35,844 nucleotides of DNA. It comes from Candidatus Zixiibacteriota bacterium (GTDB taxonomy: Bacteria; Zixibacteria; MSB-5A5; CAIYYT01). Below are positions 1-35,844 of the stretch, piece by piece. Where the stretch lies: the NCBI GenBank assembly GCA_020853795.1, contig JADYYF010000070.1:1-35844 (forward strand), read 5' to 3'. The translations under genes and the position numbers were made by a program. Within the stretch, counting starts at the first letter, position 1, and every line of letters begins with the position of its first letter. The notes beneath the pieces are model-generated. The model had not been told where the DNA came from. It made no database searches and worked only from the letters and a program-made list of their open reading frames with translations.

Positions 1-1253
1 ACTTGCGCAAGAGCGAGTCGCGCGAATATGGTCGCGCCACGGTCAAGGCCGATCTCAATTCGGCGTTGTTCAGAGGCAGCGTGGAGAAATCGACCGTCTG
101 GATGAGCCACGGCGACACGATCGTCACACCGCCGAAGGGATTCAACATCGTAGCCTCGACCGACGACGTCGCAATCGCGGCGATGGAAAATGACGGTGCC
201 AAGACCTACTGCGTGCAGTTTCATCCCGAGGTGGTGCACACGGTACAGGGGAAGCATATCCTGCACAATTTCGTGTTTGAGGTGTGCCGCGCCAAGGGTG
301 ATTGGACGATGCAGTCGTTTATTGACCGCACCGTGGGCGACATTCGCCGGCAGGTTGGCGACGGCAAGGTGATTCTCGGCATCAGCGGCGGCGTCGACTC
401 GGCGGTCTGCGGGTTGCTGCTGGCGCGCGCTATCGGCGACAACCTGATCGGCATCTTCGTCGACAACGGCCTGTTGCGGCAGAATGAAGAAAACGATGTG
501 CTTGATGCGCTGGAGCACCTGAACCTGCATATCCAGCGCGTCGATGCGGGTCCACGCTTTTTGCAGGAACTGGCGGGTGTCACCGATCCGGAGCAGAAAC
601 GGAAGATCATCGGCCGGTTGTTTATCGAGGTGTTCGAGGCGGAAGCGCGGCGCTACGGCGATGTGAAGTACCTGGCGCAGGGGACGCTGTATCCTGATGT
701 GATCGAGTCGGTGTCGTTTAAGGGGCCGTCGGTGACGATCAAGTCGCATCACAACGTCGGCGGCCTGCCGGAGCGGATGCATCTGAAGCTGGTCGAGCCG
801 CTGCGCGAGTTATTCAAAGACGAAGTGCGCGAAATCGGCGAGAAGCTGGGGTTGGCGCATCACCTGTTGTGGCGGCATCCCTTCCCGGGACCGGGGTTGG
901 CGGTGCGGGTGCTGGGGGAAATCACCGAAGAGCGGCTGACGATCTTGCGCAAGGTCGACAAGATTTTCATCGACCTGCTGCGCAAGCGCAATCTCTACGA
1001 TGAGATCTGGCAAGCGTTTTCGGTGCTGTTGCCGGTCAAGTCGGTCGGCGTGATGGGGGATGAGCGAACGTACGAGTACACGGTGGCGCTGAGGGCGGTG
1101 ACCTCGCTGGACGGCATGACGGCCGATTGGGCGAAGATTCCGCACGAGGTGCTGGGTGAGGCTTCGAATTTGATCATCAATAATGTCAAGGGGGTCAACC
1201 GGGTGGTGTACGATATCTCGTCGAAGCCGCCGGCGACGATTGAGTGGGAGTAG
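1..1253 (+). CDS. guaA: GMP synthase (glutamine-hydrolysing), C-terminal part
   Basis: Converts XMP to GMP with ATP and glutamine in the cytosol, the last step of guanine nucleotide synthesis. The gene is cut by the left window edge: the reading frame is open from base 3, and the start of the class I glutamine amidotransferase domain is missing. The visible part begins inside that domain (MSHGD, and VQFHPEV carrying the catalytic His). The ATP-pyrophosphatase domain follows, with the PP-loop GISGGVDS near visible residue 125, and then the C-terminal dimerisation domain ending PPATIEWE, the usual GuaA end. The Cys of the amidotransferase triad lies outside the window. guaB, the enzyme before it in the pathway, is about 5.3 kb downstream and not in the same operon. 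Identification is secure from the motifs. Confidence 0.97.
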
Positions 1254-1295
1254 GGGAGCGTTCTTCTCGCGGGGCAAACACGAACAAGAATCGGT

Positions 1296-1337
1296 GCCCT
1301 CACCCCCGAGCTCTCTCGCTGGGAGAGAGGGAGGAGG
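1296..1337. repeat. Dispersed hairpin repeat, CCCTCACCCC type, copy 1
   Basis: Begins CCCTCACCCCCGAG, then CTCTCTC (1311-1317) pairs with GAGAGAG (1323-1329), and it ends in a G-rich arm. The same layout recurs at 1401-1443 and 15308-15342, so it is a dispersed palindromic element of this genome. Confidence 0.75.
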
Positions 1338-1400
1338 TATGAGGCAGACCGCAGGGACGGGGCTTGTCTCTGACCGGCGGTGATCGGAAAGAGGCGTGGA

Positions 1401-1443
1401 CCCTCACCCCTGGCCCCTCTCCCAGGGGGAGAGGGGAGAAGGG
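1401..1443. repeat. Dispersed hairpin repeat, CCCTCACCCC type, copy 2
   Basis: CCCTCACCCCTGGCC is followed by a stem CCCCTCTCCC (1414-1423) pairing with GGGAGAGGGG (1427-1436). It lies 64 bases after copy 1 in the same orientation. Confidence 0.8.
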
Positions 1444-1593
1444 TCTTTCTCATCAACTGCAATTGCTCAGAATTCAAGCTGCGGCAGTTCACGATTTCGC
1501 GCTGGAATGCTGCAAGCAATAGTGACTTCAGAAAAAACGCGCGAAATCAAGAACTGCTGCAACTAAGCCAAAACAGACTTATGGGACAGCCTC

Positions 1594-1663
1594 TTCCTGT
1601 CTGACATCCCGGTTTTGACAGCCTCCGCCATATCCTCGACAGACAAGAATGTCTATCCTACGG
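1594..1663. repeat. GACAGACAAGAATGTC repeat, inverted pair
   Basis: A reverse half TTCCTGTCTGACA (1594-1606) is followed by a forward copy GACAGACAAGAATGTCTATC (1638-1657) continuing CTACGGG. The same unit occurs at least five more times at 26941-27374, some 25 kb away, so it is a dispersed family of this genome. Confidence 0.8.
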
Positions 1664-1710
1664 GAGCGTCGTACCACACGCCGGCAGAACAGCCGACGAA
1701 GCGAAATCAC

Positions 1711-1739
1711 TTTCGCCGTTACTGCCTCCTGATTATAAT
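1711..1739 (+). promoter_or_regulatory. Candidate promoter for fumC
   Basis: A perfect -10 box TATAAT (1734-1739) stands 17 bases after a poor -35 box TTTCGC (1711-1716). It leaves a leader of about 30 bases before the fumC Shine-Dalgarno site GGGAGG at 1765-1770. The weak -35 limits confidence. Confidence 0.5.
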
Positions 1740-1774
1740 CTCTCCAAGAAAGTCTTTATTTAGCGGGAGGATCG

Positions 1775-3166
1775 ATGAACTATCGCATAGAAACCGACAC
1801 GATGGGGGAAATCCAGGTTCCGACGGACAAATACTATGGGGCACAAACGGCGCGCTCGCTGATGAATTTCAAGATCGGTGGGGATCGTTTTCCGCGCGAG
1901 TTGATCCGCGCCATGGGGATTTTGAAGAAAGCCGCGGCGATGGTCAACAAGGAACTGGGCACGCTGCCGGCGGAGAAGGCGGATCTGATCATCAAGGCGG
2001 CCGATGAGGTCATCTCCGGCAAGCTGGATGAGCATTTCCCGCTGGTGGTCTGGCAAACCGGTTCCGGCACGCAGACGAACATGAACGCCAACGAGGTAAT
2101 CTCGAATCGCGCGATCGAAATGGCGGGCGGTGTGATTGGTTCCAAGAAGCCGATTCATCCGAACGACGACGTCAACAAGGCGCAGTCCTCGAATGACACC
2201 TTCCCGACCGCGATGCACATCGCCGCCGTGGAGGAAATCCACCGCCGCCTGATTCCGATGGTCACGCGGCTGCGCGACACGCTGGCGAAGAAGTCGAAGG
2301 AGTTCGACGGGATCATCAAGATCGGGCGCACGCACCTGATGGACGCGGTGCCGCTGACGCTGGGGCAGGAGTTTTCCGGCTACGCGCAGGCACTGACCAA
2401 CGGTTTGGCGCGGATCAATGCCTGTTTGCCGCGGATGTACGAGCTGGCACTGGGCGGCACGGCCGTCGGCACCGGGCTGAATACGCATCCGGAGTTTGCG
2501 GTGCGGTCGGCCAAGACGATCGCCGATCTCACCAAGCTGCCGTTTGTCACGGCGCCGAACAAGTTTGAGGCGCTGGCGACGCACGACGCCTGCGTCGAGT
2601 GTTCGGGCGCGATGAAGACGCTGGCGTGTTCGCTGATGAAGATCGCCAACGACGTTCGCTGGCTGGCCTCCGGGCCGCGTTCGGGTTTGGGCGAGATTTC
2701 GATTCCGGAGAACGAGCCGGGCTCGTCGATCATGCCGGGCAAAGTGAACCCGACGCAGTCGGAGGCGATGACGATGGTGTGCGCGCAGGTGCTGGGTAAC
2801 GATGTGGCGGTGAATATCGGCGGCGCGAGCGGCAACTTCGAATTGAACGTGTTCAAGCCGGTGATCATCTTCAACCTGTTGCAGTCGATCCGGCTGCTGG
2901 CGGATGCCTGCGAGTCGTTTGACGAGCATTGCGCGGTCGGGATCACGGCGAACACTGAGAATATCCGGACGCTGATGGAGCGGTCGCTGATGCTGGTGAC
3001 GGCGCTGAATCCGCATATCGGGTACGACAACGCGGCGAAAATCGCCAAGAAGGCGCACAAGGAGGGGAAGAACCTCAAGGAGACGGCGATCGAGTTGGGT
3101 CTGCTGACGGCGGAGCAGTTTGACCAGTGGGTGCGGCCGGAGAAGATGGTGGGGCCGGGGAAGTAG
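1775..3166 (+). CDS. fumC: Class II fumarate hydratase
   Basis: Interconverts fumarate and L-malate in the TCA cycle; soluble homotetramer without an iron-sulfur cluster. The 463-residue product has the usual class II length. Visible motifs: [10 protein letters not shown] (about 96-104), SSNDTFPT (138-145), GRTHLMDA with the second active-site His (His187), and the superfamily signature [10 protein letters not shown] (316-325) in the mobile catalytic loop. The ATG start has SD GGGAGG four bases upstream, a short spacing repeated at other genes here. It is transcribed alone, with a likely promoter at 1711-1739 and a strong terminator at 3198-3228. The fumarase signature residues and length separate it from aspartase and argininosuccinate lyase. 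Confidence 0.97.
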
Positions 3167-3197
3167 GGCAAGACCGCTGGTAGCAGGAGATGCATGC

Positions 3198-3228
3198 GGG
3201 GCACGTGAAAACGTGCCCCCTTCTTTTT
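3198..3228 (+). terminator. Rho-independent terminator after fumC
   Basis: Perfect 9-bp stem GGGGCACGT (3198-3206) / ACGTGCCCC (3211-3219) closed by a GAAA tetraloop, followed by the T-rich tract TTCTTTTT (3221-3228). Confidence 0.9.
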
Positions 3229-3281
3229 GTTGACACCGTCGTCGGGCTGCTCCACCTTTCGGGTGGAGGAATGGTCATCTC

Positions 3282-3860
3282 ATGAAAAAGCCCTATATCC
3301 TGTTCGGCGCCATTTTGGTTGTGTTGCTGCTGGCACTGAGCTTTACCCAAAGTTACCTGACCAAGCTGGAAGACGACACCAAGAAGGTTACGACCCAGGG
3401 CGCGACCAAGGGTGATTTGGAAGAACTCAAGAAGGAAGTCGGCGAGCAGCTCAGCGAACAACAGGAGCGCATGCTGGCACGACTGGACAGTCTTGAACAG
3501 CGGATTCGCACCAACATTGCGGCCGACACGGTCAGAGTCGAGCCGCTGCCGGAGCCGGCGAAGCCTGCGGCCAGACCGAAGGACACCGCGAAGGTCACTA
3601 CTGAGAGCGCGCCGGCGGAGACGACAGTAGAGAAAGTGGCGGTTGCCCGGACTCCGCCGAGCGAGCTGGAAAACGTGATCTACGTTCGCTACGCCAAGGC
3701 CCGCTGGGCGATGGATCCGAATCTCACCAATTACGAGCTCAAACTCGCAAAGAACCAGATCATGACGGAAATCGGCAAAGATTACGATATGACTGCCGAA
3801 GAGATACTACAGATTATCGACAAGGTGTACGAATACCGCAAAGCGAACAGAAAGCCATGA
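3282..3860 (+). CDS. Membrane-anchored coiled-coil protein, unknown function
   Basis: I do not recognise the family. The 192-residue product has one N-terminal hydrophobic segment (about 5-22, a signal anchor with no lipobox). A charged helical stretch likely to form a coiled coil follows (about 40-85), then a Pro/Ala/Lys-rich linker (about 95-125), and a compact C-terminal region (130-190) with the pattern YAKARWAMDPNLTNYELKLA. The likely topology is a short cytoplasmic end with the rest outside the inner membrane. Its TGA stop overlaps the pfkA ATG (ATGA at 3857-3860), so the two are probably translationally coupled. The SD GGAGGA (3265-3270) lies just after and partly inside a small hairpin TCCACC/GGTGGA (3251-3267), which could reduce initiation. 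Confidence 0.8.
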   Translation: MKKPYILFGAILVVLLLALSFTQSYLTKLEDDTKKVTTQGATKGDLEELKKEVGEQLSEQQERMLARLDSLEQRIRTNIAADTVRVEPLPEPAKPAARPKDTAKVTTESAPAETTVEKVAVARTPPSELENVIYVRYAKARWAMDPNLTNYELKLAKNQIMTEIGKDYDMTAEEILQIIDKVYEYRKANRKP

Positions 3861-4954
3861 GCGAAAACATCAAGACTATCGGCATCCTCACCGGCGGCGG
3901 CGACTGTCCCGGCCTCAACGCCGTTATCCGCGCGGTCGTCCTGACGGCGAGCTACGAATACGGCTGGATCTGCGTCGGTTTCCTTGACGGCTTCGAGGGC
4001 CTCATGGACGAGCGCTATATCAACCTGACGCCGCAGTCGGTGCGCGGGATCCTGCCGCAGGGCGGGACGATCCTCGGCTCCTCCAACCGCGGCAATCCAT
4101 TCGAGTGGCCGGTCAAGGAGGGCGGCGAGCGCAAGATCGTCGACCGCTCCGAACGCGTCTATGAAACTATCCGCGGTCTCGGCCTAGATGCTCTGATTGT
4201 CATCGGCGGCGACGGCACGATGCATGTCTCGAAGATGTTCATGGACAAGTACGGCATCAAGGTGATCGGGGTGCCCAAGACGATCGACAACGACCTGCAG
4301 GCGACGGAGGTGACATTCGGATTTGCCACGGCGGTGGTGACCGCGACCGAGGCGATCGACAAGCTGCATACCACGGCGGCCAGTCATCATCGGGTGATGG
4401 TGCTGGAGGTCATGGGGCGCAACGTGGGGTGGATTGCGCTTGAATCGGGGGTGGCCGGCGGTGCGGATGTGATCCTGATTCCGGAGATTCCATACGACAT
4501 GGAGAAGGTGTGCGACAAGATTCATCGCCGGCGCAGCCGCGGGAGCAACTTCTCGATTGTCGTCGTGGCGGAAGGCGCCAAGCCGGCCGGCGGGGACGTG
4601 ATCCTGCTGAATCCCGAAATGAAGGGGACGATTCACGAGAAGCTGGGCGGGGTCGGATTCAAGGTAGCAAAGGATATCGAGGCGGGTACCGGCATGGAGA
4701 CCCGAGCGACAGTTTTGGGGCACTTGCAACGCGGCGGTCAACCCTGTTCGTTTGATCGATATTTGAGTACGCGCTTCGGACGCGCGGCGGCGGATCTGGT
4801 CAAGGCCGAGAAATTCGGCCACATGGTGTGCTATCGCGGCGGGGAAATCCAGAGCATCCCGATTGCAGACGCCATCGGCGGCTTCAAGTCCGTCGACCCG
4901 GACGGAGACGGCGTGCGCACAGCAGAAGCGCTCGGCATCTCGTTCGGCCGTTAA
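3857..4954 (+). CDS. pfkA: 6-phosphofructokinase
   Basis: Phosphorylates fructose 6-phosphate to fructose 1,6-bisphosphate in glycolysis (cytosol). The 365 residues show the family motifs: ILTGGGDCPGLNAVIR (10-25) for the phosphoryl donor, IGGDGT (116-121), the catalytic loop KTIDND (141-146) with its Asp pair, MVLEVMGR (181-188) and a late LGHLQRGG loop. Donor-specificity positions matter: the residue equivalent to E. coli Gly104 is Gly120 (as in ATP enzymes), and that equivalent to Gly124 is Lys141 (as in PPi enzymes). The Gly/Lys pair is described for group III enzymes of the actinobacterial kind, which use ATP, so ATP is the likely donor but this is not certain. Start ATG overlaps the upstream stop. 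Confidence 0.95.
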   Translation: MSENIKTIGILTGGGDCPGLNAVIRAVVLTASYEYGWICVGFLDGFEGLMDERYINLTPQSVRGILPQGGTILGSSNRGNPFEWPVKEGGERKIVDRSERVYETIRGLGLDALIVIGGDGTMHVSKMFMDKYGIKVIGVPKTIDNDLQATEVTFGFATAVVTATEAIDKLHTTAASHHRVMVLEVMGRNVGWIALESGVAGGADVILIPEIPYDMEKVCDKIHRRRSRGSNFSIVVVAEGAKPAGGDVILLNPEMKGTIHEKLGGVGFKVAKDIEAGTGMETRATVLGHLQRGGQPCSFDRYLSTRFGRAAADLVKAEKFGHMVCYRGGEIQSIPIADAIGGFKSVDPDGDGVRTAEALGISFGR

Positions 4955-4987
4955 CGCGGATTCTTACAGTTCAGTCAGTCAATGGCA

Positions 4988-5173
4988 TTATTCGTCGGTG
5001 GCCAGCGGCACGTTCGGCTGCGTTACCGGCAGCTTCACCAGCCCATGTTCTCCCTGTAAGATTTTGTTGGTAATTTTGATGAACCGATCGGTAGTCAGGG
5101 ACTGCAGGCGGTAGGCAACCCACAATTTCTTCCCAACTACATTGGCGCGACCTGAGCCTGTCTGGTTCGACAT
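4988..5173 (-). CDS. Possible small protein, unknown function
   Basis: A 61-codon frame on the minus strand starting MSNQTGSGRANVVGKKLW. Three things favour a real gene: a good SD AGGAG five bases before the ATG, amino-acid composition with Lys, Ile, Asn and Thr that looks like protein rather than the Arg/Pro-rich shadow frames elsewhere, and a candidate promoter about 180 bases upstream. The middle, RFIKITNKILQGEHGLVKLP, could form a small beta-rich fold. It has no signal peptide, Cys or recognisable motif. It runs convergently toward pfkA. It may equally be chance. Confidence 0.4.
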   Translation of the reverse strand: MSNQTGSGRANVVGKKLWVAYRLQSLTTDRFIKITNKILQGEHGLVKLPVTQPNVPLATDE

Positions 5174-5350
5174 AGCTGCTCCTATGGAGAGGGTGGTACC
5201 TGTGTCTGTCGCGATTCCGGCGCAGAAAGTAAACCGGACGGGGCGCCGGTCGAATCGTCAATTGATAGCCTTCACAGGCCGGCTGTTGGAACCCGGACTG
5301 GTTGCTCGGAGGCTATGAAACTGTGCGATTCTGAAAGATTGACGCTGAAG

Positions 5351-5380
5351 TATATAAGATTGTTTGTTCAGGTTAAACAA
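5351..5380 (-). promoter_or_regulatory. Candidate minus-strand promoter
   Basis: Read on the minus strand: TTGTTT (5380-5375), an 18-base spacer, TATATA (5356-5351), in an AT-rich patch. It would drive the small gene ending at 4988, with a leader of about 170 bases. Confidence 0.3.
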
Positions 5381-5449
5381 GTTTTTCATGACGAGCGCCA
5401 AGTTTCTCGCACGCCGGGTGCAGGCTTAAGAAACGCGCGGGAATTTGCC

Positions 5450-5478
5450 TTGACATCACAATCCAGCGGCCGTATAAT
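5450..5478 (+). promoter_or_regulatory. Strong sigma-70 promoter of the tRNA unit
   Basis: Consensus TTGACA (5450-5455) and consensus TATAAT (5473-5478) separated by exactly 17 bases. Transcription would start near 5485, a dozen bases before the first tRNA. Confidence 0.9.
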
Positions 5479-5496
5479 CCTTAGCTAACGCACTGA

Positions 5497-5570
5497 GGGC
5501 CCATAGCTCAGTCGGTCAGAGCAACTGACTCATAATCAGTGGGTCCCAGGTTCGAGCCCTGGTGGGCCCA
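5497..5570 (+). tRNA. tRNA with CAT anticodon (Met, or Ile after lysidine modification)
   Basis: All four arms pair: acceptor GGGCCCA/TGGGCCC, D stem GCTC/GAGC, anticodon stem ACTGA/TCAGT around loop CTCATAA, and T stem CCAGG/CCTGG with TTCGAGC. The 74 bases end in discriminator A with no encoded CCA. A CAT anticodon serves elongator Met, or Ile when lysidine-modified. The 1-72 pair is G-C, so it is not a typical initiator. I lean to elongator Met. Confidence 0.92.
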
Positions 5571-5584
5571 TCTGATTTCAGCGC

Positions 5585-5661
5585 GGGCAATTAGCTCAGT
5601 TGGTTAGAGCGTTCGGTTCACATCCGAAAGGTCACTGGTTCAAGTCCAGTATTGCCCACCA
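5585..5661 (+). tRNA. tRNA-Val (CAC)
   Basis: Acceptor GGGCAAT/ATTGCCC, D stem GCTC/GAGC, anticodon stem TTCGG/CCGAA around loop TTCACAT (anticodon CAC, reading GTG), T stem ACTGG/CCAGT. CCA is encoded at 5659-5661, unlike in the neighbouring tRNA 14 bases upstream. Both share one promoter and one terminator. Confidence 0.93.
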
Positions 5662-5748
5662 TTTGTCAGGAGAAGTTATCCCGTGAGGATTGCGGGTCAG
5701 CACAAAGACAAGTTGAATTTCATTACGCGAAGACGAATGCACTACGAG

Positions 5749-5779
5749 AACGCACTGACCACTCAGTGCGTTTTCTTTT
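5749..5779 (+). terminator. Rho-independent terminator of the tRNA unit
   Basis: Stem CGCACTGA (5751-5758) / TCAGTGCG (5763-5770), extended by AA/TT, loop CCAC, followed by TTTTCTTTT (5771-5779). It closes a two-tRNA transcription unit and separates it from the zinc-ribbon gene. Confidence 0.9.
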
Positions 5780-5819
5780 ACCAGTCGGACTCTTGCCCGC
5801 CCCGGAGGGCCAGATAGAA

Positions 5820-6530
5820 ATGCTTGAAGATCTTAGATTACTCAAAGAACTCCAGGAGGTTGATTACTGGATCGGCGAACTCGAGCGCTCCCGCGAGTTT
5901 CTGCCCGACATGATGCGCCAATTGGAGACTGAGATCGAGCAGGTTGGTGTCGAGTTGAAGGCCAAGAAGGACCGTCTCGTCGCCGCCCAGATCGAACTCA
6001 AAGACGTCGAATTGCGCATCGGCGAGAACAAAGAGCACGTCGAGAAGTACCAGGAGCAGATGCTCACGATCAAGACGAACAAGGAATATGACGCGCTGGT
6101 GGTCCAGATTGACGGCGCCAAGGCGCAGATCGGTGCCGACGAGGAAAAGTCACTCGCGCTCATGACCGAGATCGAGGACTTGAAGAACCAGGTCGCCGCC
6201 CTCGAAGAGCGCTGCGTGAGCATCAAACGCGACAATTCCGTCCGCCTGCAGGAGCTGCAGATCCAGATGGATTCCGTGCAGGGCAAGGTGGACGAGAAAG
6301 AAGCCCAGCGCGACCATCTCAAGAACAAGGTCCCCAAGACGGTGATGGCGATCTACGAACGCGTCCGCAAGGGCAAGGGCGGCGATGTTGTTGTCCGGCT
6401 CCGGCGCGGCGCCTGCGGCGAGTGCTACAAATCACAGCCGCCGCAGAAGATCCAGTTGATCAAGAAGGGCGATTCGATCCAGACCTGCGCTTCTTGCGGC
6501 CGGATCCTGATTTGGGAAGGTGACGATTAG
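5820..6530 (+). CDS. Coiled-coil protein with C4 zinc ribbon (CdsZ/zf-RING_7 type)
   Basis: The 236-residue product is almost entirely a long antiparallel-type coiled coil (about 5-180). A C-terminal zinc ribbon with CGEC (199-202) and CASC (223-226) follows. This is the architecture of the family known as zf-RING_7 or CT398/CdsZ, widespread in bacteria and of uncertain role; chlamydial CdsZ has been linked to sigma-54 and type III secretion. The conserved core [11 protein letters not shown], a hallmark of the family, lies at about 83-93. The start is the ATG at 5820, with SD GGAGG at 5804-5808. The frame is open further upstream, but that part overlaps tRNA-Val and its terminator. The stop is four bases before the guaB ATG, so the two form an operon. 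Confidence 0.88.
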
Positions 6531-6534
6531 ACCG

Positions 6535-8001
6535 ATGGGCAGAATTCTCGAAACGACCGGCCTGACCTTCGATGACGTCCTTGTCGTCCCCGGCTACGCG
6601 GAGATCCACCCGCGCGAGGTGAGTGTCTCGACCCGGTTGTCACGCAGCATCCGCTTGAATATCCCGCTGGTGTCGGCAGCGATGGACACCGTGACCGAGT
6701 CGGAGCTGGCGATTTCGCTGGCGCGCGAAGGCGGGATCGGCATCATCCATAAGAATCTTTCGATTGCCCGCCAGGCGGAAGAGATCGATAAAGTCAAGCG
6801 CTCGGAAGCGGGGATGATCGTCAATCCGATCACCGTCGGTCCGAATCAGACGGTAGCAGATGCGATCACCTTGATGGAGCGTTATTCGATCTCCGGTATC
6901 CCGGTAGTTCAGGGAGGACGGCTGGTCGGGATCCTGACCAATCGTGACCTGCGTTTCCATCCGTCGCTGGACACGATGGTCAGCGCCGTGATGACGAAGA
7001 ACAATCTGATCACGGTGCCGGAGGGCACGACGCCGGAGCAGGCGAAGGAAATCCTGCATGAGCACCGGATCGAAAAGCTGCCGATCGTTGATGAAAATAT
7101 GAACTTGAAGGGGATGATCACCTTCAAGGACATCATGAAGAAGCTGCAATACCCGAATGCCTGCAAGGACGCCAGCGGCCGGTTGCGCGTCGGCGCCGCT
7201 CTCGGTGTCGGCAGTGATATCGTTCCGCGGGCGGCGGCGGTGATCGAGGCCGGCGTTGATATTCTCTGTTTGGACAGTTCGCACGGCCACAGCGCCAAGG
7301 TGATCGAGACGGCGCATATGCTCAAGAAGCTCTATCCGCAGGTGGAGTTGATCGCCGGAAACGTCGCCACCCGCGATGGGGCGCAGGCGTTGATCGATGC
7401 CGGCGCGGATGCGGTCAAGGTCGGTATCGGGCCGGGAGCGATTTGCACGACGCGAGTCATCAGCGGCGGCGGTGTGCCGCAGATCACGGCGATCATGGAG
7501 GCAGTGGAAGCGGCGGCGAAGCAGAATGTCCCGGTGATTGCCGATGGCGGGATTCGCTATTCCGGCGACATCGTCAAGGCGATCGCTGCCGGCGCCCATT
7601 CGATCATGGTCGGCTCGCTGTTAGCGGGCACTCACGAGTCTCCCGGCGAGACGATTCTGCTTGAAGGACGCAGCTTCAAAGTGTATCGTGGCATGGGGTC
7701 GATCGGCGCGATGAAAGACGGCGCCAAGGATCGCTACTTCCAGGAAGACCAGTCGGACATGGCCAAGCTGGTACCAGAGGGAATCGAGGGTCGAGTCCCC
7801 TACAAAGGAAAGTTGTCCGATCTCGTATTCCAGTTGGTGGGCGGGATTCGGTCAGGTATGGGGCTGGCGGGTGCGAAGAATATTGAAGACTTACGCACCA
7901 AGTCGACCTTCGTCAAGGTCACGACGGCCGGTTTGCGGGAGAGCCATCCGCATGATGTTACCATCATGAAGGAGGCGCCCAATTACCGGACTTTTGGTTA
8001 G
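6535..8001 (+). CDS. guaB: IMP dehydrogenase
   Basis: Oxidises IMP to XMP with NAD+, the rate-limiting step of guanine nucleotide synthesis. The 488 residues show the (beta/alpha)8 barrel start [15 protein letters not shown] (10-24), two CBS domains (about 95-205) that usually bind adenine/guanine nucleotides for allostery, the catalytic loop [11 protein letters not shown] with nucleophile Cys304, and the flap [16 protein letters not shown] chose the ATG at 6535, which gives the usual [15 protein letters not shown] start with SD GGAAGG about 15 bases upstream. An in-frame GTG at 6520 would add five residues and overlap the upstream stop. It is co-transcribed with the zinc-ribbon gene. The early Asp-Gly-Gly-Ile motif of the phosphate site is intact. 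Confidence 0.96.
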
Positions 8002-8061
8002 ACCTTGGGGCCAGACTCGCGGTGTCGGAACCTTTTGTTTTGTGAGTAGTTGCTGTTCATA

Positions 8062-8436
8062 GATTCAAGAGCAGGCTCAGCAGTCGCGTCCCGTCTTCGG
8101 GCGGGGCGAGGAAAGTCCGAGCGTCACTGAGCAGGATACCTCCTAACTGGAGGGCGGAGCAATCCGACGGAAAGTGCAACAGAAAGATACCGCCACGCGA
8201 GCAATCGCGGGGTAAGGGTGAAATGGTGGTGTAAGAGACCACCGGCGCCGGAGCGATCCGGTGGCCCGGCAAACCCTATCCGACGCAAGACCAAATAGGG
8301 GAGGAGAGAGGCTCAGACTCGATCGTACTCCCGGGTAGGTCGCTGGAGGTCCCGTGCAAACGGGATCGCAGAGGAATGACTGCCGCCCCGTTTCGGCGGG
8401 GACAACAGAACTCGGCTTATCGCCTGCTCTCGAATC
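8062..8436 (+). ncRNA. rnpB: RNase P RNA
   Basis: Catalytic RNA that trims the 5' leader of pre-tRNAs. The closing helix P1 pairs GATTCAAGAGCAGGC (8062-8076) with GCCTGCTCTCGAATC (8422-8436) with a single mismatch. Conserved core blocks are present: GAGGAAAGTCCGAGC (8109-8123), ACAGAAAGATACCGCC, GGTAAGGGTGAAATGG, GTAGGTCGCTGGAGG, GCAGAGGAATGACTGCC and ACAGAACTCGGCTTA. Length and layout fit bacterial type A. No clear terminator follows, so the RNA may be processed from a transcript that continues into recJ 26 bases later. The rest of the guaB-recJ gap holds nothing else I can support. Confidence 0.96.
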
Positions 8437-8461
8437 TTAACCTGTAAGTTCGAGGAATCTT

Positions 8462-10183
8462 TTGCTCTTGAAAAACCGCGTGAAAATGCGCTGGGTCGTG
8501 GCGCCCGATCCGGACTTCCGATTGGTTGATGATTTGGCGCGCCGCGTCGACTTGCCGCCGCTGGTGGTCAAAATCCTCGTCAATCGCGGGATGACCGATC
8601 CGGACCGGATCATCAAATTCATCAACCCGCTGATGGAGAATCTCGTCGATCCGTTCCAGATACCCGGAATGGAGGCCGGCGTCGATCGCACCATACAGGC
8701 GCTGCAGGAAAACGAGACGATCATGATCTACGGCGATTATGACGTCGACGGGATCACTGCTTCGGCGCTGATGTTCCTGGTGCTCAACAAGCTTGGCGCC
8801 AACGTGCATTACTATCTGCCGAACCGTCTGGTCGAGGGCTACGGGCTTTCCGAAGAAGGGATCATCGAAGCCGAGCGCAAGGGCGCGTCGTTGATTATCT
8901 CGGTTGATACCGGCATCACCGCGATGCGCGAAGTTGAATACGCCAAGGAAAAATTCATCGACTGCGTGATCACCGACCACCATGAGCCTGGGGACGGCAT
9001 CCCCAACGCTGCCGCGGTGGTCAACCCGAAAGTCGCCGGCGAACACTCGGTCGGCCGGGAATTGGCCGGTGTCGGCGTCGCCTACAAGTTTGCGCAGGGC
9101 ATTTACAGCAAGCTGGGGCAGGATCAGAGCGAGTTGTTTGAACACCTCGATTTGGTCGCGCTCGGCACCTCGGCTGACGTGGTGCCGCTGGTTAACGAGA
9201 ACCGCATTCTGACCTACTTCGGCATCAACCAGATCATGCGCTCTTCGAAGCCGGGACTCAAGTCGCTGGTGTTCGAGTGTGATCTGATGGGGAAAGAGAT
9301 AACGACCAGCCAGATCGTCTTTATCATCGCGCCGCGCATCAATGCCGTCGGGCGCCTTGGCGGCGCCGAGAAGGCGATCAAGCTGCTGACCACCAAGGAT
9401 ACCCAGACCGCCTCCAGCATCGCCAAGTTCCTCGAGGTGGAAAACCGTCGGCGCAAGTCGATCGATGAAAACACGCTGGAAGAGGCGCTGGCGCAGATCG
9501 AAAAGACGATCGACCTGGAGAACGACAAGGCAATCGTGCTGCATTCCGAAGGTTGGCATCAGGGCGTGATCGGGATCGTGGCTTCGCGGCTGGTGGAGAA
9601 GTATTATCTGCCGACAGTGTTGATTGCGGTTGACAACAACGAGGGCAAGGGTTCCGGACGTTCGATTCCCGGTTTTCACTTGCACGATGCACTGCGCAGT
9701 TGCGAGGATCTGCTATTGCGATACGGCGGTCACAAGTATGCCGCGGGCATGTCGATCGCGCCGGACAAAATCAAGGAATTTCAGCAGCGCTTCAAGAAGG
9801 TCGCCTCCGAGCAGCTCAACCCCGACGATCTGGTGCGCAAGCTGCACATTGACGCCGAACTCGATCTCGACGACATCGATTTCGATCTGGTCGACAACCT
9901 CGAACGCTTCGCGCCATTCGGGCCGGAAAACATGAAGCCGGTGTTCATTACGCGCAACCTTGAAGTGGTCGGCGCGCCGCAAGTTGTCGGCCGCAACCAC
10001 CTGCGCATGCGCGTCCGCCGCGGGAAGAAGGTCTTTGATGTAATCGGCTTCGGTTTCGGCGAGTACGCTGAACAGCTCTCGCTGCACGGAGTCGATTTTG
10101 ACATGGCCTACGTGATCGAGAAGAATATTCACAACGGCGTGACCAAAATTCAACTGCGCGTCAAAGACATCCGCTGGGAATAA
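8462..10183 (+). CDS. recJ: Single-stranded-DNA-specific 5'-3' exonuclease RecJ
   Basis: Degrades single-stranded DNA 5' to 3' in recombination, mismatch and base-excision repair. The 573 residues carry the DHH-family motifs: YGDYDVDG (90-97), SVDTGI (147-152), ITDHHEPGD (170-178), and then the DHHA1 domain with the GSGRS-type motif (GKGSGRSIPGF) and GGHKYAAG. A C-terminal OB fold follows (about 460-570) with the usual FAPFGPEN and GRNHLRM motifs. The start is uncertain between TTG 8462 (SD GAGGA at 8452-8456, spacing 5), TTG 8468, GTG 8480 and ATG 8486. I keep 8462 because of SD spacing. It ends four bases before meaB. Confidence 0.95.
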   Translation: MLLKNRVKMRWVVAPDPDFRLVDDLARRVDLPPLVVKILVNRGMTDPDRIIKFINPLMENLVDPFQIPGMEAGVDRTIQALQENETIMIYGDYDVDGITASALMFLVLNKLGANVHYYLPNRLVEGYGLSEEGIIEAERKGASLIISVDTGITAMREVEYAKEKFIDCVITDHHEPGDGIPNAAAVVNPKVAGEHSVGRELAGVGVAYKFAQGIYSKLGQDQSELFEHLDLVALGTSADVVPLVNENRILTYFGINQIMRSSKPGLKSLVFECDLMGKEITTSQIVFIIAPRINAVGRLGGAEKAIKLLTTKDTQTASSIAKFLEVENRRRKSIDENTLEEALAQIEKTIDLENDKAIVLHSEGWHQGVIGIVASRLVEKYYLPTVLIAVDNNEGKGSGRSIPGFHLHDALRSCEDLLLRYGGHKYAAGMSIAPDKIKEFQQRFKKVASEQLNPDDLVRKLHIDAELDLDDIDFDLVDNLERFAPFGPENMKPVFITRNLEVVGAPQVVGRNHLRMRVRRGKKVFDVIGFGFGEYAEQLSLHGVDFDMAYVIEKNIHNGVTKIQLRVKDIRWE

Positions 10184-10187
10184 CCGC

Positions 10188-11144
10188 ATGGCGCTGCTCG
10201 ACGACTTCCGTGCCGGCGACCGCCGCGCTCTCTCGCGGATCATCACGCACGTCGAGAACCGCCACGACGGTTACCGCCACCTGCTGGCGCAGTTATCTCG
10301 CCTGGAACGCAGAGCTTTTCGGATCGGCATCACCGGCCCGCCCGGAGCGGGGAAATCGACGTTGGTGGATGCGCTGGCGCTACGGCTGGCGAAACAGGGG
10401 CTGAGCATCGGCATCATCGCGGTCGATCCGTCGTCGCCGTTTACCGGCGGCGCGCTTCTGGGTGATCGGGTGCGCATGCAGCATCTGGCCGGGCAGGAAA
10501 AGATTTTCATCCGCAGCATGGCCTCGCGCGGCCAATCGGGCGGCATGGCGGCCGCGACCCGCGATGTCATCACGGTGCTCGATGCCTTTGGGATGGACAT
10601 GGTTATTGTCGAGACGGTCGGCATCGGCCAGATCGAGCTGGATATTATTGAAGCCGCCGACACAGTGGTGGTGATCCTGGTGCCGGAGTCGGGCGACATG
10701 ATCCAGACGATGAAAGCCGGTCTGATGGAGATCGCAGATATCTTCTGTGTCAACAAGATGGACCGCCCCGGTGGCGATCGATTGCTGAGCTATCTGAATA
10801 ATATGATCCACGAACGCCTGGCGGCCGACGCGGTGGAATTTCCGGCGGTCGGCACAAACGCGGTCAGCGGCGAGGGTGTAGATAAGTTGGCGGAGGCGAT
10901 TGCGCGCCATCGTGCGCATGTCACGGCGAACGGCGATTTCGAGCGGCGGCGCCGGCGCCAGCTTAAGACCGAGATCTTGTCGACCGTCCGCGATCGCATC
11001 GTCAAGGACCTCGATCAGATGATCGACCTCGACGGGCAATTCGAGAAGATCGCCGCGCGCCTGAACGCCGGCGAAACCGATCCGTACAGCGCGGCGGACC
11101 AGATTTACGAACACTATTTTCGCGGGAGACCTGTCAATGGCTGA
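10188..11144 (+). CDS. meaB: MeaB/ArgK-type GTPase, B12-mutase chaperone
   Basis: G3E-family GTPase that gates loading of adenosylcobalamin into, and repair of, B12-dependent acyl-CoA mutases. The 318 residues show the P-loop GPPGAGKS (50-57), DPSSPFTGGALLGDR (80-94), the switch region VETVGIGQIELD (141-152) and the base-recognition motif NKMD (189-192). The gene ends inside the start of the mutase large subunit (8-base overlap), which strongly ties it to that enzyme. The switch III region reads GQIELDI where the best-studied MeaB has GQSEVDV. It could serve either methylmalonyl- or isobutyryl-CoA mutase; the neighbour's active-site residues suggest the latter. Confidence 0.93.
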   Translation: MALLDDFRAGDRRALSRIITHVENRHDGYRHLLAQLSRLERRAFRIGITGPPGAGKSTLVDALALRLAKQGLSIGIIAVDPSSPFTGGALLGDRVRMQHLAGQEKIFIRSMASRGQSGGMAAATRDVITVLDAFGMDMVIVETVGIGQIELDIIEAADTVVVILVPESGDMIQTMKAGLMEIADIFCVNKMDRPGGDRLLSYLNNMIHERLAADAVEFPAVGTNAVSGEGVDKLAEAIARHRAHVTANGDFERRRRRQLKTEILSTVRDRIVKDLDQMIDLDGQFEKIAARLNAGETDPYSAADQIYEHYFRGRPVNG

Positions 11145-12831
11145 AGTCAAAAAGGACAGCATGATGACCGATCAGCAGTATGCCGAGGCCTTGAATAAGG
11201 CATATCGCGAGTGGAAGGCCAAGGCTGATCGCGCCACCAATCACGCCAAGAAGTACGTGACGGTCTCGTCGGCGCCGCTGAACGCGCTGTACACGCCGCA
11301 GGACGTCGCCGGACTGGATTTCTTCCGCGATCTCAATTACCCCGGCGAATATCCCTACACGCGCGGCATTCACGCGTCGATGTACCGCGGCAGGCCGTGG
11401 ACGATGCGCCAGTTTTCCGGCATGGGCACGCCGGAGCAGACCAACAAGCGTTATCATTATCTGCTCAGCCAGGGCCAGCACGGCCTGTCGGTGGCGTTTG
11501 ATCTGCCGACGCTGATGGGATACGATTCCGACCATGAGCGCTCGCTCGGCGAGGTCGGCAAGTGCGGTGTCGCGGTCGATACGCTGCTCGACATGGAGAA
11601 GATTTTTGACGGGATCGACCTGTCGAAGATTTCGACGTCGATGACGATCAACGCGCCGGCGGCGGTGATCCTGGCGATGTACATCGTCGTCGGGGAAAAG
11701 CAGGGCGTGCCGATGGACAAGCTTTCCGGCACGCTGCAGAACGATATCCTCAAAGAATATATCGCGCAGAAGGAGTGGATCTATCCGCCCGAGCCGTCGG
11801 TGCAACTGGTGGTCGACACGATAGAGTTTGGTACCAAGCACATGCCGCTGTGGAATACGATCTCGATTTCGGGCTACCATATCCGCGAAGCGGGCGCGAC
11901 GGCGGCGCAGGAACTCGCCTTCACGCTGGCGGACGGCTTCACCTACATCGAGAAGTCGGTAGAGCGCGGGCTTGACATTGACGATTTCGCGCCCCGGCTG
12001 TCGTACTTTTTCAATGCCCACATGGACTTCTTCGAAGAAATCGCCAAATACCGCGCGGCGCGGCGGATTTACGCCAGGCGGATGCGCGACAAATATCACG
12101 CCAAGAATCCGCGCTCCTGGATGCTGCGTTTCCACACGCAGACAGCCGGATGCTCACTGAATGCCCAGCAACCCGAACTGAATCTGATCCGCACCGCTTA
12201 TGAGGCGATGTCGGCGGTGCTCGGCGGCACGCAGTCGCTGCATACGAACTCGATGGATGAGACGCTGGCACTGCCCTCCGACAAGGCGGCTTTGCTGGCG
12301 CTGCGCACCCAGCAGGTGCTGGCGCACGAGACTGGCGTGATCAACACGATCGACCCGCTGGCGGGGTCGTACTTCATCGAGGCTTTGACCAACCGGATGG
12401 AAGAGGAAGCCGAGGTTTACTTCCAGGAGATCGATCGGCGCGGCGGAGTGATGCCGGCAATTGAGGAGGGCTACCTGCAGCGCGAACTCGCCAAGTCGGC
12501 CTACGTCTATCAGCAGGAGATCGACGCCAAGGAGCGCATCATCGTCGGCGTCAACGATTACGTGCTGGAGAACGAGCAGATCGAGATTCCGATTCTCAAG
12601 ATCGACGAATCGGTGGAGCGCACGCAGCGCGAGTCGATTGCCAAGGCCAAGTCGATCCGCAGCCAGGCGCGCGTCAACGAAACGCTTGAGCATCTGCGCC
12701 AGGCGTGCCGCGACAAGAAGAACAAGATGCCGTACCTGATCGAGTGCGTGCGCGCCTATTGCACGCTCGGCGAGATGTGCGATGCCATGAAGGACGTTTT
12801 TGGCGACTATGTCGAGCCGCCGATTATTTGA
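11137..12831 (+). CDS. icmA: B12-dependent acyl-CoA mutase large subunit, isobutyryl-CoA mutase-like
   Basis: Catalytic (beta/alpha)8 barrel subunit of an adenosylcobalamin carbon-skeleton mutase; the B12-binding domain is a separate gene just downstream. The 564-residue length matches IcmA and split MCM large subunits. Family motifs: RPWTMRQFSGMG (86-97), GLSVAFDLPTLMGYDSD, LSGTLQNDILKEY and GGTQSLHTNSMDE. Substrate-reading positions: where methylmalonyl-CoA mutase has Tyr89 and Arg207, this protein has Phe93 and Gln211, the same 118-residue spacing. Phe/Gln is the published isobutyryl-CoA mutase pair (Phe80/Gln198). The position that is Asp117 in 2-hydroxyisobutyryl-CoA mutase is Ala120 here. 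Automatic annotation would probably say methylmalonyl-CoA mutase. It overlaps meaB, and SD GGGAGA precedes the ATG. Confidence 0.85.
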   Translation: MAEVKKDSMMTDQQYAEALNKAYREWKAKADRATNHAKKYVTVSSAPLNALYTPQDVAGLDFFRDLNYPGEYPYTRGIHASMYRGRPWTMRQFSGMGTPEQTNKRYHYLLSQGQHGLSVAFDLPTLMGYDSDHERSLGEVGKCGVAVDTLLDMEKIFDGIDLSKISTSMTINAPAAVILAMYIVVGEKQGVPMDKLSGTLQNDILKEYIAQKEWIYPPEPSVQLVVDTIEFGTKHMPLWNTISISGYHIREAGATAAQELAFTLADGFTYIEKSVERGLDIDDFAPRLSYFFNAHMDFFEEIAKYRAARRIYARRMRDKYHAKNPRSWMLRFHTQTAGCSLNAQQPELNLIRTAYEAMSAVLGGTQSLHTNSMDETLALPSDKAALLALRTQQVLAHETGVINTIDPLAGSYFIEALTNRMEEEAEVYFQEIDRRGGVMPAIEEGYLQRELAKSAYVYQQEIDAKERIIVGVNDYVLENEQIEIPILKIDESVERTQRESIAKAKSIRSQARVNETLEHLRQACRDKKNKMPYLIECVRAYCTLGEMCDAMKDVFGDYVEPPII

Positions 12832-12856
12832 GCGCCGCGTGCAAGTGACAGCGGCT

Positions 12857-12878
12857 GTAGATCCGACTTCAGTCGGAT
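12857..12878. repeat. TCCGACTTCAGTCGGA palindrome
   Basis: ATCCGACT-TC-AGTCGGAT (12861-12878) preceded by GTAG. Near-identical units occur three times at 29402-29542, and a related one at 13335-13361. Here it splits the two mutase subunit genes. Confidence 0.8.
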
Positions 12879-12918
12879 GTTATGATTCGCAATGTGATGA
12901 TACTTTGGGATAAAGCTT

Positions 12919-13338
12919 ATGCCTGACAAAATCCGCATTCTCCTTGCCAAGGCCGGTCTGGACGGCCACGATCGCGGCATCAAGGTCATTGCCGCCGCCT
13001 TTCGCGATGCCGGCTTTGAAGTCATCTACACCGGCCTGCGCCAGACGCCGGAAGCGATCGCCGAGGCCGCGTTGCAGGAAGACGTCGACGCGGTCGGGGT
13101 TTCGATTCTCTCCGGCGCGCACATGACACTGTTTCCGCTGATCAAGAGGGCGATGGATGACCGCCGTTGCGGCGACATCATTCTCTTCGGCGGCGGGATC
13201 ATGTCCGAGGAAGAGATCGCCGATCTGCAGGGCCGCGGCATCGACCGCCTGTTCGGCCCCGGAACGTCGACGAATGATATCGTGGCCTACATCAAGGAGG
13301 CTGTAGCGAAGAAGCGGAAGGCGGAAAAAATAATGTAG
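12919..13338 (+). CDS. icmB: B12-binding small subunit of the acyl-CoA mutase
   Basis: Flavodoxin-like cobalamin-binding domain that supplies the cofactor to the large subunit. The 139 residues carry the DxHxxG motif as DGHDRG (15-20), with His17 the lower axial ligand of cobalt, followed by [10 protein letters not shown] (the SxL motif) and [10 protein letters not shown]. Length agrees with IcmB and split MCM small subunits. It lies 87 bases after the large subunit, separated by a palindromic repeat, and is followed by a terminator-like hairpin. It is probably the partner of the 11137-12831 product. Confidence 0.93.
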
Positions 13339-13365
13339 GTCCGAAGCCCTGTGCTTCGGACTTTT
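13339..13365 (+). terminator. Terminator-like hairpin after the mutase small subunit
   Basis: GTCCGAAG (13339-13346) / CTTCGGAC (13354-13361), 7-base loop, then TTTT. It is preceded by TGTAG as in the TCCGACT repeats, so a dispersed repeat may double as the terminator. Confidence 0.65.
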
Positions 13366-13394
13366 GCTCTGCATACGAGTGTTCGGAGGCATGA

Positions 13395-13814
13395 ATGAAA
13401 ATACTCGTGGTGCTGTTCATAGTTCATGCTATCCAGATCGCTTATGGAGCTGCCGACACGGTGAGGACAATCCTACGGCAGCCAAACTCACTTAAAGCGG
13501 CAGTTGTCGGCTTTCCTCATGTCCGTCTGGCGCCAGTCACCTACACAGATAGCATCAAGTCCGTCAATTCTCGAGTACCATGGTTTACCGGTTTCAGCTT
13601 TGACCTTTCGGATTCGGGCCTCGTCCGGATCACTGTTTGCGATACTCTGGGCACTCCATTGGACACACTGGTTGATCGAGACTTGTCAATGGGCTCCTAT
13701 TATTTGGATTTGGGCGAGAACGTGTATCCGGGGCTTCCCAGCGGAATCTACATCTTTTCCCTGACCTTATCGGGCAATGAAGTCTGGCGAAAAAAAGTCG
13801 TGTGGATGAAGTAG
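13395..13814 (+). CDS. Small secreted protein with FlgD/T9SS-like C-terminal beta domain
   Basis: The 139-residue product begins with a signal peptide (MKILVVLFIVHAIQIAYGA, cleavage near 18-20). It ends in a beta-sandwich-type segment with the pattern FDLSDSGLVRITVCDTLG, then a Leu-Val turn, YYLDLGE, SGIYIFSLTLSG and a terminal KKVVWMK. This is the layout of FlgD-Ig-like/T9SS type A tails that cap secreted proteins in FCB-group bacteria. Here there is almost nothing in front of the tail, so it is a near-minimal carrier. SD GGAGG (13385-13389) precedes the ATG by five bases. An overlapping ATG at 13391 is in another frame. Base composition is more AT-rich than the flanking metabolic genes. Function unknown. 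Confidence 0.75.
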   Translation: MKILVVLFIVHAIQIAYGAADTVRTILRQPNSLKAAVVGFPHVRLAPVTYTDSIKSVNSRVPWFTGFSFDLSDSGLVRITVCDTLGTPLDTLVDRDLSMGSYYLDLGENVYPGLPSGIYIFSLTLSGNEVWRKKVVWMK

Positions 13815-14126
13815 TCAGTTGCGAAGCTGGATTCTCGCTTTCGCGGGAGTAACGGAGTTGTTGTGCTGATTCGGCCGACAACAGCAAGCTGTGGGCGAGC
13901 CAACAAATAGGAAGCCGTCAGGAATGGATTCCTGACGGCGCTGTTGTATAATGGGTTCCTGACGGTGCTGTTGTATAATGGATTCGTGACGGTGCTGTTG
14001 TATATCTTCATGCAGGTGCTGTCACCTGTCGGCAGGCGGCAAACTCCGCCCAAGTAATCCTTGATTTTCGTGCCGCTGAGCGGTTAATTGCAGGCTTTGA
14101 TGGAATCATAGGCTCAGGGAGATAAT
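13815..14126. other. Repeat-filled gap before the acyl-CoA dehydrogenase
   Basis: Contains a CTGGATTCTCGCTTTCGCGG-type dispersed repeat (about 13829-13855), a perfect hairpin (13914-13939) and a three-copy 27-base tandem repeat (13924-14004). No gene is supported. TTGATT (about 14062) with TTAATT 17 bases later is only a weak promoter candidate. Confidence 0.6.
13914..14004. repeat. 11-bp hairpin running into a 3 x 27-bp tandem repeat
   Basis: GCCGTCAGGAA (13914-13924) pairs perfectly with TTCCTGACGGC (13929-13939) around TGGA. The 27-base unit beginning ATGGATTCCTGACGG and ending GTTGTATA occurs at 13924-13950, 13951-13977 and 13978-14004, with one or two differences between copies. TATAATGG therefore occurs at each of the two junctions. 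Confidence 0.92.
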
Positions 14127-15269
14127 ATGACTTACAACGTACATGAATCACAGCAAGCGGTGCGCGACCTGCTCAAGGAAATCGGCCCGACCATCGAAAA
14201 GATGGGACGCGAATGGGATCGCAAACCGGACGGCTTCGCGCACGACATCTACCAGTTCATCGCCGGCAAGGGACTTTGCGGCTTCAACATGCCGAAGGAA
14301 TACGGCGGTGGCGGCAAGAGCGGCCTCGAATACGCCACGATGATGGAGGAAATCTCGTACTGGGATGCCCCGTCCTCGCTGCTGGCGGCGGTCGGCCAGC
14401 TTGCGGCTGATCCGATTATCAAGCAGGGCACGGAAGAACAAAAGAAGAAGCATATCCCTGACGCCGCCAAGGGCAAGTCGATCCCAGCCTTTGCGCTGAC
14501 CGAACCGAATGCCGGTTCGGATGCCGCCAATCAGTCCACCACGGCCACGATCGACGGTGACCACTTTGTCATCAACGGCGAGAAGATCTTCATCATGCAC
14601 GGCGACGTGTGCACGGTCGCGGTGGTGTTCTGCAAGATCGTCGGCGACGGCGAGCGCGACAAGGTCTCGGCAATCATTGTCCCCGGTGATGCGCCCGGAT
14701 TCCGCAAGGAGATGCTCAAGAACAAGATGGGGATGAAGTACGCCACCACCGGACGGCTGTGGTTTGACAACGTCAAAGTGCCGCGCGCAAACCTGCTCGG
14801 CGAAATGGGCAAGGGTTTCCGCTACGCGATGCAGACCCTCGACGGCGCGCGGATCGGGATTGCCGCGCAATCGACCGGCATTGCCCAACGGGCGCTGGAT
14901 GAAGCGGTCAAATACGCCAAGCAGCGGGTGGCCTTCGGCGCGCCGATTGCCAAGCTGCAGGCGATCCAGTGGATGATCGCCGATATGGGCACCAAGGTCG
15001 AGGCGGCGCGGCTGCTTACCTACAAAGCGGCGCAGTTGCAGGACAGAGGCGAGAAATTCAGCCTCGAGGCTGCCCAAGCCAAATTGTTCGGCTCGGAGGC
15101 GGCCAATTTCTGCGTCGATCGCACGATGCAGATCCACGGCGGCTACGGCTACATCGGCGAGTTCTCGGTTATCGAGAAGCTCTACCGCGATCAGCGCGTC
15201 TGCGAAATCTACGAGGGGACGTCCGAAGTCCAGCGCCTCGTCATCGCCGGCAATCTGCTGCGCGGGTAG
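14127..15269 (+). CDS. Acyl-CoA dehydrogenase (short/branched-chain type)
   Basis: FAD-dependent alpha,beta-desaturation of an acyl-CoA, electrons going to electron-transfer flavoprotein. The 380-residue length is standard for short- and medium-chain enzymes. Motifs: FALTEPNAGSDA (FAD/substrate region), R-V-A-F-G-A in the middle, HGGYGYIGEF and the C-terminal IYEGTSEVQR with the catalytic base at Glu363, the position used by short/medium-chain enzymes (isovaleryl-CoA dehydrogenase differs). SD GGGAGA lies before the ATG. Close to an isobutyryl-CoA-type mutase, a butyryl- or isobutyryl-CoA substrate is the natural guess, but the sequence does not fix it. No etfAB genes are in the window. Confidence 0.92.
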   Translation: MTYNVHESQQAVRDLLKEIGPTIEKMGREWDRKPDGFAHDIYQFIAGKGLCGFNMPKEYGGGGKSGLEYATMMEEISYWDAPSSLLAAVGQLAADPIIKQGTEEQKKKHIPDAAKGKSIPAFALTEPNAGSDAANQSTTATIDGDHFVINGEKIFIMHGDVCTVAVVFCKIVGDGERDKVSAIIVPGDAPGFRKEMLKNKMGMKYATTGRLWFDNVKVPRANLLGEMGKGFRYAMQTLDGARIGIAAQSTGIAQRALDEAVKYAKQRVAFGAPIAKLQAIQWMIADMGTKVEAARLLTYKAAQLQDRGEKFSLEAAQAKLFGSEAANFCVDRTMQIHGGYGYIGEFSVIEKLYRDQRVCEIYEGTSEVQRLVIAGNLLRG

Positions 15270-15307
15270 CTGCGAGTTTCCCCAGCCTGAATTACGGATT
15301 CCTCATT

Positions 15308-15342
15308 CCCCTCTCTCGCAAGGGAGAGGGGTCGGGGAGAGA
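15308..15342. repeat. Dispersed hairpin repeat that supplies the next gene's SD
   Basis: CCCCTCTC (15308-15315) pairs with GAGAGGGG (15324-15331), followed by TCGGGGAGAGAG. It is the same family as 1296-1337 and 1401-1443. The G-rich arm GGGGAGAGAG ends 8 bases before the ATG at 15351 and is the only SD-like sequence there. Confidence 0.75.
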
Positions 15343-15350
15343 GTGCAAGT

Positions 15351-16190
15351 ATGCTCCAACTGGGCGACTATCAAGTTCATTGCTTTGTTGAAAACCGCAT
15401 GTATCTCGATGCCGGGTCGGTTTACGGGATCATTCCGAAGTCGATCTGGAGCAAATTCCAGCAGGCCGACGCCAACAATCTGCTGCCGTTTGACATCAAT
15501 CTCTTCGTCGTCCGCGGCCACGGCAAGACGGTGATCTTCGACGCCGGCCTCGGTGATTTCCTCGAAGACCGCCAGCGCAAATTGTACTCGATATCGCAAC
15601 CGTCGAAATTGGGCGCGGGTTTGCGTGCACTCGGCCTCACCCCCGCCGCCATCGACATCGTGATTCTCACGCATCTGCACTGGGATCACGCCGGCGGCGC
15701 AGTGCGGTTGGTTGACGGCAAGAGCGCGCTGGTCTTCAAGAATGCACTCCACTATGTCCATCGCGACGAATGGGAGGACGGTAGTCATCCGGATGAGCGG
15801 ACAGCCGGCGTTTATTTTCCCGATCGCCTACAGGTGATCGAAGCGGCGGAGAAGCTGCGTCTGATTGACGGCGATTTCGAGGAGATCCTGCCGGGTCTGG
15901 TCGTGCGCAAGATCGGCGGACATACACGCGGGCAACTGGGCGTCGAGATCGAGTCGCAGGGGAAGAAGCTGATCTACTACGCCGACAATTTTCCGAGCTG
16001 CTACCATCTCAAAGTGCCCTATGTCTCCGCCACGGATCTATTTCCGCTTGACACGCAGCGCTGCAAGCGTGAGACGCTGCCCAAAGCGTACGAAGGCGGC
16101 TGGCTGATTGCGATGGATCACGACATCGACAACAAGATTGTCCGGCTCAAGTATGATGGGCTGAAGTACACCTGCGAAAAGGTGATCTGA
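15351..16190 (+). CDS. Metallo-beta-lactamase-fold hydrolase
   Basis: A 279-residue zinc hydrolase of the metallo-beta-lactamase superfamily. Motifs: VIFDAGLGDF (61-70), THLHWDHAGG with the zinc ligands His108, His110, Asp112 and His113, GGHTRGQLGVEI with the third-site His, YADNFPS for the bridging Asp, and a final MDHD. Layout and the GHTxGQ motif resemble lactonase/quorum-quenching and thioesterase-like members more than glyoxalase II. It has no signal peptide, so it is cytosolic. Its ribosome binding site lies inside a dispersed repeat. Substrate unknown; neighbouring acyl-CoA genes make a thioester or lactone possible, as inference only. Confidence 0.88.
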   Translation: MLQLGDYQVHCFVENRMYLDAGSVYGIIPKSIWSKFQQADANNLLPFDINLFVVRGHGKTVIFDAGLGDFLEDRQRKLYSISQPSKLGAGLRALGLTPAAIDIVILTHLHWDHAGGAVRLVDGKSALVFKNALHYVHRDEWEDGSHPDERTAGVYFPDRLQVIEAAEKLRLIDGDFEEILPGLVVRKIGGHTRGQLGVEIESQGKKLIYYADNFPSCYHLKVPYVSATDLFPLDTQRCKRETLPKAYEGGWLIAMDHDIDNKIVRLKYDGLKYTCEKVI

Positions 16191-16202
16191 TCCTTCCGAC
16201 CC

Positions 16203-16280
16203 GTAGGGGCGCGGGCTTGTCCCCGCCCGGTGTTGGCGCATCGATCATCAACCGCGGGCGACCACGAGGGTCGCCCCTAC
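16203..16280. repeat. GTAGGGGCG dispersed inverted repeat
   Basis: Outer arms GTAGGGGCG (16203-16211) and CGCCCCTAC (16272-16280) enclose two smaller hairpins, one GCGGG/CCCGC-like and one GGGCGACC/GGGTCGCCC-like. This GTAGGGGCGACC wording is a familiar dispersed repeat in many bacterial genomes. Confidence 0.8.
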
Positions 16281-16303
16281 GTGCCGACGCGGATTGCACG
16301 TTC

Positions 16304-16326
16304 GTCAGGATCGCAGGGATCCTGAC
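16304..16326. repeat. GTCAGGATC palindromic repeat, copy 1
   Basis: GTCAGGATC (16304-16312), loop GCAGG, GATCCTGAC (16318-16326). The same arms with the loop in reverse complement (CCTGC) occur at 27189-27211, i.e. the same element in the opposite orientation. Confidence 0.85.
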
Positions 16327-16354
16327 CTGCAATCCTTGGTCAACGCCTTTCTCC

Positions 16355-16383
16355 TTGACAAATCGCTCGTACCCGTGTCAATT
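16355..16383 (+). promoter_or_regulatory. Candidate promoter for the carboxyltransferase
   Basis: Consensus -35 TTGACA (16355-16360), 17-base spacer, weak -10 TCAATT (16378-16383), about 25 bases before the ATG. Confidence 0.45.
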
Positions 16384-16407
16384 GCCCCTTAACAACGGAG
16401 ACGAAAT

Positions 16408-17958
16408 ATGTCCATCGAAGATAAATTGCGGCTGTTGCGGGAGAAGCAGCAGCAGGCCAAGCTCGGCGGGGGCGCCGACAAGATTGCGGCACAGCACAAG
16501 AAGGGCAAACTGACCGCGCGCGAGCGCCTCGAACTGCTGCTCGACCCCGGTTCGTTCGAGGAATTCGACATGTTCGTCACGCATCGCTCGACCGACTTCG
16601 GTCTCGACAAGGTCAGTTACCCCGGCGACGGCGTGGTGACCGGTTGCGGCCTGATCGACAATCGCATCGTCTTCGTGTTCAGCCAGGATTTCACCGTGTT
16701 TGGCGGCTCGCTTTCAGAGGCTCACGCCGAGAAGATCTGCAAGATTATGAAAGACGCGATGAAGGTAGGCGCGCCGGTGATCGGGCTCAACGATTCCGGC
16801 GGCGCGCGGATTCAGGAGGGGGTTGTCTCGCTGGGCGGCTATGCCGATATCTTCCTGCTGAATACGCTGGCCTCCGGCGTCGTCCCGCAGATTTCGGCGA
16901 TTTTGGGTCCCTGCGCCGGCGGCGCGGTGTATTCGCCGGCGATCACCGATTTCGTCTTCATGGTGCGGAAGACCTCGTACATGTTTGTCACCGGCCCGAA
17001 CGTCGTCAAGACGGTGACCCACGAGGATGTCACGATGGAGGACCTTGGGGGCGCCGATACGCACGCGAGCAAGAGCGGCGTCGCGCACTTCGCCTGCGAT
17101 TCCGAGGCGGAGGCGCTGTTCAACATCCGCAAGCTGATCTCGTTTATTCCGCAGAATAACTTGGAGGAAACGCCGCTGCGGCAGGCCACTGATCCGAGCG
17201 ACCGCGTTGACGAGCGCCTGAACCACATCATCCCCGACAACCCGAACAAGCCTTACGACATGATCGAAGTGATCAAGCTGATCGTCGATGACGGCGATTA
17301 CCTGGAAGTGCATGCCGACTACGCCCCCAATATCACGGTCGGATTTGCGCGTCTCGGCGGCCGGTCGATCGGCCTTATCGGCAACCAGCCCGCGCACCTG
17401 GCCGGGGTTCTTGATATCGAGTCGTCGATCAAGGGTGCCCGCTTTATTCGCTTCTGCGATGCTTTCAATATTCCGTTGGTCACGTTCGAAGATGTCCCCG
17501 GCTTCCTGCCCGGCGTGGCGCAGGAACATCACGGGATCATCAAACACGGCGCCAAGCTGCTGTATGCGTATTGCGAAGCAACCGTGCCGAAGATCACCGT
17601 GATTACGCGCAAGGCTTATGGCGGAGCGTACGACGTGATGAATTCCAAGCACGTGCGCGGTGACATGAACTATGCCTGGCCGACGGCCGAGATCGCCGTC
17701 ATGGGCCCCAAGGGCGCAGTCGAGATCATCTTCAAGAAGGAAATCGAGTCTGCTGCCGATCCGCGGAAAGCCCTGGATGAAAAGGTTGCCGAGTACACGG
17801 AGAAGTTCGCCAATCCGTACATCGCGGCCGAGCGCGGTTATATTGACGACATCATCGAGCCGGCGCAGACGCGTCCACGCTTGATTCGCGCGCTCGGGAT
17901 GCTGGCGAGCAAGCGGGACTCAAACCCGCCCAAGAAACACGGCAATATCCCGCTGTAA
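16408..17958 (+). CDS. Acyl-CoA carboxylase carboxyltransferase subunit (propionyl-CoA type)
   Basis: Transfers CO2 between carboxybiotin and an acyl-CoA, either as the beta subunit of propionyl-CoA carboxylase (PccB) or as methylmalonyl-CoA decarboxylase alpha (MmdA). The 516-residue length is standard. Two crotonase-fold halves are visible, with the oxyanion-hole motifs SGGARIQEG (130-138) and [20 protein letters not shown]. Asp409 in [14 protein letters not shown] is the position where propionyl-CoA enzymes carry Asp and acetyl-CoA enzymes do not, supporting propionyl/methylmalonyl-CoA. No biotin carboxylase, biotin carrier, membrane decarboxylase or epimerase gene is in the window, so the direction of the reaction cannot be decided. 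SD GGAG is seven bases before the ATG. Confidence 0.93.
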
Positions 17959-18009
17959 TGTCGGGTTTCGCGGGGACGTCAAACATCGACGTCGGCCGTG
18001 CACTTTTAT

Positions 18010-18039
18010 TTGACGCACTAGCCAGCGCGTGCGTATCAT
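18010..18039 (+). promoter_or_regulatory. Candidate promoter for the 18072 lipoprotein gene
   Basis: TTGACG (18010-18015), 18-base spacer, TATCAT (18034-18039). Distance to the chosen start (18072) is right for a short leader, which also argues against the longer in-frame start at 17958. Confidence 0.55.
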
Positions 18040-18071
18040 TGCCAAAATCATCGGAGAGGAGACACGGAAAG

Positions 18072-18710
18072 TTGAAGACCAGATTCCTATTTACGGCCGC
18101 AGCCGTGACTGCAATCAGTGTGATGTTCGCCGCCTGCAGTAAGACCGAAAAGGCGCAAACCGAATCGCAATCGCAACAGATGCCGCCGCAACAGAGCCAG
18201 ATGCCGCCGCAAGGCAATCCGCATGCGGCTGCGGTTCCGAACACCGTTGCCGGGATTACCTGGTTGACGCCAGAAGGCTGGGCGTCGGGCGGCGACCGCC
18301 CGATGCGCATTGCCACCTACCTGATTGACCCCGCCGACGGCAAGGCCGAGTGCGCCGTTTTCTACTTCGGCTCCGGTCAGGGCGGGGATGTTGACGCCAA
18401 CCTCGCCCGCTGGATTCGGCAGGTCGCGCAGCCGGATGGTTCGGATTCGCAGGCGAAGGCCAAGCACGGGACGATTGCGTCCGAGTGCTGCGAGATCAAG
18501 ACGATCGAAGTGGAGGGCACTTACATGTTTTCAGCCGGTCCGATGATGCAGGTTCAGGAGGAGCGTCCCGACTACATTCTGTTGGGCGGGATTGCCCCCG
18601 CGCCGGAGGGAAACGTGTTTTTCAAGCTGACTGGCCCGAAGGCCAAGGCCGAGCAGTGGCGCGCTTCCTTTGGCGCACTTTTGAAGTCGATCAAGAAGAC
18701 CACGTCGTAG
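18072..18710 (+). CDS. Probable lipoprotein, unknown function
   Basis: The 212-residue product starts MKTRFLFTAAAVTAISVMFA followed by Ala-Cys22, a lipoprotein signal with a somewhat atypical lipobox (Phe-Ala-Ala-Cys). A Gln/Pro-rich linker with MPPQ repeats follows (about 30-50), then a globular domain starting TWLTPEGW with a Cys pair (ECCEIK). I do not recognise the domain; TPEGW and the final LTGPKAKAEQW...FGALLKSI recall small outer-membrane-side proteins that measure or bind something at the surface, but no function follows. The start is the TTG at 18072 with SD AGGAGA nine bases upstream and a promoter before it. The frame is open back to 17958, but that part overlaps promoter and SD. 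It is followed by a good terminator. Confidence 0.78.
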   Translation: MKTRFLFTAAAVTAISVMFAACSKTEKAQTESQSQQMPPQQSQMPPQGNPHAAAVPNTVAGITWLTPEGWASGGDRPMRIATYLIDPADGKAECAVFYFGSGQGGDVDANLARWIRQVAQPDGSDSQAKAKHGTIASECCEIKTIEVEGTYMFSAGPMMQVQEERPDYILLGGIAPAPEGNVFFKLTGPKAKAEQWRASFGALLKSIKKTTS

Positions 18711-18751
18711 ATACCGTCGGCCTCGCAGCCGACACTGCACCGGACTTAGGG

Positions 18752-18785
18752 CCGCCGTCGCGCCAGTGACGGCGGTTTTCTTGTT
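18752..18785 (+). terminator. Rho-independent terminator
   Basis: CCGCCGTC (18752-18759) / GACGGCGG (18768-18775), 8-base loop, followed by TTTTCTTGTT. Confidence 0.85.
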
Positions 18786-19094
18786 GCTGCGTCCCGATTC
18801 TGCAAAAAATCGACAATTTGGTGTACGAACCTAACGTCGACAATCCTCTTTACGTTAAGCAATAGCTTGCTCGCAATCTCACCAACCGCAACGGCGACGG
18901 CATTTCGGCGCGTGCTGGACTGCCGGCGATGTTCGTCGCAGACAGGAGGTGCCGGCCAGTAGGGAGAAGAGACCTATTGTTGACTGTCTTAGGCTGTATG
19001 TACCCGCTCCGACCGCTGGCGCGGTCCTCCGATGGGTAACCCACGGCCGCGTTCGTGGTCGGAGCTGAATTCTGGATCGCGGAGGTTAATCGGA
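18786..19094. other. Leader region of the lipoprotein protease, no gene seen
   Basis: No supported gene. A plus-strand frame runs from 19032 into the protease gene but has no SD. TTGACT (about 18978) lacks a matching -10 at proper spacing. Two AGGAG-like motifs (18944, 19081) occur; only the second precedes a start. Confidence 0.5.
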
Positions 19095-20120
19095 ATGAAA
19101 TCGAAGTTTATCGCCAAGTACACCTTGATCGCTTTGATCAGCCTGACCCTGCTGTCGTCGTTGCTTTGGGTTGGCTGCGGCACCGATCAGAATCCTGTGG
19201 ATAATTCCATGAGTTCATTATCGCCCAATAGACCGGAGAATTTCAAGAAGGCTATCGCTGCTCAAGAGCGGTTTACGGAGCAACTGATGCAGCTGAACGG
19301 CGTGGTCGGCACGGGCACCGGCGTCGATGCCAACGGCAACCCTGTTGTCAAGGTCTTCACCTCGCGGCCGGATGTCAAAGGCATCCCCGGGACGCTTGAC
19401 GGTATCCCGGTCGCGATCGAAGAGACGGGAGAATTCACCGCCTTCAGCCTGACTGAGTACTACCGTCCGGTTCCCATCGGTGTCTCGGTGGGCAACAATC
19501 TGGAGTGTGCTGCCGGTACGATCGGCTGTGTGATCTATATCAACGGCGAGAAGTATATCCTGTCGAACAACCATGTTCTCGCGCGGGAGAATCTGGCGGT
19601 CATCGGCGAGGACATCGTCCAGCCGGGCCGCTACGATATTAACTGTGCCGATCATCTGGCCACCGACAAGGTGGGCGATCTCAGCGACTTCGAGCCGCTG
19701 AAGTTTGACGGCACCAATAATTACATCGATGCCGCCATCGCCGAGTACTCGACGACGGACGTCACCTGTGCGACGTTGCCGGAATTCTACCAGTTTCCGT
19801 CCGGCGCGGTTGCCACTGCCGCCGTCGGCCAGGCGATCAAGAAGGTTGGACGCACGACGGAATTCACCACGGGCACGGTCTCAGCGATCAATGTGACAAT
19901 CAGTGTCGGCTACACGCGCGGAACGGCGAAGTTCGTCGGACAGATCATGACCAGCAAGAAGTTCTGCAAAGCCGGAGATTCCGGTTCACTCGTGGTGCTA
20001 AACGATGGGACTGATCGACCGGTCGGTCTCCTCTTCGGGGGCACCAAGACCGGTCAGGCGATCCTGAATCCGATCGGTTCGGTTCTAACTCGTTTTGGCG
20101 CTTCAATCTGCGAGAATTGA
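19095..20120 (+). CDS. Lipoprotein with trypsin-like (clan PA) serine protease domain
   Basis: The 341-residue product begins with a lipoprotein-like signal (MKSKFIAKYTLIALISLTLL, Cys28 in WVGCGT). A small domain VVGTGTGVDANGNPVVKVFT (70-89) follows. The protease core has all three catalytic residues in order: His160 in LSNNHVLA, Asp212 in NYIDAAIAEY and Ser296 in KAGDSGSLVV. The pattern resembles the Nal1-like group of trypsin-fold proteins rather than DegP; there is no PDZ domain. Six or more cysteines in the mature part suggest disulfides in an extracytoplasmic protein. The start is the ATG at 19095 with SD GGAGG (19081-19085); the frame opens 63 bases earlier without SD. Probably attached to a cell-envelope membrane. 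Substrate unknown. Confidence 0.82.
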   Translation: MKSKFIAKYTLIALISLTLLSSLLWVGCGTDQNPVDNSMSSLSPNRPENFKKAIAAQERFTEQLMQLNGVVGTGTGVDANGNPVVKVFTSRPDVKGIPGTLDGIPVAIEETGEFTAFSLTEYYRPVPIGVSVGNNLECAAGTIGCVIYINGEKYILSNNHVLARENLAVIGEDIVQPGRYDINCADHLATDKVGDLSDFEPLKFDGTNNYIDAAIAEYSTTDVTCATLPEFYQFPSGAVATAAVGQAIKKVGRTTEFTTGTVSAINVTISVGYTRGTAKFVGQIMTSKKFCKAGDSGSLVVLNDGTDRPVGLLFGGTKTGQAILNPIGSVLTRFGASICEN

Positions 20121-20142
20121 CATATTCCCCCCGCCTCTGAGC

Positions 20143-20173
20143 GAGATGGGGACCGGTAATCGGCCCCCATCTC
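20143..20173 (+). terminator. Hairpin after the protease gene
   Basis: GAGATGGGG (20143-20151) / CCCCATCTC (20165-20173), perfect 9-bp stem with a 13-base loop. There is no T-tract, so it may act with Rho or only protect the 3' end. Confidence 0.5.
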
Positions 20174-20217
20174 CCGCCTCAGGCAGGCAATTTCTTGTGA
20201 TAAACCGTTATCCCTGC

Positions 20218-20245
20218 TTGACTTCGGAATTCTGTTACGTATAAT
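20218..20245 (+). promoter_or_regulatory. Promoter of the zinc protein-rsmB-PASTA-rpe operon
   Basis: TTGACT (20218-20223), 16-base spacer, consensus TATAAT (20240-20245). The start would be near 20252, with SD GGAGG at 20269-20273 eight bases before the ATG at 20282. Confidence 0.8.
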
Positions 20246-20281
20246 ATTTGTCTGATCGAAAGTTATCTGGAGGACGTATAA

Positions 20282-20473
20282 ATGGCGAAAAGACAGTCAT
20301 TCGCGGATAAGGCCAGCAAAAAGGCGCACGTCAAATTGTGCCCGGTTTGCGGCACGGCCGTCGAGCCGACCCGCGTCGTCGATCCGACCTATACCACTGA
20401 CAAGAAGTCGTGGAAGTTCAAGGATCGGATCGTCGAGATCTGCAAGTGCAACCAGAAAGAACTTCTGGGTTGA
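20282..20473 (+). CDS. Small zinc-binding protein, unknown function
   Basis: A 63-residue, Lys-rich protein. It has CPVCG (20-24) and, 32 residues later, CKC (54-56), a likely single zinc site. The basic N-terminus MAKRQSFADKASKKAHVK looks made for nucleic acid or ribosome contact. It is the first gene of an operon from a strong promoter, with a strong SD. It lies 26 bases before the cluster-less radical-SAM-family gene and upstream of rsmB. I do not recognise a named family. Its position and size recall small ribosome-associated proteins, but that is inference. Confidence 0.8.
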   Translation: MAKRQSFADKASKKAHVKLCPVCGTAVEPTRVVDPTYTTDKKSWKFKDRIVEICKCNQKELLG

Positions 20474-20499
20474 GACTTCGACCGTATTAGGAATTTTCA

Positions 20500-23076
20500 T
20501 TGCGTACTTTCGGTTCGGGTTCAACTCCCCAACCTCTCGCGGACTATTTATCAGGGATGAACTATCAGGCGCTTTTCGAAGCGAAAATCCTTCCGCTCGT
20601 AATCCGTCCGGCACGCTATATCGGTAATGAATGGGGCGCTGCTCACAAGACGGCGGCTGTTCGTGTCGTACTGGCGGTTGCGGACAAATACGACCGTGGC
20701 ATGGCCGAGCCGGAGTTGCTGCGGCTATATCGGCTTTTCAATGCGGAGGCCGACTTGGCCTGTGAGCGCGTCTTTGCCCCCGACGTGGACGCCGAGAAGC
20801 TCTTGAAGGAAGAGAACCTGCCGCTGTTCTCACTCGAATCGCTGACGCCTATCGCCGACTGCGACTGGCTCCACTTCTTGATTTCCGATCCGCTCCATTT
20901 CAGCGCCCTGATTACGATTCTCAAGTCGGGGCAGCTACCGCTGCGATCGAATGAACGCAGCGAAGTGCACCCGCTGATCAGCGCTTCCTCGGTCAAGCCG
21001 TTTAATCCGGAGCCGATTGCCGACCTGCTCGATTTCTTCTTCTGCGGGGAGGTCGACACGGCGCTGGCGCAGTTGCGACCGCTGATCTCATCTCGCCGCG
21101 CGCTCGATCGATCAGCGATCTTGCCGCAGTTGGCGCAGATTTCCGGTGTGTATGTGCCGAGTCTCTATCAGCCGCAGTACAGCGGCGACCGATTCGCCGG
21201 TCTGACGGCGACGGCAGCAGCGGCGCCGGCGAAGATCCGCGCGCGCAGCGGCGACAAAACGGGCCGGTTGGTCGTTCCGATCCTGCCGTATGAAGAAATC
21301 ACCGGTGACCGAGTGAACGTTTTCCTCGGTTCGAGCGTCGATGTCGCCAAGACGGTCGAATTCATCGATCGTGCGTTGCAGCAGACAGGCTATGATGAAG
21401 TATCATTCCACGGTGACCTGGTTGCCGGGATCAAGAATTTTGATCAGTTGACGACGCAGGTCGGCCAGCGCTTCCGCGACCGCCACATCGCGGTCACCTT
21501 GCCGGCACTGCCGCCGGTGGCTGCCGCGATCGAATACCAGCGCGCCGTCACGTTTGCCGAAAAGCAAACGCTGCGGTTTGCGCTGCTGTCGGGCAGCGAG
21601 CGCCTGCGCGAAGCGCACGGCCACTACGCCGGGATCGATCAATTCTATCAAGTGTTGGCCAATGCGTACGCCTCCGGCTGGCGGTCGGTGCGGCTCGACT
21701 TCGAAATCGGCCTGCCGGAAGAGAGCCCGCGAGATGTCGAGGATACGATTGCCGTGATCCGCAACTGTGATGCCGTGCGCGCCGAATATGGCGACAAGTA
21801 TTTCCTGCACGTGACGCTGTCGCCGGCGCAGGCGAGCGTGGGCAGCGAGTGGCAGTGGGATGCGCTGACGCCGCCGGCCGAGTATCAGGCACGCTGCGAC
21901 CGGATTCAGAAATCGGCGCGTGGTCGCAATATCCAATATCGCGTGCGCGAAGCCGGCGCCGCGTACCTGCGCGCCGTCTTGGCCCGCGGCGATCGCCGTC
22001 TGGGTGAGGCGATCCTGTCCGCGCACGAACGCGGCGCGCGCTTTGACGGTTGGAACGAGCACTTCAACTTCGAGCTGTGGACGCAGGTCTGCGCCGAATG
22101 CGGTCTGCCCGTCGACAAGCTTGCGGCGGAGATTCCCTTGACCGCGACCTTGCCCTGGGATCATCTTGACTATGGCCAGTCGAGCGAGGATCTGCGTCGC
22201 CGCCGCCAGACGGCGTTTCCGGCTGAAACAGTGCGTAAAGAAAGTGCAGGCTTCAAGCTCGGTGACATCATTCTCGCCAAGCCGGAGTTGGCTGAGCAAA
22301 TTCTCGCGGCGCCGGAGAGTCCGCCGTCGCCGAGTCAGTCGTTCGGCCGCCGACCGAAGCGGACGCCGGTGCAGGCGGTGGCGATGGTTGTGCCGCGCAG
22401 CCGGGTGCGGGTTCAGTGGCGGAAAGATGCGCCCGCGCGCTTCATCGGCCATCTGGCGACGATGCGGATGTTCGAGCGGGCGTTGCGGCGCGCCGAGATT
22501 CCGGTGAGTTTCTCGCAGGGATTCCATCCGCGGCCGCGGCTGTCGTTTGGTCCGCCACTGTCGGTCGGGTATACCTCGGAGGCCGAGTATTTCGATATTC
22601 AGCTTGAGGCGCCGTATCAGGACACGATGCTGGACCGGCTCAATCGCGCCTTGCCCGCGGGTTTCACAATTGTACAGGGGCGAACGGTTTTCGGCAAAGC
22701 CGCGTCGGTGTCGAGCCAGATCAACCTGGCGTGTTACGCGGTCGAGTTGCCGGAAAGCTGCGCCATCGCACAAAAACAGATTGATTCTCTGCTCGAACAG
22801 CCGACGATAATTGTAGAACGAATAAAGGCTGACGAAAAATCGGAAGTCGATGTCCGCAATTCGATCATCGCCCTCGAACTTCAGCGCGGCGACTCCGTAA
22901 ACCTGCTCAGAATGGAGCTGGCGCTCGGCAACCTGGGATTCGTTCGTCCCGATGAAGTCCTGGCCTTCGGGTTCGGTTGGAGTTCACGGGAAATTTTATC
23001 TTTGAATATTTGTCGCACGGCGCTAATCGTTCTGTTTGGAAAGAGCCGCCTAAGTCCGTTTGAGGTTAGTGGATGA
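20500..23076 (+). CDS. Radical-SAM-family/DUF2344 fusion lacking the iron-sulfur cysteines
   Basis: The 858 residues follow the layout of the fused protein family known as TIGR03960 plus TIGR03936 (DUF2344). An N-terminal B12-binding-like part has PARYIGNEWG (37-46), CERVFAPDVDAEKLL and PLFSLES. A linker GVYVPSLYQP follows, then the radical-SAM barrel opening LVVPILPYEEI, the late barrel GWRSVRLDFEIGLPEE (393-408), ARFDGWNEHFNFELW (513-527) and PWDHLDYG. DUF2344 (about 635-850) has RFIGHLATMRMFERALRR and SQGFHPRPRLSFGPPL. Where the family carries the CxxxCxxC cluster motif just after the barrel opening, this protein reads RVNVFLGSSVDVAKTVEF (271-288). No CxxxCxxC exists anywhere in it. Start: TTG with SD AGGA seven bases upstream; ATG 20557 is an alternative. 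Stop overlaps rsmB (ATGA). Confidence 0.85.
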   Translation: MRTFGSGSTPQPLADYLSGMNYQALFEAKILPLVIRPARYIGNEWGAAHKTAAVRVVLAVADKYDRGMAEPELLRLYRLFNAEADLACERVFAPDVDAEKLLKEENLPLFSLESLTPIADCDWLHFLISDPLHFSALITILKSGQLPLRSNERSEVHPLISASSVKPFNPEPIADLLDFFFCGEVDTALAQLRPLISSRRALDRSAILPQLAQISGVYVPSLYQPQYSGDRFAGLTATAAAAPAKIRARSGDKTGRLVVPILPYEEITGDRVNVFLGSSVDVAKTVEFIDRALQQTGYDEVSFHGDLVAGIKNFDQLTTQVGQRFRDRHIAVTLPALPPVAAAIEYQRAVTFAEKQTLRFALLSGSERLREAHGHYAGIDQFYQVLANAYASGWRSVRLDFEIGLPEESPRDVEDTIAVIRNCDAVRAEYGDKYFLHVTLSPAQASVGSEWQWDALTPPAEYQARCDRIQKSARGRNIQYRVREAGAAYLRAVLARGDRRLGEAILSAHERGARFDGWNEHFNFELWTQVCAECGLPVDKLAAEIPLTATLPWDHLDYGQSSEDLRRRRQTAFPAETVRKESAGFKLGDIILAKPELAEQILAAPESPPSPSQSFGRRPKRTPVQAVAMVVPRSRVRVQWRKDAPARFIGHLATMRMFERALRRAEIPVSFSQGFHPRPRLSFGPPLSVGYTSEAEYFDIQLEAPYQDTMLDRLNRALPAGFTIVQGRTVFGKAASVSSQINLACYAVELPESCAIAQKQIDSLLEQPTIIVERIKADEKSEVDVRNSIIALELQRGDSVNLLRMELALGNLGFVRPDEVLAFGFGWSSREILSLNICRTALIVLFGKSRLSPFEVSG

Positions 23077-24416
23077 GCGAACAGCAGCAGCAGCACCTTA
23101 ATCCTCGCGAAGAAGCCTACCGGGTGCTTATGATCGCCCGCCGCGATCCGGAGGCGTTGCAGCAGGAGTTGTCCCAGCTCAAGCAGAAGAATTTCCGCGG
23201 CCGCTTCGATCTCAATCTCGCGATTTACCTGGTCTCCGGCACGATCAAGATGCAGAAGCGGCTCGACCTGATTCTATCGCAGTACCTGCGCAAGAAGCTC
23301 TCGTCGCATTCCGATTCGCTGATTACCGTGTTGCGCGTCGGCTGCTTCCAGTTGCTGCCCGACTGCAACATCCCGCACTACGCCGCGGTCAACGAGACCG
23401 TGAATCTGGCCAAGAAGTACACGCCCGGTGCCGAGGCGATGGTGAACGCCGTGCTGAAAAATATCGCGCAGAACATCGAGAAGCTCACCTTCGAGGAACT
23501 GCGCGCCGACATGCTCAACTTCCTGACGCAGTTCTACTCGTATCCGATCTGGTTCGTCAAGGAATTGCTGGCGGTGTATCCGGAGGCGGTGGTCGAGAAG
23601 TTCCTGCGCAACGGCAACGATCCGCAACCGCTGCAACTGCGTCTGCGCGACGACGGCGATCGCGTCAAGCAGTACCTCGCCAAGCTGCAGCAGGCGAACA
23701 TTCGCTTCAAGCAAGGGAAGTTTCTCAAGAACTTCATTCATATCATCGCCGACGTCAACCCGGTGCAGCTGCCGCTCTTCGACTCCGGCGAGTTTATCAT
23801 CCAGAACGAGGCCTCCGGGCTGGCGGTGGAATTGCTCAATCCGCGCCCCGGCGAGACCGTGCTCGATCTCTGCGCGGCGCCCGGCGGCAAGACCACGGAT
23901 ATCGCGTTGCGCATCGGCGAGGGCGGCAATGTCACGGCGCTGGACAACTCCGAGCCGCGCCTGAACCTGCTGCGCGAAAACATCCAGCGTCTCAAGATTG
24001 CCAACATCTTTCCGATCAAGGCCGACGGCACGAAATTCCGCTCCGGCGAGTATGACAAGATTCTGGTCGACGCGCCCTGTTCCGGTTCCGGCGTGTTCCG
24101 CAAATTTCCCGAGGGGCGCTGGATCACGACGCAGGAGGATATTCCGCGCTATGCCGCCCTGCAACAGGCGTTACTCGGCAATGCCGTGACCCTGCTCAGG
24201 CCGGAGGGCGCCATCGTCTACTCCACCTGCTCGGTGTTGCGCGCCGAGAACGAAGCGGTGATCGCGGAGTTTCTCAAGGAGCATCCGGAATTTGAAGTTC
24301 GCATTCCCGAGACGTTCAAGTTCAAGGAAGTCCTGGGTGAAGACAACTTCATGCGCACCTACCCCGGCCTGAAGTATCTCGACAACATCTTCGCCGCGTA
24401 CCTGACGCGCAAGTAG
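23073..24416 (+). CDS. rsmB: 16S rRNA (cytosine-967-C5)-methyltransferase
   Basis: Methylates C967 of 16S rRNA with S-adenosylmethionine. The 447 residues comprise an N-terminal NusB-like RNA-binding domain (about 8-140), a short linker domain, and the Rossmann-type catalytic domain. Visible are LDLCAAPGGKTTDIA (264-278) for SAM binding, ALDNS, VDAPCSGSG with one active Cys (336) and YSTCSV with the catalytic Cys (386). After the first Cys it reads VFRKFPEGRW where most members have a Arg-Asn/His-Pro-Asp-type motif, a mild variation. It overlaps the upstream gene by four bases, so translation is coupled, and is followed at 12 bases by the PASTA gene. Confidence 0.94.
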   Translation: MSEQQQQHLNPREEAYRVLMIARRDPEALQQELSQLKQKNFRGRFDLNLAIYLVSGTIKMQKRLDLILSQYLRKKLSSHSDSLITVLRVGCFQLLPDCNIPHYAAVNETVNLAKKYTPGAEAMVNAVLKNIAQNIEKLTFEELRADMLNFLTQFYSYPIWFVKELLAVYPEAVVEKFLRNGNDPQPLQLRLRDDGDRVKQYLAKLQQANIRFKQGKFLKNFIHIIADVNPVQLPLFDSGEFIIQNEASGLAVELLNPRPGETVLDLCAAPGGKTTDIALRIGEGGNVTALDNSEPRLNLLRENIQRLKIANIFPIKADGTKFRSGEYDKILVDAPCSGSGVFRKFPEGRWITTQEDIPRYAALQQALLGNAVTLLRPEGAIVYSTCSVLRAENEAVIAEFLKEHPEFEVRIPETFKFKEVLGEDNFMRTYPGLKYLDNIFAAYLTRK

Positions 24417-24428
24417 GGCAGCGCCGCG

Positions 24429-25169
24429 ATGACGCCGCGCTCATACCTCAAACCGCTCTTCTACTACGTCGGCGTGCCGCTGCTGGCGTTCCTGGTGATC
24501 TTCATTTTCCTCAACAATTTCGTGATGCCGATCATTACCAAGCACGGCGAGGAATTTGTCCTGCCCAGCCTCATCGGCAAAACCGAGTTTGAAGCCGACG
24601 AGATCGCGCAGAAATTCGATCTCACCCTGGAGGTTGCCGGCCGCGAATACTCGATTGAAAAGCCGCAGGGGCAAATTCTGACGCAGGTACCGGAGGCGGG
24701 CACGATGGTCAAGCAGGGCCGCAACGTCAAGATCGTCGTCTCCGCCGGCACCCGGATGAGCCAGGTGCCCGAAGTCTACGGACTGCCGTTGGCGCAAGCC
24801 ACGATCACGCTGCAAAAGGCCGGCTTCCAGGCGGGCGACATTGTCTGGATGAAGGTTGATTCGTTGCCCAAGAACACCGCCATCGAGACGATTCCCTCCC
24901 ACGGCGCGACCTTGCCCGCGGGCGCCAAGGTCTCGATCGCCGTCAATCAAGGCGAAGAGCAGAATATCCTGATCATGCCGTCGCTTGTCGGTCTGCCGTT
25001 GGAGCGCGCGCGGGAGCGGTTGGAAGGCCTCGGCCTCGTGCTTGACGATATCAAGCGCGTCAAAGAGGAGCGCTATCTGCCGAATACCGTCCTCGACCAG
25101 AAACCGGCGCAGGGCACCCAGGTGTTGCGCGGCGAACGCGTCAAACTCTCCGTTTCCAAGACTGATTAA
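24429..25169 (+). CDS. Membrane protein with three PASTA domains and no kinase
   Basis: The 246-residue protein has one N-terminal transmembrane helix (about 10-33) and then three PASTA domains outside the membrane (about 43-106, 111-175, 180-244). Each has the usual P-x-L/V-x-G start (LPSLIGKTEFEAD, VPEVYGLPLAQA, MPSLVGLPLERA) and a Q/I-P-x-x-G turn. PASTA domains bind muropeptides and uncrosslinked peptidoglycan and usually sit on Ser/Thr kinases or penicillin-binding proteins. Here no kinase or transpeptidase part exists, and the upstream 12-base gap leaves no room for one. The neighbours are rsmB and rpe, which flank the phosphatase-PASTA kinase pair in Firmicutes. The role is probably cell-wall sensing or scaffolding. 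Confidence 0.9.
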   Translation: MTPRSYLKPLFYYVGVPLLAFLVIFIFLNNFVMPIITKHGEEFVLPSLIGKTEFEADEIAQKFDLTLEVAGREYSIEKPQGQILTQVPEAGTMVKQGRNVKIVVSAGTRMSQVPEVYGLPLAQATITLQKAGFQAGDIVWMKVDSLPKNTAIETIPSHGATLPAGAKVSIAVNQGEEQNILIMPSLVGLPLERARERLEGLGLVLDDIKRVKEERYLPNTVLDQKPAQGTQVLRGERVKLSVSKTD

Positions 25170-25255
25170 TTGCAGTTGCTTCAACACGCATGGCCTGCGA
25201 TAATGGCCTCCGGCGCCGCAGCAATCGTGATTCGCGCCGATTGGGAAGAGTAAGC

Positions 25256-25900
25256 ATGCCGCTGGTTGCACCGTCGCTTTTAGCTGCCGATTTCCTCCAC
25301 CTGGAATCTGATGTCCGCCGCATCGAAACTGCCGGCGTCGACTGGTTGCACATGGATGTCATGGACGGCCACTTCGTTCCCAACCTGAGTTTCGGCCCAT
25401 TCATCATCAAGCAGATCGACGGGATCAGCGCGCTGCCGCTCGACGTCCACCTGATGATCAGTAATCCCGAGAAGTACATTGACGCCTACCTCGACGCCGG
25501 CGCCGACTACCTGACGGTGCACGGGGAAGTGATCCAGGATAACGTCGCCATTCTCGACGAAATCCGCCGCAAGGGCGCGCATCCCGGCATCGCCCTCAAT
25601 CCTGATGCGCCGGTTGAGAACTATCGCCACCTGTTTCCGCACATTGATTTATTTCTGGTGATGTCAGTTTATGCCGGTTTCGGCGGGCAGAAGTTCATTC
25701 CGGACGTGCTGCACAAGGTCAAAACCGCCGCCGCCTGGCGGCAGCAGCACGGCTTCGATTACTTGATCTCGATTGATGGCGGCATCAACGCCGAGACCGC
25801 AGCTGCCGCCAAAGCTGCCGGCGTAGATGTTCTTGTCGCCGGTACCGCGTTGTTTAGATCTCCCGACATTCCCGCGTTCGTGCGCTCCCTCCGGTCGTGA
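25256..25900 (+). CDS. rpe: Ribulose-phosphate 3-epimerase
   Basis: Interconverts ribulose 5-phosphate and xylulose 5-phosphate in the pentose phosphate pathway. The 214-residue TIM barrel shows the metal and catalytic residues at their usual positions: His32 and Asp34 in LHMDVMDGHFVPN, His65 in DVHLM, and Asp174 in ISIDGG, plus the phosphate loop GGQKF and GTALF. The common MSVNPGFGGQ reads MSVYAGFGGQ here (Tyr and Ala for Asn and Pro), a small oddity in the substrate loop. The ATG at 25256 has SD GGAAGAG six bases upstream. The frame is open back to 25190, but that extension does not resemble the family. Last clear member of the operon that starts at 20282. Confidence 0.95.
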   Translation: MPLVAPSLLAADFLHLESDVRRIETAGVDWLHMDVMDGHFVPNLSFGPFIIKQIDGISALPLDVHLMISNPEKYIDAYLDAGADYLTVHGEVIQDNVAILDEIRRKGAHPGIALNPDAPVENYRHLFPHIDLFLVMSVYAGFGGQKFIPDVLHKVKTAAAWRQQHGFDYLISIDGGINAETAAAAKAAGVDVLVAGTALFRSPDIPAFVRSLRS

Positions 25901-26269
25901 TTTGGTGCCCCACCGCTTGCGGTGGGGAAGTCCACGCAACCGACATGCATGGGGTTGGGTCTGCCTACCCGTCGTCGCAGATCCGGCCGGTACGGCAGCG
26001 GGGGCGAAAAATTCCCCTTGTCAAGTTTCGTCAACAGTCTCAATTTTTCTCCATCATCGCAGCCGCCGGTGATTTTGGATGCTTTTGCCCGCGACGGCTG
26101 CACTACTGCGATCGGACCAATCCGCTCGTGGCGAGCCTCAGGGTTTGCCCGGGCTGAAATAAGTAGCTGCGACGGATACGCGGCTTTCGGCTGTGAACAA
26201 ACACTGAACCTGCGCTTGTCGGCGCCGATAATGAGAGTGGATTGTCGTCGACAAACATCGGAGGTTGAC
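25901..26269. other. rpe-cvpA gap with palindromic repeats
   Basis: Holds a perfect hairpin CCCCACCGC-TT-GCGGTGGGG (25908-25927) directly after rpe, GTCTGCCTACCCG-type repeat wording (25958-25975), and an open frame continuous with cvpA that has no gene-like composition before 26270. No gene supported. Confidence 0.6.
25908..25927. repeat. Perfect hairpin after rpe
   Basis: CCCCACCGC (25908-25916), loop TT, GCGGTGGGG (25919-25927). There is no T-tract; it looks like one more dispersed palindrome that may protect or end the rpe transcript. Confidence 0.7.
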
Positions 26270-26926
26270 ATGGTATTCAATTTGATCGCCCTGCTGGTTG
26301 TGCTCGCTTTTATCGCCATCGGCACCAAGAAGGGCTTTCTGCGCGAACTGATGGCGCTGCTCGGACTGGTCGCCGCGCTCGTCATCTCGACCGGTAAACT
26401 TGATTTCGTGGCGGAGGAGATTGCCGCCGCGCTGGATGCCTCGCCGCTGACGGTGGCGGTGATTTCCTATATCATCGTGCTCGGCCTGATCTACGCGTTG
26501 TTCAAGCTGCTGGCCAAGATCCTCGAGAAGGCGATCTCGGTGCAGAGTCTCGGCGACCGCGACAAGTGGGGCGGTGCGATTGTCGGCGCAATTCGCGGCT
26601 GGCTGATCGCCGGCGTGCTGCTGTTCATGACCATCATCCTGCCGCTGCCGCGTGCCTACTACGAGATGATGGACAAGTCGATGCTGGCGACCTCCGCGGC
26701 CAAGTCGATCCAGGTGATTTACGACACCTCCAAGCCGCTGCACAGGACCTGGCCGACGTTTGTCGAGAAGGTGGAAGCGACCTTGACGACGATGCCGAGC
26801 GACAAGAAGGACGCTCCGAAGCGCAAGACGCGCAAGTCGCCGGAGAAGCAGGCCAAGGAAGCGCTGGCATTGCAGGATGCGCTCGACCGGCTGTATTATT
26901 TCTACGGCGAGGCGGATACGTATTAG
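26270..26926 (+). CDS. cvpA: CvpA-family membrane protein
   Basis: The 218-residue protein has the CvpA (colicin V production) pattern. Four hydrophobic helices lie in the first 130 residues, the family motif of a first helix followed by GTKKGFLRELMALLGL (18-33), and a third helix followed by LGDRDKWGGAIVGAIRGWL. A charged Lys-rich tail (about 175-218) follows. The molecular role of CvpA is unsettled; it affects envelope homeostasis in several bacteria. The start ATG 26270 has SD GGAGG (26260-26264). The frame is open 348 bases further back, but that part is Arg/Ser/Pro-rich repeat-derived sequence. It probably has its own promoter, since 369 bases separate it from rpe. Confidence 0.88.
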   Translation: MVFNLIALLVVLAFIAIGTKKGFLRELMALLGLVAALVISTGKLDFVAEEIAAALDASPLTVAVISYIIVLGLIYALFKLLAKILEKAISVQSLGDRDKWGGAIVGAIRGWLIAGVLLFMTIILPLPRAYYEMMDKSMLATSAAKSIQVIYDTSKPLHRTWPTFVEKVEATLTTMPSDKKDAPKRKTRKSPEKQAKEALALQDALDRLYYFYGEADTY

Positions 26927-26940
26927 GTGCACCCCACCAT

Positions 26941-27374
26941 GACAGACGAGATTGTCTATCTCACTGGCGATTCCTCTGTGCGGGCCTAATTGACAGACAA
27001 GAATGTCTATCCTACCGGGAATGTTGGTAGGTTAGACATTCCTGTCTGACACCGGAAAATCCTAATGAAAGCGAAAACTCCGTAGGGGTAGGGACTGCCT
27101 ACCGGCATGATCCGGCGCAGATTCGTTGGTTGGGCAGCGACAGACAAGAATGTCTATCCTAACAGATTGTTGGTGGGTCGGGTGGTAGGTCAGGATCCCT
27201 GCGATCCTGACGTTGGCTGGGAAGATTCAGTTGGCGTCAGGTCACATCCCGCACGGTTGAGGGCAGAGGCTTTTCCAAATGGTGCGTCGTGCGAGACAAA
27301 ACGTGACGCAACGGGATCACACCAGTGGATTCGCTGCATAGGCTGAGTTGACTGACAGGAATGTCTATCCTACC
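26941..27374. repeat. Cluster of GACAGACAAGAATGTC repeats
   Basis: Five units in about 430 bases: forward at 26941-26964 (diverged), 26992-27016, 27139-27161 and 27350-27374, and reverse at 27026-27050. The forward unit begins GACAGACAAGAATGTCTATC and ends CTACC. Units 26992-27016 and 27026-27050 form a 25-bp inverted repeat with three mismatches around a 9-base loop. A further pair lies at 1594-1663. No transposase is nearby, so this is a REP-like non-coding element family. Confidence 0.88.
27189..27211. repeat. GTCAGGATC palindromic repeat, copy 2
   Basis: GTCAGGATC (27189-27197), loop CCTGC, GATCCTGAC (27203-27211). It is the reverse orientation of 16304-16326 and is embedded among the GACAGACAAG repeats. 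Confidence 0.85.
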
Positions 27375-27400
27375 GTTCAACAAATCCCCCCCAAAGCACG

Positions 27401-27434
27401 AAACCCGAACCGGGCGGGCGCCTGGTTCGGGTTT
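27401..27434 (+). terminator. Strong hairpin, probable terminator
   Basis: AAACCCGAACC (27401-27411) / GGTTCGGGTTT (27424-27434), perfect 11-bp stem with a GC-rich loop, and TCTGTTG after it. Its A-rich left and T-rich right arms could stop transcription from either side. It marks the end of the repeat cluster. Confidence 0.6.
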
Positions 27435-28101
27435 CTGTTGAGCAACTTGTCGTTACTACTAACCCGGTAACTCAAGGTCTAAAAGGTGGGACTATTTAAA
27501 AGCATATAGGGGCGAAATTGGGTTTTTGCTTTCCTCTCGGTGTTTTTGTCGAGGGGCCGGTTAAGACCCCTCGACAATCGGTAATGCAAACGTGAAGTGA
27601 ATTTGCATTTACTGCTTCGATGACACGGTTTCTAACTCACTTCGTTATGATTATCTATCAAAGGCCGTGCCAACTTTGACTGCCTCCGGGAATCTTGCAA
27701 CCCCTTGTGCCACAACGAAGGTGACTTCGTCACAGTTTGTAGCTGCCCTGACGAAGCAGTTTCTGCGACGCGACCTTGAAGGACGATAACCGCCTGATGT
27801 CTGGAAGTAGTTGTTGTTGAATGACTTGAGTAAACGCAAGAAGTGCGGGCCAAAAAATTAACGAGTGCTGTTTGTTGACTATTGCGGGGAACACAAGTTG
27901 GAGATCTTTGAATGCTTTTGGCTTGTGTTGGAATCAAGCAAACAACACTCGTTGCAGCGCATTCGGTTGGCCCGATCTCCGCGGACCGTGCGCCAAGGGC
28001 TATATACTATGTACTCCCGACGGGCGCAAGATGAATTTTCGGAAATTTGTAGTGATTCACTCGACAAATCAGACGCGCCTCCTTGGTAGGAGGACTATTT
28101 C
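27435..28101. other. AT-richer non-coding stretch before the phage head module
   Basis: No convincing gene on either strand. It holds several inverted repeats: TTGTCGAGGGG (27546-27556) / CCCCTCGACAA (27567-27577), AATGCAAA (27583-27590) / TTTGCATT (27602-27609), and the nested structure at 27846-27974. Composition is visibly richer in A+T than the flanking genes. It could be the left boundary of the integrated phage-like element, but I see no tRNA end, direct repeat pair or integrase. Confidence 0.55.
27846..27974 (+). ncRNA. Candidate structured RNA: three nested stems
   Basis: Three pairs of arms nest in order. Outer: CGGGCCAA (27846-27853) with TTGGCCCG (27967-27974), perfect 8 bp. Middle: AACGAGTGCTGTTTG (27860-27874) with CAAACAACACTCGTT (27939-27953), 14 of 15, and the exception pairs as C-A. 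Inner: AACACAAG (27890-27897) with CTTGTGTT (27922-27929), perfect 8 bp. A 15- and 9-base internal bulge separates middle and inner stems. The long rod with a central bubble recalls 6S RNA in outline only. It could also be a cis-acting element of the phage module. Strand is assumed. Confidence 0.45.
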
Positions 28102-29379
28102 ATGCTCAACAAACTCTGGCGTCGCCATCAGAACGCCAACCAACTTCCCAGCGATCCGGCGTCGAGCCGCCTCGCAGCCAAAAACGTTTCTGTGTCGCAG
28201 CCGCGTCTAAAGACGATCACTCTCGATCTTGATCGTGGTATCCACTTGTCTCCCTTCGACTCCGGTCGCGCCCGGCTCGAGATCTACCGTTTCTTGCGTG
28301 ACCAGGTCCCGGTGCTCAATGCCGTGATTTGGACCTGGGTACGGCTTTGCGCCGCCCGCTATGACTTTCAGATTGTCGGCGCCCGCTCGGCCGAGCAGGA
28401 GGACGCCGTTCGATCAGTCCTGTACGATCTCGACCAGCGGGTCTACCGCAATGGTCTGCTCAAGCGCGGTGGCTTCCGCGAGCTGCTGCTGCAATTCTTC
28501 GAGTCGTTGTTCACCGACGGCGCTGTCTGCGGCGAGCTCCAGCTTTCACCGTCGCGCCGGCAAGTGGATCGCTTCCTGCTTGCCGATATGAAGACGATCG
28601 TCATCGAGCCGGAGGGCGAGAACTACCGTCTTTATCAGGAAGATGACACCCGCCGCAGCGCGCTCAATCCCGACACGATTTTCTACTATGGATTGGGTGC
28701 CCAGCCCGGTTCGGTGAGCGGGCGGTCGCTGCTGGCGGCGATTCCGTTCGTAGCGCGCATAGAGCAGACTTTGGTCTCGGATATGCACCGCGCCATGCGC
28801 TCCGCCGGCTATCACCGCATCCACGTCAAGGTCACCCGCCCCGAGAAACGTTCCGATGAAAGCGACGGCGACTACTTCACGCGCGCTAATAACTATTTTG
28901 ACGACACCGTCGAGATGATGCGCGATTTCGGACCGGACAAGAATCCGGTCACGTGGGACGATGTCAATATCGAGTATCTCGGCCCCGGCACGCGCTCGTC
29001 GTCGGCTTCCGGGTGGTATCTCAACCACAAGTCGATGATCGAGGATATTTGTTCCGGCACGCATCTGGCGCCGTTCATGCTGGGTTACGCTTACGGCACG
29101 ACCCACAACTGGGCCGAGTTCAAATACGAGCTGGTGCAACGACAGGTGGTCACGGTGCAGAACGCGGCGGCCTCGCTGCTCAACTGGATCGCGAACGTCG
29201 AGCTGGCGCTGCGCGGCATCCCGGCCGAAGTCCAATATCGTTTCGAAAATCGGGCCCACATCGGCCTGACCGAGCGCGCGCAGGCGGAGAAGATCCAGAT
29301 CGAGAACATCGTCACGAAGTTGAACAACAAGCTGATCACGCAGGAGGACGCGGCCAACCAGATCGCGCGGATGGCGTGA
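28102..29379 (+). CDS. Phage portal protein
   Basis: Forms the dodecameric channel at one capsid vertex through which DNA enters and leaves. The 425 residues fit portal proteins: an N-terminal part with two helices (FDSGRARLEIYRFLRDQVPVLNAVIWTWVRL in overlapping pieces, about 51-81), the core YYGLGAQPGSVSGRSLLAAI (about 194-213), a long stem helix, then HLAPFMLGYAYGTTHNWAEF and a terminal helix rich in Gln and Asn ending KLNNKLITQEDAANQIARMA. This order (GRS-x-L followed by helices and a late P-x-x-LG) is that of HK97/SPP1-type portals. SD TAGGAGGA lies eight bases before the ATG. It precedes the terminase here, the reverse of the common order. Identification is by pattern, so the subfamily is open. 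Confidence 0.85.
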   Translation: MLNKLWRRHQNANQLPSDPASSRLAAKNVSVSQPRLKTITLDLDRGIHLSPFDSGRARLEIYRFLRDQVPVLNAVIWTWVRLCAARYDFQIVGARSAEQEDAVRSVLYDLDQRVYRNGLLKRGGFRELLLQFFESLFTDGAVCGELQLSPSRRQVDRFLLADMKTIVIEPEGENYRLYQEDDTRRSALNPDTIFYYGLGAQPGSVSGRSLLAAIPFVARIEQTLVSDMHRAMRSAGYHRIHVKVTRPEKRSDESDGDYFTRANNYFDDTVEMMRDFGPDKNPVTWDDVNIEYLGPGTRSSSASGWYLNHKSMIEDICSGTHLAPFMLGYAYGTTHNWAEFKYELVQRQVVTVQNAAASLLNWIANVELALRGIPAEVQYRFENRAHIGLTERAQAEKIQIENIVTKLNNKLITQEDAANQIARMA

Positions 29380-29401
29380 GCGATCTGGCGCGCGCACCAC
29401 G

Positions 29402-29542
29402 CCCCTGTAGCTCCGACTTTAGTCGGAGAAGGGCGACGGGCAGGTATAGCGTTCGATGGAAGAGGGTGCCCGACAGAAGGAGGACGGTATCCGACTGAAG
29501 TCGGATCTACAGGGGAGGGGGCATGTCCGACTGAAGTCGGAC
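29402..29542. repeat. Three TCCGACT palindromes, two of them a long inverted pair
   Basis: Palindromes at 29411-29428 (CTCCGACT-TT-AGTCGGAG), 29489-29506 (ATCCGACT-GA-AGTCGGAT) and 29525-29542 (GTCCGACT-GA-AGTCGGAC). CCCCTGTAG (29402-29410) before the first pairs with CTACAGGGG (29507-29515) after the second, so the first two are facing copies. The family also occurs at 12857-12878 in the host region. Confidence 0.9.
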
Positions 29543-29608
29543 CCACGGGGGGCTGCAGGTCGTTTGAGGTTCCGCATTTAATCATCGCTGGAGTCAGAGG
29601 GATCACTT

Positions 29609-30949
29609 GTGCCTAAGTCGACATTCTCACGCAACAATCGCTGGCGGCGGGCGGTCACCGACCCGGTGTTGTTCTGCCGCGAATTTCTGGAGCTGGAGCC
29701 GCATCCGGGCCAGCGGCAGTGGTTGATGCAGTCGGTCAAGGATCAGAATCTGCTGGTCACCGGCAACCGCTGGGGCAAGTCACTGATCCAGGCCGCCAAG
29801 CTCCTGCACCGCGCGGTCTATCGTATTCGGTCGCGCCGTTATGACGACTGCCCGCGCTACCGTATCCTCAACCTCTCGATTACGCAGGACCAGGCAAACA
29901 TCGTCTTCAACAACTGCCTGCAGTTGATCCGTGGCAAGTCGCTGGTCGAACTATTGGTCGATAGTGTGGTGCAAACGCCGTATCCGAGAATCGTCTTCGG
30001 CAACGGCGCCGAGATCACCGCCCGCACGTCGCAGAACCGCGCCGAGCATATTCTCGGCCACGACTACGATTTGATCAGCTTCGATGAGGTCGCCTTCGAG
30101 CCCCACGTTGACTACATTGTCAACGAGGTGCTGACGATGCGGCTGGCTGACCGCAGCGGCCGCCTCGATCTGGTTTCCACGCCGTGCGGGCGCAACTGGT
30201 TCTATCGCAAGTACCGCGAGTTGAAAGCTCGTCCCGAAAGCGCGTACGTGCAATGGGGCGCGGCAGCGGAGAATCCGAATATCAGTCAGGACTTTCTGGA
30301 AGAGAAACGCTCCCGGTTGTCGCCCGCGCGCGTCGCGCAGAACCTGGCCGGGTTGTTCGTCGATTCCGATCGCGAAATTCTGAAGGAGGAACAGATCCAG
30401 TTAGCCGTGGCGCAGTCGACCGGCCTGGCGTCACGAATGCCCGAGCATCGCTACGTCTCCGGCTGGGACTTGGCGCGCAAAGAGACCTTCACCGTCGGCA
30501 TCACACTCGATATCACCACGCTGCCGTATCAACTGGTCAAGTTGGAGCGGTTTCAGAATCGCGACTGGCCGTTTGTCTATGCGGCGATCCGCGCGCGCAA
30601 GCGCGAGTATGGCGGCGACACGGTGATCGATGCCACCGGTGTCGGGGATGTGGTTCTCGCCGAAGTCGAAGACATCCATCCGATCGGCTTCATTTTCACG
30701 ACGCACACGAAAGCGGAACTGCTGACGAACCTGCAATCGCAATTCGCGGCGGGGAATGTGGGGTTGCCGCCGATCGAGACTGACGTCGGGGGGAATGACT
30801 ATTGGAGTCTGGCGGATGAACTGCGGGATCTGAACTGGGACAAAAATAACCACTGCGACGCCGCGATGGCGCTCGCACTGGCGTTGTGGGGGGCGAAGTC
30901 AGCGAAGTCGAAAATGCCGGACCTGGGCTTTCGACTTGGTGAGGTCTAA
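29609..30949 (+). CDS. Terminase large subunit
   Basis: Packaging motor and nuclease of a tailed phage. The 446 residues show an ATPase domain with Walker A TGNRWGKS (51-58), the Walker B/catalytic pair ISFDE with Asp159-Glu160 and motif III VSTPCGRN (about 189-196). An RNase-H-fold nuclease follows, with acidic residues Asp287 (GWDLARK), Asp341 (VIDATGVGD) and Asp417 (NHCDAAMALALAL). All motifs are intact, so it looks functional. The start is GTG with SD AGAGGG seven bases upstream. It is separated from the portal gene by a 229-base gap holding three host-type palindromes. Its stop overlaps tail to tail with the minus-strand PEP-CTERM gene. No small terminase gene is visible. Confidence 0.93.
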   Translation: MPKSTFSRNNRWRRAVTDPVLFCREFLELEPHPGQRQWLMQSVKDQNLLVTGNRWGKSLIQAAKLLHRAVYRIRSRRYDDCPRYRILNLSITQDQANIVFNNCLQLIRGKSLVELLVDSVVQTPYPRIVFGNGAEITARTSQNRAEHILGHDYDLISFDEVAFEPHVDYIVNEVLTMRLADRSGRLDLVSTPCGRNWFYRKYRELKARPESAYVQWGAAAENPNISQDFLEEKRSRLSPARVAQNLAGLFVDSDREILKEEQIQLAVAQSTGLASRMPEHRYVSGWDLARKETFTVGITLDITTLPYQLVKLERFQNRDWPFVYAAIRARKREYGGDTVIDATGVGDVVLAEVEDIHPIGFIFTTHTKAELLTNLQSQFAAGNVGLPPIETDVGGNDYWSLADELRDLNWDKNNHCDAAMALALALWGAKSAKSKMPDLGFRLGEV

Positions 30950-31281
30950 CTCCGCCGTTTCAGCATGCGCAGGCCGGCCAGACCGGCGCCCAGGAGCAGA
31001 ATCGTCGCCGGTTCGGGAACCGTCGTCGGCGGCAGGCTGCCGTCCTGGTTGTTCTGCTCGGGGGTGTAGATGTCGCGATCAAACTGGTCGCCGATGCGAT
31101 CAGTTGTGCTGTTGACCAGCGAGTTGGTCGTCGAGCCCGAAGTGGTCAGGCTGGTGTTCGGCTTGTGGAAGCCCAGCACCATCGGATTGCCGTAAGCGTT
31201 CGTGTAGCTCAGGCACAGGATCGCGAGCACGGTCAAGATTGCCAGCGCGGTAAGTTTGGTGGTACTAACAAATCGTTCCAA
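30946..31281 (-). CDS. PEP-CTERM sorting-signal protein
   Basis: Minus-strand gene of 111 residues. An N-terminal signal sequence (MERFVSTTKLTALAILTVLA onward, cleavage near 31) leads to a short Thr/Ser/Asn-rich exported segment. The product ends in a canonical PEP-CTERM: VPEPATILLLGAGLAGL followed by a basic tail RMLKRRS. Exosortase recognises this tail and removes it, releasing or anchoring the protein at the surface, often with exopolysaccharide. The mature part, about 60 residues, is very short. Start: TTG at 31281 with SD AGGAGA six bases upstream; the frame extends further but the extension has no signal. It ends within the terminase gene (30946-30949 shared). It is host-type, and unexpected within a phage head module. 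No exosortase gene in the window. Confidence 0.87.
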   Translation of the reverse strand: MERFVSTTKLTALAILTVLAILCLSYTNAYGNPMVLGFHKPNTSLTTSGSTTNSLVNSTTDRIGDQFDRDIYTPEQNNQDGSLPPTTVPEPATILLLGAGLAGLRMLKRRS

Positions 31282-31599
31282 GAGCAATCTCCTCTCAAGG
31301 TCTACATTAACAGAATCTATGCCGAAAAGCCCCATGCGGAATAAAACCGTCCAACTACTTGCGGATGAACGAGTTGGATAAGTGAAATTCTCCCGTTGGC
31401 CGCTTGCGGCACTCATTAACATTGCAGCGCACTGCACATAAGTTACGCGCAACTGCTTCCGGCACAACGCCCAGTCCGCCCTGCCGTCAACTCCGCCGTC
31501 GATCGGCAAATCACTACAAGACCCGGCCAGCCGGTAGTGAATCGCTCCAAGAATCAGACCGCACTCCTTAGTGAAGGACAACGCTTCACAGGAGGTCAT
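31282..31599. other. Divergent gap between PEP-CTERM gene and head-protease fusion
   Basis: Presumably carries promoters for both directions, but I find none of good quality. A hairpin TCCAACT (31350-31356) / AGTTGGA (31372-31378) lies in the PEP-CTERM leader side. The plus-strand frame of the fusion gene is open from 31537, with no SD there. No other gene seen. Confidence 0.5.
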
Positions 31600-33372
31600 G
31601 TGAAACATCTCACCGGAAGTCTGGCCGCGACCGCAAGTCTCGACTCCGAACAGGACAAGAATGAACTGGTCGCGGAGATCAATCGCGTCATCAAGCCGTC
31701 ACGTGCGGCGACCGTCGACAATGTCTATCTCGGTGTGCTTGATGCCGCCTCCAACCGCGTGAATGCGCAGGGCGGGTGCTTCGGTTTGGCCGAGCTGGCG
31801 CGTTTGGCCGGCCTGATCGTCGATGTGCCGGTCTTGATCGGTCACAAGAAGCAGGAACTGCCGATCGGCCGCGTCTTCAAGGCGGAGGTCATTGAGCGCG
31901 ATGGCGCACCGTGGTTGCGCGCCTACTTCTACTGGCATCGCGAGCAAACGGGTGCCGACGAACTCAAGGCCGGGATTGATGCGGGCGTTTACCGCGAATG
32001 CTCGCTCGGATTCTTGTACGCCCAACCCGAGTGCGGTATCTGCGGGCTCGACATGCGCAACTGCCGCCATCGGGTGCATGAGCCGGTGCGGGTCGGGAAT
32101 CGCGAAGTGCGCGCGTTCTACTTCTACCGGAAAATTCAGCGCGTGTTGGAAGTGTCGCTGGTGTATCGTGGGGCCGTTGACGGCACCGCCGTTTCGACCC
32201 TGGCGCATCCCAACGCTCACGGCGAGGCCGATCCCTTTTGGCGGCAAAACGCCGCAATCATCTTCGATCCGTCCCAGCTTACCGTCGCACCCGGCGAACT
32301 GCTGATCGAACCCTTGTATCGTGGCGTGTGGCTGAGGCTCGATTCGTCCGGCGCGCAGATGCCCAACGGCGAGGAGTTCGATCATCCGGCCGCCGCTGAA
32401 GCTGCTGCGAAGATCGCCGAGCGCAAGGCCGTTGTCATCTGTCAAGCGATCGCCATGCGCGGTTCCAGTCGCCTGCCGGTGCGGAGCCTGCTGCGATCGA
32501 GCAATCGGGCGCGCGCCCGGCTCGTGGCATTTGACATTCTCCGCCTCGACGGCCATGATCTGGCGCACCTCAGTCTCCACGAGCGGCGGCGGTCGCTGCA
32601 GGAGTTGGTTGAGCAGGTCGACGGCCTCGAACTGGCGCCGCTGCAGCGGTGCTCGCTGGGAGAACTGGCGACTCACCCGGAACGTCACGGCTCAGCCGAC
32701 GGTGCGCGCATCATTTCTATCACCGCCAGCGGTTGCACCGTCACGGAATTTCGCCGCAAGACGCACCTGCGGGTCATGATCAAGCCGGAGTCGCTCGATG
32801 AGCACCGCCACTCGCTGGTTGCCCAATTGCGTGACGGCGAAACGCTCAAGCTGGAACTGCCGGACCCTGCACTTGACCTGACGACGCCCCTGGTGTGGAT
32901 CGAGCCGGTGCCCGGCGATTCGCAGCGCTGGCGGATGATCGACAGTGCCTGCGGCGATCGCGATTCTGATCCGGCCGAGGTTTTGACCAAGTTGCCGCCG
33001 CGCACGCGCCATCGCTTTGTGCTTCTGCTCGACACCAACGGCAACGCCTGGCTGCATCTGCGCCTGTCGGGCACCGAGCGGCTCTTCAAGATCGCGCTGT
33101 TGCGGTTGCCGCTCTTGCAGCTTGGCCGCCGGTTCTGGAGTGCGGCGATTGAGGCGAGTCCGGCGGCAATTCCGCAGGGCGTCCGGGTCCTCGATCGCGG
33201 CGTTGTCGAACAGTACTACGAGTGCCCCGAGTCCGGCGCCACGCTGACGCTCACCGGCGAGACGCTGCGCGACCGCTACGTCTTCAGCCGCACCAAACTG
33301 AGCGGACATCGCGCCTTCCTCTTTTCCCGTTCGGCCAGCGCTGCGCCGCTGCCGAGTCTAGCCGAGGAGTAA
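31600..33372 (+). CDS. Phage head-maturation-protease-like protein fused to degenerate DNA-ligase-like domains
   Basis: A 590-residue protein with three parts. (1) About 40-200, prohead-protease-like: VDVPVLIGHKKQELPIGRVF, then CSLGF and a Cys knuckle CGICGLDMRNC (145-156 region), a common feature of this head-protease context. (2) About 231-395, ATP-dependent DNA ligase-like: LLIEPLYRGVWLRL stands where ligases have EPKxDGVR (motif I), VVICQAIA where they have the DGE motif III, and an intact-looking motif IIIa, VAFDILRLDGHDL followed by LSLHERRRSLQELV. (3) About 467-578, resembling the LigD 3'-phosphoesterase: RFVLLLDTNGNAWLHLRLSG and VRVLDRGVVEQYYE, then LTLTGETLRDRYVFSRTK. The nucleotidyl Lys is absent. 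Start: GTG 31600 behind SD AGGAGGT (short spacing); GTG 31537 lacks an SD. Confidence 0.7.
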   Translation: MKHLTGSLAATASLDSEQDKNELVAEINRVIKPSRAATVDNVYLGVLDAASNRVNAQGGCFGLAELARLAGLIVDVPVLIGHKKQELPIGRVFKAEVIERDGAPWLRAYFYWHREQTGADELKAGIDAGVYRECSLGFLYAQPECGICGLDMRNCRHRVHEPVRVGNREVRAFYFYRKIQRVLEVSLVYRGAVDGTAVSTLAHPNAHGEADPFWRQNAAIIFDPSQLTVAPGELLIEPLYRGVWLRLDSSGAQMPNGEEFDHPAAAEAAAKIAERKAVVICQAIAMRGSSRLPVRSLLRSSNRARARLVAFDILRLDGHDLAHLSLHERRRSLQELVEQVDGLELAPLQRCSLGELATHPERHGSADGARIISITASGCTVTEFRRKTHLRVMIKPESLDEHRHSLVAQLRDGETLKLELPDPALDLTTPLVWIEPVPGDSQRWRMIDSACGDRDSDPAEVLTKLPPRTRHRFVLLLDTNGNAWLHLRLSGTERLFKIALLRLPLLQLGRRFWSAAIEASPAAIPQGVRVLDRGVVEQYYECPESGATLTLTGETLRDRYVFSRTKLSGHRAFLFSRSASAAPLPSLAEE

Positions 33373-33373
33373 C

Positions 33374-33715
33374 ATGAAGAAAGCCAAACTTGCGCATCCG
33401 CAGAACCACAGCTCGGACGCGCCCGATCTTTTCCGCCGCGACAACCTGCTGCGCCTGCTGCTGACGATCGTCGTTGCGGCGGCCGGACTGATTACCGCGT
33501 ATCACGCCACGATCTACGGCCTCAAGGAGCAACTGGCGACCAAGGCCGACCAGCAGCTTGTTGGCGCGATCGATTCGCGGCTGGTGCACATCGAAGCGAT
33601 CCTGAACGAGCGCGTCGCCACCAAGACCGAGTTGCGCGAAGTCCGCGATCACCTCAACCAGAAACTGCTCGGTATCGAGGCGAAACTGCGCCTGCTGCCC
33701 GAGGAGGGAAGATGA
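33374..33715 (+). CDS. Small membrane coiled-coil protein of the head module
   Basis: The 113-residue protein has one transmembrane helix (about 28-46, LLTIVVAAAGLITAYHATIY). A Lys/Glu-rich helical region follows (about 50-105) with heptad-like spacing (LVGAIDSRLVHIEAILNERVATK). This size and layout are seen in phage proteins near holins and in XhlA-like proteins, though XhlA has its membrane helix at the other end. SD GAGGAG overlaps the end of the upstream gene. It begins one base after that gene's stop and shares ATGA with the next. Role unknown. Confidence 0.75.
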   Translation: MKKAKLAHPQNHSSDAPDLFRRDNLLRLLLTIVVAAAGLITAYHATIYGLKEQLATKADQQLVGAIDSRLVHIEAILNERVATKTELREVRDHLNQKLLGIEAKLRLLPEEGR

Positions 33716-34119
33716 CCACTGATGCAATGCTGGCGGCGTTGCACGCCCACGCCGCCGACCTTGAGGCCGATGCGGTCGCTGCGATTGACTTCGCGCAGTT
33801 GCAGCGCGACCTCGAGGCCGCCGGCGCGCTGATCACCGAGCTTGATCGCCGCGCCGAGATCGGCCGGCGATTGCTCGCGAACTTCCGCAGCGATCTGCTG
33901 AACCGCGCCCGCGCCGTGGCCAAACTAACCGGCCGCGGCGCGCGCCTGACCGAGAAATTGATACTTGCCGAGTCGACCACACTCGATGAGTTGCTCGCGC
34001 TCAAAGACGACATCGACCGCGAATTTGACACGGCCTTTGCCCGGACGCTCACCGAGTCCCGCCGCGACGGGACGAGCGATGGGGCCAGGCTGGAACCCTT
34101 CAAAGTGGGGAAGAACTAA
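33712..34119 (+). CDS. Helical protein of the head module, unknown function
   Basis: A 135-residue, Ala/Leu/Arg/Asp-rich protein that should be almost all alpha-helix, with no Cys, signal or membrane segment. Position between head protease and decoration/capsid genes would suit a scaffold or capsid-assembly factor, which are often short helical proteins without sequence conservation; that is inference. Its ATG overlaps the upstream TGA (ATGA at 33712-33715), so the two are coupled. The last 20 residues (GTSDGARLEPFKVGKN) are likely unstructured. Confidence 0.72.
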   Translation: MTTDAMLAALHAHAADLEADAVAAIDFAQLQRDLEAAGALITELDRRAEIGRRLLANFRSDLLNRARAVAKLTGRGARLTEKLILAESTTLDELLALKDDIDREFDTAFARTLTESRRDGTSDGARLEPFKVGKN

Positions 34120-34170
34120 CCCGCGAGCCGCAGGGAGACTTGCGACTCATTCACAAGCAGAAAGGAACTC

Positions 34171-34593
34171 ATGGCTGTCCGTGATCAAAATCTCGAAGCC
34201 ACCGGCGCGCTCTATCTGACCTTTGCGATCAGCCAGACCGCCAGTATCGACGACCTGAAGGATGCCGACATCGGCAAGGCCGTCAAACTCGCCAACAATT
34301 TTACCGTCAGCCCCGCGACCGACAATGCCCAAATCGTCGGCAAGCTGGTGGCGCTCACCTTAACCGACGCCGACAACGGCAAGCGCAAAGCGAGCGTGCA
34401 AGTTGCCGGCGTGATGACGCTGCCGATTGCGACGACCTATCCGGCACTCGGCAATCGCGTCGTCGGCGCCGCCAACGGCCGCGTCAAGCAGGCGCCCGCG
34501 CTCGGCGCTTACGATCCGGCGGGCGGCAATCTCGCCCGCGGCACGGTGCTCGCCGTCAACGGCACGACCGACTGCACCATATTGCTCAACTAA
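34171..34593 (+). CDS. Capsid decoration-like protein (DUF2190 type)
   Basis: A 140-residue, Ala/Val/Thr/Gly-rich beta protein. It has the pattern typical of head decoration or DUF2190 proteins: an early DIGKAVKLANN segment, then GKLVALTLTDADNGKRKASVQVAGVMTLP, PALGNRVVGAANGRVKQAP and a final RGTVLAVNGTTDCTILLN. Such proteins bind the outside of HK97-fold capsids and are normally encoded just before the major capsid gene, as here (12 bases upstream). SD AAAGGA precedes the ATG. The assignment is by pattern and position. Confidence 0.72.
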   Translation: MAVRDQNLEATGALYLTFAISQTASIDDLKDADIGKAVKLANNFTVSPATDNAQIVGKLVALTLTDADNGKRKASVQVAGVMTLPIATTYPALGNRVVGAANGRVKQAPALGAYDPAGGNLARGTVLAVNGTTDCTILLN

Positions 34594-34605
34594 AAGGAGA
34601 CTCTG

Positions 34606-35709
34606 ATGGAACTGGAAACTTTGCAGCAGATTCCCGAATCCCTTTGGAATCTTGCCGCTGTTGATACGCCGGCCAAGGTGGCGGGGGTCGATCTGACGCG
34701 CGCCACCGGCCTCAAGGTTACGCGCGAAACCTATCAGGAGGCGCAGACCCGCGGGCTCTCGCTGACCCAACTGCTCGAAACCGACGAATACGATCCGTCG
34801 CCGGCGAAGTGTCCCCTGGATGCCTTTGAGCGCCAGTTGGCCGCGGCCGGCGTGCGCGTCAGCGGCAAATCGCCCGACACGGTGGAGTTGTTTTACCGCC
34901 AGGCGCCGACGCTGTTGCCGGAATTCGTGATGCGCGAAATCCGCCGCGGCATGGAGATGCGCCCGATGTTCAACCAGCTCACCGCCGCGCAGACCGTGAT
35001 CGGCTCGAATCGCTATTCGCCGCTGTATATCGCCATCGCGCCGACCGATACACGCCTGTCGCTGCGGCCGCTCGGCGAGGGCGCCGAAATCCCGCAGGTC
35101 GCCGTCGGAGAGCAGAAGCACACGATCACCGTACCCGACTACGGCGTCGCGCTCAAGACGTCGTACAAGACCCTGCGCCACAAGACCACCGCGCAGTTCA
35201 AGGTCCTGCTCTGGTACATCGGGTTCCGGCTGCAATCGGACAAGGTGGCGCTGCTGGCGGACGTCGTCATCAACGGCGACGGCAACGCCAACCCGGCGAC
35301 CGTGATCAACACCGATGTCACGGCCGCACTCGACTACGACGATCTGATCAAGTTCTGGGCGGAGTTCAGTCCCTTCGAACTCAACACGATCATCTGCCAC
35401 AAGACCAAGATGCGGCAGTTGCTGAACCTGGCGGAATTCAAGGACCCGCAATCGGGTTTCAAGTTCCACGCGACGGGCGAACTGGTGTCGCCGCTGGGCG
35501 CCAAGCTTGTCCGTTGCGACGACATTGCCACCGACCTGCTCGTCGGTCTCGACTCGCGCTTCGCCGTCGAGGAGGTAATCAGCCAGCCGCTGATGGTCGA
35601 GTTCGACAAGATCATCGAGCAGAAGTTCGAAGAGGCGGTCATCTCGGAGTCGGTGGCCTTCGCCAAGGTCATCAAGGAAGCCTCCCTCGTCCTTGACGAC
35701 TCCTTCTAA
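34606..35709 (+). CDS. Major capsid protein, HK97-fold
   Basis: The 367-residue protein follows the decoration-like gene. It has an N-terminal helical region (1-95), then an apparent N-arm/E-loop region SNRYSPLYIAIAPTD and a beta-strand stretch QKHTITVPDYGVALKTSYKTLRHK, a typical capsid spine turn. A P-domain helix (TAALDYDDLIKFWAEF) follows, then ICHKTKMRQLLNLAEFKDPQ and a C-terminal LLVGLDSRFAVEEVISQPL and VAFAKVIKEA, as in many HK97-fold capsid proteins. Strong SD AAGGAGA lies seven bases before the ATG. I see no separate scaffold domain; the 95-residue N-terminus could serve as a delta domain removed by the upstream protease, which is inference. Confidence 0.85.
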   Translation: MELETLQQIPESLWNLAAVDTPAKVAGVDLTRATGLKVTRETYQEAQTRGLSLTQLLETDEYDPSPAKCPLDAFERQLAAAGVRVSGKSPDTVELFYRQAPTLLPEFVMREIRRGMEMRPMFNQLTAAQTVIGSNRYSPLYIAIAPTDTRLSLRPLGEGAEIPQVAVGEQKHTITVPDYGVALKTSYKTLRHKTTAQFKVLLWYIGFRLQSDKVALLADVVINGDGNANPATVINTDVTAALDYDDLIKFWAEFSPFELNTIICHKTKMRQLLNLAEFKDPQSGFKFHATGELVSPLGAKLVRCDDIATDLLVGLDSRFAVEEVISQPLMVEFDKIIEQKFEEAVISESVAFAKVIKEASLVLDDSF

Positions 35710-35733
35710 CCCTCCCGCTCCGCACCGCTCGAA

Positions 35734-35754
35734 CCCTCCGCCTCTGGCGGAGGG
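35734..35754. repeat. Perfect hairpin after the capsid gene
   Basis: CCCTCCGCC (35734-35742), loop TCT, GGCGGAGGG (35746-35754). There is no T-tract, so it is probably another dispersed palindrome or a partial attenuator between capsid and downstream genes. Confidence 0.7.
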
Positions 35755-35783
35755 GCGGGCGGCGGAGAATGCGAAAGGACATT

Positions 35784-35844
35784 ATGCAGACCCTGATCGA
35801 TACCTCGACCGCGCACTACGCCGCCGGTCCCGGCTTCACGCGCC
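35784..35844 (+). CDS. Start of the next head-module gene, cut by window edge
   Basis: ATG at 35784 with SD AAAGGA (35774-35779) opens a frame that is still open at the window end: MQTLIDTSTAHYAAGPGFTR. Twenty residues are too few to identify it. Position after the major capsid protein suggests a head-completion or connector protein. An in-frame ATG at 35769 has its SD too close. Confidence 0.5.
   Translation, partial: MQTLIDTSTAHYAAGPGFTR

Follow-up and report, generated by a model that had tools for sequence, protein, structure and literature searches.

A single gene in the window, the whole 35,844-nucleotide stretch analysed here, encodes a head maturation protease joined to a degenerate DNA ligase and a domain resembling the 3'-phosphoesterase of LigD (Table 1). 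This joining was proposed in the initial annotation, and all three folds were recovered using AlphaFold and Foldseek. Sequence comparisons trace the protein to a head protein of viral type that joins the protease to an ATP-dependent ligase, an OB fold and a phosphoesterase-like domain; some of these proteins are also Pol-beta-like in part. Judged from its motif residues, the ligase active site survives in viruses and two host families, whereas the other families that bear the domain have lost it. We consider it probable that this viral-type fusion has become part of a domesticated module, in which the tail is non-catalytic and structural.

Fused gene and protease domain

One open frame runs from the GTG codon at 31600 to the stop at 33372, and AGGAGG is located upstream of the start at 31590–31595. 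The same fused frame is present in relatives assembled independently. No frameshift splits the gene: the uninterrupted frame and the fused relatives from other assemblies exclude two separate genes, and 31600–33372 is a single gene, as the initial annotation had assumed.

Table 1. Positions of the fused gene, its domains and the neighbouring head genes in the window
Feature	Position	Strand	Basis or remark
Portal protein	28102..29379	+	phrog_3753 1.4e-22
Terminase large subunit	29609..30949	+	PF03237 7.5e-6; phrog_2 8.3e-26
Fused gene: head maturation protease, pseudo-ligase and LigD-phosphoesterase-like domain	31600..33372	+	590 aa, GTG start
HK97/assemblin-type protease domain	31600..32199	+	His82, Ser135, Cys cluster; phrog_16951 1.7e-12; Foldseek
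Ligase nucleotidyltransferase-like domain (aa 231-385)	32290..32754	+	Pfam, NCBIfam, hhalign, Foldseek; limits approximate
OB-fold-like domain (aa 386-455)	32755..32964	+	Foldseek matches cover both LigD ligase domains; limits approximate
LigD 3'-phosphoesterase-like domain, catalytic positions lost (aa 467-580)	32998..33339	+	Foldseek 3p43, 3n9b; alignment
Small membrane/coiled-coil protein	33374..33715	+	Position matches small gene (99-118 aa) 3' of protease in relatives
Probable scaffold protein	33712..34119	+	Family of G019 protease C-terminus
Capsid decoration protein	34171..34593	+	phrog_4588 6.5e-8
Major capsid protein	34606..35709	+	phrog_3922 2e-65

The protease part matches the herpesvirus assemblin proteases 2wpo, 1o6e and 2pbk at a probability of 1.00 (Foldseek against the PDB). 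The catalytic His82 (PVLIGH) and Ser135 (ECSLGF) are invariant in alignments of 40 and 53 relatives, and a CxxCxxDxRxCxH cluster in the same domain is invariant or nearly so in the 40 relatives. The gene sits in a head gene cluster, with the portal, terminase, decoration and capsid genes adjacent. We assign the domain to the HK97/assemblin type of head maturation protease, and cleavage of the capsid precursor is its predicted activity. The profile of the probable scaffold protein in the window matches the C-terminus of the G019 protease at E=2e-19 and the protease of phage L156 at 3e-5.

The scanned part of the left flank encodes GMP synthase, fumarase, phosphofructokinase, IMP dehydrogenase, methylmalonyl-CoA mutase, RsmB and other metabolism. 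The contig, which belongs to a metagenome-assembled genome (MAG), stops shortly after the capsid gene. No integrase or replication genes were detected among the scanned genes of the window, where the right end of the contig is missing, or around G011.

Several other features were observed. An ORF of 220 residues at 30946–31608 (−), between the terminase and protease genes, has a PEP-CTERM sorting motif (Pfam 3.5e-6), and its relatives are present in G001 and G004. A 23-nt repeat, with the sequence GACAGACAAGAATGTCTATCCTA or a variant of it, occurs in five dispersed copies, some as inverted pairs, at 26797–27372 between a cvpA-like gene and the head module, and a weak sixth match is located at 31710 inside the fused gene. 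Inverted and direct repeats based on TCCGACTGAAGTCGGA are present at 29397–29551, between the portal and terminase genes. In L053, about 2.2 kb with no obvious phage gene (10814–12982) separates the terminase gene from the fused gene, and a 473-aa protein (17868–19289), with relatives at 35–72% identity across families, follows the capsid gene. This protein shows a weak propeller-like Pfam match and no PDB match; for two genes that follow the capsid gene, profile searches of the PDB yielded no convincing match.

Ligase-like and phosphoesterase-like tail

Motif I of the window protein is EPLYRGVW (aa 237–244; 32308–32331), and the catalytic lysine of KxDG is absent. The residues ICQA, ADGARII and FRR stand for LDGE, SEGAIIK and FKWKK of motifs III, IV and V, and motif IIIa, VAFDILRLDGHDL, is present at aa 309–321 (32524–32562). 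The altered motif I, the loss of motif III and the kept motif IIIa had been noticed at the outset, and they are borne out by alignment with intact relatives. The catalytic His/His/Asp of the phosphoesterase is also absent, as the window protein has LLD...WLHLR in alignment with QLH...HHDLR in f16 (the f-labels are code names for host families). These motif residues are catalytic in ligases and phosphoesterases. For the catalytic lysine of ligases, the role is supported by a published study (PMC8656161).

The ligase signal from the sequence by itself is faint though genuine: the window protein matches the Pfam model DNA_ligase_A_M at E=8e-6 with 26.1 bits (cut-off 26.2), and NCBIfam PRK09632 at 1.3e-8. 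The Pfam domain of ATP-dependent ligases has no second match in the window genome. The dead and intact tails are homologous across most of their length: comparison of their profiles by hhalign resulted in E=5e-17 over 368 columns, and further comparisons resulted in 6e-15 and 4e-23.

The AlphaFold model of the window protein, using an alignment of 53 relatives, has a mean pLDDT of 85.9. According to Foldseek against the PDB, the model matches DNA ligases from 2.6e-8, with target-normalised TM scores of 0.43–0.46 for the M. tuberculosis LigD ligase and 0.49 for a mycobacterial LigD. The LigD phosphoesterase 3p43 is matched with a target-normalised TM score of 0.71 and an rmsd of 3.4, and 3n9b with a TM score of 0.56–0.57. 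Because the first alignment contained intact ligases, a second model was built from 32 f7-type sequences, none of which has the catalytic lysine. This model has a pLDDT of 81, and matches DNA ligases at 5e-5 and 3p43 at a TM score of 0.63. The middle and C-terminal parts, for which structure prediction had been suggested as a check, match the ligase and LigD phosphoesterase folds. A chance motif match is excluded by the tail homology from hhalign and the folds found by Foldseek from two models.

Intact relatives and the role of the tail

In the alignment of 73 tails, only f8 and f16 retain EPKYDG, LDGE, SEG..K and KWK, and motif I in these intact families reads EPKYDGVR. The H, H and D positions of the phosphoesterase are retained in f16 and lost in f8. 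The intact G011 protein matches the Pfam ligase model at 3.6e-30 and a solved LigD-type phosphoesterase at 3e-9. Homologues with the motif I lysine, proposed as a further check in the initial annotation, were thus found in Zixibacteria, and they were also found in viruses. In a scan of IMG/VR with the intact tails, the contigs L237, L238, L239, L240 and L241 were found to carry the same protease family joined to an intact ligase. The gene order of L237 (portal, protease-ligase, scaffold, decoration, capsid) is the Zixibacteria order; its portal, decoration and capsid proteins are clearly related to those of Zixibacteria, and its scaffold weakly. The L239 fusion carries an additional stretch, Pol-beta-like in appearance. 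In L243, a ligase and an XkdF protease are joined in the opposite order. The 'ATP-dependent DNA ligase' of the archaeal virus ANMV-1 (KP703175) consists of Pol-beta-like, ligase and phosphoesterase-like parts and adjoins the portal gene; it has the motif I lysine, and is not fused to the window protease family.

The intact viral fusions, together with L243 and ANMV-1, indicate that such fusions recur as a design among viruses and that the dead form is derived. The initial annotation supposed the recruitment of an already dead pair, and this origin is rejected because the ligase residues survive in the viral and the f8 and f16 fusions. Scans of viral and genome contigs with single proteins gave no matches, and the relatives were recovered with alignments. 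One scan (A3) detected other ligase-bearing viral proteins and no additional protease fusions of the window family; a rescan (A12) detected mostly known contigs and one extra, L282, which is cut off within the protease. A viral protein of 1158 residues (L275 2499–5972) has an intact-looking ligase domain in the C-terminal part and a long N-terminus that is portal-like by eye.

The dN/dS values are about 0.12–0.34 for the dead tails and 0.01–0.16 for the protease; therefore the tail is constrained, though more loosely than the protease, and the dead tail is under purifying selection. The ligase part is deleted and the phosphoesterase-like end kept (E 5e-7 to 3e-24) in f13, f11, f3 and G001, the last of which belongs to the window's own genus. 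The phosphoesterase-like end thus outlasts the ligase part at least four times. In f4, the score of this end is close to those of shuffled controls, and its retention is only suggestive. The tail is almost absent in f2, f9, f10 and f14, and is therefore dispensable in those families. In f12 (G019) a scaffold domain takes the tail position. As most genomes encode the scaffold in a gene of its own, scaffolding need not be a task of the tail.

We infer that the tail acts structurally, mainly through its phosphoesterase-like barrel. In viruses, the enzyme would enter the prohead as part of the fusion, be released there by self-cleavage and then accompany the packaged DNA. The domesticated module would have no further need of catalysis; within its prohead, beside the scaffold, the tail would persist as a folded domain that is non-catalytic. 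The barrel would be the part of the tail most needed for assembly.

The dead pair might instead bind or cap DNA ends at packaging, as first proposed, with a fold that grips DNA and cannot seal it. Known enzymes use ligase nucleotidyltransferase, OB and phosphoesterase folds to bind DNA; the phosphoesterase-like part of the window protein is basic (net charge +8 over 114 aa), and Gly288 and Arg291 of its RGxxR segment do not vary among 53 aligned relatives. However, the net charge is 0 in the nucleotidyltransferase-like part and −3 in the OB-like part, several lineages have lost the ligase part by deletion, and proteases of the HK97 type have normally disappeared by the time DNA enters. We regard DNA capping as unlikely. 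The tail could also be a pro-domain or regulator that sets when and where the protease acts, since it invariably follows a protease that is fully conserved and is itself under purifying selection, and since phages of the window protease family, such as L156, have a scaffold domain at the tail position. This role is quite unlikely, as the short-tailed families retain the protease without the tail. A tail in decay, without any function today, would agree with the lost catalytic residues, the evolution faster than that of the protease and the repeated deletions, but is very unlikely in view of dN/dS values well below 1, long open frames in many genera and the tail residues Pro238, Gly288, Arg291 and Gly368, which are still invariant.

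Head module across the phylum and known systems

The host is a Zixibacteria MAG, and the relatives of the fused protein are from Zixibacteria; all genomes analysed are MAGs or contigs. Among 133 genomes from the phylum, 120 encode the protease (as do 75 of the 79 good ones), 112 the capsid protein and 114 the terminase, each essentially in single copy. In the protease tree, the 19 group labels (host families and one viral outgroup) are resolved in 18 changes, which is the minimum, against 61.5 for shuffled labels. The capsid proteins are 52–87% (mostly 57–87%) identical to the G011 protein across the phylum. The terminase gene is distant from the protease gene in several genomes (about 89 kb in G048 and about 414 kb in G118). 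In G073, the capsid gene is in two parts (C1:1725316–1725765 and 2322220–2322996) separated by about 600 kb of the same contig, by rearrangement or assembly error.

The initial annotation treated the protein as one of a phage head; the counts and the protease tree point to a module that, unlike that of an ordinary phage, is single-copy and passed down vertically across a bacterial phylum. An ordinary integrated prophage is extremely improbable, for although every recognisable gene of the module is a phage head gene, the single copy, the protease tree that follows host families, the capsid identities, the scattered terminase and the housekeeping neighbours all argue against it. The module, known mainly from head genes, appears to be domesticated and gene-transfer-agent-like.

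More tentatively, a LigD-like end-processing and joining enzyme might have been built into the head protease across a wide group of tailed viruses, entering the prohead and leaving with the DNA, and a head of this kind might have been domesticated by Zixibacteria into a gene transfer agent of the whole phylum, whose enzyme still works in two families and is a pseudoenzyme in the others. The viral fusions suggest that the capsid itself can deliver a DNA joining enzyme, which bears on the survival of linear packaged DNA at entry. In the Zixibacteria module, a domesticated capsid would span a phylum, and as intact, dead and deleted tails occur on a single host tree, the function of the domain is directly testable.

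A literature search, weak evidence as subscription journals were mostly outside its scope, found no description of a protease-ligase fusion and no gene transfer agent described for Zixibacteria. Polyvalent proteins (PMC5512222) likewise combine enzyme domains and virion proteins in a single chain, whereas the enzyme of the window protein is dead; a term search of that paper, covering ligases, XkdF, prohead proteases and capsid maturation, found no ligase-protease fusion.

The S78, XkdF and herpesvirus assemblin proteases share with the window protease the fold, the His/Ser pair and the place between the portal/terminase and capsid genes. They have a scaffold or nothing at the tail position, where the window protein has the ligase-like and phosphoesterase-like tail, and the CxxCxxDxRxCxH cluster is a feature of the window protease, unlike these relatives. 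Gene transfer agents (RcGTA and others) resemble the Zixibacteria module in that single-copy capsid and packaging genes are inherited with the host and some genes are scattered. In contrast to them, the Zixibacteria module, known from genes alone, consists of different gene families, is phylum-wide and has the protease-ligase fusion. The ligase and phosphoesterase folds are common to the window protein and LigD of bacterial NHEJ. Unlike LigD, the window protein has the ligase-then-phosphoesterase order and a fused capsid protease, is without the primase-type POL domain and has lost its active sites. The f8 and f16 relatives share the ligase motifs with LigD, and in f16 the aligned phosphoesterase H, H and D are kept as well.
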